Shown here: positions 1 through 64,000 of the stretch, in pieces
Layout of the letters: the number at the start of each line of letters is the position of its first letter
How positions within the stretch are numbered: position 1 is the first letter of the stretch
Assembly: GCF_002953255.1 (NCBI RefSeq)
Contig: NZ_CP026498.1
Location: 9,807,605-9,871,604, forward strand
Length of the DNA stretch: 64,000 bases
From: Streptomyces sp. CB01881
GTDB lineage: Bacteria > Actinomycetota > Actinomycetes > Streptomycetales > Streptomycetaceae
Direction: 5' to 3'
The notes under the pieces: generated by a model
What the model was told of the DNA's origin: nothing
The model's database searches: none
Seen by the model: the letters and a program-made list of their open reading frames with translations, nothing else
Made by a program: the position numbers and the translations under genes

Positions 1-880
1 GCCCGGTACCCCGGCCCGCCGCACCGCACCCGCCCGCCGCCCCCGCAGCTTCAACACCCCGTCGGCCGGCCGGACCGCACTGCGCTACCTGCTCCTGGCC
101 GTCGTGCTGCTGCTGGTGATCGGCCCCTTCCTCTGGCAGCTCTCCACCTCGCTCAAGGGCCCCGACGAGGACGTCTACACCCGGAGCCCGGCCTTCATCC
201 CCGAGCACCCCACCTTCGCCAACTACGCCAAGGTCGCCGACACCATCCCGGTCTGGACCTACGCCGCCAACTCGCTGGTCGTCGCCGCCATCGCGATCTT
301 CGGCAACGTGGTCGGCTGCACCCTGGCCGGCTACGCCCTCGCCAAACTGCGCTTCCGCGGCTCCCGGCTGGTCCTCGGGCTCTTCCTGGCCACCCTCGTC
401 CTGCCCGGCGAGGTCACCATCGTCTCCCAGTACGTGACGGTGCGCAGCCTCGGCCTGGCCGACTCCCTGGTCGGCGTCGCCCTGCCCGGCGCGCTCGCGA
501 TGCTCAACGTGCTGCTGATGCGCACCGCGTTCGCGGCGGTGCCGCCGGAGCTGGACCAGGCCGCGCTGGTCGACGGCGCCACCGTCTGGCAGCGCCTGTG
601 GCACGTGGGCCTGCCGAACGTGCGGGGCATGCTCAGCGTGATCGTCATCTTCACCTTCATCGGCGCCTGGGACGACTTCCTCTGGCCGCTGATCGTCCTC
701 ACCGACCCGCAGAAGTACACCCTCACCGTCGGACTCCAGTACCTCAACGGCACGTTCAGCTCCAACCCGCGGCTGATCGCGGCCGGCACCATGATCGCCT
801 TCCTGCCGATCGTCGTGGTGTTCGGCATCTGCCAGCGCTTCTTCTTCAAGGGCGTCGAGGAGGGAGCCGTCAAGGGCTGA
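1..880 (+). CDS. Carbohydrate ABC transporter permease, MalG type (5' end outside window)
   Basis: Inner-membrane permease of a carbohydrate ABC importer. The open frame (codons in phase with position 2) runs back to the first base of the window, so the true start lies upstream; an internal GTG at 104 is not the start because the preceding residues already form a basic N-terminus leading into the first membrane segment. About five to six hydrophobic segments follow. The cytoplasmic EAA loop that docks the ATPase is visible (ELDQAALVDGA...GLP, near 549-615). It precedes genes for mannoside breakdown by 50 nt, so the imported sugar is probably a mannoside or manno-oligosaccharide (inference). 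The binding protein and second permease would lie to the left, and the ATPase is probably the shared MsiK type encoded elsewhere. Confidence 0.9.
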   Translation, partial: PGTPARRTAPARRPRSFNTPSAGRTALRYLLLAVVLLLVIGPFLWQLSTSLKGPDEDVYTRSPAFIPEHPTFANYAKVADTIPVWTYAANSLVVAAIAIFGNVVGCTLAGYALAKLRFRGSRLVLGLFLATLVLPGEVTIVSQYVTVRSLGLADSLVGVALPGALAMLNVLLMRTAFAAVPPELDQAALVDGATVWQRLWHVGLPNVRGMLSVIVIFTFIGAWDDFLWPLIVLTDPQKYTLTVGLQYLNGTFSSNPRLIAAGTMIAFLPIVVVFGICQRFFFKGVEEGAVKG

Positions 881-929
881 GCTCCGCCCCCACCCGTCCC
901 GCCGCACCCACCGAGGAAGCCGACCGAGG

Positions 930-2201
930 ATGACCGCCGCCCAGCACCCCGCTCCCCGTCCGCCCCGCTTCGGCGTCAACTACACGCCGACCGCGGGCTG
1001 GTTCCACCACTGGCTCGACTTCGACCTCGACGCCGTCCGCGCCGACCTCGACTCGGTCGCCGCGCTCGGCCTGGACCACGTCCGGGTCTTCCCGCTCTGG
1101 CCCGTCTTCCAGCCGAACCGCACCCTGATCCGCCCGCGCGCCGTCGAACAGCTCGCCGCGCTGGTGGACGCCGCCGGCGAGCGCGGGCTGGACGTCGCCG
1201 TCGACGGGCTCCAGGGCCACCTGTCGAGCTTCGACTTCCAGCCGTCGTGGATCCAGAGCTGGCACCGGCGCAACATGTTCACCGACCCGGACGTGGTGGA
1301 CGGCCAGGCCGCCTACCTGCGCACCCTGGCCGGGGCACTGCACGGCCGGGCCAACTTCCTGGGCATGACGGTCGGCAACGAGGTCAACCAGTTCTCCGGC
1401 GAGCCGCACCCCGACCCCGACCTGGCCACCCCCGAGCAGGTCGACGCCTGGCTGCGCCGGATGCTCGACGCCTGCGAGCAGGGCGCGCCCGGCCGCCTCA
1501 ACCTGCACGCCTCCTACGACGCCGCCTGGTACCTGGACGAGCACCCGTTCACCCCCTGGCACTCGGCCCGGATCGGCGCGGCCACCGCCGTCCACTCCTG
1601 GGTGTTCAACGGCACCGCGCAGCGCTACGGCGCGCACTCCACCGCCACCGCGCAGCACGCCGCGTACCTGGTCGAGCTGGCCAAGGCCTGGGCGCAGGAC
1701 CCGCACCGCCCGGTCTGGCTCCAGGAGGTCGGTGCGCCGGCCCCGCACATCACCGCCGGGGACGCCGCGCGCTTCACCGGCGACACCGTCGCGGCCGTGC
1801 TGGACTGCCCGGACGTCTGGGGCGTCACCTGGTGGTGCTCGCACGACGTGGACCGCTCGCTGGCCGACTTCCCCGAACTGGAGTACGGCCTCGGCCTGCT
1901 CACCACCGACCGGCGGGTCAAGCCGGCCGGGGCCCGGATCGCCGACGTCGCCGCGCGGGTGCGGGCCGGCTGGCGGCCGCCCCTGCCGCGCACCACCGCG
2001 GTGGTGGTCGCGACCGGCGACGAGGTCACCTCGCCCAAGCGCTCGGTCTGCGCCCCCGGCGGCCCCGTCTTCGAGGCGTTCATGCGCCTCGCCGAGGACG
2101 GCGCCCGGCCGACCACGGTGCTCGCCGAGCGCGCCGGGGACGCCGCCCACCTGGCCGCCCGCGGGATCACCGAGGTGCTCCACCCCGACGACGTACGCTG
2201 A
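930..2201 (+). CDS. Glycoside hydrolase, clan GH-A (GH5-like), intracellular
   Basis: 423-residue (beta/alpha)8-barrel glycosidase. Retaining clan-A landmarks are visible: the acid/base in GMTVGNEVNQF (Glu151) and the nucleophile in VWLQEVGAP (Glu266). It has no signal peptide, so it acts on sugar already imported. The start ATG at 930 follows CCGAGGA. The position between a sugar permease and an alpha-mannosidase suggests a beta-mannosidase or another glycosidase acting on manno-oligosaccharides, but specificity cannot be read from sequence. The C-terminal 60 residues (from about residue 350, VVVATGDEVTSPKRS) look like an accessory tail. Confidence 0.8.
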   Translation: MTAAQHPAPRPPRFGVNYTPTAGWFHHWLDFDLDAVRADLDSVAALGLDHVRVFPLWPVFQPNRTLIRPRAVEQLAALVDAAGERGLDVAVDGLQGHLSSFDFQPSWIQSWHRRNMFTDPDVVDGQAAYLRTLAGALHGRANFLGMTVGNEVNQFSGEPHPDPDLATPEQVDAWLRRMLDACEQGAPGRLNLHASYDAAWYLDEHPFTPWHSARIGAATAVHSWVFNGTAQRYGAHSTATAQHAAYLVELAKAWAQDPHRPVWLQEVGAPAPHITAGDAARFTGDTVAAVLDCPDVWGVTWWCSHDVDRSLADFPELEYGLGLLTTDRRVKPAGARIADVAARVRAGWRPPLPRTTAVVVATGDEVTSPKRSVCAPGGPVFEAFMRLAEDGARPTTVLAERAGDAAHLAARGITEVLHPDDVR

Positions 2202-2248
2202 CGATCACCGCCCACCCGACCCCCAGTCACGCAACGGAGCCTTCCGCC

Positions 2249-5200
2249 ATGCACGATGACCGCACCCTGGTCGAGTCCCGTCTCAAGCGCGTCCTGGACG
2301 AGCGCATCCGCCCGGCGGTGTACCCCGCCTCCGTTCCGCTGGAGGTGTCGGTCTGGACGGCGCCCGGCGAGCCCGTCCCGGTCGCCGAGGGCCTGGCCGC
2401 GCCGCGCACCCCGATCGCCGTCGGCGACGCGTGGGGCGCGCCGTGGGGCACCAGCTGGATCACCGTCACCGGCACGGTGCCCGAGGCGTGGGCCGGGCGG
2501 ACGGTGGAGGCGCTGATCGACCTCGGCTTCGACGCCAACATGCCGGGCTTCCAGTGCGAGGGCCTGGTCTACCGCCCGGACGGCTCCCCGGTGAAGGGCC
2601 TCAACCCGCAGAACCAGTGGGTGCGGATCGCCGCCCCGGCGGCCGGCGGCGAGCAGGTCGAGCTGCACGTCGAGGCCGCGTCCAACCCGGTCATCCTCGA
2701 CTATCACCCCTTCCTGCCCACCGAGTTGGGCGACCGTGAGACCGCCGGGGAGCAGCCGCAGTACCGGCTGGCCCGGATGGACCTCGCGGTCTTCGACGAG
2801 ACGGTGTGGCAGCTCGTCATCGACCTCGAAGTGCTCGGCGAGCTGATGGAGGAGCTGCCGGTCGAGGGCGCCCGCCGGTGGGACGTGCTGCGCGCCGTCG
2901 AGCGGGCGCTCGACGCGATCGACCTCCAGGACGTCAACGGCACCGCCGCGGCCGCCCGTTCGCAGCTCGCCGAGGTGCTCGCCGCGCCCGCCGTACCGTC
3001 CGCCCACCGGATCAGCGCGGTCGGCCACGCGCACATCGACTCGGCGTGGCTCTGGCCGCTGCGCGAGACCGTCCGCAAGGTCGCCCGGACCACCGCCAAC
3101 ATGACGGCGCTGCTGGAGGACGAGCCGGACTTCGTCTACACCATGTCCCAGGCACAGCAGTACGCCTGGATCAAGGAGCACCGGCCCGAGGTGTACGCAC
3201 GCGTCAAGAAGGCGGTGGCCGAGGGCCGGTTCGTCCCGGCCGGCGGCATGTGGGTGGAGTCCGACACCAACATGCCCTCCTCGGAGGCGATGGCCCGTCA
3301 GTTCGTCCACGGGAAGCGGTTCTTCCTGGAAGAGTTCGGGGTCGAGAACCAGGAGGCGTGGCTGCCGGACACCTTCGGCTTCACCGGCGGCCTGCCGCAG
3401 ATCATCCGCAACGCGGGCTCCAAGTGGCTGCTGACGCAGAAGATCTCGTGGAGCCAGGTCAACAAGTTCCCGCACCACACCTTCCTCTGGGAGGGCATCG
3501 ACGGGACGCGGATCTTCACGCACTTCCCGCCCGTGGACACCTACAACTGCTCCATGAAGGGCAAGGAGATCGCGCACGCCGCGCGGAACTTCAAGGACAA
3601 GGGCGTCGCCCGGCACTCGATCGCCCCGACCGGCTGGGGCGACGGCGGCGGCGGCACGACCCGCGAGATGGTCGCCAAGGCGGCCCGCCTGCGGGACTTG
3701 GAGGGCTCGGCGACGGTGCGCTGGGAGCGGCCCGCCGAGTTCTTCGAGAAGGCGCAGGCCGAGTACCCGCAGCCGCCGGTCTGGGTGGGCGAGCTCTACC
3801 TGGAGCTGCACCGTGCCACGCTGACCAGCCAGGCGAAGACCAAGCAGGGCAACCGGCGCAGCGAGAACCTGCTGCGCGAGGCCGAACTCTGGTGCGCCAC
3901 CGCGGCGTCGCGCACCGGCCTGCCCTACCCGTACGAGGAGCTGGACCGGATCTGGAAGACGGTGCTGCTGCACCAGTTCCACGACATCCTGCCCGGCTCG
4001 TCGATCGCCTGGGTGCACCGCGAGGCGGAGGCCACCTACGCGGGGCTGGCCGCGGAGCTGGAGGCGCTGATCGGCCGGGCGCAGCAGGCGCTGGCCGGTG
4101 ACGCCGCGGGCGGGCGCGAGCTGGTCTTCAACGCGGCCCCGCACCGCCGCTCGGCGGTGCCCGCGGGCGGCGCCGCGGTGCCGGACGCGCCGGCCGGCTG
4201 CTCGGTGGCCGCCCGCGCCGCGGGCGGGTTCGTGCTGGCCAACGGGCTGCTCTCGGTGGCCGTGGACGGTGACGGCCTGGTCGTCTCGGCGGTCGACCTC
4301 GCCACCGGCCGGGAGACCGTGGCCCCCGGCGCCCGTGCCAACCTGCTCCAACTGCACCCGGACTTCCCGAACATGTGGGACGCCTGGGACGTGGACCAGT
4401 TCTACCGCAACACCGTCACCGACCTGACGGCGGCGGACTCGCTGACGGTGGTCGCGGACGCCCCGGACGCCGTCGCCGTCCGGGTGGAACGCTCCTTCGG
4501 CTCGTCCACGGTCGTCCAGACGCTGACCCTGCTCGCCGGCGTCGGGCGCCTGGACATCGACACCGAGGTGGACTGGCACGAGACCGAGAAGTTCCTCAAG
4601 GCGGCCTTCCCGCTGGACGTGCACACCGAGCGGTACGCCGCCGAGACCCAGTTCGGCCACCTGTACCGGCCCACCCACACCAACACCAGCTGGGAGGCGG
4701 CCAAGTTCGAGGCCTGCAACCACCGCTTCGTCCACCTGGAGGAGCCCGGCTGGGGCGTCGCGCTGGTCACCGCCTCCACCTACGGCCACGACGTCACCCG
4801 CACGGTCCGCGACGCCGACGGCGGCACCACCACGACGGTCCGGTTCTCGCTGCTGCGCGCGCCGCGCTTCCCCGACCCGCGCACCGACCAGGGCCTGCAC
4901 CGGTTCCGGCACGCGCTGGTGCCGGGCGCCGGAATCTCCGACGCCGTCCGCGAGGGCTACCTGATCAGCTTGCCCGAGCGGCGGGTGACCGGCTCCGTGG
5001 ACGCCGTCCGGCCGCTGGTGGAGCTGGACGAGGACACGCTCGTGGTGAGCGCGGTCAAGCTGGCCGACGACGGCAGCGGCGACGTGGTCGTCCGTGTCTA
5101 CGAGGCCGACGGCGGCCGCGCGCGGGGCCGGCTCACCACCTCGTTCCCGCTGGCCGGGGCAGTGCCCTGCGACCTGCTGGAGCGGCCGTGGGACGGCACC

Positions 5201-5317
5201 CGCGGCGAGGTCACGGTGGACGGGGGCGGCGTGTCCCTGTCGTTGCGGCCGTTCGAGCTGGTCACGCTTCGGCTGACGCCCGCGTCCGCCTCCGCGCCCG
5301 CGTCCGCTTCCGCCTAG
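2249..5317 (+). CDS. Alpha-mannosidase, GH38
   Basis: 1022-residue GH38 alpha-mannosidase, the usual length for this family. It hydrolyses terminal alpha-linked mannose from oligosaccharides in the cytoplasm; there is no signal peptide. Visible landmarks are the zinc-site motif HAHIDSAWLW (His260, His262, Asp264), the nucleophile region WLPDTFGFTGG (Asp374) and HQFHDILPGSSI, followed by the large beta-sandwich C-terminal region. ATG at 2249 is chosen because GGAG lies 9 nt upstream and the N-terminus then aligns with the family (RLKRVLDERI); the open frame extends further upstream but overlaps the preceding gene. The C-terminus ends in a short Ala/Ser repeat tail. Confidence 0.93.
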   Translation: MHDDRTLVESRLKRVLDERIRPAVYPASVPLEVSVWTAPGEPVPVAEGLAAPRTPIAVGDAWGAPWGTSWITVTGTVPEAWAGRTVEALIDLGFDANMPGFQCEGLVYRPDGSPVKGLNPQNQWVRIAAPAAGGEQVELHVEAASNPVILDYHPFLPTELGDRETAGEQPQYRLARMDLAVFDETVWQLVIDLEVLGELMEELPVEGARRWDVLRAVERALDAIDLQDVNGTAAAARSQLAEVLAAPAVPSAHRISAVGHAHIDSAWLWPLRETVRKVARTTANMTALLEDEPDFVYTMSQAQQYAWIKEHRPEVYARVKKAVAEGRFVPAGGMWVESDTNMPSSEAMARQFVHGKRFFLEEFGVENQEAWLPDTFGFTGGLPQIIRNAGSKWLLTQKISWSQVNKFPHHTFLWEGIDGTRIFTHFPPVDTYNCSMKGKEIAHAARNFKDKGVARHSIAPTGWGDGGGGTTREMVAKAARLRDLEGSATVRWERPAEFFEKAQAEYPQPPVWVGELYLELHRATLTSQAKTKQGNRRSENLLREAELWCATAASRTGLPYPYEELDRIWKTVLLHQFHDILPGSSIAWVHREAEATYAGLAAELEALIGRAQQALAGDAAGGRELVFNAAPHRRSAVPAGGAAVPDAPAGCSVAARAAGGFVLANGLLSVAVDGDGLVVSAVDLATGRETVAPGARANLLQLHPDFPNMWDAWDVDQFYRNTVTDLTAADSLTVVADAPDAVAVRVERSFGSSTVVQTLTLLAGVGRLDIDTEVDWHETEKFLKAAFPLDVHTERYAAETQFGHLYRPTHTNTSWEAAKFEACNHRFVHLEEPGWGVALVTASTYGHDVTRTVRDADGGTTTTVRFSLLRAPRFPDPRTDQGLHRFRHALVPGAGISDAVREGYLISLPERRVTGSVDAVRPLVELDEDTLVVSAVKLADDGSGDVVVRVYEADGGRARGRLTTSFPLAGAVPCDLLERPWDGTRGEVTVDGGGVSLSLRPFELVTLRLTPASASAPASASA

Positions 5318-5347
5318 CCTCCTGCGCTGTCCGTTGCCCAGCCCGCC

Positions 5348-5372
5348 GCCCCCGCCCGCCCAGGGCGGGGGC
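5348..5372 (+). terminator. Hairpin between mannosidase and ROK kinase
   Basis: Perfect 10-bp stem (GCCCCCGCCC / GGGCGGGGGC) with a 5-nt loop, about 11 nt before the GGAG of the next gene. It has no U tract. It could be an intra-operon attenuator or an mRNA stabiliser that lowers kinase expression relative to the mannosidase. Confidence 0.45.
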
Positions 5373-5396
5373 CCTCCCGCCCCGGAGCCACCCGCG

Positions 5397-6341
5397 ATGA
5401 CCGTCCCGCCGTCCGCTCCCCCGCTGTTCGCCGCCGTCGACATCGGCGGGACGAAGATCGCCGGGGCACTCGTCGACCAACGCGGAGGACTCTCCCAGCG
5501 GGTTCAACTCCCCACTCCGGCCGGGGAGTCCGGTGCGGCCGTGCTGGCCGTCGTGCACCGGGTGCTGGACCACCTCGCCGCGGCCCCGCAGTGGGCCGCC
5601 GTGACCGCCGTCGGCATCGGCAGCGCCGGACCGGTGGACCTCGGACACGGCACGGTCAGCCCCGTCAACATCCCCGGCTGGCGGGAGTTCCCGCTGGTCG
5701 CCGAGGCCGCCGCCCACCCCGCCGTGGCCGGGGCGGGACTGCCCGTGGCGCTGGCCGGCGACGGCGTCGCCATGGCCGCCGCCGAGCACTGGCGCGGCGC
5801 GGCCCGCGACGCCGACAACGCGCTCTGCCTGGTCGTCTCCACCGGCGTCGGCGCCGGGCTGATCCTCGACGGTGCCGTCCGACCCGGCCCCAGCGGCAAC
5901 GCCGGGCACCTCGGCCACATCACCGTCAACCTCGACGGCGACCCCTGCCCGTGCGGCTCCCGCGGCTGCCTGGAGGGCCTGGCCAGCGGCACGGCGATCG
6001 CCCGGCGCGCCCTCACCCACGGCTGGCGCCCGTCCGGCGGGGACCGCTCGGCCCGCGCCGTCGCCGCCGACGCGCTGGCCGGCGACCCGGTCGCCCTGGC
6101 CTCCTTCGACCGGGCCGCCCAGGCGCTGGCCGCCGGGATCGCCGCCACCGCCGCCCTGGTCGACCTCGACCGGGTGGTGATCGGCGGCGGGGTCGCCGAG
6201 TCCGGCGCCGTCCTGTTCGACCCGCTCGCCCGCCACCTCGACCGGTACGCCGTGCTGCCCTACGTCCGCGGGCTGGACGTCCGTCCGGCCGAACTCGGCG
6301 CCGACGCGGGCCTGATCGGCGCAGCGGCCCTCTGCCGTTGA
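5397..6341 (+). CDS. ROK-family sugar kinase (probable mannokinase/glucokinase)
   Basis: 314-residue ROK kinase that phosphorylates a hexose with ATP. The N-terminal phosphate-binding loop is DIGGTKIAGALVD. The ROK zinc motif CPCGSRGCLE (Cys184, Cys186, Cys191, Glu193) follows a GHLGH histidine segment. No HTH precedes the kinase fold, so it is an enzyme rather than a regulator. The start ATG at 5397 has GGAG about 10 nt upstream. The next gene is manA, which uses mannose-6-phosphate, so mannose is the likely substrate (inference from context; ROK kinases are often promiscuous between glucose and mannose). Confidence 0.88.
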   Translation: MTVPPSAPPLFAAVDIGGTKIAGALVDQRGGLSQRVQLPTPAGESGAAVLAVVHRVLDHLAAAPQWAAVTAVGIGSAGPVDLGHGTVSPVNIPGWREFPLVAEAAAHPAVAGAGLPVALAGDGVAMAAAEHWRGAARDADNALCLVVSTGVGAGLILDGAVRPGPSGNAGHLGHITVNLDGDPCPCGSRGCLEGLASGTAIARRALTHGWRPSGGDRSARAVAADALAGDPVALASFDRAAQALAAGIAATAALVDLDRVVIGGGVAESGAVLFDPLARHLDRYAVLPYVRGLDVRPAELGADAGLIGAAALCR

Positions 6342-6420
6342 CCACCCCCGCCTGCCGTTGACGACTCCCGCCTGCCGTCACCCACCCCCGCCCGCCGTCA
6401 CCCACCCCCGCCTGCCGTCA
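6335..6420. repeat. 20-bp tandem repeat, four copies plus partial
   Basis: Units start at 6335, 6355, 6375 and 6395, with a partial fifth at 6415. The consensus is CCGTCACCCACCCCCGCCTG; the third and fourth copies differ at a single base. The repeat begins in the last codons of the ROK kinase (its TGA is inside unit 1) and fills the spacer up to the ribosome binding site of manA. Confidence 0.9.
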
Positions 6421-6441
6421 GCCGCCCCGGAGGGAACGCGC

Positions 6442-7668
6442 ATGCCCGCAGCCACCCGTCCCCCGTTCGCGCCGCTCGCCAACCCGGTCCGCGACTACGC
6501 CTGGGGATCCACGACCGCCATCTCCGCGCTCACCGGCACCGCGCCCACCGGCGGTCCGCAGGCCGAACTCTGGCTGGGCGCCCACCCGTCGGCGCCGTCC
6601 CGGCTCGACGACGGCGACGGGCCGCGCCCGCTGGACGAGCTGGTCGCCGAGGATCCGGAGGGCCACCTCGGAACCGACACGGTGAAGCGCTTCGGACCGG
6701 AACTCCCCTTCCTCCTCAAGGTACTGGCGGCCGAGCGCGCCCTCTCGATCCAGGTCCACCCCACCCGCGCTCAGGCCGAGGCCGGCCACGCCGCCGAGGA
6801 GGCCCGCGGCATCCGGCCCGACGCCCCGGACCGCACCTTCCGCGACCGCGGCCACAAACCCGAACTGATCTGCGCCCTGGGCGACTTCGAAGCCCTCTGC
6901 GGGTTCCGCCCGGCCGCCGCCACCGCCCGCCTGATGGACGAACTGGCCGTCCCGCTGCTCGCCCCCTGGGCCGCCGCCCTACGGCGCCGCCCCGCCGGGG
7001 AGGTGCTGCCCGCGCTGCTACGGCACGTCCTGGCCGACGTCCGCCCCGGCCCGGCCGAGCTGGCCTCCCTCGCCGGGGCGCTGCACCGGGTGGCGGACGG
7101 CGGCGGGCCGTTCGCGGCGGCCTGCGCCGCCTACGCACGGGCCGCCCGGGACTACCCCGGCGATCCCGGCCTGGTCGCGGCACTGCTGCTCAACCACGTC
7201 CGGCTCCGGACCGGACAGGCCCTCTTCCTGGACGCCGGGGTGCCGCACGCCTATCTGCACGGCCTGGGCGTCGAGTTGATGGCGAACTCCGACAACGTCC
7301 TGCGCTGCGGCCTGACCGCCAAGCACCTCAACGTGGACGGCCTGCTGGCGGTGACGTCGTTCCGCACCGGCGAGCCCGGCATCCTCACCGCCGAACCGGT
7401 CGCCGGGGGCGTCGAGGAGGTGTTCCGCTCCCCCGCTGCGGAGTTCCGCCTCTCCCGGCTCCGCCCCACCGGCACTCCCACCCGGATCGACCTGCCCGAC
7501 GCCCCGCAGATCCTGCTCTGCACGGCCGGCCGAGCCGTCCTGGGCACCCCCGACGGCCGCCGACTGGCCCTGCACGCAGGCGGGTCGGCCTTCCTGCGCC
7601 CCGGCGGCGGCCCCGTCCACCTCACGGGCACCGGCGCGCAGCTGTTCCGCGCCACCACGGGCGGCTGA
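6442..7668 (+). CDS. manA: Mannose-6-phosphate isomerase, class I
   Basis: 408-residue type I phosphomannose isomerase, a zinc-dependent cupin that interconverts mannose-6-phosphate and fructose-6-phosphate. Visible zinc-site segments are IQVHPTRAQAE and HKPELICAL, followed by PHAYLHGLGVELMANSDNVLRCG, of which the core is the family signature. ATG at 6442 has GGAGGGA 7 nt upstream. It closes the mannoside pathway: imported mannoside is cleaved by the GH38 and clan-A enzymes, phosphorylated by the ROK kinase and isomerised here into glycolysis. It is also a source of mannose-6-phosphate for GDP-mannose synthesis. The downstream gene is convergent, 28 nt away. Confidence 0.93.
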   Translation: MPAATRPPFAPLANPVRDYAWGSTTAISALTGTAPTGGPQAELWLGAHPSAPSRLDDGDGPRPLDELVAEDPEGHLGTDTVKRFGPELPFLLKVLAAERALSIQVHPTRAQAEAGHAAEEARGIRPDAPDRTFRDRGHKPELICALGDFEALCGFRPAAATARLMDELAVPLLAPWAAALRRRPAGEVLPALLRHVLADVRPGPAELASLAGALHRVADGGGPFAAACAAYARAARDYPGDPGLVAALLLNHVRLRTGQALFLDAGVPHAYLHGLGVELMANSDNVLRCGLTAKHLNVDGLLAVTSFRTGEPGILTAEPVAGGVEEVFRSPAAEFRLSRLRPTGTPTRIDLPDAPQILLCTAGRAVLGTPDGRRLALHAGGSAFLRPGGGPVHLTGTGAQLFRATTGG

Positions 7669-7696
7669 CCAGGGAGGCCGCGTTCACCGGCCGGGC

Positions 7697-8365
7697 TCAC
7701 CGGCCTCGGAGCTGGGCGGGTGCCACCGGGTCGGGCAGGTCGTAGGGCGCTCCCTCCTGAGTCACGCGCGTGCCCGCGGGGTAGCGGACGCACTCCGAGA
7801 TCGCCGCGACGGACAGGTTGCCGTTCGGGTAGAGGCTGACCACGACCCGGTGGCCGACGCCGTCGCCGTCGCGCGGTGGCGCCAGCCGCAGGGTGACGTC
7901 CTCGACGGCCTCGTCGTGGCTGGTCACGGTCCAACCCTTCCCAACAAGGGCCTGCTTGGCGCGTCGCAACGCGTCCAGTGCCTGCGGGCGGGTGACCCCG
8001 GCGAGTGCCCACTCCGTGCTGATGACGGCCGTCCCGGGCTCACGGGGCTGGGTGTCGGCGAGATTGTCGACGAAGTGGGCGAGCCCCCGCGGGTGGCAGT
8101 CGTAGATGTTGGCCTCCGTGCCCCCGCCCGGCCACTGCGGGTTGAGTGCCGCACCGGGGAGGGCGAGGGCGTCGTACACCTCCTGCGTCTGCGCGTCCAA
8201 GCGCCGGGCGGTGGCCGCCGGGTCGGCCGACGGGAACGGGGTGCCCGTCCAGGCGCCGATCACCTTGACCCCGGCGAGGAACACCGCACCGACCGCGATC
8301 ACGCCGACGGTCACGTAGAGGGCGGCCTTCCGGCCCCGTCCGGTCTGCTGAGGACTGCTCGTCAT
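7697..8365 (-). CDS. Hypothetical membrane-anchored protein
   Basis: 222 residues (stop at 7697, chosen ATG at 8365). A basic N-terminus (QQTGRGRK) is followed by one hydrophobic segment at about residues 14-36 and a long extracellular domain with two or three Cys (IYDCHPRG, ISECVRY) and a YPNGNLSV beta segment. It looks like a Sec-inserted N-anchored or lipid-free exported protein of unknown function. The frame remains open further upstream but codon use there is poor. GGAG lies 13 nt before the ATG, a little far, so the start is uncertain. It is convergent with manA. I do not recognise a domain. Confidence 0.7.
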   Translation of the reverse strand: MTSSPQQTGRGRKAALYVTVGVIAVGAVFLAGVKVIGAWTGTPFPSADPAATARRLDAQTQEVYDALALPGAALNPQWPGGGTEANIYDCHPRGLAHFVDNLADTQPREPGTAVISTEWALAGVTRPQALDALRRAKQALVGKGWTVTSHDEAVEDVTLRLAPPRDGDGVGHRVVVSLYPNGNLSVAAISECVRYPAGTRVTQEGAPYDLPDPVAPAQLRGR

Positions 8366-8808
8366 GATCCACAGCTTGCTCCGCCGCAACCGGGCGGCGC
8401 CTGAGTACTGGTACTCAACTCCTCCTGTGTGAAGTCGCCCGGCCTCCCCGGCGGGCCACCGGCGTTCACGGGCCGGGCAGCAGAACGGCTCCGCCGGGCC
8501 GGCGACCACGGGAGGCGCCCGCTCGATCGAGCGGCGCCACCCCTGCGGTGCGTCCCGGGCGGAGCCCCGGTCCCAGCGCGCCACGGACGGCGGCTCCGTT
8601 GCCGCTGTCGGCGTCACTGCTGTCATGGCTACTGCTGTTGCCGTCCCGTTCCCGGCGGCCTCGTCGATGCCGGGAGCGTCGTCGGTACCGGCAGCCTCGT
8701 CGACGGAGGCGGCTCCGTCGGTCCGGGCGGCCCCGTCGGTGAAGACGGTGCTGTCCGCGGAGGCGGTCCTGTCGGCGAAAGGCGTCGCCGTCGGTGAACG
8801 CGCCGCCG
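8366..8808. other. Non-coding interval with low-complexity repeat
   Basis: 443 bp between the divergent anchor-protein start and the thioesterase stop. No frame shows convincing codon bias with a start and ribosome binding site. Its right half is the 18-bp repeat listed separately. Confidence 0.6.
8660..8785. repeat. Degenerate 18-bp tandem repeat, about seven copies
   Basis: Units begin at 8660, 8678, 8696, 8714, 8732, 8750 and 8768. They share the pattern NTCGTCGGTNNNGGCGGC and would read as a Val-Gly-rich hexapeptide on the + strand. No start and ribosome binding site support translation. It lies just beyond the 3' end of the thioesterase gene. Confidence 0.8.
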
Positions 8809-9354
8809 TCAGCGCGCCGAGGCGCGGCAGCGTCTGCGCGTGCGGTGCACCGGGGCGGCCTGGCCCGCGCCGCGCGGGACGTTCACCGCCACCCGGTGGG
8901 CCGGCGCCGGGGGCAGCGGGTCGGCCGCGGTCCCACCCGGCGCGAACGCTTCGAGGAACCGCCGCTCGGAGTCGCTGAGCGTGCGGGAGCGACCGGACTC
9001 CCGGTCCCGCGCGACCACCACGGTGCGTGCCCGCATATACGTCAGCGGATCGCGGCAGACATTCACCTCGACATGCGCGGAACTACGGCCGAGCCGTTCC
9101 ACGGTCAGCCGTACCAGCAATGGCTCCGATGCGTGGTGGAGCTGCTCCAGGTAATCGATCTCATGCCGTGCGATCAGGAATCCGGACGGGAAAAGGGATT
9201 CCCGGACGGCGACCGCGTGGTGGCGGAAGAGGTCGTAGATCCCCTCCTGGACGTAGGAGACCAGCCGGGCGTTGTTGATGTGCCCGTTCTCGTCGACGTC
9301 ACTCCACCGGGTGGGGCAGGTCAGGACATGCGCGTTGGAGTGCGACGCGCTCAC
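8809..9354 (-). CDS. Acyl-CoA thioesterase, hotdog fold
   Basis: 181-residue YbgC/FadM-like thioesterase that hydrolyses acyl-CoA esters in the cytoplasm. The family signature RWSDVDENGHINNARLVSY near the N-terminus carries the catalytic Asp and the helix-capping Asn. The segments HEIDYLEQLHHASEPLLVRL and RSSAHVEVNV are also family-typical. GTG at 9354 is the start: it overlaps the stop of the upstream gene (GTGA), so the two are translationally coupled. The last 35 residues are Pro/Arg-rich and are not part of the fold. Confidence 0.85.
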   Translation of the reverse strand: MSASHSNAHVLTCPTRWSDVDENGHINNARLVSYVQEGIYDLFRHHAVAVRESLFPSGFLIARHEIDYLEQLHHASEPLLVRLTVERLGRSSAHVEVNVCRDPLTYMRARTVVVARDRESGRSRTLSDSERRFLEAFAPGGTAADPLPPAPAHRVAVNVPRGAGQAAPVHRTRRRCRASAR

Positions 9355-9680
9355 TGCTTCTTCAGCCCGGCGTCGCCCTGGCCGCCGGCCGCGGCGGGCA
9401 GCAGCGCCCGCTGCAACCTGGCGTAGTAGACGGCGTGTTCGGAGGCCATCCGGGCGGCGGTCCACCCTTCCTCGGCGGCCTCGGCGGCGGCCTGGACGAC
9501 CAGGCTGTCGAGCATCCCGTCGACGGCCCGGCAGAGCTCGGCCACCGCCGCCAGGCGCTCGATCACGGCGACGTCGGCACCGTCGACCCCACCCCGGGCC
9601 GGGAACGCCGCGAGCGAGTCCACGGCGAGCCGCAGCTCGTCGACGGCGCCCGGCCGGATTTCCGAAAGGCAATTGAGCAC
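9351..9680 (-). CDS. Small helical protein coupled to thioesterase (unknown)
   Basis: 109 residues starting with GTG at 9680, behind a clear GGGAG at 6-nt spacing. It is almost entirely alpha-helical and Ala/Leu-rich (IERLAAVAELCRAVDGMLD), with a charged tail ending GDAGLKKQ. It has no signal peptide or membrane segment. It shares a 4-bp overlap with the thioesterase, so it is probably a partner or scaffold in the same small operon. No family was recognised. Confidence 0.7.
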   Translation of the reverse strand: MLNCLSEIRPGAVDELRLAVDSLAAFPARGGVDGADVAVIERLAAVAELCRAVDGMLDSLVVQAAAEAAEEGWTAARMASEHAVYYARLQRALLPAAAGGQGDAGLKKQ

Positions 9681-9914
9681 GGTTTTCTCCCGAAAGATTT
9701 ACGGCATGATCGAATTCGTTCGAGTACGCCGGAGTGGTTCGAGCGCGGATCGCGCACCCCCCGGTGCAACGGACGCTATCCCAGCCCGGCCATGTCATCG
9801 CAGGGTTTACGGAGCCCAGCGGGAAACTGCCCACCATTGGAGTAGTTTGGCGGGGCATAAAATCTGCCGCATCAGCCGAATGCCGCCCCGGCGGTCACCC
9901 TGAGTGATCACGGC

Positions 9915-10286
9915 TCAGGCGCCCCAACCGGCCCACCGGCGTGCCTCGTACAGGTGCGTGCCGCGCAACACGCGGGTGCCGTCCGGGCGATGGAAGGTGA
10001 GCACCGAGGTGCACCAGGAGCACGGTCCGGCGTGGTCGGGGGCCGCGGTGAGCAGCCGTCCGGCACCCGGCTCGTCGCCGACGCTCTTCACATCCCGCCC
10101 GTCCTCCTCGCTGCCGAGGGGGACCCGGGTGAAGCGCCCGCCCGCCGGGCCGTACTGCCACAGGTGCGCGGTGGCACTCGCCCAGAACCGGCCGGGCGCG
10201 GCGAGCACCGGCACGAGGTCGTGCCCGCCCGGCTCCGGCAGGCACCCGGCGCCCGGCGGGCAGCGGGCGGAGTAGGGCCGTCCTAG
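9915..10286 (-). CDS. Conserved hypothetical protein, start unclear
   Basis: The stop is at 9915. The only conventional start with coding sequence behind it is GTG at 10214 (99 residues). However, the codons just upstream in the same frame up to about 10286 (reading ...YSARCPPGAGCLPEPGG...) have strong third-position GC and look coding. The real protein is therefore probably longer, with a CTG or other unusual start, or its 5' end was damaged against the neighbouring arsR stop (10283). The body has a WQYGPAGGRF segment and a CSWC motif. Function unknown; no signal peptide is visible. Confidence 0.5.
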   Translation of the reverse strand, partial: LGRPYSARCPPGAGCLPEPGGHDLVPVLAAPGRFWASATAHLWQYGPAGGRFTRVPLGSEEDGRDVKSVGDEPGAGRLLTAAPDHAGPCSWCTSVLTFHRPDGTRVLRGTHLYEARRWAGWGA

Positions 10287-10627
10287 ACGGCGGCGTCCTC
10301 GGTGCGGGCGTACGCGGCGAGGACGGCATCGAGGAGGCCGGGGAAGCGCTCCTCCAGGTCGGTGGCGCGCAGGGCGGTGAGACGGCGGTTGGCCTCCTCG
10401 CGCTGCCGGACCACGCCCGCCTCGCGCAGCACCTTGAAGTGGTGGCTGAGGGTGGAGGGCGCGACGTCCACCGGGAAGGTGCCGCAGGCCCGTTCGGGCT
10501 CGGCGCGCAGGATGCTCACGATGGTCATCCGGGTGGCGTCGGACAGCGCGTGCAGCACGTCGAACAGGTCGATCTCCCCGGTCGCGGGGTGCGCGAGCGG
10601 CGCCTTGCGGCGGGTGCTACGGGGCAC
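10283..10627 (-). CDS. ArsR-family transcriptional regulator
   Basis: 114-residue winged-helix repressor of the ArsR/SmtB type. The HTH core reads DVLHALSDATRMTIVSILR, with recognition helix APSTLSHHFKVLREAGVV. It contains a Cys (ACGTFP) but no classic metal-binding ELCVCDL box, so it is more likely to sense redox state or a small molecule. The start GTG at 10627 has a strong GGAGG 7 nt upstream. It is divergent from the quinone oxidoreductase at 10736, its likely target. Confidence 0.9.
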   Translation of the reverse strand: MPRSTRRKAPLAHPATGEIDLFDVLHALSDATRMTIVSILRAEPERACGTFPVDVAPSTLSHHFKVLREAGVVRQREEANRRLTALRATDLEERFPGLLDAVLAAYARTEDAAV

Positions 10628-10648
10628 GGACGGACCTCCCGGTCGCTC

Positions 10649-10715
10649 ATGTTCGACAATCATCGAAACTGCGTGGTACCAATGTGCCGCAGCAATTTCG
10701 TAGTTCGTCGAACAT
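10649..10715. promoter_or_regulatory. Probable ArsR operators in divergent promoter region
   Basis: Three symmetric elements lie between the divergent genes: TTCGA-N6-TCGAA (10652-10667), the perfect palindrome GTTCGTCGAAC (10703-10713), and a long-range pair ATGTTCGAC (10649-10657) / GTCGAACAT (10707-10715). TTCGA/TCGAA half-sites are typical of ArsR-family operators. Two sites 50 bp apart fit autoregulation plus control of the reductase. Confidence 0.6.
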
Positions 10716-10735
10716 CGTAGCTGAGGGGGCCCGAC

Positions 10736-11722
10736 ATGCGCGCACTGGTGATGACCGCACCCGGTGGAGCCGAGAACTCGGAGATCCAGGAGATCGCCGC
10801 ACCGCAACCCGGCCCCGGCCAGGTGGCGGTCGACGTCGCCTACGCCGGCCTGAACTTCGTCGACGTGATGACCCGCCGGGGCGACGCCGCGTACGACTCC
10901 GGCTGGCCCCACCTGCCCGGCAAGGAGGTCGCCGGGACCGTCCGGGCGGTGGGCGAAGGGGTCACCGGCCTGGCCGTGGGCGACCGCGTGGTCGCCGCCC
11001 CGCCCGGCGGCGGCCTGGCCGAGGTCGTCGTCGCCGACGCCGCCCTCACCGTCCCGGTCCCGCCCGGGCTCGCACTGCGCGAGGCCGCGGCCGCCCCGCT
11101 CGGCCTGGCCACCGCCATGCTGCTGCTGACCGACGCCGGCCGCTTCACCGCCGGGGACACCGTCCTCGTGCACTCGGCCGGCGGCGGCATCGGCAGCGCG
11201 ATCGCCCAGCTGGTGCCGCTGCTCGGCGGCGGCCGGCTGATCGGGACGGTGGGCCGCCCCGAGAAGGCCGCCGCCGCCGAGGCGTCCGGCTACCACCACG
11301 CGTACGCCCGCGACGAGCGGCTCCGCGAGGCCGTCCGGGCCGCCACCGACGGGCGCGGCGTCGACCTCGTCCTCGACCCGCTGGGCACCGAGGCCCTGGA
11401 GCTCGACCTCGACCTCGCCGCGGTGGGCGGCCGCATCGTCCTGTTCGGCAACGCGGGCGGCGGCGCCGTCGGCGCCCTGCCCCCGGTCTCCCGGCTGCTC
11501 GCCGGAAACCTCACCGTCACCGGCTTCAGCCACCGCGGCCTGGCCGCCACCGCCCCCGCCCGGCTGGGCCGGGCCGTCTCCCGGGTCGTCGACCTGCTCG
11601 CCGACGGCCGGCTCACCCTGCCCGTCACCGAACTGCCCGGCCTCGCCGACGTCCCCGCCGCCCACGACGCCATGGCCGCCGGCCGCGCCACCGGCAAGTA
11701 CGTGGTGCGCGTCGGGAGTTGA
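10736..11722 (+). CDS. NADPH:quinone oxidoreductase, zinc-independent MDR family
   Basis: 328-residue medium-chain dehydrogenase/reductase of the quinone reductase type. It has a GroES-like N-terminal domain (VDVAYAGLNFVDVMTRRG) and a nucleotide-binding domain with VLVHSAGGGIGSAIAQLVP. Structural zinc cysteines are absent, as expected for this branch. It probably reduces quinones or alpha,beta-unsaturated carbonyls with NADPH in the cytoplasm. ATG at 10736 follows GAGGGGG. It is divergent from the ArsR gene, so it is likely derepressed by an electrophile or oxidant. Confidence 0.9.
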   Translation: MRALVMTAPGGAENSEIQEIAAPQPGPGQVAVDVAYAGLNFVDVMTRRGDAAYDSGWPHLPGKEVAGTVRAVGEGVTGLAVGDRVVAAPPGGGLAEVVVADAALTVPVPPGLALREAAAAPLGLATAMLLLTDAGRFTAGDTVLVHSAGGGIGSAIAQLVPLLGGGRLIGTVGRPEKAAAAEASGYHHAYARDERLREAVRAATDGRGVDLVLDPLGTEALELDLDLAAVGGRIVLFGNAGGGAVGALPPVSRLLAGNLTVTGFSHRGLAATAPARLGRAVSRVVDLLADGRLTLPVTELPGLADVPAAHDAMAAGRATGKYVVRVGS

Positions 11723-11790
11723 GCGACGGCCCCGGGGCGGCCGGAGGAACCGGTTCGACACCGCGCCGCCCCGGCCGGGAGACTGCCGGG

Positions 11791-12261
11791 GTGCTGCTGA
11801 CCCACATCGCGGAGATCGCGGACGAACCCCTGCTCCTGGAGCCCGCCGACCGCCATCAGGAGACCGAGACCAACACCTGGTGGCTGAGCACCGAGGACGA
11901 GGACCGGCGGTCGCTGTCGGTACCCGAGGTGGTGGCCGCCTTCGAGCGGACCGCCGACGCCCTGCGCGCCCGGATCCACGCCTCGGGCTACGCCGGGCCG
12001 GCCACGTTCTACGTCTGGCACGACGAGCAGGCCGGCCAACTGCGCTGCTCCACCGGCGCGGTGCCGCGCACCCGACTGCCGTTCGGCGGCGCGCACGTAC
12101 CGTCCGACGACCTCGGACCGGTCGTCGCCGCCTTCCTGGCCGACGACCTGCCGGGGATCGTCCTCATGGACGACCTGGAGCCCTGCGACCCCGACGCCCC
12201 GGAACCCGAGATCCCGCCCTTCCCCGTCTGGGTCCGCGACGTGGGCACCGGCACGCCCTGA
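11791..12261 (+). CDS. Conserved hypothetical protein
   Basis: 156 residues; GTG start at 11791 with GGGAG about 9 nt upstream. It is an acidic soluble protein with alternating strands and helices (TFYVWHDEQAGQLRCST, PGIVLMDDLEPCDPD) and no signal peptide or membrane segment. It resembles small actinomycete proteins of unknown function. It follows the quinone reductase by 68 nt and may be co-transcribed. Confidence 0.7.
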   Translation: MLLTHIAEIADEPLLLEPADRHQETETNTWWLSTEDEDRRSLSVPEVVAAFERTADALRARIHASGYAGPATFYVWHDEQAGQLRCSTGAVPRTRLPFGGAHVPSDDLGPVVAAFLADDLPGIVLMDDLEPCDPDAPEPEIPPFPVWVRDVGTGTP

Positions 12262-12364
12262 CCGCCCGCACACCGCGCGACGCCCGTCCGTGTCCGGGTC
12301 CGCCGCCGGGCGGCGGGCCGTGCACGTCCGCCCGTGTGCGGCGGGCCGGTGCGAGGATCGCAGC

Positions 12365-12748
12365 ATGAAGTACATGGTGCTGATGTACGCCGATCCGGCG
12401 GCGACCGAGGCGATGTCCGGGGCGCAGCGGGCCGAGGTCTTCCGCCGGCACGAGGCCCTCCACCGGGACCTGACGGGCACGGGCGAGCTGCTGAACGGGG
12501 CCGGGCTGGCCTACCCCCGGGACACGACGGCCATCCGGTGGCGGGCCGACGGGCCCGGGGCGGCCGACCGGGCCGAGGCGGCGGACGGGCCGCTCACCGG
12601 GACGGCCGAACAGCTGACGGCCTACTACGTCATCGACTGCGCGACCCCGGAACGGGCGCGCGCGATCGCCGAACGGGTCCTCGACTTCCACGTCGTCGCG
12701 GTCGAGGTCCGGCCGGTCCACGACTCGTTCGGGATGGACGGCGCCTGA
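12365..12748 (+). CDS. YCII/DGPF-domain protein
   Basis: 127-residue dimeric ferredoxin-like protein of the YCII family. The opening MKYMVLMYAD, the mid-segment (VRW-like) AIRWRADGP, the DGPLTGTAEQLTAYYVIDC segment and the C-terminal VEVRPVH strand are family-typical. These proteins are often encoded near sigma factors or act as small detoxifying or isomerase-like enzymes; no specific role can be given here. ATG at 12365 is preceded by GAGG. It is convergent with the FAD oxidoreductase. Confidence 0.85.
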   Translation: MKYMVLMYADPAATEAMSGAQRAEVFRRHEALHRDLTGTGELLNGAGLAYPRDTTAIRWRADGPGAADRAEAADGPLTGTAEQLTAYYVIDCATPERARAIAERVLDFHVVAVEVRPVHDSFGMDGA

Positions 12749-12784
12749 CCGGCCGGCGGCGCGGCCCCCGCCCGCGCCGGCCGG
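12749..12784. terminator. Convergent hairpin
   Basis: CCGGCCGGC-(gg)-CGCGG pairs with CCGCGCCGGCCGG across a short C-rich loop, between two converging genes. It has no U tract, as is common for actinomycete terminators. Confidence 0.6.
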
Positions 12785-12803
12785 CACCACCCGCCGCGCT
12801 CCC

Positions 12804-14216
12804 CTACCCCCGACCCGACACCACGTCCGCCAGGCGGGCGATGGGCGAGGTGGTGGGGCGGCCGGCGGACTCCTGGTGGTCGGCGGCGTGGTAGGCGGCG
12901 TACAGGGCGTGGACGCCGATCCACCGCAGCGGTTCGGGCTCCCAGCGGCGGACGGTGTGGCCGACCCAGGGCAGCCGGGTGAGTCCGGTGTCGCGGCCGA
13001 GGACGAGGTCGCGCAGGGTGCGGCCGGCCAGGTTGGTGGTGGTGACGCCGCTGCCGACGTAGCCGCCGGCCCAGCCGAGGCCGGTGGTGTGGTCGAGTTC
13101 GACGGTGGCGCACCAGTCCCGGGGGACACCGAGGACGCCGGCCCAGGCGTGGTCGATCCGGGCGCCGGCCGCGGCGGGGAAGAAGCTGTCGAGGATGGCG
13201 CGCAGCTGGCGGACGGTGGCCGGCTGGGTGGTGCCGTCGGAGTCGGTGCGCGAGCCGTAGCGGTAGGGAACGCCGCGGCCGCCGAGGGCGATCCGGTCGT
13301 CGGCGGTGCGCTGCGCGTACATGTAGGCGTGGGCGAAGTCGCCGAGGACTTCGCGGCCCTCCCACCCGGCGGCCGCCCAGAAGGAGGGCGGCAGCGGCTC
13401 GGTGGCGATCATCGCGGAGTTCATCGGCAGCCAGGTGCGTCGTTCGCCGCTGAGGCCGGCGGTGAAGCCCTCGGTGGCGCGCAGCACGTGGTCCGCGGTG
13501 ACGGTGCCGTGCGGGGTGACGGCGCGGGCGCGGCGGCCCGGTCCGGCGGGGTGGATGGCCGTGACCCGGGTCTCCTCGTGGATGCGCACGCCGAGCGCCT
13601 CGACCACCCGGGCGAGTCCGCGGGCCAGCTTGGCCGGCTGGATGCGCGCGCCGTACGGCGTCCAGGTGCCGCCGAGGCCGCCGGCGACGCGGAGCCGCTC
13701 GGCGGTCTCGCGGGCGGTCAGCAGGTGGATGCGGTCGGGGCCGTAGGCGGCCTCCGCGGCGGCGAAGGACTGGAGCCGGGCGAGCTGGGCCGGGGTGCGG
13801 GCCACCTCCAGGACGCCGCCGCGGACGATGTCCGCCTCGATGCCCTCGGCCTCGGCGGTGTCGGCCACCTCGCCGACCGCCTCGTCCATCGCCCGCTGCA
13901 TGGCGGCGGCCGGGCCGGGCCCGTACCGGCGGGCGAAGGCGGAGCGTCCGGCGAAGCCGTTGTAGAGCCAGCCGCCGTTGCGCCCGGAGGCCCCGTACCC
14001 GCAGAAGCGCTGGTCGAGCAGGGTGATCCGCAGCCCGGGCTCGGCCTTCTTCAGGTAGTACGCCGTCCAGAGCCCGGTGTACCCGCCGCCGACGATGCAC
14101 ACGTCGGCGTCCGCGTCGCCGGGCAGTGCGGGCCTGGGCACGGGCAGGCCGCCCTGCGCGAACCAGAAGGAGACGCCGCCGTTGACGGCCGGGGTGTCTT
14201 CGCCGTTGCGGGCCAC
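12804..14216 (-). CDS. FAD-dependent amino-group oxidoreductase (DAO family)
   Basis: 470 residues. The dinucleotide-binding motif VCIVGGGYTGLWTAYYL (GGGYTG at residues 43-48) is followed by FCGYGASGRNGGWLYN, the signature of PuuB/glycine-oxidase-like DAO enzymes. The C-terminal half has WAGVLGVPRDWCATVELD and GWAGGYVGSGVTTTNLAGR, typical of the FAD-capping region. It probably oxidises an amine or amino acid in the cytoplasm, yielding imine and H2O2. The GTG start at 14216 is chosen because the FAD fold begins shortly after; an AGG lies 6 nt upstream. Upstream in-frame codons exist but look non-coding. Confidence 0.85.
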   Translation of the reverse strand: MARNGEDTPAVNGGVSFWFAQGGLPVPRPALPGDADADVCIVGGGYTGLWTAYYLKKAEPGLRITLLDQRFCGYGASGRNGGWLYNGFAGRSAFARRYGPGPAAAMQRAMDEAVGEVADTAEAEGIEADIVRGGVLEVARTPAQLARLQSFAAAEAAYGPDRIHLLTARETAERLRVAGGLGGTWTPYGARIQPAKLARGLARVVEALGVRIHEETRVTAIHPAGPGRRARAVTPHGTVTADHVLRATEGFTAGLSGERRTWLPMNSAMIATEPLPPSFWAAAGWEGREVLGDFAHAYMYAQRTADDRIALGGRGVPYRYGSRTDSDGTTQPATVRQLRAILDSFFPAAAGARIDHAWAGVLGVPRDWCATVELDHTTGLGWAGGYVGSGVTTTNLAGRTLRDLVLGRDTGLTRLPWVGHTVRRWEPEPLRWIGVHALYAAYHAADHQESAGRPTTSPIARLADVVSGRG

Positions 14217-14453
14217 GGGAACCTGCTTTCGCTCGGTGATCTCCGGGGACGCTACGCCGCGCCCTCCCGCGCGGACCACCACCACGCTGCCAGTATCCGG
14301 CCGCCGGGCCCTGCAACCTGTCAGGCCGTGTGGCGGCGGACGGGCCGGGTGCCCTGCCCGTCCGCCGCCACGCCTTGCGCCCTGCTGCTCAGCGCCCTGC
14401 TGCTCGGCGCCCTGCTGTCCGGAGCCCGGCCGTTCGGCGCCCTGCCCCCGGTG

Positions 14454-14945
14454 CTAGCCGATCGTCGAGCCCTCGACGGGTGCGGACAGCGGGATGGTCT
14501 CGCCGGCGAACCCGGTCTTGACGAACTGCCACGTGAGACCGGTGAGCACGCCCTTGCCCAAGGGCGCGAGGCGGGCGAAGGCGGGCTGGCTCAGGTCGAT
14601 GTGGGTGGAGTCGCAGGACGGACACTTGTCCCTGACCGGCACGGTGACGGTCTTGCCCTGGTAGGTCACCTTGACCGAAATGCCCTTGCACAACGGGTCG
14701 TTGTTCGGATTGGCGGTGGTCCACCAGGTGTGCGAGACGGCGACCAGCATCTGGTTGCCGGCGTTGATCTGGGTGCCGCAGGCGCCGAAGCCGGCGTCGT
14801 TGTAGTAGGTGGCCTTACCGCTCATCGGCTTGTTGATCGGGATCGCGGCGCTGGCCGAGCCTGCGGTCAGGGCGATCAGCGCGGCGGCGGCGAGCGGCGC
14901 GCCGGCCAGGATGCGGGCACTCCTGATGTTCTTGACGACTCGCAT
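14454..14945 (-). CDS. Secreted SPI-like cysteine/serine protease inhibitor (double-psi beta-barrel)
   Basis: 163 residues with a clear Sec signal peptide (basic start, hydrophobic core at about residues 10-28, cleavage near ASA-AI). The mature part has the DPBB landmarks TYYNDAGFGACGTQI, HTWWTTANPNNDPLC and VPVRDKCPSCDSTHIDLS. Its four cysteines (56, 86, 108, 111) match the pattern of the Streptomyces papain inhibitor SPI, a secreted RlpA/expansin-fold inhibitor of cysteine and serine proteases. The C-terminus extends about 20 residues beyond the usual end. An RlpA/expansin-like wall-binding role is the alternative. ATG at 14945 has GGAGGGA 4 nt upstream. Confidence 0.8.
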   Translation of the reverse strand: MRVVKNIRSARILAGAPLAAAALIALTAGSASAAIPINKPMSGKATYYNDAGFGACGTQINAGNQMLVAVSHTWWTTANPNNDPLCKGISVKVTYQGKTVTVPVRDKCPSCDSTHIDLSQPAFARLAPLGKGVLTGLTWQFVKTGFAGETIPLSAPVEGSTIG

Positions 14946-15246
14946 GGTTCCCTCCGGTTCTTGGTGCGGACGGCATACCGAGCACGGGCGGGGCCGGGGA
15001 GCAGCACCGGGGCCTGCGAGGTTCTCTGAGCAGGTCAATTCACCGGCGGCGCGGCGGAGTTCGAGTACATCCGGCCCGCCCACGGGAGGACGCTATGCCG
15101 ATCCTGCCAACGAGGTCCAGACCTTTGAAGTGTTGTCATGAACACAAATCAGGATGCTTTACGAACACAGCCGAAGGCGGGACGATACGTGACCGCAGAG
15201 CCGGTAGCGCGTTCACAGGGCACGTTCCGCACCCCCAGGAGGCCCC
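14946..15246. other. Divergent intergenic region
   Basis: About 300 bp separating two divergent secreted-protein genes. It includes a relatively AT-rich stretch (about 15110-15165) where promoters are likely. No gene is seen. Confidence 0.5.
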
Positions 15247-15477
15247 GTGCAACCCGCGCTCCGCCCCGTCCTCACCACCGCCGTCACCACCGCGCTCCTC
15301 GGCTCCGCCGTGCCGGCCGGCCTGACCCCGGCCGTCGCGGCCGTCGCTGTGCCCGCCGCCGCGCACCGGGACGCCAACCAGGGCTACAGCATCCCGGTCG
15401 GCGCCGTCACCGACCTCGGCGCGCTGCCCGTCCTCGGCGGCCTCGGGCTCGACTTCGCCCGCCTGCTGGGGCAGTGA
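15247..15477 (+). CDS. Small secreted peptide, unknown
   Basis: 76 residues from GTG at 15247, behind a perfect AGGAGG at 4-nt spacing. A signal peptide spans about residues 1-32 (AVTTALLGSAVPAGL...AVAAV). The mature peptide of about 40 residues is rich in Gly, Leu and Asp (DLGALPVLGGLGLDFARLLGQ) and has no Cys. The hydrophobic C-terminal helix could be amphipathic. It is divergent from the SPI-like inhibitor gene. Function unknown. Confidence 0.65.
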   Translation: MQPALRPVLTTAVTTALLGSAVPAGLTPAVAAVAVPAAAHRDANQGYSIPVGAVTDLGALPVLGGLGLDFARLLGQ

Positions 15478-15523
15478 GGACGACGGTCACCCGCGGCGGC
15501 CGGGCCCGGCTCCGGTCACGTCC

Positions 15524-16348
15524 TCACCCCCCGACCCCGACCCCGTCAAGCGCGAACAGGGCTCCGGAGAGCGGGTGTTCGTCCGTCCTGGCGGTGGTGA
15601 TGTAGAGCGTGCGGAGGTCCGGGCCGCCGAACGTGCAGCTGGTCGCACGCGGCACCGGGAGCCCGACGGTGGCGAGCACGTGCCCGGCCGGCGACAGGCA
15701 GTGGACGGCGGCGCCGCCCCAGAACGCCACCCAGAGGTTCCCGGCCGCGTCGAGCGTCATGCCGTCGGGAAGACCCGGCAGGTGGGAGACGTCCAGCGAG
15801 CGGATCCGCGGGCCGACCGGGCCGTGCTCGGGGTACTCGTAGAGGTCGATCCGCCGCGTCGGGGTGTCGATGTGCCAGAGCCGGTCCGGCTCCGGCCAGG
15901 CGAGGCCGTTGGGGACGGACAGTCCGCCCAGGACGGGCCGCGCCGTCCCGTCGGCCTCCAGCCGGTAGAGCGGGCCGGGCCGCCACGGCTCCGACCGCTG
16001 CATGGTGCCGGCGACCGGGCGGCCGTACGGGTCGCAGGCGCCGTCGTTCATCCGGCGTTCCGGCCGGTCCGCCTCGACCGGGGCGAGCAGCGTGGTCCGG
16101 CCGCCGGCGGGGTCGAGCAGCTCGAAGCCGCGTTCGGTGGCGAGCACCGGCCGGCCGTCCGGCCGGAACATCAACGCCCCCGGGGTCACGTCGAGCCCGG
16201 TCCCGGTGACGCGACCGCTCGACGGGTCCAGGGTCAGCAGGCGCCGGTCCTTGATGCCGATCCAGTACAGGCGTCGGGCGGTCGCGTCCCAGCACGGGCC
16301 CTCGCCCAGGGCGAGCCGCGGGGTGTCGGCTACGGGTTCGGCATGCAT
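15524..16348 (-). CDS. SMP-30/gluconolactonase family lactonase
   Basis: 274-residue six-bladed beta-propeller. Metal-site residues expected for the family are visible: Glu in LALGEGPCWD, Asn in RRMNDGACDPYG, Asn in SVPNGLAW and Asp in GLPDGMTLD. It likely opens a sugar-acid lactone in the cytoplasm. The preceding gene on this strand is a truncated SDR 21 nt upstream, so the pair was probably an oxidative sugar pathway (dehydrogenase then lactonase), now half lost. ATG at 16348; upstream sequence GGAGAAGCCCC supplies the ribosome binding site. Confidence 0.88.
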   Translation of the reverse strand: MHAEPVADTPRLALGEGPCWDATARRLYWIGIKDRRLLTLDPSSGRVTGTGLDVTPGALMFRPDGRPVLATERGFELLDPAGGRTTLLAPVEADRPERRMNDGACDPYGRPVAGTMQRSEPWRPGPLYRLEADGTARPVLGGLSVPNGLAWPEPDRLWHIDTPTRRIDLYEYPEHGPVGPRIRSLDVSHLPGLPDGMTLDAAGNLWVAFWGGAAVHCLSPAGHVLATVGLPVPRATSCTFGGPDLRTLYITTARTDEHPLSGALFALDGVGVGG

Positions 16349-16369
16349 GGGGCTTCTCCTCGGGGGGTC

Positions 16370-16660
16370 TCAACGCAGCAGGGCCTCGGGCGGCATGGCG
16401 GTCATCCCGCCGTCCACCGCAAGGCAGGCACCGTTGACGAAGGATGCATCGCCACCGGCCAGGAAGGCCACCACGCGCGCCACTTCGGCCGCGCTGCCGA
16501 ACCGGCCGAGCGGCGCCGCGCGCAGCATGGCCGCGCTCGTCTCCGGGTCGGTCCAGACGTGCCGGTTGCGCTCGACCGGGACGACCCCCGGCGCGACGGC
16601 ATTGCACCGCACCCCGCGCGGCCCCCACTCGACGGCGGCGGCCCGGGTCAGGCCGCCGCC
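16370..16660 (-). pseudogene. 5'-truncated short-chain dehydrogenase (SDR) remnant
   Basis: Only the last 95 or so residues of an SDR remain, from GGLTRAAAVEWGPRGVRCN through the conserved LAGGDASFVNGACLAVDGG to the C-terminus. The Rossmann glycine motif and the catalytic Ser-Tyr-Lys are missing; homology stops exactly where the YxxxK helix should begin. Upstream codons in this frame are unrelated, and the sequence there drops in GC (GAGTT-AAT-AACTC near 16690). The remaining frame could still be translated but cannot be an active dehydrogenase. Confidence 0.8.
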
Positions 16661-16820
16661 CGGCCGCTCCGGAGTTTCTTCCGCTCCGAGAGTTAATAAC
16701 TCCGACAGGGCCGCAACAAGGTCGAATGCCGTCGTGAAGCCTGCCCGCCATCGTCCGGCCATCGGCCGCAACGGGGCGTCACACTGCGGCAACACCCCTG
16801 CCCAGCAGGCAAAACGGCGA

Positions 16821-16850
16821 TTGACAGCGGGCCTCGACGTTCAGCACGAT
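16821..16850 (+). promoter_or_regulatory. Candidate sigma-70-type promoter for the sulfur operon
   Basis: Perfect -35 TTGACA at 16821-16826, an 18-bp spacer and a -10-like CACGAT at 16845-16850. It lies about 40 nt before the Cys-rich leader ORF. The -10 is poor, which is common in Streptomyces. Confidence 0.5.
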
Positions 16851-16877
16851 GAGCGCCGGGCCCACTCGCAGCACGCC

Positions 16878-16887
16878 GGAAGGAGGG
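16878..16887 (+). promoter_or_regulatory. Strong ribosome binding site of leader ORF
   Basis: GGAAGGAGGG ends 3 nt before ATG 16891; it is among the best Shine-Dalgarno matches in the window. It supports translation of a very short ORF. Confidence 0.75.
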
Positions 16888-16890
16888 CCG

Positions 16891-16971
16891 ATGACCACCG
16901 TTCGCCGTGTCCAGTGCCCTGCCTGTTTCCGCCCCTGCTGCGGCCGTTGCCGCAGCCGCTGTTGTCGCTGA
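16891..16971 (+). CDS. Cys-rich leader ORF (26 codons)
   Basis: A 26-residue ORF with seven cysteines at positions 9, 12, 16, 17, 20, 24 and 25, including two adjacent Cys-Cys codon pairs (tgc-tgc and tgt-tgt); the rest is mostly Arg. It has a near-ideal ribosome binding site and a TTGACA-containing promoter just upstream, and it is the first ORF before a sulfate-ester scavenging operon. This is what a cysteine-responsive attenuator leader would look like: ribosome stalling at Cys codons under cysteine limitation would alter downstream expression. Such Cys leader peptides are known in mycobacteria and other actinobacteria; this sequence lacks the common 'HVDL' leader motif. It could also be a chance ORF. 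Confidence 0.5.
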   Translation: MTTVRRVQCPACFRPCCGRCRSRCCR

Positions 16972-17060
16972 ACGCTCACCTGCTGGACGACGGGACGCCC
17001 AACGCCCGGATGCTCAACGCTCAGATGCTCAGCACCCGGGTGCTCGACACGCACCTGGTG
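16971..17060 (+). repeat. Degenerate 15-bp tandem repeat after the leader ORF
   Basis: Six units start at 16971, 16986, 17001, 17016, 17031 and 17046; the best copies are AACGCCCGGATGCTC and AACGCTCAGATGCTC. Read in the frame of 16971 they give a five-residue periodic peptide (NARML-NAQML-STRVL) ending at a TGA at 17067-17069, reminiscent of a pentapeptide-repeat fragment. No good ribosome binding site serves that frame (GTG at 16914 is the nearest start). A short TGATCCCC repeat follows to about 17092. Confidence 0.6.
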
Positions 17061-17299
17061 CAGGTCTGAGCCCCCTGATCCCCTGATCCCCTGACGACCC
17101 GACCGGATCGGCTCGCCGCACGGTGAGCCGTCGCGCTCTGACGTCCAGCGTCACCCGCTTCCCCCGTCAGTCGCGCACTCCGCGCAGCGCCGACGCCCTG
17201 CCGCACACCCGCACGGCCGGCGCGCACCCTCTTCTGCCGTACACCCACCCGCTCCTGGCCAGTTACGCCGAGCAACCACGCGAAAGCCGAGGTACCACC

Positions 17300-18256
17300 A
17301 TGACCACCGCCCTCACCGAACTGCGCCTCACCCCCGCCGCCGGCCGGATCGGCGCGATCGTGCACGACGTCCGCCTCGGCGGCGACCTGCCCGCCGAGAC
17401 CGTCGCCGCCCTGGAGGCCGCCCTCCACGCGCACAAGGTGCTCTTCTTCCGCGGCCAGGATCACCTGGACGACACCGAACACGAGGCGTTTGCCCGCCTG
17501 TTGGGCCAGCCGGTCGGCCACCCGACCGTGCCCAGCGCCGACGGCCGCTACATCTTCGAGTTGGACGCCACCAAGGGCGTGCGCGCCAACAACTGGCACA
17601 CCGACGTCACCTTCGTCCCGTCCTACCCGAAGGCGTCCATCCTCCGTTCACTGGAGCTCCCGCCGGCCGGCGGCTCCACGGTCTGGGCCAACACCGTCGC
17701 CGCCTACCAGGACCTCCCCGAGCCGCTGAAGGTGCTGGCCGAGAGCCTGCGGGCCGTTCACACCAACGACTACGACTACGCCGCGAGCCTGGCCCTCAAG
17801 CCCGAACTGGCCGACAACGCCGAGGTCGCCAAGCTGTTCCGCCAGGTGTTCGTCTCCACCGCGTTCAAGACCGAGCACCCGCTGGTCCGCGTCCACCCGG
17901 TGACCGGCGAGAAGACGCTGCTGCTGGGCGCGTTCGCGCAGAAGATCCAGGGCGTGTCGGGAGCCGACAGCCGGGCCCTGATCGCGCTGTTCCAGCGGTA
18001 CATCGAGCGTCTGGAGAACACCGTCCGCTGGGAGTGGCAGGTCGGCGACGTGGCGGTCTGGGACAACCGCGCCACCCAGCACTACGCCGTCAACGACTAC
18101 GGCGACGAGCCGCGCCTGGTCCGCCGGATCACCCTGGACGGCGACCTGCCGGTGGGCGTGGACGGCACCCCGAGCCGCCTGCTGGAGCCGGCCGAGCCGC
18201 CGAAGGTGGCCGGACTCGTCCCGGCCGAGGAACTGGAGGCCGCCCTCCAGGCCTGA
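17300..18256 (+). CDS. TauD/TfdA-family alpha-ketoglutarate dioxygenase (AtsK/sulfonate type)
   Basis: 318-residue Fe(II)/2-oxoglutarate dioxygenase. The metal triad is visible as the HxD motif in NNWHTDVTF (His100, Asp102) and the distal His in NRATQHYAV (His261), with the 2-oxoglutarate-binding Arg in VRRITLDGD (about 275-276). TauD and AtsK oxidise the carbon next to the sulfur group of taurine or alkyl sulfates, releasing sulfite or sulfate plus an aldehyde. ATG at 17300 is chosen over in-frame GTG 17123 because GAGG sits 8 nt upstream and the family N-terminus starts here. First full gene of the sulfur operon; a role on alkyl sulfates is supported by the arylsulfatase downstream. Confidence 0.9.
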
Positions 18257-18361
18257 GCGCCGGCCGACCGCCCCGCCAAGCCTCACCGAAGCCCGCCGAG
18301 GCCCCACCAACGCCGCACCGAACTCCCGCCGATCGCCCCTGGCCGCCCCGAAAGGCCCCCG

Positions 18362-19675
18362 ATGCCCGACACGCTCGCCCACCCCGCCCCGCCCCTCGGG
18401 GACGAACGACGCCTCGGTGACGAACGGCGCCTCGGGGACGAACGGCGCCTCGGTGAAGACCGCAGGATCGGGGACGACCGCCGGGACGTCAACGCCGCCG
18501 CCGTCCTGCGGGCCGTGCTCGACCACGGACCGATCGCCCGCAGCCGGGTCGCCGCGCTCACCGGACTCAGCGCGTCCGCGGTGTCCCGGCAGGTGGTGGA
18601 CCTCGTACAGCTCGGACTGCTCCGCGAGCGGCCCGAGTTGACGGGCGGCGGGGCGGGCACGGTGGGCCGGCCGCAGGTGCCGGTCGACGTCGACACCGGG
18701 CGGCTCGCGGTGGCCGGCCTGCACATCGGGGTGCCGTACACCACCTTCTCGCTGCTCGACCTGCGGGGAAACGTGCTCTACCGGAAGGAGTTGAGCAACC
18801 GGGGACGCACCGGGCACGCCGTGCTCCGGCCGCTGCTGGAGCGACTGCCCCGGCTGCTCGCCACCGTGCCGGGCGGCCGGCGGGTGGTCGCGCTCGGCGC
18901 GGTCACCGGCGGAACGGTGGACCCAGAGCGCGGCATGACGGTCCGTCACGATCCCCTGCAGTGGCGGGACATGCCGCTGGGCGACCTCTTGTCCCGGGCC
19001 TCCGGGCTGCCGGTCCAGGTGGACAACCACGCCCGGGCGCTCACCCAGGCGGAGATCCTCTTCGGGCACCCGGCCGCACGCCGCTCGATGGTGCAGCTCT
19101 TCGTCGGCCACGTGGTGGACGCGGCGCTGGCGGTGGCCGGCACGGTCCACCTCGGACCGGCCTCGGCCACCGGAGACGTCGCCCACCTGCCGGTGCCCGA
19201 CAGCGACGCGCTCTGCCACTGCGGCCGGCTCGGCTGTCTCGCGGTCGCCGCCTCGGACACCACCCTGTTCGAGGCGGCGGCCGCCGACGGGATCACCGCC
19301 CGGCCCGACCGCGCGGAACTGATCGCCGCCGTCCGGGCCGGCGACCCGCGGGCCGACCGCCTCGTCCGCCGCCGGGCCGAGGTCGTCGGCCGCGCCCTCG
19401 CACTGCTGGCGGACGTCGTCAACCCCGACCTGCTGGTGCTCACCGAGACCTTCGCGGTGCTCGACCCGGCCTACCTGGACGTGGTCCGCACCGAGTTCGC
19501 CCGCCGCTCCCACCTGCGCCGGGACGCCGACCTGCTGATCGCCCAGAGCCGCGGCGCCGACGCGCTCGCGGTGGCGGCCGGCGCGGCCGTCCTGGGCGTG
19601 CTGTACGCCCGGCCGCTGCACGCGATGACCGTCGCCGCGCAGGCCTCCCCGGTGGGGCCGGGGCAACCGCTCTGA
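18362..19675 (+). CDS. ROK-family transcriptional regulator
   Basis: 437 residues. An N-terminal winged HTH (about 45-95; SRVAALTGLSASAVSRQVVDLVQLGLL) precedes a ROK domain with a degenerate phosphate loop (VAGLHIGVPYTTFSLLD) and the zinc motif CHCGRLGCLA in place of the kinase CxCGxxGCxE. It is therefore a NagC/XylR-like regulator rather than a kinase. It is unusual here because ROK regulators normally sense sugars, yet it sits inside a sulfur operon. Residues 12-41 are five tandem copies of LGDERR (see repeat). ATG at 18362 follows GAAAGG. Confidence 0.88.
   Translation: MPDTLAHPAPPLGDERRLGDERRLGDERRLGEDRRIGDDRRDVNAAAVLRAVLDHGPIARSRVAALTGLSASAVSRQVVDLVQLGLLRERPELTGGGAGTVGRPQVPVDVDTGRLAVAGLHIGVPYTTFSLLDLRGNVLYRKELSNRGRTGHAVLRPLLERLPRLLATVPGGRRVVALGAVTGGTVDPERGMTVRHDPLQWRDMPLGDLLSRASGLPVQVDNHARALTQAEILFGHPAARRSMVQLFVGHVVDAALAVAGTVHLGPASATGDVAHLPVPDSDALCHCGRLGCLAVAASDTTLFEAAAADGITARPDRAELIAAVRAGDPRADRLVRRRAEVVGRALALLADVVNPDLLVLTETFAVLDPAYLDVVRTEFARRSHLRRDADLLIAQSRGADALAVAAGAAVLGVLYARPLHAMTVAAQASPVGPGQPL
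18395..18484 (+). repeat. 18-bp in-frame tandem repeat encoding LGDERR x5
   Basis: Five units of CTCGGGGACGAACGGCGC; the first three differ only at wobble positions and the last two diverge (LGEDRR, IGDDRR). They lie in the N-terminal extension of the ROK regulator before the HTH, giving a highly charged, probably helical or disordered arm. Confidence 0.9.
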
Positions 19676-19789
19676 CCACCTCCCGGGAGCACCCCGAGAA
19701 CAACCGTCCGCCCCGACAACCGTCCACCCGACAACCGTCCGCCCCGACATCCGCCCGACCGCACCCGCCACCCCTCCGAAGGACCCGCC

Positions 19790-21376
19790 ATGACCGCGTT
19801 CACCACACCCTCCGCCCCCGGCCTCTCCCGCCGCGTCCTGCTGCGCGGGGGCCTCGCCGGAGCCGGCCTGCTGACGCTGGCGGCCTGCCGCTCGGCCGCG
19901 GACACCGCCTCCTCCGCCGCGAACGGATCGGCGGGCCCGCGCCGGGGCGGCGTCCTCACGGTGGGCACCGGCGTCGACTTCACGCCGAGCCTGCTCTTCG
20001 CCCAGAGCGCCAACACCCTCGTCCAGCGCCTGGTCTTCAACACCCTGACCAGATACGACGACAGGCTCCAACCCCAGCCCGAGCTCGCCACCTCCTGGCA
20101 GACCGCCGCCGACGGCACCAGCATCACCCTCAAGCTGCGCGAGGACGTGCTCTTCCACAGCGGCCGCAGGTTCACCGCCGACGACGTGGTGTTCGCGGTC
20201 AAGAACCTGCAGAACCCGGCCCGTTCGGCCCAGCTCCGTTCGACGGCCGCCACCGTCACCGACTTCCGCAAGAACGGCGACTTCGAGCTGACCCTCGTCC
20301 TCGCCCATCCGGTCAGCAACCTCTTCGACCTCTTCGAGTTCATGATCATCCCGGACTCGGCCACCGTCGAGGACGCCGTGGCCGGCACCAGGCTGGTCGG
20401 CACCGGGCCGTTCACCCTCACCGAGCGCAAGCCCGGCAGCTCGATCACCTTCGCCCGCAACGAGAAGTACTGGAACGCCGGCCGCCCCTACCTGGACGGG
20501 GTGGAGATCCGGATCGTCCCGCAGGCCGAGTCGCTGCTCTCCTCCCTCAAGACCGGCCAGACCCACCTCTCCTACAGCGTCCGCGGCAAGGACGTGGCCA
20601 CCCTCAAGAGCGACACGCAGTTCCGGATCAAGCAGTACGACACCGGCTCCGGCGCCTACTACATCGGTGCCAACCTCACCGCCGAGCACGTGAGCGACAA
20701 GCGCGTCCGGCAGGCCATCGCCTGGGCCGTGGACCGCGACCGGCTGGTTCAGCAGGCGCTCGGCGGCTACGGCACCGTCTCCTCCGTCCCCTGGCCCAAG
20801 TCCTCGCCCGCGTACAGCGAGGCCGGCGCCGGCCGCTACAGCCACGATCCGGACAAGGCCCGGGCCCTGCTCAAGGACGCCGGCCTCACCACGCTCACCC
20901 TGCCCTTCGCGCACTCCAACGAGCCCGGCGCCACCGCGATCGCGCAGATCCTCCAGTACGACCTCAAGCAGGTCGGCATCGAGACGGTGCTCCAGCCGAC
21001 CGACTCGCCCACCATGCAGAAGCAGCTCATCTCCCAGACCATGCCCGCCCTCTGGACGCTGAGCCACGGCTTCGCCCAACTCCACCCCGCCACCCTCGCG
21101 GTGAGCGCCTACCCGTTCAACGAGGCCAGGAACAGCTCGCACTTCAGCTCCCCCGCCTACACCGACATCGTCCAGAAGGCCTGGAACCGGCCGGACAGCG
21201 ACAGCCCGGAGGCCAAGGCGCTCTACCAGCAGATCACCGACGTGCTGCTGGACGAGGAGTTCGTGATCGACCTCGCCATCGCCGGCCTGGTCGAGGTCGC
21301 CGGCGGCAAGGTCCGCGGCGTCGACCTCAACAAGTTCGGCTACCTCAACCTCGACGACTCCTACCTGACGGCCTGA
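19790..21376 (+). CDS. ABC transporter substrate-binding lipoprotein, peptide/nickel family (SBP_bac_5)
   Basis: 528 residues. The N-terminus has a twin-arginine motif (Arg14-Arg15) and a lipobox LAAC with Cys33, so it is an exported, Tat-type lipid-anchored receptor. The body has DppA/OppA landmarks: LVFNTLTRYDD, LREDVLFHSGRRFTADDVVFAVKN and VRQAIAWAVDRDRLVQ. Family members bind oligopeptides, opines, nickel complexes or other small anions. With a dioxygenase and sulfatase in the operon, the ligand is more likely an organosulfate or sulfonate than a peptide (inference). GAAGGA precedes ATG 19790. Confidence 0.9.
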   Translation: MTAFTTPSAPGLSRRVLLRGGLAGAGLLTLAACRSAADTASSAANGSAGPRRGGVLTVGTGVDFTPSLLFAQSANTLVQRLVFNTLTRYDDRLQPQPELATSWQTAADGTSITLKLREDVLFHSGRRFTADDVVFAVKNLQNPARSAQLRSTAATVTDFRKNGDFELTLVLAHPVSNLFDLFEFMIIPDSATVEDAVAGTRLVGTGPFTLTERKPGSSITFARNEKYWNAGRPYLDGVEIRIVPQAESLLSSLKTGQTHLSYSVRGKDVATLKSDTQFRIKQYDTGSGAYYIGANLTAEHVSDKRVRQAIAWAVDRDRLVQQALGGYGTVSSVPWPKSSPAYSEAGAGRYSHDPDKARALLKDAGLTTLTLPFAHSNEPGATAIAQILQYDLKQVGIETVLQPTDSPTMQKQLISQTMPALWTLSHGFAQLHPATLAVSAYPFNEARNSSHFSSPAYTDIVQKAWNRPDSDSPEAKALYQQITDVLLDEEFVIDLAIAGLVEVAGGKVRGVDLNKFGYLNLDDSYLTA

Positions 21377-21379
21377 CAG

Positions 21380-22324
21380 ATGCGCACCTTCCTCCTCAAG
21401 CGGCTGCCCTCCGGACTGCTCGTCCTCGCCCTCGCCTCCTTCCTCGTCTTCCTCATCCTCCGGCTGATCCCCGGCGACCCGGCCACCTCGCTGGCCGGCC
21501 CCGACGCCGGGCCGGAGGCCGTCGCCGCCATCCGCTCCCGGCTCGGCCTCGACCAGCCGCTGCTCTCCCAGTACGCCGCCTGGCTCGGCCACCTCGTCAC
21601 CGGGGACCTCGGGCCCAGCTACGCGATCGGCGGGCAGGTCGCCGACCTGATCGGCAACGGCCTCGGCGCCACCGCCCAACTCACCCTCGGCGCCCTGTTC
21701 CTGGTGATCGTGATCGCGCTGCCGCTGGGCGTGCTCGGCGCCACCACCCGGCGCCGCCCGGTCGCCGCCGCCGTCCAGGCGTTCACCACGGCCGTCCTGG
21801 CCGTGCCCCCGTTCGTCACCGGTGTCCTGCTGGTGCTGCTCTTCGCGGTCACCCTCGGCCTGCTGCCGGCCGGCGGCCACGAATCGCTGCTCGACCAGCC
21901 GGACCTCGCCGTCCAGTACCTCCTGATGCCCGCCCTCTGCCTGGCCCTGCCGAGCGCCGCCGTCCTCGCCCGCTACCTCAAGGACGGCGTGGAACGCGCC
22001 CTCGCGGAGGACTACGTCCGCACCGCCACCGCGCTCGGCGTCTCCCGCCGGCGGATCGTCTGGCAGCACGCGCTGCCCAACGCGCTGCCGCCCGCGATCA
22101 CCGTGCTCGGCCTCCAGGTCGGACAACTCATCGCCGGAGCCGTCCTGGTGGAGCGGATCTTCGCCTGGCCCGGGCTCGGCCAGCTGATCGAGCAGGGCGT
22201 GATCCGCCGCGACTACCCCGTCGTGCAGGACCTCCTGCTGCTGATCGTCGCCGTCTACGTCGCCGTCCAGCTGTTCACCGACCTGGTGTACGCATGGCTG
22301 GACCCCCGGATCCGGTGGGAGTAA
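21380..22324 (+). CDS. ABC transporter permease, DppB type
   Basis: 314-residue inner-membrane permease, first of the pair. It has an N-terminal membrane segment (LLVLALASFLVFLILRLIPGDPA, the usual DppB start), then about five further segments and the EAA loop EDYVRTATALGVSRRRIVWQHALPN. It starts 3 nt after the binding-protein stop and is followed 4 nt later by the second permease, so it is a tight operon. Confidence 0.93.
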   Translation: MRTFLLKRLPSGLLVLALASFLVFLILRLIPGDPATSLAGPDAGPEAVAAIRSRLGLDQPLLSQYAAWLGHLVTGDLGPSYAIGGQVADLIGNGLGATAQLTLGALFLVIVIALPLGVLGATTRRRPVAAAVQAFTTAVLAVPPFVTGVLLVLLFAVTLGLLPAGGHESLLDQPDLAVQYLLMPALCLALPSAAVLARYLKDGVERALAEDYVRTATALGVSRRRIVWQHALPNALPPAITVLGLQVGQLIAGAVLVERIFAWPGLGQLIEQGVIRRDYPVVQDLLLLIVAVYVAVQLFTDLVYAWLDPRIRWE

Positions 22325-22328
22325 CCCG

Positions 22329-23192
22329 ATGACCACCCTGACCGCCCCGACCGCCGGCCCGCCGCAGGCCGCCGCCCGGCGCCGCAACCGGTACCTGGCC
22401 GGCCTGCTCACCGTCCGCGGCCTCACCGGCCTCGCCCTGGTCGGCGTGACCGCGCTCGCCGCACTGTTCGCGCCGTTGCTCACCGACCTCGACCCGAACG
22501 CCCAGAGCGCCCTCGCCCTGGCCGGCCCCAGCGCCGAACACCCCTTCGGCACCGACGACATGGGCCGCGACCTGTTCAGCCGGGTCCTGCACGGCATCGG
22601 CACCGACCTGGTGATCACCTTCGGCGCCGTCCCGGCCGGCGCCCTGCTCGGCTGCTCCTTCGCCCTGCTCGCCGCCTCCTCCCGCTGGGCCGACCTCACC
22701 GTCCAACGGCTCTTCGACCTGCTGCTCGCCTTCCCCGGCCTCATCCTGGCGCTCGCCGTCACCGCCGTCCTCGGTCCGGGCCGCTGGCCGGTGCTCATCG
22801 TCATCACCCTCGCCGAAATCCCCGGCTTCGGGCGGCAGTTGCGGGCCGGCATCCTGGTCCAGCGGGAGCGCGAGTACGCACTCGCCGCCCGGGTCGGCGG
22901 CGCCTCCCGGCTGCGGGTGCTGCTGCGCCACGTCGTCCCCAACGCGGCCGACCCGCTGATCGTGCAGACCGCCGTCGCGCTCTCCATCGGTGTCTTCATC
23001 GAGGGCGCGATGAGCTTCCTCGGTCTCGGCGTCCGCCCGCCCGAGCCCACCCTCGGCTCCATCCTCAGCCAGTCCGTCGCCTACCTCTCCAGCCACCCCG
23101 CCTTCGCGGCGGCCCCGCTGGCCGCCACCACCGCCCTGGTCCTCGGCTTCACCCTGATCGCCGAGGCCCTGAACAAGGGGATCCGCCGATGA
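22329..23192 (+). CDS. ABC transporter permease, DppC type
   Basis: 287-residue second permease. A cytoplasmic N-terminus and first membrane segment precede the DppC signature HPFGTDDMGRDLFSRVLHG. The EAA loop reads REREYALAARVGGASRLRVLLRHVVPN. It heterodimerises with the preceding DppB-type protein. Its TGA overlaps the ATG of the ATPase (ATGA at 23189), implying coupled translation and matched stoichiometry. Confidence 0.93.
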   Translation: MTTLTAPTAGPPQAAARRRNRYLAGLLTVRGLTGLALVGVTALAALFAPLLTDLDPNAQSALALAGPSAEHPFGTDDMGRDLFSRVLHGIGTDLVITFGAVPAGALLGCSFALLAASSRWADLTVQRLFDLLLAFPGLILALAVTAVLGPGRWPVLIVITLAEIPGFGRQLRAGILVQREREYALAARVGGASRLRVLLRHVVPNAADPLIVQTAVALSIGVFIEGAMSFLGLGVRPPEPTLGSILSQSVAYLSSHPAFAAAPLAATTALVLGFTLIAEALNKGIRR

Positions 23193-24793
23193 GCCGCCCG
23201 GTCCTGCGCGTGACCGACCTCACCGTCGAGTTCGACGGCACCAGGGCCGTCGACGGGGTCGGCTTCGAGCTGGCCGCCGGGGACACCCTCGGGCTGGTCG
23301 GCGAGTCCGGCTCCGGCAAGTCCACCACCGCGCTGGCGCTGCTGCGGATGCTGCCGCCCGGCGGGCGGATCACCGGCGGCACGGTCGAGCTCGACGGCCA
23401 GGACCTCGCCGCACTGCCCGAACCGGGCCTGCGCGCGCTGCGCGGCCGGCGGATCGCCATGATCTTCCAGGACCCGATGTCCTCGCTCAACCCGGTGCTC
23501 ACCATCGGCAGGCAGCTCGACGAGGCACTGCGCGCACACGGCACCGCGGGCAGGGCCGAACGGGCCGCCCGGTCCGCCGAACTCCTCGGCCTGGTCGGCA
23601 TCCCCGACGCCACCGCCCGGCTGCGCGACCACCCGCACCAGTTCTCCGGCGGCCAGCGCCAACGCATCATGATCGCGCTCGCACTGGCCAACCGGGCCGA
23701 GGTGCTGGTCGCCGACGAACCCACCACCGCCCTCGACCCGACCGTGCAGCAGCAGATCCTCCGGCTGCTCGCCCGGATCAACCGGGAGACCGGCACCGCG
23801 CTGGTGGTGATCAGCCACGACCTCGGCGTGATCGCGCAGACCTGCCGCCGGATCCTGGTGCTGCGCCACGGCCGGGTGGTCGAGCACGGCGGGACCGACG
23901 ACGTCCTGGCCGCGCCCCGGCACCCCTACACCAAGCAGCTGCTGGCGGCCGTGCCGCGGCTGGACGCCCCGTCCGAGGCGGCCGCCAACAGCACCCCCGG
24001 GGCCGAACCGCTGCTCACCGTCACCGGGTTGGGCAAGACGTACGGTCCGCGCCGACGGGCGGTCACCGCGCTGGACGGCGTCGACCTGGTGCTCCACCCG
24101 GGCGAGACGCTCGGGCTGGTCGGCGAGTCCGGGTCGGGCAAGTCCACCCTGGCCCGCGCCCTGGTCCAGGTGCACGCCCCCTCGGCGGGCTCGATCCGGT
24201 TCCGCGGACGGGAGTTCGGGAGCGGCGGGGAGCGCGCGGCCCACCGCGAGGTGCAGATGGTCTTCCAGGACCCGTACGCCTCGCTCAACCCGCGGATGAC
24301 CGCCGGCCAGATCATCGCCGAACCGCTGATCGCCCACGGCCTGGGCGACCGCGCGGCCCGCGACCGGCGCGTCGCCGAACTGCTCCGGCAGGTCGGCCTG
24401 GAGCCGGACGCGGCCGGCCGGCAGCCGCGCTCCTTCTCCGGCGGCCAGCGCCAACGCATCGGCATCGCACGGGCCCTGGCCCCCGAGCCGAGCGTGCTGA
24501 TCTGCGACGAGCCGGTCTCCGCGCTGGACGTCTCCGTCCAGGCCCAGGTGATCGAGCTGCTCGCCCGGCTGCAACGCGAACTCGGCCTGGCCGTCCTCTT
24601 CATCGCCCACGACCTCGCGGTGGTCCGCCAGGTCAGCCACCGCATCGCGGTGATGCACCGCGGCCGGATCGTCGAGACCGGCCCGGCCGACCGCGTCGTC
24701 ACCGCACCCGAGGACCCTTACACCGCCGAACTCCTCGCCGCCGTACCGCGCCTGGAATCCGCCACCCGCCTCACTACCCGGAGCCACGCATGA
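23189..24793 (+). CDS. ABC transporter ATPase, fused DppD-DppF
   Basis: 534 residues containing two complete ABC ATPase domains. The first has Walker A GESGSGKS (residues 38-45), signature FSGGQRQRIMIA and Walker B VLVADEPTTALD. The second has Walker A GESGSGKS (residues 312-319), signature FSGGQRQRIGIA and Walker B LICDEPVSALD. In many organisms these are separate DppD and DppF subunits; here one chain energises the importer. The characteristic C-terminal oligopeptide-type tails (HPYTKQLLAAVPRL, DPYTAELLAAVPRL) follow each domain. The stop overlaps the sulfatase start. Confidence 0.95.
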   Translation: MSRPVLRVTDLTVEFDGTRAVDGVGFELAAGDTLGLVGESGSGKSTTALALLRMLPPGGRITGGTVELDGQDLAALPEPGLRALRGRRIAMIFQDPMSSLNPVLTIGRQLDEALRAHGTAGRAERAARSAELLGLVGIPDATARLRDHPHQFSGGQRQRIMIALALANRAEVLVADEPTTALDPTVQQQILRLLARINRETGTALVVISHDLGVIAQTCRRILVLRHGRVVEHGGTDDVLAAPRHPYTKQLLAAVPRLDAPSEAAANSTPGAEPLLTVTGLGKTYGPRRRAVTALDGVDLVLHPGETLGLVGESGSGKSTLARALVQVHAPSAGSIRFRGREFGSGGERAAHREVQMVFQDPYASLNPRMTAGQIIAEPLIAHGLGDRAARDRRVAELLRQVGLEPDAAGRQPRSFSGGQRQRIGIARALAPEPSVLICDEPVSALDVSVQAQVIELLARLQRELGLAVLFIAHDLAVVRQVSHRIAVMHRGRIVETGPADRVVTAPEDPYTAELLAAVPRLESATRLTTRSHA

Positions 24794-27153
24794 CCAGCAC
24801 GCCCAACCCCCAGCCGGCCGACCCCCAGCCGGCCGACCCGCACCGGCGCGACCCGTACGCGGGCTTCGCCGGCACCGTCGGCCGCACCTTCGGCGCCTCC
24901 ACGCCCGCCTGGCCCGAACGCGTCCGCCCGCGCGAGGGCGCGCCCAACATCGTCGTCGTGCTGATCGACGACATGGGCTACAGCGACATCGGCCCGTTCG
25001 GCTCCGAGATCCCCACGCCCACCCTCGACCGGCTCGCCGCGAACGGGGTCCGGCTGGCCAACTACCACACGATGCCGCTCTGCTCGCCCGCCCGCGCGGC
25101 CCTGCTCACCGGCCTCAACCCGCACCGGGTCGGCTACTCCTTCGTGGCCAACGCCGACCCGGGCTTCCCCGGCTACGGCATGGAGGTGGCCGGCGACATC
25201 CCGACCCTCGCCGAGCTCCTGCACGACCGGGGCTACGCCACCTACGCCGTCGGCAAGTGGCACCTCACCCGCGACTCCGCCTCCAACGCCGCCGACAGCC
25301 GCACCAACTGGCCGCTCCAGAAGGGCTTCGACCAGTACTACGGCGTACTGGAAGGCCTCACCAGCCTCTTCCACCCGCACCAACTCGTGCGCGACAACAG
25401 CCCCCTGGACATCGACGAGTTCCCCGAGGGCTACTACTACACCGACGACATCACCGACCAGGCCATCGCCATGGTCAAGTCGCTGCGCGCGCACGACGCG
25501 GAGAAGCCGTTCTTCCTCTACCTCGCGCACAACGCCGTGCACGGCCCGCTCCAGGCCAAGCCGGCCGACCTGGCCCGGCACAAGGGCCGTTACGACGGGG
25601 GCTGGGACGAGCTGCGCGAGGCCCGTTTCGCCCGCCAGCTCGCCGCCGGCCACTTCCCGCCCGGCACCGAGCTGCCCGAGCGCAACGGGGAGGCCGGCTA
25701 CGACGTCGGCCCGTGGGACGAACTCAGCGACGTCCAGAAGAAGTTGTACGCCCGGTACATGGAGGTGTACGCGGCGATGGTCGACAACGTCGACCAGAAC
25801 CTCGGCCGGCTCACCGACACCCTCGCCGCGCTCGGCGAACTCGACAACACCATCATCGTGTTCACCTCCGACAACGGCGGCACCGGCGAGGGCGGCGCCG
25901 AGGGCACCCGCAGCTACTTCAGCCGCTTCGTCCACCACCCGGGCCTGCCCGAGGACTGGAACCCCGACGTCGAGCGGGAGATCGAGCTCATCGGCGGCCC
26001 GCAGAGCCTGGTCCACTACCCCCGCGGCTGGGGCATGGCCTCCAACACGCCGTTCCGCTTCTACAAGGGCCAGACCTACGCGGGCGGCGTCCGGGTGCCC
26101 TTCGTCCTCTCCTGGCCGGCCGGGCTGCCGCGCACCGGGGGTGACACCGGCGTCCGCCCGCAGTACCAGTACGTCACCGACATCCTGCCCACCCTGCTCG
26201 AACTGGCGGGCGTCGAGCGGCCGTCGGACCGCGGCGGGCAGCCCGTGCAGTCGCTCGACGGCATCAGCTTCGCCCCCGTCCTGCGCGTGCCGCAGGCCCC
26301 CTCCACCCACCCCGAGCAGTACTGCGAGATGACCGGCAACCGCAGCTACTACCGGGACGGCTGGAAGCTCGTCACCCTGCACCGCCCCGGCGCGCCCTAC
26401 GACGACGACGAGTGGGCCCTCCACGACCTGCGCACCGACCCCACCGAGATCCACGACGTCGCCGCCGAACACCCCGGGCTGGTCAAGGAACTGGCCGCCG
26501 CCTGGGAGGCCGCCGCCTGGCGCGACGGCGTCTTCCCGCTGGCCGACGGCAGCGGCGCCCTCGCCCTGCGCGGCCCGGAGGCCGAACGGCTGCGCCGCCC
26601 CGTCACCCTGCTGGCCGGCACGCCCGAGCTGGAGCGGTACCGCTCCTCCCGCCTGATCTCCTTCCGCTCCTTCGCCGTCGAGGTCGAGCTGGACCGCCAC
26701 GAAGCGGACGACCAGGGCGTCCTCGTCTCGCACGGCGACCAGGGCGGCGGCTACAGCCTCTACGTCGAGGACGGCCGGCTCCGCCTCGCCTACAACCAGT
26801 ACGGCGAGCTGGTCGAGGCCGACGGCGGCCCGGTGGCACCCGGCGCCCGCCGGATCACCCTGGAGGCCGCGGCCGTGGCCGGCCTCAAGTGGGAGTTCCG
26901 CCTGCTGGTCGACGGCGTCGAGGGCGGCCGGCTCGGCCCGGTCCACCAGCTGATCGGCATGGCTCCGTTCCAGGGCATCAGCGTCGGCGTCGACCGCAAG
27001 TCCCCGGTCTCCTGGCCGGTCTACGAGCGCCACCGCTCGTTCCGCTACACCGGGGCCCTGCGCGCCGTCACCTACCTGCCCGGTGAACCCGCCCCGTACG
27101 ACCCCGAGACGGTCGCCCGGGCCCTCCGCGCGGCGGCGGCCGCCTTCGAGTAG
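24790..27153 (+). CDS. Arylsulfatase, type I formylglycine sulfatase
   Basis: 787-residue alkaline-phosphatase-superfamily sulfatase. The maturation motif CSPAR with Cys98 (LCSPARAALLTGLNPHRVG) is intact, so a formylglycine-generating enzyme encoded elsewhere must activate it. The metal-binding start VLIDDMGYSDIGPFG, the VGKWHL lysine segment and the FTSDNGG Asp-Asn pair are present. There is no signal peptide, so it works inside the cell on imported sulfate esters. The C-terminal 200 residues form a beta-rich extension. The N-terminus carries a short PQPADPQPAD duplication. It overlaps the ATPase stop (ATGA). Confidence 0.94.
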   Translation: MTSTPNPQPADPQPADPHRRDPYAGFAGTVGRTFGASTPAWPERVRPREGAPNIVVVLIDDMGYSDIGPFGSEIPTPTLDRLAANGVRLANYHTMPLCSPARAALLTGLNPHRVGYSFVANADPGFPGYGMEVAGDIPTLAELLHDRGYATYAVGKWHLTRDSASNAADSRTNWPLQKGFDQYYGVLEGLTSLFHPHQLVRDNSPLDIDEFPEGYYYTDDITDQAIAMVKSLRAHDAEKPFFLYLAHNAVHGPLQAKPADLARHKGRYDGGWDELREARFARQLAAGHFPPGTELPERNGEAGYDVGPWDELSDVQKKLYARYMEVYAAMVDNVDQNLGRLTDTLAALGELDNTIIVFTSDNGGTGEGGAEGTRSYFSRFVHHPGLPEDWNPDVEREIELIGGPQSLVHYPRGWGMASNTPFRFYKGQTYAGGVRVPFVLSWPAGLPRTGGDTGVRPQYQYVTDILPTLLELAGVERPSDRGGQPVQSLDGISFAPVLRVPQAPSTHPEQYCEMTGNRSYYRDGWKLVTLHRPGAPYDDDEWALHDLRTDPTEIHDVAAEHPGLVKELAAAWEAAAWRDGVFPLADGSGALALRGPEAERLRRPVTLLAGTPELERYRSSRLISFRSFAVEVELDRHEADDQGVLVSHGDQGGGYSLYVEDGRLRLAYNQYGELVEADGGPVAPGARRITLEAAAVAGLKWEFRLLVDGVEGGRLGPVHQLIGMAPFQGISVGVDRKSPVSWPVYERHRSFRYTGALRAVTYLPGEPAPYDPETVARALRAAAAAFE

Positions 27154-27164
27154 CCCAGCGGACC

Positions 27165-27197
27165 CCCGGCCGGCCCCCACCGTGGGGGCCGGCCGGG
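27165..27197 (+). terminator. 16-bp perfect hairpin ending the sulfur operon
   Basis: CCCGGCCGGCCCCCAC pairs fully with GTGGGGGCCGGCCGGG around a minimal loop, 12 nt after the sulfatase stop. There is no U tract. It separates the operon from the phosphopantetheinyl transferase gene. Confidence 0.8.
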
Positions 27198-27240
27198 TTA
27201 GGCTCGTCCCGTCCGCACGGCACACACTCAGGGGGGACCT

Positions 27241-27894
27241 GTGATCGGCGAACTGCTGCCCGGATCCGTCGTGGCGGAGGTCGCGTACGACGACCCGCCG
27301 CAGGCGCGGCTCGAACCGGCCGAGGAGGCCGCCATCGCCCGCGCCGTCGGCTCCCGGCGCCGCGAGTTCACCACCGTCCGCCACTGCGCCCGCCTCGCCC
27401 TCGGCCGCCTCGGCGTCCCGTACCTCCCCCTCGTCCCCGGCCTGCGCGGCGCGCCCGGCTGGCCCGACGGCGTGGTCGGCAGCCTCACGCACTGCGCCGG
27501 CTTCCGCGGCGCCGCCGTCGCCCACGCCGGCGACGTCGTCTCCCTGGGCATCGACGCCGAGCCCGCGCTCCCCCTCCCCGAGGGCGTCTTCGAGGCCATC
27601 GCCCTCCCCGACGAGCAGAAGCGCACCGCCGAACTGCTCGCCGAGCACCCCGACACCCCCTGGGACCGCCTCCTCTTCAGCGCCAAGGAGTCCGTCTACA
27701 AGACCTGGTTCCCCCTCACCCGGCTCTTCCTCGAATTCAGCGAGGCCGACCTCACCTTCCGCACCGACGGCACCTTCCACGCCGAACTCCTCGTCCCCGG
27801 CCCGGTCGTCGACGGCCGGCGCCTCGGTTCCTTCGACGGGCGCTGGACCGTGCGCGACGGCCTCCTCGCCACGGCCATCACCGTCCTGCCGTGA
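27241..27894 (+). CDS. 4'-phosphopantetheinyl transferase, Sfp/EntD type
   Basis: 217 residues. It transfers phosphopantetheine from CoA to a Ser on carrier proteins of fatty-acid, polyketide or nonribosomal systems. The magnesium and catalytic motifs are intact: SLGIDAEPA (Asp105, Glu107) and FSAKESVYKTWFP (Lys149, Glu150, Lys154), plus VGSLTHCAGF, the SLTH motif. GTG at 27241 is the start (sequence CAGGGGGGACCT upstream). No carrier-protein gene lies nearby in the window, so it is probably a general cellular PPTase. Its TGA overlaps the next start. Confidence 0.93.
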   Translation: MIGELLPGSVVAEVAYDDPPQARLEPAEEAAIARAVGSRRREFTTVRHCARLALGRLGVPYLPLVPGLRGAPGWPDGVVGSLTHCAGFRGAAVAHAGDVVSLGIDAEPALPLPEGVFEAIALPDEQKRTAELLAEHPDTPWDRLLFSAKESVYKTWFPLTRLFLEFSEADLTFRTDGTFHAELLVPGPVVDGRRLGSFDGRWTVRDGLLATAITVLP

Positions 27895-28274
27895 CCGTCA
27901 CCTACGTCCTCGACGGCACCCGGATCGGCACCCTGGAGGACTTCTGGGCCGAGGCCGGCCGCTCCATCGGCTGCGGCGGCTACTTCGGCCGCAACCTCGA
28001 CGCCTTCGCCGACTGCCTCCGCGGCGGCTTCGGCACGCCCGAGGACGGCGACTACGTCATCGAGTGGCAGGACCACGAGACCTCGCGGCGCCACCTGGGC
28101 CACCCCGAGACCGCCCGCCAGCTGGAGCTGATGCTCGCCCGCTGCCACCCCACCCACCGTGAGCGGGTGGCCGCCCGCCTCGCCGAGGCCCGCGCCGGAC
28201 GCGGCCCGACCGTCTTCGACTGGCTGGCCGACATCGTCGAGGAGGAGCTCCCCGGCGGCCTGCGCCTGCGCTGA
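27891..28274 (+). CDS. Barstar-like protein (barnase-inhibitor family)
   Basis: 127 residues. The barstar fold is suggested by an N-terminal strand and IGTLEDFWAEAGRSIGCGGYFGRNLDAFADCLRG, of which the segment GYFGRNLDAFADCL is the family hallmark. It would bind a barnase-like ribonuclease. No RNase gene lies beside it. GTG at 27891 overlaps the PPTase stop (GTGA), so it is translationally coupled to an unrelated enzyme. It may be an orphan immunity-like protein. Confidence 0.85.
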   Translation: MTVTYVLDGTRIGTLEDFWAEAGRSIGCGGYFGRNLDAFADCLRGGFGTPEDGDYVIEWQDHETSRRHLGHPETARQLELMLARCHPTHRERVAARLAEARAGRGPTVFDWLADIVEEELPGGLRLR

Positions 28275-28414
28275 CCTCCGGCCGCGCGCCATCGGCCGGT
28301 TCGCACGGGCCGCGCGCCGGTGCCGTCCCGGGCCCGTTCGGGCGGCCCACTCCGGACCGGCCCGGCCGGCGGCCCGGCCCTGCCGGCGCCCGGGCCGGGT
28401 GGCAGGCCGACGGT

Positions 28415-29359
28415 TCAGCCCAGGACGTCCGAGAGGCGGGTGAAGCGGCGGCCGGCGGCGAGGAGGGGCGGGAGGGCAGCCGCGAAGCCGGGGGCGGTGC
28501 CGCCGCCCGGGTGGTTCAGGTGGGCGATGACGACGGCGCCCGGCGGGGTGGCGGCCACCTCCTCGCGGACCTGGGCGGAGGTGAAGGTGGCGCCGGCGTC
28601 GGCGTTGACCGTGAACCCGGCGACGCGTTGGTCGAGGTCGGCGGCGATCCGGGTGGCCACGTCGTCGTAGTGGGCGGTGCCGGAACGGAAGAAACGGGGC
28701 GGCCGGCCGAGCAGGGCGGTGAGCTTCGCGAGGTTCCCGGCGACCTCGTCGTACGCCTCGCCGGCGTCGCCGGTGCCGGCGATGCCGTAGGCGGAGCGGC
28801 CGGTGACGGAGAGCGGGCGGTGGAGCGTCCCGTGGTTGGCGATCTCGAACAGGGGGTCGCCTGCGAGGCTCTCGAACTCCGCCGGGTTGGCGTCGATCCA
28901 GCGCGCGTTGAGGAACAGCGTGGCGGGCACCTCGTGGGTGCGCAGGAACTCGATGAGGTCGGCGTCGTAGCCGGAGCCGCCGGGGCCGCCGCAGGCGTCG
29001 AAGGTGAGTGCGGTGGCCTGCTCCCCGGCCGGTAACGAGGTGAGCACCCCGGTCACGTCCAGGCCCCACTCGGAGGGCTCGACGCCCGCGTACCGGGCCA
29101 GCACGTCGGCCCGGCCAGCCAGCGTCGCGGAGGTGGACGGCGGCCCGGACACGGTGCCGGGAGCGGTGGCAGGAGTGGCGGCGGGGGTCGTGGCGGCCTC
29201 CGGGCCCGTGGGCGACTCGGGCTCAGGAGCGGTGGACGGCAGCGGGCCGGCCGCCGGGGCCGCCGCCGTCACCCGTCCGGCGGGCCCGGCGGCCGGCTGA
29301 CACCCCGCCAGTGCGCTGCCGGCCGCTGCGATCAGCAGTGTCCGCCGACTCAGCGACAT
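28415..29359 (-). CDS. Polysaccharide deacetylase-like (NodB) lipoprotein
   Basis: 314 residues. The N-terminus has SRRTLL followed by a hydrophobic stretch and lipobox LAGC, then a Pro/Ala/Thr-rich linker and a NodB-type domain from about residue 95. Visible motifs are LTFDACGGPGG (the usual TFDDG has lost its second Asp to Ala-Cys), FEIANHGTLHRPL (the HxxxxH metal ligands) and FFRSGTAHYDD. It is a cell-surface carbohydrate esterase or a degenerate relative. ATG at 29359 is preferred over in-frame starts at 29377 and 29371 because GGAGGT lies 5 nt upstream. Confidence 0.85.
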   Translation of the reverse strand: MSLSRRTLLIAAAGSALAGCQPAAGPAGRVTAAAPAAGPLPSTAPEPESPTGPEAATTPAATPATAPGTVSGPPSTSATLAGRADVLARYAGVEPSEWGLDVTGVLTSLPAGEQATALTFDACGGPGGSGYDADLIEFLRTHEVPATLFLNARWIDANPAEFESLAGDPLFEIANHGTLHRPLSVTGRSAYGIAGTGDAGEAYDEVAGNLAKLTALLGRPPRFFRSGTAHYDDVATRIAADLDQRVAGFTVNADAGATFTSAQVREEVAATPPGAVVIAHLNHPGGGTAPGFAAALPPLLAAGRRFTRLSDVLG

Positions 29360-29500
29360 GCCCACCTCCATACACATCCGATAGTCCGATCATCTGTTTC
29401 TATGAACGATCGTCACCCGCCGCAACCGCACCCCGGCTGTCCCGGCCCGCCCCCCCCCGCTGTTCACCCCGCCGTCCGGCCGTCCGCGCAGGGAGTCCCG

Positions 29501-30352
29501 ATGCCCGCCACCCCCTCCCCCCTCCTCACCGGCCTCGCCCTCGGCGAGTCGCCCCGCTGGCACGACGGCCGGCTTTGGGTCTGCGACTGGGGCGCCCAGG
29601 AGCTGCTCACCGTCGGCCCCGACGGCGCCGCCACCGTGACCGCCCGCGTCCCGTCGTTCCCGTTCTGCATCGACTGGCTGCCGGAGCCCGACGGCCGTCT
29701 GCTCGTCGTGGCCGGCGGCGACCGGCGGCTGCTGCGCCAGGAGGCCGACGGCACGCTCGGCCCGTACGCGGACCTGCGGGCGGTCTGCGACCGGCCGTGG
29801 AACGAGGTGGCCGTGGACGGGCGCGGCAACGCGTACGTCAACTGCATCGGCTTCGACCTGATGGGCGGCGAGGCCCCGGGGCCCGGACTGGTCGCGCTGG
29901 TCACCCCGGACGGGACCGTCCGGCAGGTGGCGGGCGACCTCGCCTTCCCCAACGGAATGGCGGTCACCCCGGACGGCTCGACCCTGATCGTCGCCGAGTC
30001 GTACGCGGGCCGGCTCACCGCGTTCACCATCGCGGCCGACGGGGGCCTGGCCGACCGGCGGGTCTGGGCGGCGGTGGAGGGTTCGGCGCCGGACGGGATC
30101 AGCCTCGACGCGGAGGGCGCGCTCTGGTTCGCGGACGTCCCGGGCCGCTGCTGCGTCCGGGTGCGCGAGGGCGGGGAGGTGGTGCAGCGGGTCGCGCTGG
30201 ACCGCGGGTGCTTCTCGTGCGCGCTCGGCGGTCCGGACGGCCGCACCCTCTACCTGACCGCCGCCGAGTGGCCGCCGCCGGAGGACGCGCGAACCGGGCA
30301 GGTGCTGGCCGTGCCGGTGGACGTGCTGGGTGCCCCGGGGCTCCTTCACTGA
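29501..30352 (+). CDS. SMP-30/gluconolactonase family protein
   Basis: 283-residue beta-propeller lactonase, the second in this window. Landmarks are LALGESPRWHDGRLW (metal Glu), PWNEVAVDGRGNAYVN (Asn), FPNGMAVTPD and APDGISLDAEGALWFAD (Asp). Cytoplasmic; likely opens an aldonolactone. ATG at 29501 has GGGAG 6 nt upstream and the family N-terminus begins there, although the frame is open from 29402. It stands alone. Confidence 0.87.
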   Translation: MPATPSPLLTGLALGESPRWHDGRLWVCDWGAQELLTVGPDGAATVTARVPSFPFCIDWLPEPDGRLLVVAGGDRRLLRQEADGTLGPYADLRAVCDRPWNEVAVDGRGNAYVNCIGFDLMGGEAPGPGLVALVTPDGTVRQVAGDLAFPNGMAVTPDGSTLIVAESYAGRLTAFTIAADGGLADRRVWAAVEGSAPDGISLDAEGALWFADVPGRCCVRVREGGEVVQRVALDRGCFSCALGGPDGRTLYLTAAEWPPPEDARTGQVLAVPVDVLGAPGLLH

Positions 30353-30462
30353 CCCGCCGTGCGCCGGTGAGGCCCGGCTCACCGCGGGTTCACCGGCGCG
30401 GGTAGGGAGGCGGGCGAGCCGGCCGGGAGTCCGCCCGCCGCCGCCCGAGACCGGAGGCCCCG

Positions 30463-32115
30463 ATGACCGACCGTGACGACCCGCAGCCCGGCCGGCGGCC
30501 GGACGGCCAACAGCCCGACGACCAGAGCCCCCCGTCCGACCGGCCCGACCCCACGCTCGACCGCCGCGACCTGCTCCGGACCGGTCTGGCCACCGGCGCG
30601 GTCACCGCGCTCGGCCTCGCGTCCGCCGCCGGACCGGCGCAGGCGGCGGACGCCGTACCCGACCGGACGGTCACCCTCACCGGCCATCTCCCCACCGGTG
30701 CGCCCGACTTCGTGTACCTGCCGTTCGACGTGCCGGACGGCGTACGGGAGATCGCCGTCGCGTACGGCTACGACAAGCCGTCCGTCCCCGCCGGCACACC
30801 CGGCAACTCCTGTGACATCGGCCTCTTCGACGAACGCGGCACCGACCTCGGCGGGCGCGGATTCCGCGGCTGGTCGGGCGGGTTCCGCACCGAGTTCACC
30901 GTCGCCCGCGACGGGGCGACGCCCGGCTACCTCCCCGGCCCGATCCGCCCGGGGAGGTGGCACGTCGTCCTCGGCCCGTACCAGGTGGCGCCGCAGGGGC
31001 TCGACTACCGGGTCACGGTCACCCTCCGATTCGGCGCGCCGGGGCCCGAGTTCACCCCGTCCTACCCGCCCGAGCGGGCGCGGGGCCGCGGGCGCTCCTG
31101 GTACCGGGGCGACTGCCACCTGCACACCGTGCACTCCGACGGTCGCCGGCTGCCGGCCGAGGTCTCCGCGGGCGCGCGGGCCGCCGGGCTGGACTTCATC
31201 GTCTCCACGGACCACAACACCACTTCCTCGCACGGCGTTTGGGGCCCGCCGGCCGGGCCGGACCTGCTGATCGTGCTTGGCGAGGAGGTGACCACCCGCA
31301 ACGGCCACTGGCTGGCGCTCGGCCTGCGGCCGGGCCGGTTCGTCGACTGGCGCTACCGTTCCCGCGACGAGGCCTTCCCGCGCTTCGCCCGGCAAGTCCG
31401 CAGCCAGGGCGGCCTGGTGGTGCCCGCCCACCCGTACTGCCCGTACGTCGCCTGCCAGTGGAAGTTCGGCTACCAGGACGCCGACGCGGTGGAGGTCTGG
31501 AACGGGCCCTGGACCTACGACGACGAGTCGGCGGTCGACACCTGGGACGCGGGGCTCGGCGTCGCCCTGCGGGAAGGACGCTCCTGGCTGCCGGCCATCG
31601 GCAACAGCGACGCCCACAGTGCCCCGCAGGTCATCGGCTCCCCGCACACCGTCGTCCGGGCCGAGGACCTCACCCGTGACGCCGTCCTCGACGGACTCCG
31701 GGCCGGGCGCAGCTGGCTCGCCGAATCGGCTGCCGTCCACCTGGAGTTCACCGCCACCGGACACGGCCGGCAGGCGGGCATCGGCGAACAGCTCACCGTC
31801 CCCGCGGACGCCCCGGTGGACGTCCGTCTCACCGTCTCCGGCGTGCCCGGCGGGACGGTCCGCTTCCTGACCGACGAGGGCCAGCTGCACCAGGAGTCGC
31901 TGCCCCCCGACGGTGCGGGAACCGTCGTCTGGCGGACGACGGCCTCGCTCGCCGCGTTCGTCCGGGCCGAGGTCCGCCACCCGAAGGCCGACGGCACCGC
32001 CGGCCGGGGCAACGCCATGGGCCCCGACCTGCCGTGGGGCCCGATGGCGGCGCTGACCAACCCGATCGTGCTGCGGCCGGACACCCCGGTGCGGGAGCGG
32101 TCCGCGGATCGGTAG
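30463..32115 (+). CDS. CehA/McbA-type PHP metallohydrolase, Tat-exported
   Basis: 550 residues. The N-terminus has a twin-arginine motif (DRRDLLRTG) and an ALGLASAAGPAQAA cleavage region, so it is exported folded by Tat. Residues 60-205 form a beta-sandwich; the PHP domain starts at GDCHLHTVHSDG (Asp217, His219, His221) with DFIVSTDHNT, VPAHPYCPY and GNSDAHS supplying the remaining metal ligands. CehA/McbA proteins are metal-dependent phosphoesterases or carbamate esterases. The substrate is unknown. Confidence 0.88.
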   Translation: MTDRDDPQPGRRPDGQQPDDQSPPSDRPDPTLDRRDLLRTGLATGAVTALGLASAAGPAQAADAVPDRTVTLTGHLPTGAPDFVYLPFDVPDGVREIAVAYGYDKPSVPAGTPGNSCDIGLFDERGTDLGGRGFRGWSGGFRTEFTVARDGATPGYLPGPIRPGRWHVVLGPYQVAPQGLDYRVTVTLRFGAPGPEFTPSYPPERARGRGRSWYRGDCHLHTVHSDGRRLPAEVSAGARAAGLDFIVSTDHNTTSSHGVWGPPAGPDLLIVLGEEVTTRNGHWLALGLRPGRFVDWRYRSRDEAFPRFARQVRSQGGLVVPAHPYCPYVACQWKFGYQDADAVEVWNGPWTYDDESAVDTWDAGLGVALREGRSWLPAIGNSDAHSAPQVIGSPHTVVRAEDLTRDAVLDGLRAGRSWLAESAAVHLEFTATGHGRQAGIGEQLTVPADAPVDVRLTVSGVPGGTVRFLTDEGQLHQESLPPDGAGTVVWRTTASLAAFVRAEVRHPKADGTAGRGNAMGPDLPWGPMAALTNPIVLRPDTPVRERSADR

Positions 32116-32259
32116 GGGGGAGGACTCGGGGTGCCACCGTGGACTAGGTTGATCTCCGACAGCAGTCAGTCGTAGGGACGATGCGCTCGGCTGTCCGTAC
32201 CCGGGTCAGACCCGCTCCGGCACCCCGTCCGTCCCCGGCCCGCGAAGGGATCAGCAGCC

Positions 32260-32778
32260 GTGAACCGAACGACCGTAGGCGGGCCGGAGATCGGGGGCCG
32301 GCGGGGCGCCGGCGGCGTGGTCGTGCTCGCCGACCCGGCCGGGGCCGGGAGCGGCACGGTCGCGCCCCTGCTGGCGGACGCCCTCCACCCGAGCGTGCAC
32401 CTGCGGGCGGACGACTTCCAGCGGGCGGTCCGCCGGGGGTACGTCCCGGCGCACCTGCCGGAGGCGCAGCGGCAGAACACGACGGCCCTGGCGGCCACCG
32501 CGCAGGCGGCCTTCGCGTTCGCCACCGGCGGGTACCAGGTGGTGGTGGAGGCGGCGGTCGCGCCGACGGCGCTGGACGCGTTCCGCCGCGAGAGCCGCAC
32601 CACCGGGGCGGCTCTGCACTACGTGGTGCTGCGGCCGGCGGGCGAGTCCGCTGAGCCGGGCGAGCCGGGCGGCGTGCCGGACCGGCACACGGTGGACGCC
32701 GCTCCCGTCGCACCGGAGGCGGCGGCGGAGGCCGTGCTGGCCGGGTTGTCCCGGAGGGCGTTCCTACTGGGGTGGTGA
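32260..32778 (+). CDS. P-loop-like protein with degenerate Walker A
   Basis: 172 residues from GTG 32260 (AAGGGA 11 nt upstream). The first half resembles a small P-loop kinase of the zeta-toxin/chloramphenicol-phosphotransferase kind: VVVLADPAGAGSGTVAPLLADAL, then HLRADDFQRAVRRGYVPAHLPE and GYQVVVEAAVAP. In the Walker A loop the essential Lys and following Ser/Thr are replaced by Ser-Gly (AGAGSGT). It may bind nucleotide poorly or not at all. It ends with a low-complexity GESAEPGEPG region. A pseudo-kinase regulator is possible. Confidence 0.6.
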   Translation: MNRTTVGGPEIGGRRGAGGVVVLADPAGAGSGTVAPLLADALHPSVHLRADDFQRAVRRGYVPAHLPEAQRQNTTALAATAQAAFAFATGGYQVVVEAAVAPTALDAFRRESRTTGAALHYVVLRPAGESAEPGEPGGVPDRHTVDAAPVAPEAAAEAVLAGLSRRAFLLGW

Positions 32779-32906
32779 CGTCGTCCGCTGCCGCCCCCGC
32801 TGCCCTCCCTCGGGCCCGGCCGGACGGACCCCGGCGGCACCCCGGCGGGGCGGCAGCGGGGGCGGCGGCGGAACCCCGCCGGGGTACCGCCGCCGCCCCG
32901 GGCCGC

Positions 32907-34916
32907 TCAGCCCTCGACGTCCACCCCGTAGCCGCGGGCCAGCTCGTCAAGCCCGTGGTCGAAGCCCTGCCCGACCGCACGGAACCGCCAGGAGCCGCCG
33001 CGGCGGTAGATCTCGGCGAGCAGCAGGGTCCGTTCGGTGGTGGCGGCGTCCAGCGTGGCCTGGACGATCGGGCGGGCCCTGGTGTCGCCGGCCAGCGCGA
33101 TCTCCACCGCGCCGACGTCGCCGAAGGTGGCCGAGCCGTCGATCGCCGCCGCGATGACGATCTTCCGCACCGAGCCGCCCAGCGGGCCGAGATCGACGGT
33201 GACCGCCTGCTCCTGCGGGCCGTCGAAGGCGAGCCGGACGGTGCCGTCTGGGCTCTCGGGTGCGCCGTAGAAGACGAAGTCCTCGTCGCAGGAGATCTGT
33301 TCGTCCTCGTCGAGGCTGAACGCGACCACGTCGACCTCGCAGCTGGTCTGCTGCGTCCACGAGGCGTTGACGCTCCAGCGGGCACCGTCGGTGGCGATGG
33401 GCAGGTCGATCACGCCACCGCGCGGCAGCACCTCCACCTCGTCCGCCTCCCCTTCGTCCGGCTCTCCTTCGGCCGGCTTCCCGGTGCCCGGCGCGGCGGC
33501 GGGCGTGCTGCCCAGGGTCCGCAGCCAGGTGTCGTCGTGCACCGGGAGCTGGAGCCACTCGATCCGCTTCATCCTCCGGTCGGTGGCGGAGCCGGTCAGC
33601 GCGAGGACGTCGGTGACGTTGGCCGACAGGTTCACTGCGGCGGCGCCGCCGAGGCCGACCACCGCCGTCCGGGCCGCCACCGCCTCGGGGTGCCGGCCAC
33701 CCAGCACGAGCACCCGCCGGCCGGTGAGCGCCCGCCGCTCCCGGGCGGTCCTGCGCCGCACCGCGGACCGCACGGCCACCGGGACCGGCTCGGCCACCGC
33801 CGAAACCGGCTCGACGACCGGCGCAGTGGCCGACTCAGTGGCCGACTCAGTGGCCGACTCAGTGGCCGGATCCGCCTCCGCGAACTCCACCGCGACCACG
33901 GCTTCCACCGCAACGGCCGGCGCCGCCTGCCCGGGGCCCGTCACCGCGCCGCCGGCCTCGTGCGGCTGTCCCGGCCGCACCTCCGCGAGCAGGGCGAGGA
34001 ACGCCCCCTCGTCGAGCACCGGCACCCCCTCGGCGGCGGCCCGCCGGGCCTTCGCCGAGGACGCCGCGCCACCGTTGGCCACCAGCACACTGGTGTGCCG
34101 GCTCACCGAGGTCATCACGTTCAGCCCGGCCGCCACCGCCCTCGCGACCAGTTCCTCCCGGGCCGTCCCCGTCTCCCCGGTCACGGCGACCTTCATGCCC
34201 TGCACCAGCGCCCCACCCGCCGGCAGCCGCCCCGGATTGCGGTACGCGCACGGCGTCTTGGGGATTCGCGGCCGGAACTCCGAGGTGCGCCGGGGCGGGC
34301 AGTCCACCAGCGGCAGCGGCACCCCCAGGCGCTGCGCCTCGGCGAGCGAGCCGCGCAGCACTCCGGCCAGCACCCTGGTGTCATCCAGCGCGTCGTGCGC
34401 GTGCAGTTGCGGGACGCCGTAGTGCGCGGCGAGCGTGCCGAGCTTCAGGTCCGCGGTCGACGTGTCGATCCGCCGGTTCAGCGCCAGCGTGCAGAGCCGC
34501 CGCGAGACCGGCAGCCAGGAGCCGGCGAGCGCGAACTCGTGGCTGAGGAAGTCGTAGTCGAACTGGGCGTTGTGGGCCACCATCACCCTGCCCTCCAGCA
34601 GTTCGGCAACCCGCCCGGCGATCTGCTCGAAGGCCGGCGCCCCCCTCAGCCGCTCGGCGGTCAGGCCGTGGACGTGCACCGGTCCGGGGTCCACGCCCGG
34701 ATCCAGCAGGGTGGAGTACTCCCCGGTCTGCCGGCCCCCGGCGTCGACCGTGATCACCGCGAGGGAGAGCACCCGGTGTTGGCCGGGCCTCAGCCCCGAG
34801 GTCTCGACGTCGACCAGCGCCCATTCGTGGGCGTATCCGGTGGGCGTGGGCCCGGATGTGTCGCTCTGGTGGCCGGGGCGTGGGGGAGCCGAAGTCATGG
34901 CCACAAGAATGCTCAT
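32907..34916 (-). CDS. DEDDh exonuclease - BRCT - TerD fusion protein
   Basis: 669 residues. Residues 30-190 are a DnaQ-like 3'-5' exonuclease: WALVDVETSGL (Asp36, Glu38), VMVAHNAQFDYDFL (Asp) and HAHDALDDTRVL (His/Asp). Residues about 250-325 look like a BRCT domain (LVQGMKVAVTGETG...ASSAKARRA), a second BRCT-like segment spans about 430-500, and the C-terminal 165 residues are TerD (WSVNASWTQQTSCEVDVVAFSLD; DFVFYG; ILLAEIYRRGG-like end). TerD proteins bind calcium and join phage, tellurite and DNA-damage stress responses. ATG at 34916 has GGGAG 10 nt upstream. Fusion of nuclease and TerD suggests DNA repair or defence. Confidence 0.88.
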   Translation of the reverse strand: MSILVAMTSAPPRPGHQSDTSGPTPTGYAHEWALVDVETSGLRPGQHRVLSLAVITVDAGGRQTGEYSTLLDPGVDPGPVHVHGLTAERLRGAPAFEQIAGRVAELLEGRVMVAHNAQFDYDFLSHEFALAGSWLPVSRRLCTLALNRRIDTSTADLKLGTLAAHYGVPQLHAHDALDDTRVLAGVLRGSLAEAQRLGVPLPLVDCPPRRTSEFRPRIPKTPCAYRNPGRLPAGGALVQGMKVAVTGETGTAREELVARAVAAGLNVMTSVSRHTSVLVANGGAASSAKARRAAAEGVPVLDEGAFLALLAEVRPGQPHEAGGAVTGPGQAAPAVAVEAVVAVEFAEADPATESATESATESATAPVVEPVSAVAEPVPVAVRSAVRRRTARERRALTGRRVLVLGGRHPEAVAARTAVVGLGGAAAVNLSANVTDVLALTGSATDRRMKRIEWLQLPVHDDTWLRTLGSTPAAAPGTGKPAEGEPDEGEADEVEVLPRGGVIDLPIATDGARWSVNASWTQQTSCEVDVVAFSLDEDEQISCDEDFVFYGAPESPDGTVRLAFDGPQEQAVTVDLGPLGGSVRKIVIAAAIDGSATFGDVGAVEIALAGDTRARPIVQATLDAATTERTLLLAEIYRRGGSWRFRAVGQGFDHGLDELARGYGVDVEG
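33824..33867 (-). repeat. 12-bp in-frame tandem repeat (ATES repeat)
   Basis: CAGTGGCCGACT repeated three times plus a partial copy, encoding Ala-Thr-Glu-Ser repeats on the minus strand. It lies in the linker between the BRCT-like domains of the exonuclease-TerD protein. Confidence 0.9.
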
Positions 34917-35169
34917 CAGCCGGCACTCCCCACAACCCGTTTGACCTGCCCGTTATCCGTACGACACCGTGTCGCGGCGGAGCCTTGGGGGGCGGGGGCG
35001 GTCTGCTTCGGGGGTTCCCGGCGGCGGCGGTGGTTCGCGCACGGTGACCGCCTCGGGTGGACGCCCCGGCTCACACGGGCCGCGCCGCACCTGCGGACGC
35101 ACCGGCGTCCCACTCGAAGGCTGCGGCAGGAGGCGCGCGCCCGGGGCGTCGCACCGTGCGAAGCCGGGC

Positions 35170-35209
35170 GCTCCGGCGACCGCCCTCCCACAAGGACGGC
35201 CGCCGGAGC
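35170..35209. terminator. Hairpin 1 of three
   Basis: 9-bp stem GCTCCGGCG / CGCCGGAGC with a 22-nt inner loop that has further short pairing. Confidence 0.4.
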
Positions 35210-35216
35210 ACCCGAT

Positions 35217-35246
35217 CCCGGCTCCCGACGGGGTGCGGGAGCCGGG
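35217..35246. terminator. Hairpin 2 of three
   Basis: Perfect 11-bp stem CCCGGCTCCCG / CGGGAGCCGGG, 8-nt loop. Confidence 0.55.
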
Positions 35247-35313
35247 GGACCGGGAGCCGGACCACCGGCGGGCGGGCCACCCCAGCGGGCGGACCGTACT
35301 CCCGGACGACTGA

Positions 35314-35345
35314 ACCGGCGCCCGCACGGGGGGTCGGGCGCCGGT
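35314..35345. terminator. Hairpin 3 of three
   Basis: Perfect 11-bp stem ACCGGCGCCCG / CGGGCGCCGGT, 10-nt loop. It is the first met by transcripts leaving the 35917-35558 gene leftwards. Confidence 0.6.
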
Positions 35346-35557
35346 GGCGTTGCCGCCACCCGGTACTACGGACGGAAGCACCCGCACGGTTCACCGGTCC
35401 TGCGGACCGTCTCCCCGCCGTGGCCGCGGGGCACCGAGCACCGGGCACCGGGCACCGCCTCCGGGCGTCCTGCCCGAGCCCTGTCCCCGTCCGGCGGACC
35501 ACCACCTCCGAGGCTCTCCCCGGTTCTGGCGGGCCCGGGGTCCACCCCTTCGAGGAG

Positions 35558-35917
35558 TCAGCAGAGCCGGTCCGGGGACGGGAGCCGGGTGATCTGGTCA
35601 TCACCCCAGCCGTAGACCTCCAGGTTGGACAGGTAGCCGTCGTAGGCGAAGACCAGCGCTCCGCCGACCGGCTCTCCGTCGGCGTCGAGCACCGTCCCGT
35701 CGGCAACGGGATTGCCGGCCACGGGCGCGGCCGGCACCGCTGCCCTGTCCAGGCCGAAGTCGATGCTGGCGCAGGAGCACGGGCAGCGGCCGATGACGCG
35801 CAGGTGCGGGATCTGCGCGAGCAGGGCCCGATGGTCCGGCTGGTCCTCCTTGAGGAGAGCCTCAAGGAGCTGAACGGCTTCTGCAGGCAGTGGATCGCCC
35901 GTCGTGCTGGTTTCCAT
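35558..35917 (-). CDS. Conserved hypothetical protein with CPCSC motif
   Basis: 119 residues. The N-terminal half is helical (PAEAVQLLEALLKEDQPDHRALLAQIPHL, shown only in part by its core AVQLLEALLKED), followed by a CPCSCASIDFGLD cysteine cluster and a beta-rich C-terminus (ALVFAYDGYLSNLEVYGWGDD). It is soluble with no signal peptide. It resembles small actinomycete proteins of unknown function. ATG at 35917 has only a weak ribosome binding site. Confidence 0.7.
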   Translation of the reverse strand: METSTTGDPLPAEAVQLLEALLKEDQPDHRALLAQIPHLRVIGRCPCSCASIDFGLDRAAVPAAPVAGNPVADGTVLDADGEPVGGALVFAYDGYLSNLEVYGWGDDQITRLPSPDRLC

Positions 35918-36030
35918 GCCCCAACCCGATCATCCGACCGATCGAGGGGTCAACCCGAATACCAGGGCCGAGGACCGTGCTGTCGCCCGAGTCACCCGAG
36001 CGCGCGTGGGCCGGTTCGTTCGTAGACGGG

Positions 36031-36330
36031 TCATCCAGGGGCGAACCATCCCGCCTTCTTCCGGACGGCCGGGCTCGGGTCCTGGGCGTGCGACGCCTGC
36101 AAGGCTGCGCCGGCCCGGGCGTCGGTGCGGGAGAACGTGCCGCCCTGGGGTCGGTGATGCCGCGGGCGGCGAGTTCGGTGGTGATCAGGGCAGCCACCTC
36201 GGCGGCGGTCTGCTGCGTCGGGGTCTTGAACTCGGCCTTCCACCGCTTGCCGGCCGGCTGCCAGCCGTCCGCCGTCATCGCCGCCGCGACGGCCTCCCGG
36301 GTCGCCGGGGCGCGGGCCGACGCGGTCCAC
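36031..36330 (-). pseudogene. Frameshifted remnant of an unknown ~100-residue protein
   Basis: On the minus strand, codons from about 36330 down to 36150 read a coding-like helical segment (TREAVAAAMTADGWQPAGKR then TAAEVAALITTELAARGI) with strong third-position GC. Near 36145 coding character moves to another frame (TFSRTDARAGAALQASHAQD...RKKAGWFAPG) ending at a TGA at 36031. One indel would join the two into one protein. No start with a good ribosome binding site was found. Family not recognised. Confidence 0.45.
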
Positions 36331-36443
36331 GAACCCGCGCGGTCCACGTCCCCGCACACCCGCACACCCCCATGCTCGCGCGGCCCGCATGCTCGCGCGG
36401 ACGAGGTGAACCCCCGACCGGGCCCCAGCCGTTTACCAGGACG

Positions 36444-39197
36444 ATGAGCGTCTCTCCCACCCGACCGCCCGGCCCTGCCGTCCCCGCCGCCCTGGCGCCG
36501 CGCCGGCTGTTCGGGCGTCGCCCGCGGGCGGGTGAACCGCAACTCCCCCAGCCGGTGCCGCCGCCGTCGGCGCAGCCGTCCGCCGCACCGTGTGGCGCCG
36601 AACTCCGGCTCGTCGGAGCGCACTTCGTCATCGCCCCCGCCTCGGCCGACGACGACGAGCTGTCGGCGGCGGTCGGCTCGCTGCCGCCGCTGCCGGGGAG
36701 CCTGATCGTGGTCGCCGCCGCCCCCGACGCGGCGGTCGTGCTGCGCGACCGGATGGCCGACCTCGGCGTGGTCGCCCGTGCCCGCGGGGCCGGCACGCTC
36801 GTCGTCGCCGCGTCCGGGCTGGCCGCGCTCGCGCCCAACGGCCGCCGGCCCGCCGAGCTGGTCGCCGAGCAGGCGGGCGTACCGGTGGTCGCCCCGGACG
36901 GACTGGTGAGGATCACCCCGGACGGCGGCCTCGCGCTCACGACCCCCGACGGCGCCCCCGAGCCGGCCGCCTGGTGGCACTGCGTCCCGGGCGCGGCGCC
37001 GCAGCGGCTGGCCGGAACACCCGGCGCCACCACGGCCGAGCCCCGGGCCACCACCCACGCCGCCGTCCGAACCGCCACGCCTCCGGCTGCCCGGACCGCC
37101 CCGGCCGCCCCGCCCGCCCGTACGTCCGGGAGCCCCGCCGCCCAGGTACTGCGCCTGCCCGCCGGTTTCTGGCTCACCCACCCGACGGCCCCGCCCGCCG
37201 GCCCGTTGCCCGGCCTCGGGCTGGCCGCCGCACCGCCCGGCACCGTCGTCCTGCTGGTCGGCACCCCCGCCGCGCCGCTCCTCCTCCCCGAGGAGTTCGC
37301 CGACGCCGCAGTCGCCCTGCCCCTCGACGCCGCCCGGCTGCTGGTCAGTGCCCCCTGGGCCTCACCCGACGAACTCACCGCTCTTACCGGCGCGTTGGCC
37401 GCCCGACTGGCCCGGCCGGTGCACGCCGCGATCGGCCTCCCGGTGCTCGGCGAGGGCGGTCCCACCTCCCGTGTCCTGGACGCGCAGGGGCAGGCCCGCT
37501 GGGAGCCGTACCTCCTGCGGCTCGCCTCGGCCCCCGGCCAGGGCACCACCCCGGCGGCATGGCGCAACAGCGGAGCCGACTGGCGGACCGACGGACCGGC
37601 CGTCTTCGCGGCCTTCCCGTACTGGGCGCTGGAGGCCGTCCCGGCCGGCCTCTGGCTCCGCCCGGAACCGCCGCACGTGCTCACCCCGCGCTTCCGCCGC
37701 CCCGAACCGGCCCGCCCGCTGCTCATCGTCGGCGAGCGGGACCGCCCGGTGGAGCCGGACGTCTTCGAGGAGCTCGGCGCGCTGCTGGACCGTCTGCCGA
37801 CCGTCGGCGCCGAGGGGTTCGGCCTGCTCGTACACGGACTGCTGGAGCCGTCCGCCGAACGCGTCGGGCGTTTCGTCGCCCGCATGCACGGCCTGGAGTG
37901 GCTCGGGCCCGACCCGGCCGTGGCCAGGCCGCCGGGCGTGGTGCCGGTCTCGTACGGAGCCCTGCCCGGGGCGGCACCGACCGGGGCGCCTCGCGCCGTC
38001 CTGGGCACTCCCGGTGCCCCCGCCGTCCTCCCCGCCCCGGGTCCCGCACACCTCCCGGCGCCCGGGGTCGACCCCGGCCCCGGGCGCTTGGCCCTGCCCG
38101 CTTCCCCGGCCGCCCCCGACCCCGCACCGCTTCCCGAGCCGACTCCCCTGCCGACCCCGCCCGCCCCGACCGCCGTCACCACCAGTAGCAGCAGCAGCAC
38201 CAGCGCCACCACCAACAGCAGCCCTGCGCAGCCGTCCGCACCGGAGGAGCCGGAGGAACTTGAGGAGTCGGAGGAGTCGGAGGAGCTTGAGGAACCGACC
38301 CCGCCGCCCGCAACTGCTCCAGACCCGGCCGCCGAAGCCCCGTGCGAACCCGCCCCCGGCCCCCGGCCCGAACCGACTCCCCAACCGGCCCGCCGCTACC
38401 GCCCGGAGGAGTTCGCCGCCCCCGTCACCGTCAGCAGCGCCGCCGACCGCGAAACCGTCCGGGCCCTGCTCGGCGAGCACTACCAGCGGTGCACCGGCCG
38501 GGTGGACCAGGCCGCCACCCGGCTGCCCGCCCTGCGGCCCACCGCGAAGGACGACATCAGGCCCGACCTCGCCGCCGTCCTGCTGTACCACGGCGACACC
38601 GGAGTCCCGGTCGGCCGGGCCGAGTTGACTGCGACGGCCCGGGCCGGAGCGTCCGCCCCGCTGGCCGCCTTCCTCCGCTGTCTCGGATCCGGCCTGCGCC
38701 GCCTCCCGAGCCACCACGGCGTCGTCCTGCTCGCCGCCGATCCCGGACTCGATCCGGCCGGGGTGGTGGACCACTATCCGGTCGGACGGGAGCTCCTGGA
38801 ACCCGCCCCGGTCGCCGGTCTGACCGCGCCGACGGCCGAACTTCCGGGTGTGTCCGTCGAGTTCGTCGTCTGGTCGGCCACCGGCCGGCGCACCACCGCG
38901 TTCGGCAGCGCCGACGACGAGCCGCAGGCGGTGTTCGCCCCGGGCACGACGTTCACCGTCATCGGGGCGGCGGAGGCCGACCCGTCCGGCCGTCCGGCCC
39001 GGGTCCTGCTGCGCGAGTCCGCCGGCCTCGCGAGTGCCGACCCGGCCGAGCGCAACCACAACGCCCTGGCCAGGCTGAACGGTTGGCTGGAGCGGCGCGA
39101 CCTGCTGGCGCCGGCCGAACGACGCCCGGTCACCCGCCCCGAACGGTTCCACCTCACCCCGGGCATCGAACTCCCCTCCGCAGCCGGGACGGTGTGA
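36444..39197 (+). CDS. Large multidomain protein with ADP-ribosyltransferase-like C-terminus
   Basis: 917 residues. It has two N-terminal alpha/beta regions (about 45-190 and 225-440) that look like repeats of one fold: each has a LPAGFWLTHP/LVGAHFVIAP-like start, then LVVAAAPDA or VLLVGTPAA. Then comes a Pro/Ser/Glu-rich low-complexity linker (about 540-640), and a C-terminal domain (about 650-917). The last domain resembles ART folds: an AKDDIRPDLAAVLLYHG start, VEFVVWSATGRRTTAFG in the STS position and EPQAVFAPGTTFTVIG where active enzymes have ExE followed by VLF.PG. The second catalytic Glu would be Gln, so activity is doubtful. ATG at 36444 has AGGA upstream. It pairs with the MinD-like gene. 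Confidence 0.7.
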   Translation: MSVSPTRPPGPAVPAALAPRRLFGRRPRAGEPQLPQPVPPPSAQPSAAPCGAELRLVGAHFVIAPASADDDELSAAVGSLPPLPGSLIVVAAAPDAAVVLRDRMADLGVVARARGAGTLVVAASGLAALAPNGRRPAELVAEQAGVPVVAPDGLVRITPDGGLALTTPDGAPEPAAWWHCVPGAAPQRLAGTPGATTAEPRATTHAAVRTATPPAARTAPAAPPARTSGSPAAQVLRLPAGFWLTHPTAPPAGPLPGLGLAAAPPGTVVLLVGTPAAPLLLPEEFADAAVALPLDAARLLVSAPWASPDELTALTGALAARLARPVHAAIGLPVLGEGGPTSRVLDAQGQARWEPYLLRLASAPGQGTTPAAWRNSGADWRTDGPAVFAAFPYWALEAVPAGLWLRPEPPHVLTPRFRRPEPARPLLIVGERDRPVEPDVFEELGALLDRLPTVGAEGFGLLVHGLLEPSAERVGRFVARMHGLEWLGPDPAVARPPGVVPVSYGALPGAAPTGAPRAVLGTPGAPAVLPAPGPAHLPAPGVDPGPGRLALPASPAAPDPAPLPEPTPLPTPPAPTAVTTSSSSSTSATTNSSPAQPSAPEEPEELEESEESEELEEPTPPPATAPDPAAEAPCEPAPGPRPEPTPQPARRYRPEEFAAPVTVSSAADRETVRALLGEHYQRCTGRVDQAATRLPALRPTAKDDIRPDLAAVLLYHGDTGVPVGRAELTATARAGASAPLAAFLRCLGSGLRRLPSHHGVVLLAADPGLDPAGVVDHYPVGRELLEPAPVAGLTAPTAELPGVSVEFVVWSATGRRTTAFGSADDEPQAVFAPGTTFTVIGAAEADPSGRPARVLLRESAGLASADPAERNHNALARLNGWLERRDLLAPAERRPVTRPERFHLTPGIELPSAAGTV

Positions 39198-39366
39198 CCC
39201 GGCGCCGTCGAACTCCGGCCTTCCGACCCCCTCCCGCCCTCGTCGCGAGTGCGCGGTCGTGCCCCGCCGGGCACCACCTGGACGCCCTGGCACTGAACTG
39301 ACCTGCACCAACGCGCCGTAGAGCAGGGTGGAGAGTGCGCCGCAGACCGCGTCCGAAGGAGACAGC

Positions 39367-40257
39367 ATGAGGACTGCCAGCCCCGCCCCCGCACCGGCCG
39401 CCGCCCGCGTGCCGGCCTCCGCCCCCGGGCGGCGGCGCAGCGCGCTGGACCGCCTGCGCTCCGGCGAACGCCGGTGCCGCGAGCATCTGCGGCTCATCAG
39501 GTCCCCGCTGCAGGGGAGTTGCCGGGTGGCCGTGGTGGGTGCCAAGGGCGGCGCCGGCAGGACCTCGCTGGTGCTCACCCTGGGCGCGATGCTGGCCGCC
39601 GAGCGCGGCGAGCCGGTCGCGGCGGTCGACGCGGGGTCGCACAGCGGCTCGCTGGGTCGCCGGATCCGGCGGCGCACGGAGGCCGGGATCGCCGACCTCG
39701 CGGCCGCCCGGCACCCCGCCGACCTCGACCGGTACGTCTCGCCGACGCCGAGCGGACTGGCGGTGCTCGCCGGTCCCGACCGTCCGGAGTCGCTCTCCGA
39801 CGCCGGCTACGTCTCCGCCCTGGACCTGCTGGCGCAGCGGTTCCCGATCACCCTCACCGACTCCGGCACCGGCCTGCTGGACGACCCGATGCGCGGGGTC
39901 CTCGGCCTGGCCGACCAGTTGATCCTCGCCACCACCCCGGGCGTCGACAGTGCGGGCAGCGCGGCAGCGACCCTCGACTGGCTGCACGCGCACGGCTACG
40001 GGGAGCTGGCCGCCCGTTCGGTCACCGCGATCTCGGCGGTCCGCGGGACGGTCCGGCCGGTCGGATCCGCCGAGCTGCGGGCGTACTTCGGCGCCCGCTG
40101 CCGGGGCGTGGTCGAGCTGCCGTTCGACGAGCACCTGGCGGCGGGCGCCGAGTTCGACCCCGGCCGGCTCGGCCTCCGCACCCGCGCGGCCGTGCGCGAG
40201 CTGGCCGCCCTGGTCGGCGCCGACCTCTGGCGGGCGGGGCGGCCCACCGGGCGGTGA
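39367..40257 (+). CDS. MinD/ParA-like ATPase
   Basis: 296 residues. A 50-residue basic arm precedes a deviant Walker A loop VAVVGAKGGAGRTSLVLTLG (the MinD/ParA KGGxGKT form with Arg in place of the second Lys). AAVDAGSHSGSLGRR and ITLTDSGTGLLDD follow as switch segments. Similar MinD-like proteins occur in actinomycete type VII secretion and membrane-localisation loci. It follows the ART-like protein by 169 nt with its own GAAGGAGA ribosome binding site 4 nt before ATG 39367. No ESX genes are in the window. Confidence 0.82.
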   Translation: MRTASPAPAPAAARVPASAPGRRRSALDRLRSGERRCREHLRLIRSPLQGSCRVAVVGAKGGAGRTSLVLTLGAMLAAERGEPVAAVDAGSHSGSLGRRIRRRTEAGIADLAAARHPADLDRYVSPTPSGLAVLAGPDRPESLSDAGYVSALDLLAQRFPITLTDSGTGLLDDPMRGVLGLADQLILATTPGVDSAGSAAATLDWLHAHGYGELAARSVTAISAVRGTVRPVGSAELRAYFGARCRGVVELPFDEHLAAGAEFDPGRLGLRTRAAVRELAALVGADLWRAGRPTGR

Positions 40258-40287
40258 ACCGGCGGGGCCCGGTCTCGTCCCTGGCCC

Positions 40288-40794
40288 CTACGCCCCCACC
40301 TCGCCGTCGATCGACTCGCGCAGGAAGTCGGCGTGCCCGTTGTGCCGGGCGTACTCGTGGATCAGGTGCAGCATCACCAGGCGCAGCGACACGTCGGCCT
40401 CCCACTTCGGCATGTAGCCCGTCACGTCCAGCGACTCCGCCTCCCGCTCGATCCGGCGGGCGTGCTCGACCTCCTCCTCCCAGGCCGCGAACGCCTGCGC
40501 CCGGTCGGCGTCGCGCGCGTCGTAGGCGGCCTGGAAGTCGCGCTCCGGGGACCAGACGAACGCGATGTCCTCCTTGTTGATCACCCGGCGGAACCACGTC
40601 CGCTCGACCTCGGCCATGTGGCGGACCAGCCCGAGCAGGGAGAGCGTGGACGGCGGGCTCGACTGCCGCCGCAGCTCGTCGTCGGTCAGCCCGTCGCACT
40701 TCATCGCCAGCGTCGCCCGGTGGTAGTCCAGGAAGGCGCGCAGCATCTCCCGCTCGCCCCCGGTCAGCGGCGGCGCGATCCGTTCGGTGGCCAT
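40288..40794 (-). CDS. DinB-fold protein (DUF664)
   Basis: 168-residue four-helix-bundle protein of the DinB/YfiT superfamily. The metal-ligand histidines are in GLVRHMAEVERTWF and MLHLIHEYARHNGHADFLRE, the usual three-His layout. Such proteins are thiol-dependent enzymes, often mycothiol S-transferases in actinobacteria. ATG at 40794 follows GGGGAGACCACC. Convergent with the MinD-like gene; 30 nt separate the stops. Confidence 0.9.
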   Translation of the reverse strand: MATERIAPPLTGGEREMLRAFLDYHRATLAMKCDGLTDDELRRQSSPPSTLSLLGLVRHMAEVERTWFRRVINKEDIAFVWSPERDFQAAYDARDADRAQAFAAWEEEVEHARRIEREAESLDVTGYMPKWEADVSLRLVMLHLIHEYARHNGHADFLRESIDGEVGA

Positions 40795-40991
40795 GGTGGT
40801 CTCCCCTGTTCATGGTCGGCGGGCCCGCTCCGGCCCCGCCGCCCCGTCGGAGCCCCAGTCTCCCGCAGCCCCGGACGGCACCCTCCACGGGGAGCGGCCA
40901 CGCGGCGGGCCCGCCGGCGGCCGCCGGCCGGTGGTCCGCCTCCCCGGCGGACCGTCAGGCGGACCACCCGGAACGACCGTCAGGCGGACCG

Positions 40992-42395
40992 TCAGGCCGT
41001 CAGCCGGACCAGGAAACTGCCCCGGCCGGGGTCGACGGGCAGCCGGCCGGCGCCGAGCGCGGCCAGCAGGTCGTTCGGGTCGGTGCCGAGACGGACCGTC
41101 CGCGGGGTGTCGTCGAGCCGCACCCGGACGAGGCCGAGGTCCAGCTCCAGCACGTCGGCCAGCCAGGGGACGCGCGGACGGGTGCGCCGCAGGTGGCCGG
41201 CGAACGCCGCCGCCTCGTCCGTGGCGAACAGCTCCGGCGGGTGGGAGCGGGTGTAGTCGTCCAGCAGGTCGCGCACCCCGGCCTCGCCGAGGGTGAGCAA
41301 CAGCAGCCGGACGGTGTGCACGAGCGTGCCGGCCAGCGCGCTCGCCCGGGACTCCGTGACCAGCTCCCGCAGCAGCGCGACCGCCGGGTCCGCCGCCAGC
41401 TCGCGGGCGAACGGGCTGTCCACCACCCGGCCGATCGTCAGCGCACCCAGCACGTGCTCCCACTCCTCGGGGCCCGGTCCGGTGTCCGGGCCGGCGGGAG
41501 GCGCACCGGCGGCAGGCCGCTCCCGCGGCACCGGCGCCATCGGCTCCTGCGGCCGCCACTGCTCGCGGACGCGGACCAGCAGGTCCCGGACGGCCTGCGG
41601 GTCGAGACCCGGCACGGCGGAGCCCGTCACCTCGAACAGGACCGCCCGCAGGGCCGGCAGCCTCGGCAGCACCCGTTCCGCCAGGGCGAGCAACTCCTCG
41701 TCCGGCAGCCCGCTGTGCGCGTCCAGCCAGTAGCCGCGGTGCTCGAAGCCGCCGGCCAGGTGCACCTCCCAGACCCGGTCCAGCGGGAGTTCGTCGAGCA
41801 GCCGGGCGACCGGTGCCCTGCCGTTGCGTTCGTTCGCGAGGACGTTGTGCAGGTCGAGCAGCAGCCCGCAGCCCGCGCCCTCGGCCACGCCCGCGGCGAA
41901 CCGGCCGTCGGACAGCTCGTCGGCGCGCGGCCGCAGGTAGTTGGCGCCGATCTCCACGGCGAGCGGGACCGGCACAGCGTCGGCCATGGCCCGGACGGAG
42001 GCGACGCTGCGCCGCACACCCTCGGGGGTCTGCCGCGGCGGGAGCATGAAGCCGGTGCGGAAGCCCTCGTCGCCGCGGCCGGTGTGGTTGAACGCCAGGT
42101 GTTCGCTGACCCAGGGCGCCCGCAGCCGCCCGGCCAGCTCGCCGACGAGGGCGGTGTGCCGGGGGTCGGGTGGCCGGCAGCCGCCGACCGGGTTGCCGAC
42201 GCCGTGCAGCAGCCGGGCCCCGGGAAGGTCCGCGAGGCGCCGCAGCGCCTCCTCGTCGCAGCCGGTCGTGCCGTCCGGCCGCGCGCGCCAGAGCGCCTGC
42301 GGTTCGATCTCGACGACCTCCAGCAGGTCCGCGCAGGCCTCAAGGATCGGCTCGGCGCCGGGGACGTGGGTGAGGCCGACGCCGAGCCCGGTCAC
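40992..42395 (-). CDS. MNIO (DUF692) enzyme fused to DUF2063-like partner domain
   Basis: 467 residues. Residues 1-270 are a DUF692 TIM barrel of the multinuclear non-heme iron oxidative family (MbnB, TglH, ChrH). Candidate metal ligands are in LLHGVGNPVGG (His64), VSEHLAFN (His99), AVEIGANYL (Glu148), LLLDLHNVLAN (Asp181, Asn184), VHLAGGF (His212), YWLDAHSG (Asp225, His227) and LFEVTG (Glu255). The common LEN and ERD motifs are altered, marking a divergent branch. Residues about 315-467 match the partner family DUF2063: DDYTRSHPPELF and VPWLADVLELDLGL. In known systems these are separate B and C proteins that modify a cysteine-containing peptide; here they are one chain. It starts 6 nt after the small CxxC protein gene. 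Confidence 0.88.
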   Translation of the reverse strand: MTGLGVGLTHVPGAEPILEACADLLEVVEIEPQALWRARPDGTTGCDEEALRRLADLPGARLLHGVGNPVGGCRPPDPRHTALVGELAGRLRAPWVSEHLAFNHTGRGDEGFRTGFMLPPRQTPEGVRRSVASVRAMADAVPVPLAVEIGANYLRPRADELSDGRFAAGVAEGAGCGLLLDLHNVLANERNGRAPVARLLDELPLDRVWEVHLAGGFEHRGYWLDAHSGLPDEELLALAERVLPRLPALRAVLFEVTGSAVPGLDPQAVRDLLVRVREQWRPQEPMAPVPRERPAAGAPPAGPDTGPGPEEWEHVLGALTIGRVVDSPFARELAADPAVALLRELVTESRASALAGTLVHTVRLLLLTLGEAGVRDLLDDYTRSHPPELFATDEAAAFAGHLRRTRPRVPWLADVLELDLGLVRVRLDDTPRTVRLGTDPNDLLAALGAGRLPVDPGRGSFLVRLTA

Positions 42396-42401
42396 GTCGG
42401 T

Positions 42402-42656
42402 CTAACCCACGAACGGCTGGGCGATGCCCGGGGCGACGTCGCCCTTGGGGGAGACCACGAAGTCCAGCGACTGCCGGAACCTCAGGTCGAACCCGGAGTG
42501 ACAGGTCGGACAGCCGAGCTGGGTCAGCACGCTCCTGAGCACCCCGCTCATCCGGTCGAGGTCACCCGCCACCGTCGCGGGCACGGTGACGTTGACCTCG
42601 CGCCCGGTCAGCCACGGGTCCGGCACCGGTCCCCTCGTGGTCCCGTTGTTCGACAT
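42402..42656 (-). CDS. Putative substrate peptide of the MNIO enzyme
   Basis: 84-residue protein; ATG 42656 has GAGGAGG at 5-nt spacing. It has no signal peptide. Residues 1-20 are polar, 21-47 include a VNVTVPATVAGDL strand and an amphipathic helix (DRMSGVLRSVLTQL), followed by the only cysteines, Cys49 and Cys52, in LGCPTCHSGFDLRF, then a C-terminal tail with SPKGDV. MNIO enzymes typically oxidise cysteines of a co-encoded peptide, and this gene lies directly upstream of one, so it is the obvious substrate or bound partner (inference). A stand-alone metal-binding protein is the alternative. Confidence 0.75.
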   Translation of the reverse strand: MSNNGTTRGPVPDPWLTGREVNVTVPATVAGDLDRMSGVLRSVLTQLGCPTCHSGFDLRFRQSLDFVVSPKGDVAPGIAQPFVG

Positions 42657-42967
42657 CGCGCCTCCTCGCTCCACGCCGCGGCCCCGTACCGGCGGTCACC
42701 GGCACGTCCTGAGCCCCGGACGGGGCACAGCATTCCGCCCCGCCGAGCGGGCCGAGGAGGTACGCGCCCGAACTGTCACCCGGACTGGCTAGACCGGGGC
42801 CGGCACCGTCCCCGCCGCTCCGCAGCCCCCCGCCACGAGCCGCCCGCCCGGCCGCGCGGGGCGGTCCCGTCCGCCACTGCGCGCGCCCGCCCGACCGGGC
42901 CGGGTACCAGGGCTCGGTACCAGGGCTCGGTGCCGCGCTCGGTGCGTGACCGGGCCTGCCGGGTCGG
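42657..42967. other. Gene-free spacer
   Basis: 311 bp between the secreted protein stop and the peptide gene. It contains a direct repeat ACCAGGGCTCGGT (about 42906-42932). No gene seen; the promoter of the MNIO unit should lie here. Confidence 0.5.
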
Positions 42968-43723
<756 letters not shown>

Positions 43724-43735
43724 TCAGCCCACTAC

Positions 43736-43764
43736 GTTGTAGAGCCGTGTCCATGCACCGTCAA
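43736..43764 (-). promoter_or_regulatory. Sigma-70-type promoter for the secreted protein
   Basis: On the minus strand: -35 TTGACG (43764-43759), a 17-bp spacer and -10 TACAAC (43741-43736), about 85 nt before the ATG at 43651. It is one of the better promoter matches in the window. Confidence 0.65.
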
Positions 43765-43940
43765 TCCATCGCGCAGCACTTGCTGACAATTCGTCAACAA
43801 AAAGGCCCGGCGGCCCCGCCCGTACTGCCGTCCCGAACCCGCACAATCCACCCGCACGTGGCGTTCGGCCACGATCCCGTTTGGGTACGTACTGCGGCGC
43901 CCCCGGAGCCGGGGCAACGACCCGCGAGGAGACCGCGACC

Positions 43941-44750
43941 ATGAACCACGACCGCATTCCCGCAACCGTGCGACAGACCTACGGCGCCGGCGATCTCGCC
44001 ATGGCGGCCAGCTTCGCCGGCGGCTTCATCAACTTCGGCGACTGGCACGGGATCGACACCAGGTCACCGGGCCCGGAGGACCGGGTGCGCAGCCAGGAGC
44101 AGCTGTACCGGCGGGTGCTGGGTGCCTTCCCGGCGCCGGCCGAGGGGCTGCGGCTGGCCGAGGTGGGCTGCGGGCGCGGGCTGGGCGCGGCACTGGCCCT
44201 GCGCGAGTTCCGGTTCGCCGGGGTGACCGGGGTGGACATCCATCCGGACCAGGTCGAGCGCGCCCGTGCGGTCAACGCCAAGGCGCTGGCGACGTTCCCG
44301 GACCGGCTGGCCTACACCCTCGGCGCGGCCGACGAACTACCCTTCCCCGACGGCTCGCTGGACGGCGTGTACTCCGTCGAGGCGGCCCAGCACTTCCGCG
44401 AGCTGACCGGGTTCGCGCGCGAGGCGGCGCGGGTGCTGCGGCCCGGCGGACGGCTGGTGGTGACCACGTTCTTCAGCTCCGGACCGGAGGTCGCCGAGCG
44501 GCTGAGCATCCTGCTCGCCAGCTTCGCCGACGGCCTGGACGTGGCGCACCCGCTCAAGGACTTCACCGCCGATCTCGCGGACGCCGGCTTCGGGAACGTC
44601 TCCGCCGAGTCGATCGGCGAGCACGTCTGGCCCGGCCTGGACCGCTACCTGGAGGACACCGTCCCGCCGGGCCACTGGGCGCGCAACTTCCTCACCGCCT
44701 GGCAGAGCGGCCTGCTCGACTACCACGTCGTCACCGCCGACCGCACGTGA
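43941..44750 (+). CDS. Class I SAM-dependent methyltransferase
   Basis: 269 residues. SAM-binding motif I is RLAEVGCGRGLGAALAL, motif II GVTGVDIHPDQVERAR, and the post motif ARVLRPGGRLVVTTFF; the YSVEAAQHF segment fits motif IV. It is similar to small-molecule methyltransferases that act on natural products or sterols; substrate unknown. ATG 43941 has GAGGAG 9 nt upstream, preferred over the upstream open frame. Divergent from the secreted protein. Confidence 0.88.
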   Translation: MNHDRIPATVRQTYGAGDLAMAASFAGGFINFGDWHGIDTRSPGPEDRVRSQEQLYRRVLGAFPAPAEGLRLAEVGCGRGLGAALALREFRFAGVTGVDIHPDQVERARAVNAKALATFPDRLAYTLGAADELPFPDGSLDGVYSVEAAQHFRELTGFAREAARVLRPGGRLVVTTFFSSGPEVAERLSILLASFADGLDVAHPLKDFTADLADAGFGNVSAESIGEHVWPGLDRYLEDTVPPGHWARNFLTAWQSGLLDYHVVTADRT

Positions 44751-44752
44751 GC

Positions 44753-44806
44753 CTGCCGGGCGTGGACACCCTGCCCGGCGTGGACACTCTGCCGGGCGTG
44801 GACCGG
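44753..44806. repeat. 18-bp tandem repeat, three copies
   Basis: Units at 44753, 44771 and 44789: CTGCCGGGCGTGGACACC with one to three changes. It starts 2 nt after the methyltransferase stop. Confidence 0.9.
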
Positions 44807-44939
44807 CCGGGCGGCCCGCAGCGGCGACGGCCCGGGGCGGCTGCGGGGCGTCGGCCCAGCCCCCGCCGCCCCCACAGCCCCTGCGGCCCTCGTCGCCCCC
44901 GCAGCTCCGTAGCCCCGCCGCCGCGCCGCCCCGCACGGC

Positions 44940-45587
44940 TCAGCCGAGGACGGCCTCGATGCGGGCGGCCAGGTTCAGCACGGCGTCGGCGCGGAGCGAC
45001 CACCCGTGAGCGGCGGCGCGGTGGAGGGTGCGCAGGAGGAGGACCGACCCCTGCTCCCCAGGCAGCGGCTCGACCGCCAGCAACCGCTCGACCGACCAGG
45101 TGTGCGAGGCGTCCGGCCCGGCCTCCAGCGGGGTGAGCGCGTTCGCGTCGGCGACCAGTTCGCGGTCCGCGTTCAGGCGGCCCGCGACCCCGGCGTCGCC
45201 TTCGAAGGACGACGGACCGAAACGCCGGGGCGCACTCAGGGCGGTACGGGCGGGCACCGAGCGGGTCAGCGGCACGGCGTAGAAGAGCTGTCCCAGCCCC
45301 AGGCTGCGGCGGACCAACGCCCGCCCGGCCATGAGCGAGGCGCGCAGTTCGAACGGTCTCGGCGCCCGGGCGTCCACGTAGACGTAGCAGAGCGTCGGCG
45401 CGGGCATCCCGCTGAACCGCTCGCGCGGCGGCAGCAGGCTGCCGGCCGGGACGCCGGTGCTGTCGGGCGGGAGTGTGACGGCCACGGGCGGCCGGGCGAG
45501 GCCGAGTTCGCGGCCGAGCACCCCGGTGAGGTCGGCGGTCACGCGGTCCGGGTGTGCCTCTCGGCCGGTCCAGAGGGCGGCGGGCAT
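44940..45587 (-). CDS. Conserved hypothetical protein
   Basis: 215 residues; ATG 45587 with GAGGAG 6 nt upstream. It is a soluble alpha/beta protein without signal peptide. A Pro-rich stretch (PPVAVTLPPDSTG) precedes segments such as LCYVYVDARAPRPFELRASLMAG and SLGLGQLFYAVPLT. No motif allows a functional call. It follows the 46011-45616 gene by 28 nt, so the two form a small operon. Confidence 0.65.
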   Translation of the reverse strand: MPAALWTGREAHPDRVTADLTGVLGRELGLARPPVAVTLPPDSTGVPAGSLLPPRERFSGMPAPTLCYVYVDARAPRPFELRASLMAGRALVRRSLGLGQLFYAVPLTRSVPARTALSAPRRFGPSSFEGDAGVAGRLNADRELVADANALTPLEAGPDASHTWSVERLLAVEPLPGEQGSVLLLRTLHRAAAHGWSLRADAVLNLAARIEAVLG

Positions 45588-45615
45588 GGTGGTCTCCTCG
45601 CTCCGGTCGGACTCG

Positions 45616-46011
45616 TCAGCCGAGCCCGACGATCTCCTGACGGACGCGCGCCGCTTCGTCCGGCCGGCCCGCGGCGGCGAGCAGTTCGCCGAGACGGGCC
45701 AGGGCGGCCTGCCGCTCGGCCAGGAACCGGCCCTGCCGCACCTCGGTGAGCCGGCGCCAGAGCTCGGCGGCCGCCCTGGCCGGGTCGAGGGCCTCGGCCG
45801 GCCTGCCCTGGCCGGCGAGCTCGTCACGGCTGCGGTCGGCCTCCCGGGCCTGTCGCAGCAGGGTCTGCGAAAGGTCCTCGACCGGCGCCGGCGCGGCGGC
45901 CTCGGCCCTGGCGACCCGCCTGCGGCGGACCAGGACGCTGAGCCCCCCGACCAGTGCGATCAGCCCACCGCTGAGGGCAGCCGAAACCAGCTTGTGCATC
46001 AGATCGTCCAT
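45616..46011 (-). CDS. Small membrane-anchored protein, TPR-like
   Basis: 131 residues. An N-terminal hydrophobic segment (LVSAALSGGLIALVGGLSVLV, about residues 8-28) is followed by RRRR stop-transfer residues and a helical cytoplasmic domain rich in Ala, Arg and Glu (ALARLGELLAAAGRPDEAARV), resembling one or two TPR helices. Function unknown. First gene of the pair with the 215-residue protein. Confidence 0.65.
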   Translation of the reverse strand: MDDLMHKLVSAALSGGLIALVGGLSVLVRRRRVARAEAAAPAPVEDLSQTLLRQAREADRSRDELAGQGRPAEALDPARAAAELWRRLTEVRQGRFLAERQAALARLGELLAAAGRPDEAARVRQEIVGLG

Positions 46012-46045
46012 GGAGTCCTCGCTTGCTCGTGCGGGCCGGAGCCCT

Positions 46046-46146
46046 GGAAGGAAGTGCAGTTCGGGAGGGATGGGCGGTTCGGGAGCGAAGGGCGGTTCAG
46101 GAGGGAAGCGCAGTTCAGGAAGGAAGGGCGGAAGGAAGTGCGGTTC
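46046..46146. repeat. 18-bp (then 15-bp) tandem repeat between operon and esterase
   Basis: Copies of GGGAGGGAAGGGCGGTTC at 46063, 46081 and 46099, flanked by an incomplete copy at 46046 and 15-bp variants at 46117 and 46132. It lies between the esterase stop and the 46011 start. Confidence 0.85.
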
Positions 46147-46223
46147 GAGAGGGAGTGGGAGCCGCTCCGGCCGGGCCCCGGCAGTCGGTCAGGCCGGGGC
46201 CCTGGCCGGATCCGCTGCCGCGG

Positions 46224-47342
46224 TCAGCCCGCCGCGGCGAACGAGGCCTGGAGCCGCGGGATGTAGTCCGCCAGGACGGGCGCCCAGCAGCCGTAGTTGT
46301 GGCCGCCGTCGCACCCGGGGGCCAGCGACGTCCCGTTGCCGTAGTCGACGAACCGGCTCGGCAGCCCGAGCTGGTCGAGGCGCGCCTTGACGTTGTTGGC
46401 GGCCATCTCGGTGAAGTGGTCGATCGGCCCCTGGTTGCCGGTGTAGAGCGTGACCTCCGTGCCGGCGAGCTTCGCCAGGTTGGCCTTGGCGGCGGGGTTG
46501 ACCTCGTTCCAGACGTGGTCCGCGTTGAAGACGGGGTACGGGGAGCCGAAGATCGCGTCACTGTCGGTGTAGGGGCCGTAGCCGGTGCACCGACCGGTGC
46601 CGGCCGGGCTGGAGGTGCTCACCGCGCACCAGGCACCCGTGACGTTGAGTTCGGTGGCCAGGACGGCCGCGCGGATCTCGGCCATCCCGAAGTCGATGCC
46701 GCCGGACAACGAGGCGGTGTGGCCGAACAGGTCCGGGCGGGCCTCGGCGTAGTGCAGGGCGCCGTAGCCGCCCATCGACAGGCCGACGACGGCCCGGTGG
46801 CCCCGGTCGGCGACGGTACGCAGGTTGGCGTCGATGAAGGGGACGACCTGGGTGAGGTGGAACGCCTCCCAGTTCGCCGTGCCCAGGGCGGTGTTCTGCA
46901 TGAGCCAGTTCGCGTACCAGCCCTTGAGGCCGCCGTCCGGCACGACGGTGATCATCGAGTCCGAGTGCAGGGCCGGCGCCGCCGCCGCGTCGTCCACGTT
47001 GCCGCCACCGCCGTGCAGGAAGTACGCCACCGGCCACCGCTTCCCGGGCTCCGCGGCGTAGCCGTTGGGCAGCAGGATGCGGATCCTGTGCCGGCCGGGC
47101 AGCTGCGGGGTCGTCACGGTGATCGTGAAGTCGGTGCCGGAGTGGACCTCGGTGGCGCCGACGACCTGGGTCAGGCCGTAGCCGTCGGTGAAGGCCGGGA
47201 CGGCAGGCGCGTCGGCGTGTGCGTCGGCGTGTGCGACCGGCCCGCCGAGGGCGACCACCGTCGCCGCCAGCGCCGTCGCGGCGGCGGTCGCAGTGGCGCG
47301 CATCGCGGCGCGCACGCGCGCACCGGACAGTATGGATGTCAT
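46224..47342 (-). CDS. Secreted esterase of the Ag85/esterase-D superfamily
   Basis: 372 residues with a signal peptide ending near AHA-DAHA (about residue 40). The alpha/beta-hydrolase fold shows the nucleophile elbow GLSMGGYGAL and the oxyanion region YFLHGGGGN; the catalytic His is likely in GGHNYGCW at the C-terminus and the Asp/Glu in YTGNQGPIDHF. It is homologous to mycolyltransferase-like esterases but, as Streptomyces lacks mycolates, it is probably an acyl esterase. ATG 47342 has GGAGAG 8 nt upstream. Confidence 0.87.
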   Translation of the reverse strand: MTSILSGARVRAAMRATATAAATALAATVVALGGPVAHADAHADAPAVPAFTDGYGLTQVVGATEVHSGTDFTITVTTPQLPGRHRIRILLPNGYAAEPGKRWPVAYFLHGGGGNVDDAAAAPALHSDSMITVVPDGGLKGWYANWLMQNTALGTANWEAFHLTQVVPFIDANLRTVADRGHRAVVGLSMGGYGALHYAEARPDLFGHTASLSGGIDFGMAEIRAAVLATELNVTGAWCAVSTSSPAGTGRCTGYGPYTDSDAIFGSPYPVFNADHVWNEVNPAAKANLAKLAGTEVTLYTGNQGPIDHFTEMAANNVKARLDQLGLPSRFVDYGNGTSLAPGCDGGHNYGCWAPVLADYIPRLQASFAAAG

Positions 47343-47377
47343 GAGGGGTCTCTCCGTCGAGGGTGGGTCGGGCGTGT

Positions 47378-47431
47378 CGGCCGGGTGGTGACCCGGGCAC
47401 GTGCCCGCGTGCCCGGGTCACCACCCGGCCG
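47378..47431 (-). terminator. 24-bp perfect hairpin downstream of the trypsin-like gene
   Basis: The arm at 47378-47401 pairs without mismatch with the arm at 47408-47431, around the 6-nt loop TGCCCG. It ends transcription of the protease gene before the esterase. There is no U tract. Confidence 0.8.
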
Positions 47432-47435
47432 GGTG

Positions 47436-47499
47436 CTCAGGTGGCCGGATACTCCAGCGGCCAGGTACTCAGGTGGCCAGTAGCTCAGGTGGCCAGGTG
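47436..47499. repeat. 16-bp tandem repeat, four copies
   Basis: Units at 47436, 47452, 47468 and 47484, consensus CTCAGGTGGCCAGTAG. The last copies overlap the final codons and stop of the protease gene. Confidence 0.9.
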
Positions 47500-48306
47500 G
47501 AAGCCGGCCCCGACGCCGCCGTTGGCGGTCAGCTCGTCGATGATGCTCAGGATCGACGAACTGTGCTGGGCGCCCCAGGCGTTGCCGACCAGTGCCGTCC
47601 CCGACACGACCGGGGAGCCGGAGTCGCCGCCGTCGGTCCAGATCAGGTGGGTGAACCACATGCCGTCGGTACCGATCCTCATCCCGCAGGTCAGCCCGGT
47701 CCGGTGGCCCTGCTTGCACATGCGGGTCCCCACCGCGGGCGGGGCGCCGATAGACCTGATCGTCACGCCGCCGACGGTGTCGGTCGGTACCACCCGGCTC
47801 TCGTCCAGCTTGATCACCGCGTAGTCGAGCCCCTTGGGCCCGCTGTTGAGCAGGTTGTTGGGCGTGCTGACGTACGTCACCTCACCGATCGCCCCCGTCG
47901 CCAGGTCGGGCCGGCTGGCGGTGAGCGGCGCCGGGGAGAACGCGCTGCCGGCGGGCGAGGTGTCCCGGTACACCTGCGAGCCGACGAGCTTGTTGCCCTG
48001 GTCGTCGATGAAACAGTGGGCGTTGGTCAGGGCCACCAGGTTGCCCGCGGCGTCGCGGCCGACGGCGGTGAGGGTGCAGACGTAGTAGCTCTGGGGGTTC
48101 TCCGGGCTCGGAGCCATGCGGAAGATGATGCCGGTGCCGCCGCCGATGGGCGTGCGCGTGTCCGTGACACCGGCGGTTCCCGCGGACGCGGTGGTACCCG
48201 CGGGGGCGGTGGAGGCGGGCGCCGTCGCACCGGCGGACGGCGCGGCGGCGAGCGTCAGGCCCGCCAGGACGGCGGCGACACCGAGAGCACGTATTTTGCG
48301 AAGCAT
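47485..48306 (-). CDS. Secreted trypsin-like serine protease (S1)
   Basis: 273 residues. A signal peptide (about residues 1-27) and an Ala/Thr-rich linker precede a chymotrypsin fold with the full triad: His97 in LTNAHC, Asp in GLDYAVIKLD and Ser in GGDSGSPV. Cysteines in YYVCTLT/NAHC and MCKQGHRTGLTC suit two disulfides. There is no clear propeptide beyond the linker. ATG 48306 has AAGGAAAG about 8 nt upstream; the frame is open to 48393 but codon use is poor there. Confidence 0.9.
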   Translation of the reverse strand: MLRKIRALGVAAVLAGLTLAAAPSAGATAPASTAPAGTTASAGTAGVTDTRTPIGGGTGIIFRMAPSPENPQSYYVCTLTAVGRDAAGNLVALTNAHCFIDDQGNKLVGSQVYRDTSPAGSAFSPAPLTASRPDLATGAIGEVTYVSTPNNLLNSGPKGLDYAVIKLDESRVVPTDTVGGVTIRSIGAPPAVGTRMCKQGHRTGLTCGMRIGTDGMWFTHLIWTDGGDSGSPVVSGTALVGNAWGAQHSSSILSIIDELTANGGVGAGFHLAT

Positions 48307-48409
48307 GCGGTCACTTTCCTTTACGAGGCCGAAAGCGGGCGGAACACCGGTCGCGGAGCCACCCGAACACCTGGTCCGGCAGGACGAATTCACTCGGGGA
48401 GATCCGGAA

Positions 48410-48637
48410 CTAACGGCGGCACGACGCCGCGAGAATCAGCAGCAGGACCACGAATCCCAGCGCCGGCAGACATCCCGGTCCGCGGTTCGGGTCACTTCGA
48501 TTGACCTCCACGCTGCCGCCCGGGGGAATTCCCGGGTGATGTTTGGCGTAGTGCTGGATCTGCTGTTCCTCGCTCTCCGGCTGGGGGAGCCAGGCGGTCT
48601 TGTAACCGCACTCTCCGCACCAGTGGCGGTACGCCAT
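48410..48637 (-). CDS. Small zinc-ribbon membrane protein
   Basis: 75 residues. A CxxC pair near the N-terminus (HWCGECGYK) with downstream His residues (HYAKHH) suggests one zinc ligand set. The C-terminus has a hydrophobic segment (ALGFVVLLLILAASC). ATG 48637 has GAGGAG 6 nt upstream. Unknown function; a small tail-anchored protein. Confidence 0.65.
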   Translation of the reverse strand: MAYRHWCGECGYKTAWLPQPESEEQQIQHYAKHHPGIPPGGSVEVNRSDPNRGPGCLPALGFVVLLLILAASCRR

Positions 48638-48791
48638 ATCGGCTCCTCTCTCCGGGTTCGGGGGCGACCGGACACCACTGATGCTGGCGTTCGCGCCGGC
48701 CGGCGAACAGGCCATGGCACCGGCCATCCGTGGCCGGTGGTCACGGTAGGCTCGCCGCAGGCCGTACTCGTGGGGGAAAGAGGGAGCCGGC

Positions 48792-51659
48792 ATGGCGGAT
48801 CGACTCGGCACACTGTTGCGCCGGCTGCGCAAACAGTCGGGGCTGACCCAGGAACAGGTGGCGGAGCGGTCGGGGGTGAGTGTCCGCACGATCCGCAGGC
48901 TGGAGACCGGGAAGTCCACCGATCACCGTGTGGGAACGGTCAATCTCCTCGCGGACGCGCTGGGAGCCGGGCCGGAGGACCGCCTGCGCCTGGCCGCCAC
49001 CCTTGCGAAGGCACCACCGGAGGAGGCTCCCGGAAAGGCCTCTGAATTCCTTTCCGATTCCGCACCTACTGCTGTTCCCGATTCCCTCCCACCCGCAGGT
49101 TCCGATTCCCTCCCCACACCGTCGGCGACACCGTCGGTGACTCCGCCTGCGGCACCGGTCGCTGGTCCGGCTGCGGCACCGTTCGCCGTGCCGGCGGCGT
49201 TACCGGCCGCGGCGCCGGCCCCGGTGCGGCCGCCGGCGCCTCGGATTCCGGACGCACTGGCCGGGGCGACCGCGGAACTCGCGCAGGAGGTCAGGCGTCG
49301 CTGGCAGATCGAGGAGGAGCAGCGCCGGGTCCACGATCCCTTTCCGCTGCCGGTGCGATGGCGGCAGGCGCCCTCGGGCCTGACGGACCACTGGGAGAAC
49401 ATCCAGCGCCTCCCGCCCGGCTCCGCGGCGGACCGGGTGGACATGAGCGGCGACCTCCGCGACGTGGCCGAGGTCTACCGGCGGATCCCGTCCGGCCGGC
49501 TCGTGATCCTCGGCCGGGGCGGGTCCGGGAAGTCCGTCCTGACGATCAGGTTCCTCCTGGACCTCCTGGCCGCCCCGGCCGCTGACGACCGGGTACCGGT
49601 GATCTTCAGCCTCGGATCGTGGGATCCGACGGCCACCGCGTTGCGCGACTGGCTGATCGACCTGCTGTTGCGCGACCACCCCCACCTGGTCCAGCGGGTG
49701 TCCAGCGGGTCGACGCTGGCCGCCGCGCTGGTCGACGCGGACCTGGTGCTGCCGGTCCTCGACGGCTTCGACGAGATCGCGGAAGGCCTGCGGCCCGACG
49801 CGCTGGAGGCGCTCAACGCCACCTCGATGCCGCTCGTGCTGACCAGCCGCCGTGAGGAGTTCGCCGAGGCGGTCCACACGGCGGGGACCCCGCTCGTCTG
49901 GGCCGCCGGCGTCGAACTCGCCGACCTCACTCCCGGCGACCTCGCCGACTACCTGCCCCGCACCTCCCGCCCCGTCAACGCCCGGGGAGACAGCCCTGGA
50001 GACGCCCACCGAGTCGCCCGGGAAGGCACCCGGGAGGCCACCCGCGGAACCGCCGGGGGGCACGCCGGGGGGCACGGCGCCGAGACCGGCCGAACCGGGG
50101 ACCGGAACACCTGGGACGCCGTCCTGGAGGCGCTGCACACCCAGGACACCCCGGCCGGCCGGAACCTCGCCGAGGTCCTGAGCACCCCGCTGATGGTCAT
50201 CCTGGCGCGGACGATCTACAGCGAGAACCCCGCCGCCGATCCGGCGGAACTCCTGGACACCACCCGCTTCCCCACCGGACACGCCCTCGAAGAGCATCTG
50301 CTGGCGGGCTTCGTGCCCACGGTCTACCGCCGCCTCGCCCCCGCGCGGGCCGTCAGCGGTCCCCCGCGCCGCCGCGGCGGCCACGGCTCCGACCCCGGCT
50401 CCGAACGGGTCCGGCACTGGCTGGGCTACCTCGCACACCACCTGGCCCGGTTCGACGACCTCGACCAGCAGGACCTCGCCTGGTGGAAGATCGGCGACTC
50501 CCTGCGGGCGTCGACCCGTCTCCTCACCGTCATGCTGGTCTGTGCGCTGTCCATCACCCTGTCCGAGTGGTCGGTCGGCCTGATCGTCCACCAACTCGGC
50601 GCCGGCGGCCCCGCGGCGGACCTCGACGAGATCCTCCTGGAGGGCGCCCTGATGGGGCCGATCGCGGGCCTGGCCTTCGGATCGGTCTACTGGCTCATCG
50701 CGAGGTTCGGCACCACGGCCTTCGCGCCGACCCAGGTCCGGCTGCGGCTGCCCGGCAACCGCACCCGCATCGGCCGCGGGCCGGTGCACACCTTCGCCTC
50801 CCGGTTCGGGACGGTCCTGCTGGGCGGCTTCGTGATGGGCGTCGGCTGCGCGTGCGCCGTCACGCTGGAGCGCGTCCTGTACGACAGGGTCCCGCTCGCC
50901 GACAGCGCGGTGATCCAGGGCACACTGATCAACATGCTGGCCTTCGGTCTGATCTTCGGCTCGGCCGCCGGTCTGGTCTTCGGGTTGATGGCCGCGCTCG
51001 AAGCACCCCTGGACATCGCCTCCGCCGCCACCCCCGTCGGCCTGCTGTCCGCCAACCGCACGACGGTGGGCCGGCAGGTCCTCGTGCTCGTGCCGGCGCT
51101 CACCCTGGCGATCGCGCTCGGCGGCCGCCTGGTCGTCGACCTGCTCCAGGTCTTCCTCGGACCGATGAAGTGGCAGCTGCCGGACGCCCTCTTCATCGGA
51201 GTGGTGGGCGGGCTCGGCGGCACGTTCTCCTACGCCCTCGGGTTCACCGCCTGGGGGCAGTGGGTGATCTTCTCCCGCATCTGGCTGCCGATGACCGGCA
51301 ACCTCCCCTGGGACACGGTCGCCTTCCTCGACGACGCCTACCGGCGGGGAGTGCTGCGCCAGACCGGTGCGGTCTACCAGTTCCGCCACAGCCGGCTCCA
51401 GCACCACCTCGGCGACTCCTACCGCCTGCGGCACGCCGGCTACGCGGCCGCCACCTTCGCCGCATCCACAACTGCAGCTGCGCCCGCGCCTGCGCCTGCG
51501 CCTGCGCCTGCGATCGCACCCTCATCCGCACCCACTGCCCCAACCGCAAGCGCAGCCACTGCCACAGCCGTTCCGCCCCGGGCGGAGACGCCCCGGCCAC
51601 CGGCCCGAACGGCGGACCGGCCGAAACCCGCTGAGCCCCCTGATCAACCGGACGAGTGA
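48792..51659 (+). CDS. XRE-HTH / NACHT NTPase / multi-TM protein
   Basis: 955 residues. Residues 5-60 are an XRE helix-turn-helix (LRKQSGLTQEQVAERSGVSVRTIRRLE). A long Pro/Ala-rich linker (about 75-160) leads to a NACHT domain: Walker A LGRGGSGKS (about 240-248), Walker B LVLPVLDGFDEI (Asp324, Asp327, Glu328) and sensor PLVLTSRR. The C-terminal half has about six membrane segments from residue 577 to 825. The tail is an Ala-Pro repeat. NACHT proteins of this type include bacterial defence proteins. The HTH may autoregulate or tether the sensor to DNA. ATG 48792 follows AGGGAG. Confidence 0.87.
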   Translation: MADRLGTLLRRLRKQSGLTQEQVAERSGVSVRTIRRLETGKSTDHRVGTVNLLADALGAGPEDRLRLAATLAKAPPEEAPGKASEFLSDSAPTAVPDSLPPAGSDSLPTPSATPSVTPPAAPVAGPAAAPFAVPAALPAAAPAPVRPPAPRIPDALAGATAELAQEVRRRWQIEEEQRRVHDPFPLPVRWRQAPSGLTDHWENIQRLPPGSAADRVDMSGDLRDVAEVYRRIPSGRLVILGRGGSGKSVLTIRFLLDLLAAPAADDRVPVIFSLGSWDPTATALRDWLIDLLLRDHPHLVQRVSSGSTLAAALVDADLVLPVLDGFDEIAEGLRPDALEALNATSMPLVLTSRREEFAEAVHTAGTPLVWAAGVELADLTPGDLADYLPRTSRPVNARGDSPGDAHRVAREGTREATRGTAGGHAGGHGAETGRTGDRNTWDAVLEALHTQDTPAGRNLAEVLSTPLMVILARTIYSENPAADPAELLDTTRFPTGHALEEHLLAGFVPTVYRRLAPARAVSGPPRRRGGHGSDPGSERVRHWLGYLAHHLARFDDLDQQDLAWWKIGDSLRASTRLLTVMLVCALSITLSEWSVGLIVHQLGAGGPAADLDEILLEGALMGPIAGLAFGSVYWLIARFGTTAFAPTQVRLRLPGNRTRIGRGPVHTFASRFGTVLLGGFVMGVGCACAVTLERVLYDRVPLADSAVIQGTLINMLAFGLIFGSAAGLVFGLMAALEAPLDIASAATPVGLLSANRTTVGRQVLVLVPALTLAIALGGRLVVDLLQVFLGPMKWQLPDALFIGVVGGLGGTFSYALGFTAWGQWVIFSRIWLPMTGNLPWDTVAFLDDAYRRGVLRQTGAVYQFRHSRLQHHLGDSYRLRHAGYAAATFAASTTAAAPAPAPAPAPAIAPSSAPTAPTASAATATAVPPRAETPRPPARTADRPKPAEPPDQPDE

Positions 51660-52072
51660 TTCCGGCGGCGAATCCGCGCGACGCACCCGCCACGCCCGGC
51701 CCGCCACCGGTGGACGGGCCGCCCCGGCCGAACGGCCTGCCTCGAACGGGCGCTCGCCGCCTGCCCGCTGGCCTCCGGGCTCCTCGCCGGTGCTGTCCAC
51801 GGCCGGCCGGAGGGCGCCGCACCCCGGTTTCGGAGTGCTCGAAAACACCCCGTTCGACCCGGGCGCGCCCGGACCGAAAACACTTGAACACCACAATCGA
51901 ACAGCACCATCATCAGCCTCCTCCCGGTCCGCGAGCCCCCGCCAACTGCACCTCCGCCACGCCCACTTAATCCCGCCGCTCGCACCGGGCCGCCCACCCG
52001 CCCCAGGCCGCCCGCACCAGGCCGCCCGCCCGCCGTTCGAACGCCCGCCACCACCCGCCCGGAGGCCCATCC
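51660..52072. other. Gene-free spacer
   Basis: 413 bp between the NACHT gene and the Nudix gene. No frame shows a credible start and ribosome binding site. The part around 51840-51960 has lower GC and may hold the promoter of the Nudix gene. Confidence 0.5.
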
Positions 52073-52519
52073 ATGGCACACCCGACCACTCTCGTCGTCG
52101 GCGTCCACCTCGTCCTCCTGGACGCAGGCCGGGTGCTGCTCGGCCGCCGCAGGAACACCTCGTTCGCCGACGGCCTCTGGCACCTCCCCGCGGGCCACAT
52201 GGAGCCCGGCGAGAGCGTCACCGCCGCCATGGCACGCGAGGCCGCCGAGGAGCTCGACATCACCGTTGCCGAGGACCACCTCGGCCTCGTCCACACGCTG
52301 CACCACTTCGACGCCGAGGACGGCCGGGACCGTCTCCAGCTCTTCTTCCGCCCGGCCCGCTTCGACGGCCACGTCGTCAACAGGGAGCCGGACAAGTGCG
52401 AGCAGCTCTTCTGGTGGCCCCTGGACCGCCTGCCGGAGGACACTGTCCCCTACACCGCCCACACGCTCGCCGAGATCGGCCGGGGCAACACCCTGTCCGT
52501 CCTCGGTTGGGCCGCCTGA
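52073..52519 (+). CDS. Nudix hydrolase
   Basis: 148 residues. The Nudix box GHMEPGESVTAAMAREAAEELDI matches G-x5-E-x7-REUxEExGU. The RVLLGRRRNTSFADGLWHLP strand precedes it. Nudix enzymes of this size hydrolyse nucleoside diphosphate-linked substrates, here likely a dNTP or NDP-sugar, in the cytoplasm. ATG 52073 has GGAGG upstream (CCCGGAGGCCCATCC). Confidence 0.92.
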   Translation: MAHPTTLVVGVHLVLLDAGRVLLGRRRNTSFADGLWHLPAGHMEPGESVTAAMAREAAEELDITVAEDHLGLVHTLHHFDAEDGRDRLQLFFRPARFDGHVVNREPDKCEQLFWWPLDRLPEDTVPYTAHTLAEIGRGNTLSVLGWAA

Positions 52520-52829
52520 CCCCCCGAAGTCCCCGCCCGCCGAGAGCTCCTGGAGGTGCTGCCGTGGAGTCGCCACCCCTGCCGACGCTCCCCCGCCTCC
52601 CCCACCTCGTCCCCCGCCCACGCCGCCCACACGTCCCACACCTCCCTGGCCTCCCACGCCGCCCTGCCCTCCTACCTGTCCAACGGGCCACCCGCCCTGC
52701 GGACCACCCGTCCGGCGGGCGCGGCCGCCCGACCCACGGGTGGCGCACCGACGCCAACCCCCGCTCCCTGACCGAGGGGTGGCCGGGTCCACCGGTCCGC
52801 CACCCCCAACACCGCCGGAGGAAGACAGC
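52520..52829. other. Low-complexity spacer
   Basis: 310 bp, strongly C-rich on the + strand (repeated CCCACNNC), between two Nudix genes. One open frame could start at GTG 52556 or 52563, but no family or codon bias supports it. Confidence 0.5.
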
Positions 52830-53741
52830 TTGGACACCACCGAACCCACCACCGGCGCCCTCGTCGCCGACCGCATCGGCCGGATCCTGCTCCTGCGCCG
52901 CTCCGACGGCTGCTGGGAACTGCCCGCCGTCGCCCCGCTGCCCGGTGAGGAGCCGGCGGACGCCGCGGCCCGCGCGCTGTATGAGACCTGCGGGCGGCCC
53001 GGCACCGCCGGCGAGACCGTGGGCGGGCTCGACGGCGGCAACGGCCACGCGCGGCAGCTCGTGGTCCGGGTGACACCGGACGACCCGGGCGACCTCGACC
53101 GGCTCGTCCTGACCCGCCACGCCACCCACGGCTGGTTCTTCGCCGACAGCCTGCCCGGTGTCAACCCGGCCGCCGTCGCCTTCCTCCGCACCCACGCCCC
53201 GGCCCGCCCGCACCTGCCGCGCGAGCACTGGCTCGCCACCGTCTCGCGGTCGTGGACGTGCACCGCCGCCATCGTCACCACGCCGGACGGGCGCCTGCTG
53301 ATGGTCAAGGGGGACGACGTCGACAGGTGGGGCTTCCCCGGCGGGGTCCTGGACAACCACGAGCACTCCCGCACGGGCGCGTCACGAGAGCTGCGCGAGG
53401 AGACCGGCCTCGACCTGCCGGCCGGGCCGCTGCTGGCCGTGTTCTGGCAGCATCCGGCTCCCGGGCTGGACCACCCGATCGTCCAGTTCGTCCACGACTT
53501 CGGCACCGTCGACCCCGACGCCGTCCAACTGTCCTGCACGGACGGCGAGATCACCCGGTGGGCCTGGTTCCGGCCGGACGAGCTGGACGCGGCCGCCGGC
53601 CCCTCCCGCAGTGAGCGGGCCCGGCTGGCCCTGCGGGCCCGCGACACCGGCCACACCGTCACCGAAACGTACCCGGGCGCCTTCGGCGGCGCCGCCCTCA
53701 CACCCGACACCGCCGCCAGGGCCGGAAGGGGGCTCGGCTAG
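52830..53741 (+). CDS. Double Nudix-domain protein (TTG start)
   Basis: 303 residues. The start is TTG at 52830, decided by a strong GGAGGAAG 5 nt upstream; no ATG or GTG fits this frame. Residues 1-125 are a degenerate Nudix fold (GRILLLRRSDGCWELPAVAPL, box broken at PGEEPADAAARALYETCG). Residues 140-285 are a full Nudix domain with box GGVLDNHEHSRTGASRELREETGLDL. The second domain carries activity; the first may bind substrate. Downstream of the single Nudix gene. Confidence 0.82.
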   Translation: MDTTEPTTGALVADRIGRILLLRRSDGCWELPAVAPLPGEEPADAAARALYETCGRPGTAGETVGGLDGGNGHARQLVVRVTPDDPGDLDRLVLTRHATHGWFFADSLPGVNPAAVAFLRTHAPARPHLPREHWLATVSRSWTCTAAIVTTPDGRLLMVKGDDVDRWGFPGGVLDNHEHSRTGASRELREETGLDLPAGPLLAVFWQHPAPGLDHPIVQFVHDFGTVDPDAVQLSCTDGEITRWAWFRPDELDAAAGPSRSERARLALRARDTGHTVTETYPGAFGGAALTPDTAARAGRGLG

Positions 53742-53962
53742 GGCCCGCGCAGCGGGCCGGTCCACCCGCCACCGGTCACCCGGCGGCGGCCCGACGACGG
53801 TGGCTGGCAGCCGCGTTCCGAGGCTCGACGGGGCCTGGGCAGTGCGCCACACTCTTGCCCTGGCAGCACACGCGTTCCCACCGCACCTCCCGCCCCGCCC
53901 GGAAGCGCGACGCATCACGCGGCACGCACCGGGCCCAGAGCCACACATCGGAGAGCCACACG

Positions 53963-55372
53963 GTGACCACGAGTCAGCAGCTGGAGATCACCTTCTCGTC
54001 CGGCCGGTCCGGGACCGGTCCGGCCACCTGGGGCCAGCAGGCCATCTGGGACGCCGTCGGCCGGCTGTCACCCGCCGACGCGCCTCGGTACAACATCACG
54101 ACGGCGGCTCCACTGGAACCGGGCCTGCCGGTGCCCGTCGTCCTCGACGCGCTCACCGACCTGCTCCACCTGCACGATTCCCTCCACACCAGGCTCCACC
54201 CCGACGGCGAGGGCCGGCTGCGGCAAACCGTCGACCCGGAAGGACGGCTGCCCGTCCACACCCGCCACGGCGACGGTGACTCCGCCGAACTCGCGCGTAC
54301 CGGCGCGGCGTTCCACGACGAGCTGGCCGCGCTACCGTTCGACTGCGCCACGGAGTGGCCGGTCCGGGTGGGTCTGGTCGTGGCGGGCGGCCTGGTCCGG
54401 CACATCTCCCTCGTCCTGTCGCACACCGCACTGGACGGCGCGGGGATGGGCCGGCTGGCGATGGACCTCACCGAGCTCTCCCTGGGCTCCTCCGCCGAGG
54501 CGATCCGCGCCCGTCGGCCGGCCCAACAGCCCCTGGAGGAAGCCGCGTTCCAGCAGTCCGAGCGCGGCCGGCGACGTGACGCCAACGCCCGAGCGCACGT
54601 CCTGCGCAAGCTCCGCTCGGGGCCGCCGCGGCTCTTCCCCGCCGCCCGGCACGACGAGCCGCAGCCGTTCCCGAACGCCGTCCTCAGCTCCCCGGCGCTG
54701 CTGCGGGCGGTCGAGCTGGTCGCGGCCGGACACCGGGCGAGCACGTCCTCGGTGCTGCTCGCGGCAACGGCGGTGATGACGGCGCGACTCGCCGGCTCGT
54801 CCGATGCGGTGCTCCAGGTCGTCGTCAACAACCGCTTCCTGCCCGGGCTGACGGCTGCGGTGAGCGTGGTGGCGGGCGACGGCCTGCTCCATCTGCCGGA
54901 TGCGGACGGCGAGTTCGCCGCCGTCGTCCGCCGAACCCATGCCGCGTCGATCGCCACCTACCGGCACGCGTACTACGACAAGCGCCTGCTGGACGAGGAG
55001 ATCGCCCGGCTGACCGCCGAGCACGGCCCGCTGGCCGACCGCTCGTGCATCTTCAACGACACCCGCGACCTGGTCCCGCCGTCACTCGGCGAGCCCGCCA
55101 CCCCGTCCCCTGGTGATGCCGCAGGCACCGCCTCCGGGGAGCCCCTGGACCCGGCCCGCACCACCCTCGGCTGGCCCAAGGAGTTCGAGCCGCGCCCCGG
55201 CCTCACCTACGCCCTGGACGCCCTCCGGACCCCGGACGCGCTCCAGCTCGCGATGACCGCCGACGGCTCGGTGCTCCCCCGCCCCCGGATGGAACGTTTC
55301 CTCTACGGCATCGAGGAGCTGGTCGTCACCGAGGCCCAGGCCCTGGCCCTGGCCCTGGCCGCCACCCCGTAG
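53963..55372 (+). CDS. Stand-alone NRPS condensation-like protein
   Basis: 469 residues. The chloramphenicol-acetyltransferase-like fold of NRPS condensation domains shows in LVLSHTALDGAGMGRLAMDL, where the HHxxxDG motif has become SHxxxDG but the catalytic second His and Asp-Gly remain. It also has ITFSSGRSGTGPATWGQQAIW and SSVLLAATAVMTARLAG segments. No adenylation or carrier domain is attached or nearby. It may be an acyltransferase or free-standing C protein. GTG 53963 has GGAGAG 8 nt upstream. Confidence 0.75.
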   Translation: MTTSQQLEITFSSGRSGTGPATWGQQAIWDAVGRLSPADAPRYNITTAAPLEPGLPVPVVLDALTDLLHLHDSLHTRLHPDGEGRLRQTVDPEGRLPVHTRHGDGDSAELARTGAAFHDELAALPFDCATEWPVRVGLVVAGGLVRHISLVLSHTALDGAGMGRLAMDLTELSLGSSAEAIRARRPAQQPLEEAAFQQSERGRRRDANARAHVLRKLRSGPPRLFPAARHDEPQPFPNAVLSSPALLRAVELVAAGHRASTSSVLLAATAVMTARLAGSSDAVLQVVVNNRFLPGLTAAVSVVAGDGLLHLPDADGEFAAVVRRTHAASIATYRHAYYDKRLLDEEIARLTAEHGPLADRSCIFNDTRDLVPPSLGEPATPSPGDAAGTASGEPLDPARTTLGWPKEFEPRPGLTYALDALRTPDALQLAMTADGSVLPRPRMERFLYGIEELVVTEAQALALALAATP

Positions 55373-55433
55373 ACCCCGCACCGCCCCTGCGTACCGCCCA
55401 CCCCCGCCCAGGAGGGACCCCACCGGGCCATTG

Positions 55434-55455
55434 AACTTGACATCAGTGTCAGGTT
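55434..55455. promoter_or_regulatory. Palindromic operator over -35 upstream of OYE remnant
   Basis: AACTTGACA-TCAG-TGTCAGGTT is an inverted repeat with 8 of 9 pairs, containing TTGACA. It sits 14 nt before the ATG at 55469. Such sites are bound by MerR- or TetR-type regulators that control Old Yellow Enzymes. No regulator gene lies beside it. Confidence 0.65.
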
Positions 55456-55468
55456 CCACCGTTCCGGC

Positions 55469-55761
55469 ATGACCACGACCCAGCTCCTCACGCCCTACCG
55501 CCTCGGCCCACTCGACCTGCCGAACCGCGTCGTCGTGGCCCCGATGACGCGGTTCCGGGCGGCCGAGGACGGCACCCCGCTGCCGGTCGTCGCCGAGCAC
55601 TACGCCCAGCGCGCCTGCACCGGACTGATCATCACCGAGGGCGTCTGGCCCAGCCGTCGGGGCCGGCCGGCTGGGCCTGCGGCTACACCGACTACCCGCC
55701 GCTCACCGCAACCCCTTCCCCTTCCCCGGCCCCGGTGCCCGCCGCCGCAACCGCAACCTGA
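55469..55761 (+). pseudogene. Old Yellow Enzyme (alkene reductase) with internal deletion
   Basis: The first 60 or so residues are a good OYE N-terminus (TPYRLGPLDLPNRVVVAPMT, HYAQRACTGLIITEGVWPS). At about 55650 the sequence jumps, in a different frame, to GYTDYPPL, the typical OYE C-terminal end, then runs to a TGA at 55759-55761. About 290 central residues, including the FMN and substrate sites, are missing. The join falls in GGCCGGCCGGCTGGG, a microhomology-rich stretch. Not functional. Confidence 0.8.
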
Positions 55762-55828
55762 CCGGTTGTCAGTGGCTGCGGCTAGGTTCGATCCGACACG
55801 CCGAACCCTGACGACGGGAACCCCGCCC

Positions 55829-56662
55829 ATGCCCCGCAGCGACGGCCCCGACACCGGTCGGAGCACCCGCCGCCCCGCACCTCTCACCGCCGCCCGGCTC
55901 GCCGAGGGCTGGCGCGCAGCCGGGGTGGAGGAGGGCATGGCCGTCATCGTGCACTCCTCGCTCTCCTCCCTCGGCCCGGTCGCCGGCGGTGCGGCCACCG
56001 TGGTGGAGAGCCTGCGGGCGGCCGTCGGCCGGGCGGGGACGCTCGCGGTGCCGGCCTTCACCGGCCAGGTCGCCGACCCGGCCCCGGACCACACCGGTGC
56101 CCCGACTCCCGGAGTCGCCCGGCGGCGGGCCGCCGTGCCTCTGTTCCACCCCGGCCTGCCGTCCACCGTGGGCGCCGTGCCGGAGGCCCTGCGCGCTCTG
56201 CCCGGCAGCGTGCGCAGCCGGCATCCGCAGGCCTCGGTGGCCGCCGTCGGCGCGCAGGCAGAGGAGGTCACCGCACGGCAGACGCTCGGCTTCGCCGTCG
56301 GCCGCACCTCGCCCTTCGGCGCGCTGCACGACCTCGACGGGTACGTCCTGCTGGTCGGCGTCGGGCACAACCGCAACACCTTCCTGCACTACGCCGAGAC
56401 GCTCGCCCCGGTCCGCCGGCTGAAGACCCGGCGCTTCCCGATGGCGGTGGACGGCGAGCGCGTCTGGATCGAGACGCCGGACGTCGGCAACGACAACGAC
56501 ACCCACTTCCCCACCGTGGGGCGCGAGTTCGAGGAGCACGCGGGCATCCGGGAGGTCGTGGTCGGCAACGCCCCCTGCCGCCTGCTCCCGGTCCGCCTGC
56601 TCATACCCTTCGCCACCCGCCGCCTCACCGAGCTCCTCACCGCGGACGGGCTCACGGCCTGA
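55829..56662 (+). CDS. Aminoglycoside N3-acetyltransferase family protein, AAC(3)
   Basis: 277 residues. Family landmarks are VIVHSSLSSLGPVAGG, RSRHPQASVAAVG and SPFGALHDLDGYVLLVGVGHNRNTFLHYAE, whose GVGHNRNTFLHYAE core is the AAC(3) signature. Members acetylate the 3-amino group of aminoglycosides with acetyl-CoA; many chromosomal copies in actinomycetes have other amine substrates. ATG 55829 has a modest GGGAA site. It stands just downstream of the OYE remnant but was likely transcribed independently. Confidence 0.88.
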   Translation: MPRSDGPDTGRSTRRPAPLTAARLAEGWRAAGVEEGMAVIVHSSLSSLGPVAGGAATVVESLRAAVGRAGTLAVPAFTGQVADPAPDHTGAPTPGVARRRAAVPLFHPGLPSTVGAVPEALRALPGSVRSRHPQASVAAVGAQAEEVTARQTLGFAVGRTSPFGALHDLDGYVLLVGVGHNRNTFLHYAETLAPVRRLKTRRFPMAVDGERVWIETPDVGNDNDTHFPTVGREFEEHAGIREVVVGNAPCRLLPVRLLIPFATRRLTELLTADGLTA

Positions 56663-56692
56663 CCCGGCCGCCCGCACACGCGGGCGGCCGGG
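56663..56692. terminator. Convergent terminator hairpin
   Basis: Perfect 13-bp stem CCCGGCCGCCCGC / GCGGGCGGCCGGG with loop ACAC, directly after the AAC(3) stop and between convergent genes. Confidence 0.8.
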
Positions 56693-56718
56693 GCGCGACG
56701 GGCGGCCGGGGGCGGTCC

Positions 56719-58245
56719 TCAGTGCGCGTGCTCGTGGAGCGAGTTGGTCTCCTGGATCTTCTTCCAGGACTTCGGCTCCTGCGGCGCGCCCTTGCCGCCA
56801 GGCGCCAGGGCCGCCACGCCCGCAGGGGCCGCCGCCGGGACGCCCGCCGACGACAGCGCCGGCTTCGAGGCCGTGAACAGCCAGGTGTTGAAGAGGTCCG
56901 CGAGCGGCTTCCCGGAGATCCGCTCGGCGTACGCCTGGAACTGCTGGATGGTCGCGTTGCCGTACTTGCGCTCGGCCGGCCACCCCTTCAGGATCTGGAA
57001 GAACTTCTCGTCCCCGACGGTGTTGCGCAGCGCCTGGATGGCCACCGCCCCGCGGTCGTAGACGGCGCTGGCGAACTGGTGGTCCGCCCCCGGGTCGCCG
57101 GGCTTGACGGACCAGAAGGCGTTGTCGGCCGGGTAGGAGGAGTAGACGTAGTCGGCGAGCTCCTGTGCCGTGCCCTCGTTCTCGTGCTCGGACCAGAGCC
57201 ACTGCGAGTAGCGGGCGAAGCCCTCGTTGAGCCAGATGTCGCTCCACCGCTGGACGGAGACGCTGTCGCCGTACCACTGGTGGGCGAGCTCGTGGACGAC
57301 GACGGACGTGTTGGAGCCGCGGGAGAACTGGGCGGGGCTGTAGAAGATCTGGGTCTGGGTCTCCAGGGCGTACCCGGTGGGCACGTTGGGCACGTAGCCG
57401 CCGATCGAGCCGAACGGGTACTCGCCGAAGTAGCCGCTCAGCCAGTCGACCAGTTCGCCGGTGCGCTCGACGCTGGCGCGCGCCGCACCGTCGTTGTCCC
57501 CGAGGTCCTTGCTGTAGGCGGTGACGACCGGCAGCCCACCCGGGGTGGTGTCGGTCCGGATGTCGAACCTGCCGATCGCGAGGGTGGCCAGATAGGTCGC
57601 CTGAGGCTTGGTCTGGCGCCAGTTGTAGCGGGTCCAGCCGGCCCGGGAGCTCTGGCCGGTGAGGAGGCCGTTGCTGATCGCCTGGGTGCCGTCGGGCACG
57701 AGGACGGAGACGTCGTAGGTGGCCTTGTCGGTGGGGTGGTCGTTGCTGGGGAACCACCAGGCGGAGCCCTCGGGCTCGTTGGCCGCGACGCCGCCGTCGG
57801 GGGTGCGCAGCCAGGCGGAGTAGCCGCCTCGTTCCACCTCGCCGGGCTTGTCGGCGTAGCGGACGACGACGGTCACGGGGCTGCCCTTGGTGAGCGGCCG
57901 CGCCGGGGTGATTTCCAGCTCCGACTCGCCGGTGCTCGCGAACTTCGCGGTCCGGCCGTTGACCAGCACCTCCTTGACGCCGAGCACGAAGTCCAGGTTG
58001 AACCGCGAGAGGTCCTGGGTGGCAGTGGCCAGGATGGTGGCGGTGCCTTCCAGTTCATCGGTGGCGGGCTGGTACTTGAGCCGGATGTCGTAGTGCGAGA
58101 CGTCGTATCCGCCGTTGCCGGCGTTGGGGTAGTACGGGTCTCCGATGCCGGCCGCGCCGGGGCCGATCTGGGCCGCCGAGGCGGGGACGGTCAGGAGCAG
58201 GGCGAGCGCGCCTGCGGCGGCAGAGACGATCAGCCTCTTGCGCAC
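56719..58245 (-). CDS. Secreted M1-family aminopeptidase
   Basis: 508 residues with a signal peptide (residues 1-25, VSAAAGALALLLTVPASAAQ). The zinc site HELAHQW (His318, Glu319, His322) and downstream NEGFA (Glu341) are intact. It lacks the N-terminal GXMEN pattern of cytosolic M1 enzymes; YALETQTQIF lies in that position. The length is typical of short secreted actinomycete M1 proteases. A Pro/Ala linker and HEHAH tail end the protein. GTG 58245 has GGAGG 8 nt upstream. Confidence 0.92.
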   Translation of the reverse strand: MRKRLIVSAAAGALALLLTVPASAAQIGPGAAGIGDPYYPNAGNGGYDVSHYDIRLKYQPATDELEGTATILATATQDLSRFNLDFVLGVKEVLVNGRTAKFASTGESELEITPARPLTKGSPVTVVVRYADKPGEVERGGYSAWLRTPDGGVAANEPEGSAWWFPSNDHPTDKATYDVSVLVPDGTQAISNGLLTGQSSRAGWTRYNWRQTKPQATYLATLAIGRFDIRTDTTPGGLPVVTAYSKDLGDNDGAARASVERTGELVDWLSGYFGEYPFGSIGGYVPNVPTGYALETQTQIFYSPAQFSRGSNTSVVVHELAHQWYGDSVSVQRWSDIWLNEGFARYSQWLWSEHENEGTAQELADYVYSSYPADNAFWSVKPGDPGADHQFASAVYDRGAVAIQALRNTVGDEKFFQILKGWPAERKYGNATIQQFQAYAERISGKPLADLFNTWLFTASKPALSSAGVPAAAPAGVAALAPGGKGAPQEPKSWKKIQETNSLHEHAH

Positions 58246-58397
58246 GGTGGTCCTCCAGGATCACTGGGACGGATGGGTCGCATCGATCCTTGTCCCGGTG
58301 AGCCGTGGCCCACTCCTATCGGATGAAATGTTCATGAGAAGAAACAGGCCGAAATGGGCCCGCCGCGCTCCCGTCACGGCGGTCCTCACTCCGCCCC

Positions 58398-58466
58398 GAC
58401 GGCGGGCCTCACCCGGTCCCGACCGCGGGCCTCACCCGGTCCCGACGGCGGGCCTCACGCGGTCCG
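58398..58466. repeat. 23-bp tandem repeat, three copies
   Basis: Units at 58398, 58421 and 58444, GACGGCGGGCCTCACCCGGTCCC with one or two changes, with a weak half copy before. It lies between the M1 gene start and the sulfurtransferase stop. Confidence 0.9.
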
Positions 58467-58471
58467 GCACG

Positions 58472-59344
58472 TCATGCGCCCAGTGCCACCGGCGCCCGCA
58501 CCAGTGAGCCGTACTCCGTCCACGACCCGTCGTAGTTCTTCACGTGCGGGTACCCGAGCAGCTCGGTCAGCGCGAACCAGGTGTGCGCCGAGCGCTCGCC
58601 GATCCGGCAGTACGCGATCACCTCGCGCTCGGCCTCCACACCCTGCCCGCCGTAGAGCGCCCGCAGCTCCTCCGCCGAGCGGAAGGTGCCGTCGTCGTTG
58701 GCCGCCTGGGACCAGGGGATGTTCACCGCGCCGGGGATGTGGCCGGGCACCTGCGCCTGCTCCTGCGGCAGGTGTGCCGGCGCCAGCGCCTCGCCCCGGT
58801 ACTCGGCCGGCGAGCGCACGTCGACCAGCACGGCGTCGGACCCGGGTTTGGCGAAGACCTCCGCCTTGGCCAGCACCTCGTCGCGCAGCGCCCGTACCTC
58901 GGGGTGCTCGGGTCCGGCCAGCCGGTAGCCGCTGTGCTGGTAGTCCATCACCTCCTGGGTGAGCTCGCGCTCCTCCAGCTCCCACTTCTTCCGCCCGCCG
59001 TCGAGCAGCTTCACCGGCCCGTAGCCACGCAGGCGCAGCAGCCAGTAGGCGTAGGCGGCGAACCAGTTGTTGTTGCCGCCGTACAGCACCACGGTGGTGT
59101 CCTCCTCCACCCCGGCCGCGCGCAGCAGGTGCTCCACGCCGTCGCGGTCGGTGTAGTCACGGCCCACCCGGCTGTGCAGGTCGGTGGTCCAGTTCCAGCC
59201 GACCGCGCCGGGAATGTGGCCCTCCTCGTACGCGGTGGTGTCCTCGTCCACCTCGACGACGCGGATCGTGCCGTCGTCCAGGTGCTGGGCCAGCCAGTCG
59301 GTGGGGACCAGCGCCTCGGGGTGTGCGTAGCCGTTGCCGGTCAT
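58472..59344 (-). CDS. Thiosulfate sulfurtransferase (two-domain rhodanese)
   Basis: 290 residues with two rhodanese domains. The C-terminal domain carries the active-site loop VIAYCRIGERSAHTWF with Cys246; the N-terminal domain is inactive (VVLYGGNNNWFAAYAYW). It transfers sulfane sulfur from thiosulfate to cyanide or thiols. The CRIGERS loop is typical of actinobacterial CysA/SseA proteins. Its ATG is at 59344 with GGAGGG upstream. Confidence 0.94.
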   Translation of the reverse strand: MTGNGYAHPEALVPTDWLAQHLDDGTIRVVEVDEDTTAYEEGHIPGAVGWNWTTDLHSRVGRDYTDRDGVEHLLRAAGVEEDTTVVLYGGNNNWFAAYAYWLLRLRGYGPVKLLDGGRKKWELEERELTQEVMDYQHSGYRLAGPEHPEVRALRDEVLAKAEVFAKPGSDAVLVDVRSPAEYRGEALAPAHLPQEQAQVPGHIPGAVNIPWSQAANDDGTFRSAEELRALYGGQGVEAEREVIAYCRIGERSAHTWFALTELLGYPHVKNYDGSWTEYGSLVRAPVALGA

Positions 59345-59440
59345 CGCAGCCCTCCTTCACTCGGACCTCTTCGAACCTACGTCCGACCGCCCGCTCCGGC
59401 CACCCGCACGGCCCAACCCGGGACCCCCGCCCCGGGCCGC

Positions 59441-59473
59441 CACCCCACCGGCACCCCACCGGCACCCCACCGG
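59441..59473. repeat. 11-bp tandem repeat, three copies
   Basis: CACCCCACCGG three times in the spacer between the methyltransferase stop and the sulfurtransferase start. Confidence 0.85.
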
Positions 59474-59529
59474 CGCACCCCCGGCAGCGCGCCACCGAGG
59501 CCCGCGCCGCCGGGGCCCGCACCGCCCGG

Positions 59530-60609
59530 CTACGCCGCGGCGCCGTCCGGCCGCGCGATGTAGTAGACGTTCAGGATGTCCCCCTCCACCTGCGCGGTCT
59601 CCACCGATCCGAACCCGGCCTCGGCCAGCATCCGCCGGGCCGTCTGCTCGCCCCAGACCGTCCCCAGCCCGGCGCCGCCCTCGCCGAGCGAGACCGTCAT
59701 GCAGTAGAAGGTCGAGAAGGTGTAGAGCGCCGGCGCGAGCGGGTGCCCGACGTTCTCCTCCAGCCTGCTGCTGGCCGCGATGTCGCCCATCAGGAAAACG
59801 CCGTCGGGCCGCAGCACGCGGGCGACGGCGGCCAGCGTCTCGGCCGGGCGGGCCAGGTCGTGGACGACGTCGAAGGCGGTGACCAGGTCGTAGGAGCCGG
59901 TCAGCCCGGCCGAGTCGGCGACCTCGAAGTCCGCGTTGGACAGGCCGAGCGCGACGGCCTCGGCCCGGGCGGCCGCGACGCCGTTCTCCGCGATGTCGAC
60001 ACCGGTGAACCGGCTCGCCGGGTAGGCCCCCGCCAGCACGTTGACGGCGTGGCCCTGCCCGGTGCCGATGTCGAGCGCGTCGATCCCGGCGCCCAGCCGC
60101 TCCGGCAGCCCGGGGACGAGCGGCACGATCCCCTCGACCAGCGCCAGGTCGTAGACCCGGCCGGACTCCTCGGCCTGGAGCTCCTGGAACCGCGGGTACG
60201 CCGAGTACGGCATCCCGCCGCCGTTGCGGAAGCAGCCGATGAGCTGCTGCTCGACGTCGCCCATCAGCGCGAGGTACTGCATCATCCCGGCCAGGTTCTC
60301 GGGCCCGGCCGCCCTGGTGAGCGAGGCCGCGTGCTCCGGCGGCAGCCGATAGGTGCCGCGCCCGGGGTCGTACTCGACGATCCCGCCGACGACCATCGCG
60401 CCGAGCCACTCGCGGACGTAGCGTTCCTCCAGACCGGCGGCCCGCGCGATCTCCTCGCTGCTCGACGGGGCGAGGCCGGCCATGGTGTCGAACAGCCCGG
60501 TCTGGTGGCCGATGCTGGCCATGAATCCCAGACAGGAGTCGTTCAGCACCTGCACGATCCGGCCCGCGAACTCCTCCTGCTTCACCGGGTCCGGTTCCCG
60601 TACGGACAT
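59530..60609 (-). CDS. SAM-dependent methyltransferase with winged-HTH dimerisation domain
   Basis: 359 residues. An N-terminal winged-helix region (EEIARAAGLEERYVREWLGAMVVGGIVEYD) precedes a class I methyltransferase fold with motif I ALDIGTGQGHAVNVLA, acidic FTGVDIAENG and motif IV VTAFDVVHDLARPAE. This architecture is that of small-molecule O-methyltransferase relatives. The substrate is unknown. ATG 60609 follows GGAGGAACG. Confidence 0.9.
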   Translation of the reverse strand: MSVREPDPVKQEEFAGRIVQVLNDSCLGFMASIGHQTGLFDTMAGLAPSSSEEIARAAGLEERYVREWLGAMVVGGIVEYDPGRGTYRLPPEHAASLTRAAGPENLAGMMQYLALMGDVEQQLIGCFRNGGGMPYSAYPRFQELQAEESGRVYDLALVEGIVPLVPGLPERLGAGIDALDIGTGQGHAVNVLAGAYPASRFTGVDIAENGVAAARAEAVALGLSNADFEVADSAGLTGSYDLVTAFDVVHDLARPAETLAAVARVLRPDGVFLMGDIAASSRLEENVGHPLAPALYTFSTFYCMTVSLGEGGAGLGTVWGEQTARRMLAEAGFGSVETAQVEGDILNVYYIARPDGAAA

Positions 60610-60703
60610 CGTTCCTCCTCCGCCTCCGGGACCAACGCGAGCCCTCCCCTCGTCACGCTACGCCGCTGTTCCCCGCCGCCCCAGCCGACCGGTGGCCGCG
60701 CTG

Positions 60704-61401
60704 TTACCGCCCGACCGGCCAGGGCACCTCCGGCCGCCTCTCGTACGCGTAGCCGGCCGCCTCCCAGCGCGGCCCCTCCTCGGCGAGCCGCTGCCGGAAC
60801 CGCCCCCAGTCATGGCTCGACCCCGGCGACCAGCCGAGTTCCGCCAGGGCCGGCAGCCGGGGCAGCAGCATCACGTCCAGCTGGGCCGGGGTGTCCAGGG
60901 TCTCCGTCCACAGCGGCGCCTCGACTCCGGGCACGGCGCCGGCCGGCAGCCTGACCAGGGTGTCCGGGTCCCAGGAGTAGGCGGACCGGACGTCGACCGT
61001 CCCGGCCCAGGCCAGCCCGAGCGGGTAGGAGGAGTCGTACTTCATGTCGAGGTAACTCCGGCCCGCCGGGGACATGATCACCTTCGCTCCGCGCCCGGCG
61101 GCCTCCCGCAGCTCCGCGTCGCGCCCGCCGCCCGGACGACGGTCCGTCCGGTGAGCCGGTAGGCGGGGCCGGACCCGGTGGTGGCGGAGTACGGCGCCGG
61201 GACGATCCGGTCGCCGGTGCGCGGCCCGGCGGGAACGGGTACCACGGGAACGGCTACGGCGGGATCGGGTACGGCAGCGGTGGCGCCGCCGGTCCCGAGC
61301 GCACGGTGGACGCCGAAGCCGGCCGCGGCGAGCACCGGCACGGAGAGAAGGATCAGCAGTCCACGGGTCCGGGCGGACAGCCCGGCGATTCGTCTCGGCA
61401 A
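60704..61401 (-). pseudogene. GH20 beta-N-acetylhexosaminidase with internal deletion and frameshift
   Basis: From ATG 61401 the frame encodes an N-terminal membrane/signal segment (GLLILLSVPVLAAAGFGV) and the beginning of the GH20 N-terminal domain (RIVPAPYSATTGSGPAYRLT). Near 61125 coding moves to another frame that encodes the C-terminal third of GH20 (SYLDMKYDSSYPLGLAWAG, EAPLWTETL, PRLPALAELGWSP) to TAA at 60704. The middle of about 290 residues, with the catalytic Asp-Glu, is gone. Not active. Confidence 0.8.
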
Positions 61402-61481
61402 GGCCGCTCCCGGTGTCGATGTTCCGGAATGGTCTCAACCAATCGCCGGGCTGTCCCGCGCTTCGCAGGAATTCGTCCGTC

Positions 61482-61808
61482 TCAGGAGAAGACGACGGAC
61501 CGCAGCTTCAGCCGGTCCCCGAGCTTCCTGCCCGGGTTCATCACGTAGAAGACGTCGCCGTCGCAGTCGAAGTCGAGGAAGACGGTGGCGGTCGACGTGG
61601 TGAAGTTCTCGGGCGCGAACGCCGGATGCTCCTCGGTCGCCCCGAACAGGTTGATGCACTCGCGGCTCTGCGGGTCGGCGATGCCGGCCGGGACGCCGGG
61701 GCCGACCTTGTAGAGGAAGTCACCGGTTGCCGCGTTCGCGGAGGTGGGAACGGCGAAGACGAGGGCGAGAGCGCTGGTGGCGGCGATCGCGGCGTTGCGG
61801 AGACGCAT
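61482..61808 (-). CDS. Small secreted protein of unknown function
   Basis: 108 residues. A Sec signal peptide (about 1-26, ATSALALVFAVPTSANAA) precedes an 80-residue mature protein with two Cys (SRECINLFG, FDFDCDGDVFYV near there), likely one disulfide. The FDCDGDV segment is Asp-rich. Similar small exported proteins are common in Streptomyces. ATG 61808. No function assigned. Confidence 0.7.
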   Translation of the reverse strand: MRLRNAAIAATSALALVFAVPTSANAATGDFLYKVGPGVPAGIADPQSRECINLFGATEEHPAFAPENFTTSTATVFLDFDCDGDVFYVMNPGRKLGDRLKLRSVVFS

Positions 61809-61967
61809 GGGGACGGGGCCTTTCAGGGCGGTACGCGCGGGTACCGGGGAAATTGATGCGCTATCACCCTAGAGGCCCCAAAATCGCAGAAACGGTTCTG
61901 CCAATCCACCCTTTCGAGTGGTTTAGCCCCACAACCGCTACCTGCCGAGCGTGCGCACCGCCCGCCG

Positions 61968-62891
61968 TCACCCCGGCGGCGCGGTGAAGTAGTAGCCCGC
62001 GTCGATCAGCACCGGCAGGTACGCCTTCAACGCGGCGACCGTCTGCGAACGGTCGCCGCCGCCGTCGTGGTTGAGCACGATCGCCCCCGGCCGCACGTCC
62101 TTGAGGATGCGGTCGGTGATCACCGACGTGCCGGGCCGGGCCCAGTCCCGGGGGTCCACCGACCAGGCCATGTTCCGCATCCCGAGGTCCGCGGCCACCG
62201 TGAGCGACGCCGTGGACCAGTCCCCGCCGGGTGCGCGGAACCAGGTCGGCAACTTCCCGGTGGTCCGGTTGAGCAGGTCCGAGGTCCGCGTCAGCTCGTC
62301 GCGCACCTGGGTCTCCGAGAGCCGTCGCAGGTCGGGGTGGGTCCAGGTGTGGTTGGCGATGTGGTGCCCCCGGGCGGCGATCTCCTTGACCAGGCCGGCG
62401 TGGTCGACGGCGTTCTCGCCGATCAGGAAGAAGGTGGCGCGGATGCCGTACTGCTCCAGCAGGGCCAGTACGGTCGGGGTGTACCGCGGGTCCGGACCGT
62501 CGTCGATGGTGAGCGCCACCACGCGCCGCGCGGCGTCCAGTTCGTACACCGGCCTGCTCTCGGCCGCCGTGAGCTTCCGCGGCGCGGCCACCGGCGAGCC
62601 GGAGGCGACGCCCGCGGCCGCGCCGGGCGCCGCCGGGGGCGTCGAGGAAGGCCCGGACGAAGGGGTGGCGGAAGGAACGCCGGAGGGCGACGGCGGCGCG
62701 GAGCCCGACGCGGAGGCGGACGGCGCCACGGCGCCCGGCGTCCCGGACGCCCCGCCGGCCGCCTCGGCACCCGATCCGCCACCGCCCTCGTCGGCTCCCT
62801 GGGAGCCCCGGCAACCGGCGACCCCGAGCAGTGACATTCCGGCTGCAACCAGCAGCAATCTACGCGAAGTAATCTGACGATCAGACAGCAT
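61968..62891 (-). CDS. Polysaccharide deacetylase (NodB) lipoprotein
   Basis: 307 residues. The N-terminus has a twin-arginine-like TSRRLLLVAAG and lipobox GVAGC, then a Ser/Pro/Gly linker and a NodB domain from about residue 115. The catalytic core is complete: LTIDDGPDPRYTP (Asp-Asp), HHIANHTWTHPDL (His-x3-His type) and WFRAPGGDWS, with IVLNHDGGG near the end. Surface peptidoglycan or glycan deacetylase. ATG 62891 is preferred; GGGGGA lies about 9 nt upstream. Second NodB lipoprotein in this window. Confidence 0.92.
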   Translation of the reverse strand: MLSDRQITSRRLLLVAAGMSLLGVAGCRGSQGADEGGGGSGAEAAGGASGTPGAVAPSASASGSAPPSPSGVPSATPSSGPSSTPPAAPGAAAGVASGSPVAAPRKLTAAESRPVYELDAARRVVALTIDDGPDPRYTPTVLALLEQYGIRATFFLIGENAVDHAGLVKEIAARGHHIANHTWTHPDLRRLSETQVRDELTRTSDLLNRTTGKLPTWFRAPGGDWSTASLTVAADLGMRNMAWSVDPRDWARPGTSVITDRILKDVRPGAIVLNHDGGGDRSQTVAALKAYLPVLIDAGYYFTAPPG

Positions 62892-63064
62892 GATCGATGC
62901 ATCCCCCGCGGGCCCGCGCGCCTCCCACCAGCAACCCCGACGGCCCCCAGCACCACCCCGACGGCCCAAGCGGACCGTTCACCCCGGACGGCACACCCAT
63001 GGCCCCATGCGGACCGCTACGCTGACCTCTCCAGTGTGATGATCTGTCTTCAGAGGACGTGGCC

Positions 63065-63919
63065 ATGACGACAAGTCAGGACTTCTCCGACCAGCCCGAG
63101 AGCGACGAGGTCGAGCCGAGCCAGTGGGAGCGCTTCGGCGTCGACACCAGCGCCCCGCACTCCGCCCGCGTGTACGACTACTGGCTGGGCGGGAAGACCA
63201 ACTTCCCGCCGGACCGCGCCATGGGCCAGGCCATCGAGGAGGCGGTGCCGAGCGTCAAGGCGATGGCCAAGGAGAACCGGGCGTTCCAGGGCCGCGCCGT
63301 CCGCTTCCTGGCCGAGCAGCAGGGCATCCGCCAGTTCCTCGACCTCGGCACCGGCATCCCCACGTCGCCCAACACCCACGAGATCGCCGAGGCGGTCAGC
63401 CCGGGCACCCGCGTGGTCTACGTCGACAACGACCCGATCGTGCTGGCCCACGCGCGGGCGCTGATGGTCTCCACCCCGGCCAGCCGCACCACCTACATCC
63501 ACGCCGACCTGGGCAAGCCCGCCGAGCTGCTGAGCGACCCGTCACTCACCTCCACGCTGGACCTCGACCAGCCGGTCGGCCTGCTGATGATCGCCGTGCT
63601 GATGCTGGTCGCCGACGAGGACGACCCGTGGGCCAAGGTCGCCGCGCTGCGCGACGCGCTGCCCTCCGGCAGCTGCCTCGCCCTCACCCACCCGACCCAG
63701 GACTTCGACCCGGAGAGCGTCGCCAAGGTCGCCGAGGCCGCCCGGGCCGGCGGGATGACGCTGGTCCCGCGCACCCACGACGAGGTGGCCCGGTTCTTCG
63801 ACGGCTGGGAGCTGATCGAGCCCGGTGTCGCCCCCGTCATGGCCTGGCGCCCCGACGGCGAGCCGCCGGCCGACCCGCACGCCGCGTACTACTGGGGCGG
63901 TGTCGCCATCAAGCGGTAG
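63065..63919 (+). CDS. SAM-dependent methyltransferase, PF04672 family
   Basis: 284 residues of the actinomycete PF04672 (DUF574) methyltransferase family. Landmarks are SARVYDYWLGGKTNFPPDR, IRQFLDLGTGIPTSPNTHE (SAM motif) and VVYVDNDPIVLAHARAL. The end reads YYWGGVAIKR. These proteins occur in many copies in Streptomyces; substrates are largely unknown. ATG 63065 has AGAGGA 7 nt upstream; GTG 63059 is too close to that site. Confidence 0.92.
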   Translation: MTTSQDFSDQPESDEVEPSQWERFGVDTSAPHSARVYDYWLGGKTNFPPDRAMGQAIEEAVPSVKAMAKENRAFQGRAVRFLAEQQGIRQFLDLGTGIPTSPNTHEIAEAVSPGTRVVYVDNDPIVLAHARALMVSTPASRTTYIHADLGKPAELLSDPSLTSTLDLDQPVGLLMIAVLMLVADEDDPWAKVAALRDALPSGSCLALTHPTQDFDPESVAKVAEAARAGGMTLVPRTHDEVARFFDGWELIEPGVAPVMAWRPDGEPPADPHAAYYWGGVAIKR

Positions 63920-63937
63920 GCGTCGCCATCAAGCGGT
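63902..63937 (+). repeat. 16-bp direct duplication across the methyltransferase stop
   Basis: GTCGCCATCAAGCGGT occurs at 63902-63917 (last codons) and again at 63922-63937, 20 bp apart. The second copy lies just after the stop and is followed by a second in-register TGA. Confidence 0.85.
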
Positions 63938-63950
63938 GACGGGCACCGCC

Positions 63951-63975
63951 GGGGGCCGGGGAATCCCCAGCCCCC
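63951..63975 (+). terminator. Hairpin after the last methyltransferase
   Basis: GGGGGC-c-GGGGA pairs with TCCCC-a-GCCCCC across a tiny loop, 32 nt after the stop codon. No U tract. Confidence 0.6.
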
Positions 63976-64000
63976 GCCCCGGCGCGTCTCCCCCGGGCGG

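Follow-up and report, generated by a model that had tools for sequence, protein, structure and literature searches.

A Streptomyces two-gene unit pairing a small cysteine-containing protein with a one-chain TglHI-type enzyme: a candidate RiPP-like protein-modification system

Multinuclear non-haem iron oxidative enzymes (MNIOs) perform unusual peptide oxidations, and most of the characterised ones rely on a separately encoded partner. Among the closest described systems is TglH-TglI, from the 3-thiaglutamate pathway of Pseudomonas syringae, for which nine iron ligands have been reported in TglH, namely H71, H107, E151, D184, N187, H216, D229, H231 and E258 (PMC10880893). In MbnBC and, by prediction, in TglHI, the thiolate of the substrate cysteine binds Fe1 (PMC10880893). 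Partner genes mostly come after the MNIO gene, and precursors without a signal peptide correlate with type-2 partners (PMC12452194). Some MNIOs carry an additional C-terminal part in the same chain; examples are the ChrH-family enzymes, with a helical bundle at the C-terminus (PMC12636315), and PflD, which joins an MNIO to a nitroreductase (PMC12636437). MNIO-nitroreductase fusions are also described in PMC12452194. The same paper describes the adjamnio-7 putative precursors, with CxxC and no signal peptide, and adjamnio-IV, a ten-member precursor group of 119-146 aa with 5-6 cysteines, a CxxCC motif and the organisation 'Adjamnio-IV - MNIO' (PMC12452194).

Here, we describe a gene pair in the 11.3 Mb genome of a Streptomyces strain, located in a stretch of 64,000 nucleotides that is called the window below. 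An original prediction, made from the DNA letters of the window, had proposed an 84-residue protein followed after 6 nt by an MNIO fused to its partner, and both reading frames are present as described. The small gene and the 467-aa fusion gene lie on the minus strand, with the following features (window positions):

42661..42666 (-): Shine-Dalgarno-like AGGAGG, four bases ahead of the small-gene ATG, read directly
42402..42656 (-): small protein gene, 84 aa, putative substrate (RiPP-like precursor), ATG at 42656, TAG stop
42486..42518 (-): conserved motif LG[CH]xxCx[ST]GxD, small-protein residues 47-57, from 10 motif copies
42510-42512 (-): Cys49 codon
42501-42503 (-): Cys52 codon
42396..42401 (-): intergenic gap of 6 nt (ACCGAC) from the small-gene stop to the fusion start, same reading frame
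40992..42395 (-): fusion gene, 467 aa, GTG start at 42395, MNIO enzyme with fused partner domain
41544..42395 (-): TglH-like MNIO TIM barrel, residues 1-284, from the fold match to TglH and the mapped ligands
41487..41543 (-): linker, residues 285-303, pLDDT below 50
40992..41474 (-): TglI-like partner domain, residues 308-467, from the model and the fold match to TglI

This arrangement is not confined to the window. In all nine loci with the pair, counting the window, the small gene immediately precedes the fusion; the gap is 6 nt in five of them (window, L003, L007, L009 and L010), 10 nt in L004, which comes from Kitasatospora xanthocidica, and 34 nt in L008, where the starts are uncertain. 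The two genes overlap at start and stop in G344 (GTGA) and apparently also in G302 (CTGA, start uncertain). The order precursor - MNIO - partner is preserved here, with the last two fused.

The first part of the fusion is an MNIO barrel, as was proposed. Pfam MbnB_TglH_ChrH (PF05114) matches residues 46-255 with an E value of 7.3e-36 and 124.2 bits, against a cut-off of 25. In the window fusion and in the two distant fusions, every NCBIfam model stays below its cut-off. In the three fusions scanned, the ChrH model scores 36, 36.4 and 58.3 bits (cut-off 600) and the BufB-type maturase model 97.7, 110.3 and 109.3 bits (cut-off 310), which sets the fusions apart from the bufferin maturases. By reading, the small protein shows no hydrophobic N-terminal stretch. 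The ApyH model spans residues 5-278 of the window fusion at 91.5 bits, against a cut-off of 400. When solved structures are compared with the fusion by sequence profile, TglH (E 2.7e-26), 3bww (1.6e-22) and MbnB (7.5e-4) come out best. A whole-chain model, made from nine aligned rows (pLDDT 89.3), matches TglH with Z 28.1 (chain 8hi7_B, 275 residues, 2.8 A) and again with Z 26.6, followed by MbnB with Z 26.5 at most, 3bww with 23.9 and other barrels with at most 17.1. As judged from this model, TglH is only slightly ahead of MbnB in fold.

The TglH ligands were transferred to the fusion by counting along the profile alignment by hand, giving H64, H99, E148, D181, N184, H212, D225, H227 and E255 as predicted iron ligands. 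All nine are invariant in 9/9 fusions. It had been remarked that the usual LEN and ERD motifs are altered, which is right for the neighbouring residues (VEI and FEV in the fusion) but not for the glutamate ligands; E148 and E255 are invariant, and TglH deviates at these places as well, with HEN and LEY. The altered neighbours are none of the ligands reported for TglH, and with all nine ligands kept the iron site is left intact. The fusion segment LDLHN corresponds to LDVNN in 3bww. In a barrel tree of 47 rows, the nine fusions form one clade on a long branch (support 100/99), while TglH, itself a long and unplaced branch, falls outside this clade, in a tree for which the program warns of long branches. 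Fold and ligands thus support a fusion that acts like TglHI, whereas membership in the TglH lineage is not backed by the tree.

The second part of the fusion had been described as DUF2063-like, and is better called TglI-like. Pfam DUF2063 (PF09836) matches in none of the nine members. Modelled alone, the domain reaches a pLDDT of 94.6; Foldseek gives no match at E 0.001 or better, the best being MbnC at E 1.1. A second aligner ranks TglI first, with Z 13.8 to 8hci_A (149 residues, 2.5 A) and then 13.5 (154 residues), followed by MbnC at 6.2 and 5.5 and unrelated chains from 4.1 down; according to its own note, mostly helical models may reach about Z 14 by arrangement alone. We accept a TglI fold for the modelled domain because of the gap to unrelated chains, the coverage of the full domain, and the identity of the top two families, both of which are MNIO partners. 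The aligned part of TglI stops at residue 204 of 268-269, and the fusion has no counterpart beyond it. What stands of the earlier name is the fold and a weak profile match to an unfused partner, that of G143, which matches NGO1945_C and, below threshold, DUF2063, and which aligns to the fused domain at 38% identity over 63 columns with a probability of 49%. A TglI/NGO1945-like fold without a DUF2063 signature corresponds to the PME-type 2 definition of PMC12452194, and a signal-less small protein together with a type-2 partner fits the correlation published there. Enzyme and partner in one chain is therefore an accurate description, as a TglH-like barrel with a TglI-like domain, and C-terminal fusion to an MNIO has precedents in ChrH and PflD. 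Two other matches of the domain were set aside, namely a designed protein, the one match among PDB sequences (E 0.73), and Pfam RAMPs in 2/9 rows (best E 0.0028), judged to be chance.

The unfused relatives in the same genus offer a useful comparison. G143 (L013:925-3050) and G147 (L012:623-2913) share the precursor - MNIO - partner order with the window; unlike the window, they use three genes, in an operon where the first encodes a short protein with CIVCLICIVC or CVVCLICIVC near its end. This short protein is a candidate precursor family of its own; the NGO1945_C match of the partner was tested in G143. Several other MNIO loci were observed along the way. The genome of the window carries a second, separate MNIO near 4.95 Mb (L001:1282-2301); in the tree it shares a clade with L071, next to which a TIGR04222 membrane protein is annotated. 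In G761 (L052:2304-3334), a long protein divergent from the MNIO gene contains two Cys-rich repeats, CHLVCRWLCSKHCVFVCRR and CHWLCMVRCRAVCRVMC; it is cut by the locus end, has no Pfam match and is a possible large MNIO substrate. On a plasmid of Streptomyces sp. NBC_01527 (L070:1312-5564), a DUF692 gene is flanked on one side by a 274-aa protein without a Pfam match and on the other by FAD/NAD(P)-binding and 2OG-Fe(II) oxygenase genes.

The small protein of the window has 84 residues and two cysteines, Cys49 and Cys52, which lie in the segment GCPTCHSG, as had been described. The alignment of the nine loci contains ten motif copies, as the protein of G302 is doubled (145 aa, 5 Cys, CAACC). C52, G55 and D57 are invariant in all ten, and Cys52 is the sole invariant cysteine, while L47 and G48 are retained in 9/10. 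Residue 49 is Cys in seven copies and His in three (L003, L004 and the first copy of G302); residue 53 is H in seven, with T, C and A once each; and residue 54 is S in nine and T in one. Aligning the CxxC region had been suggested as a check, and the outcome is divided, with Cys52 upheld and Cys49 not. Because Cys49 is replaced by His in three copies and His53 is variable, conservation covers neither a reaction of two cysteines nor a haem motif, and the idea that both cysteines act together is unsupported. By alignment reading, the core appears to run strand - helix - CxxC turn - strand; Cys52 is internal, 32 residues ahead of the C-terminus. No signal sequence is found by reading, as had been proposed, and a haem-binding CxxCH was dropped for this reason and for the variation of His53.

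Searched against Pfam, NCBIfam, PHROGs and PADLOC at E 1, the small protein of the window matched nothing, and over ten small-protein rows Pfam gives Zn_ribbon_8 in two (best E 0.078) and two single weak matches besides. Seven matches to PDB sequences, up to E 10, were judged to be chance; the best of them (E 0.0004, to a cytochrome c555 trimer) owes its score to three copies of a 17-residue match, none of which passes singly. The dN/dS values (NG86) of the small gene are 0.45-0.76 in 13 of 15 pairs and 1.03 and 0.17 in the other two, with G123, G302 and G344 excluded; those of the fusion are 0.20-0.44 in 21 pairs, with G302 and G344 excluded. Faster evolution of the small gene than of the fusion would suit a precursor, and would also suit weak constraint.

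Conserved co-occurrence in other actinomycetes had been proposed as a check of the pair, and it is found. Within the genus, the small-gene profile occurs in 6/70 genomes (E 0.001) and the fusion profile in 10/70 at 1e-40, comprising six full-length fusions, three barrel-only genes (G096, G143 and G147) and one remnant (G041). The small gene and the full-length fusion share the identical six genomes, and both also occur in G302 and G344. The chance of such an overlap within the genus is 7.6e-9 if genomes are independent, which they are not; co-occurrence exceeds chance. Beyond the genus, the family is rare and patchy. A family sample searched with the fusion at 1e-30 gave 9/249 genomes, which are the same six, the remnant and two of the barrel-only kind, and a class sample at 1e-35 gave 6/296, the own genome alone being full-length. 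In the phylum sample, the fusion profile at 1e-15 matches 20/396 genomes, full-length in the own genome, G302 and G344 alone; the small-gene profile at 0.01 matches 6/396, of which the same three are convincing. The other three (G040, G622 and G461, E 0.0016-0.0026) were dropped, as no [CH]xxCx[ST]Gx[DE] was present in their ORFs of at least 40 aa. The G302 and G344 pairs represent other actinobacterial classes, one genome each; the counts are 1/66 genomes in the class of G344, 1/50 in the family of G302, and, for the small-gene profile in the class of G302, 2/149, made up of G302 and one weak match that was set aside (G738, E 0.0045). Close relatives of both proteins are present in Kitasatospora xanthocidica JCM 4862, for which reason the genus with its 70 genomes is taken to be Kitasatospora, and Streptomyces sp. 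SID12488 also carries the pair.

Mobile elements were searched as well. On plasmids, 332 records match the fusion and none spans 80% of it; among the 40 matches listed, all fall within residues 1-284. Six plasmid records matching the small protein at E 0.2-8 were judged to be chance. Tistrella mobilis pTM3 matches from residue 1 of the fusion, yet a separate 255-aa ORF follows the MNIO there, in what by reading is an ordinary bufferin-type cluster. Viral contigs gave 29 and 78 pattern matches, none confirmed, and neither protein has a PADLOC or PHROGs match that would point to a defence or phage origin.

The surroundings of the pair were compared in ten loci of 16-20 kb each, G041 included, using a crude ORF caller and blastp. 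The fusion was grouped in all ten loci and the small gene in four, the others being missed by the caller. One further three-locus group, oxidoreductase-like from its start, was judged unrelated, and the remaining groups represent sister strains. Since the caller misses small genes, the comparison was repeated by tblastx with the pair masked, covering eight loci in 28 locus pairs and leaving aside the sisters L061 and L064; among up to three best matches per locus pair, those longer than 35 residues were all below 45% identity. No third conserved gene was found by ORF grouping or by tblastx in the eight loci, a comparison that a very short gene could escape. Around the window pair, five of nine neighbouring ORFs have a Pfam match (mycothiol-S-transferase, methyltransferase, esterase, trypsin-like peptidase and, below cut-off, a CbiA/ParA-type nucleotide-binding protein) and four have none. 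Among these nine ORFs, four of them matchless, no exporter-like Pfam family was found, in line with the original prediction, and none of the PEARL (TglB) or later TglHI pathway genes was found by Pfam. No protease dedicated to the small protein was seen beside the pair. The mycothiol-S-transferase (DinB fold) gene follows the fusion on its strand at a distance of 197 nt (40288-40794, minus) and is outside the groups common to the other loci. In G041, where the locus is in synteny with that of G123, the small gene was not detected and the barrel is left for about residues 28-97 only; an IS605-type OrfB/TnpB-like gene (L064:8425-9759) sits inside the partner-domain remnant. This decay, although a single event, shows that the unit is dispensable.

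Taken together, we favour, with a probability of about 0.6, a RiPP-like unit of two genes that works in the cytoplasm: the fusion, as a one-chain enzyme of the TglHI type, would oxidise the protein encoded beside it, with Cys52 as the most likely site. The basis observed in sequence or model consists of the nine TglH ligands kept, the TglI-like domain in cis and the inheritance with the small gene, and it upholds the original description of an uncharacterised RiPP-like two-gene unit, with conserved co-occurrence and with enzyme and partner in one chain. The small protein would be the substrate, and the fusion a single-chain version of the TglH-TglI enzyme. The partner domain would hold the small protein, whose core would present Cys52 to the barrel; the Cys52 thiolate may then bind Fe1, and O2-dependent oxidation would modify Cys52, as in MbnBC and, by prediction, TglHI. 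It is because a cysteine thiolate binds Fe1 in those systems that we take the small protein as the substrate and Cys52 as the target. Residue 49 (Cys or His) and Asp57 may hold the turn in place or, once modification has occurred, contribute to the binding of a metal ion. Candidate chemistries at Cys52 include a thiooxazole-like ring, carbon excision or another, between which the sequence cannot discriminate. The modified product probably stays in the cell, as neither a dedicated exporter nor a dedicated protease was found beside the pair. The equal invariance of Asp57 and Gly55 counts against fixing Cys52 as the target.

Because MNIOs oxidise aspartate too, the strongest rival places the oxidation, a hydroxylation or another, on the invariant Asp57 of SGxD rather than on a cysteine. 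Asp57 is present in 10/10 copies, PesHI, PflD and ApyH are MNIOs acting on Asp (PMC13060819, PMC12636437), and the ApyH model covers most of the barrel region, though far under its cut-off. However, PesH and PflD are described as being without the third-iron HxD motif, of which the fusion retains D225 and H227, Cys52 is just as invariant, and MNIO oxidations are said to act mostly on Cys (PMC12452194), so that we consider an aspartate target unlikely. That the small protein is instead a third subunit or metal carrier of the fusion, which would act on another target, appears improbable. By reading, it looks more like a small domain with a fold than like a leader and core, its [CH]xxC could bind metal (the zinc-ribbon model is touched in two of the ten rows, at the E value given above), and the lack of a dedicated protease or exporter beside the pair would agree with such a role; yet MNIO precursors would be expected to show just this gene order and faster evolution, and MNIO substrates can be large proteins (PMC12452194; MelA1 in PMC12636315).

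A different product would result from a ChrH/DybH-like reaction linking both CPxC cysteines into a macrocycle. The chryseobasin system shares with the window an MNIO barrel and C-terminal extra domain in one chain, a CPxC substrate, which CPTCHSG resembles, and minimal clusters in which a precursor accompanies an MNIO that ends in a helical bundle (PMC12636315). Its product, however, uses both cysteines of a CPxCGxG motif, whereas residue 53 is never G in the ten copies and the three His49 copies disfavour any two-cysteine reaction of this type. The ChrH scores also lie at a tenth of the cut-off or less, and the C-terminal domain of the fusion has about 160 aa and a TglI fold, against a short helical bundle of about 7.8 kDa in ChrH. 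We therefore regard the macrocycle as very improbable.

Among known systems, the locus comes close to TglH-TglI, with which it shares the barrel fold (Z 28.1), the partner fold (Z 13.8) and the nine iron ligands. It differs from that system in having one chain in place of two separate proteins, in a proposed target, Cys52, that is gene-encoded and internal, where the substrate Cys of TglH-TglI is appended to the C-terminus of TglA, in the missing part of TglI beyond residue 204, and in a tree that does not group TglH, an unplaced branch, with the fusions. Among precursors, the small protein resembles adjamnio-7 in its CxxC without a signal peptide (PMC12452194). At 84 aa and 2 Cys it is shorter than adjamnio-IV, whose description does fit the G302 protein, a comparison by description only; this doubled form may already lie within the published adjamnio-IV group. 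No MNIO-partner fusion is mentioned in the consulted text of the adjamnio paper (PMC12452194), and none of the open-access articles searched was seen to describe an MNIO fused to a TglI-type partner.

The one-chain TglHI-type enzyme with its small protein looks like a very small, unstudied protein-modification system. As a natural enzyme in one chain, with a partner protein of 84 residues, it offers a simple two-gene system for structural work on barrel, partner and substrate, and the natural His49 orthologues separate one-cysteine from two-cysteine chemistry without mutagenesis. More speculatively, and with doubt on our part, a family of compact and folded cytoplasmic proteins may be turned by the self-contained fusion enzyme into an intracellular metal site built from a single modified cysteine, Cys52, together with residue 49 (Cys or His) and Asp57, a chemistry that would be new for MNIOs. 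If this is true, the pair would yield a post-translationally built site kept inside the cell, and not a secreted natural product.
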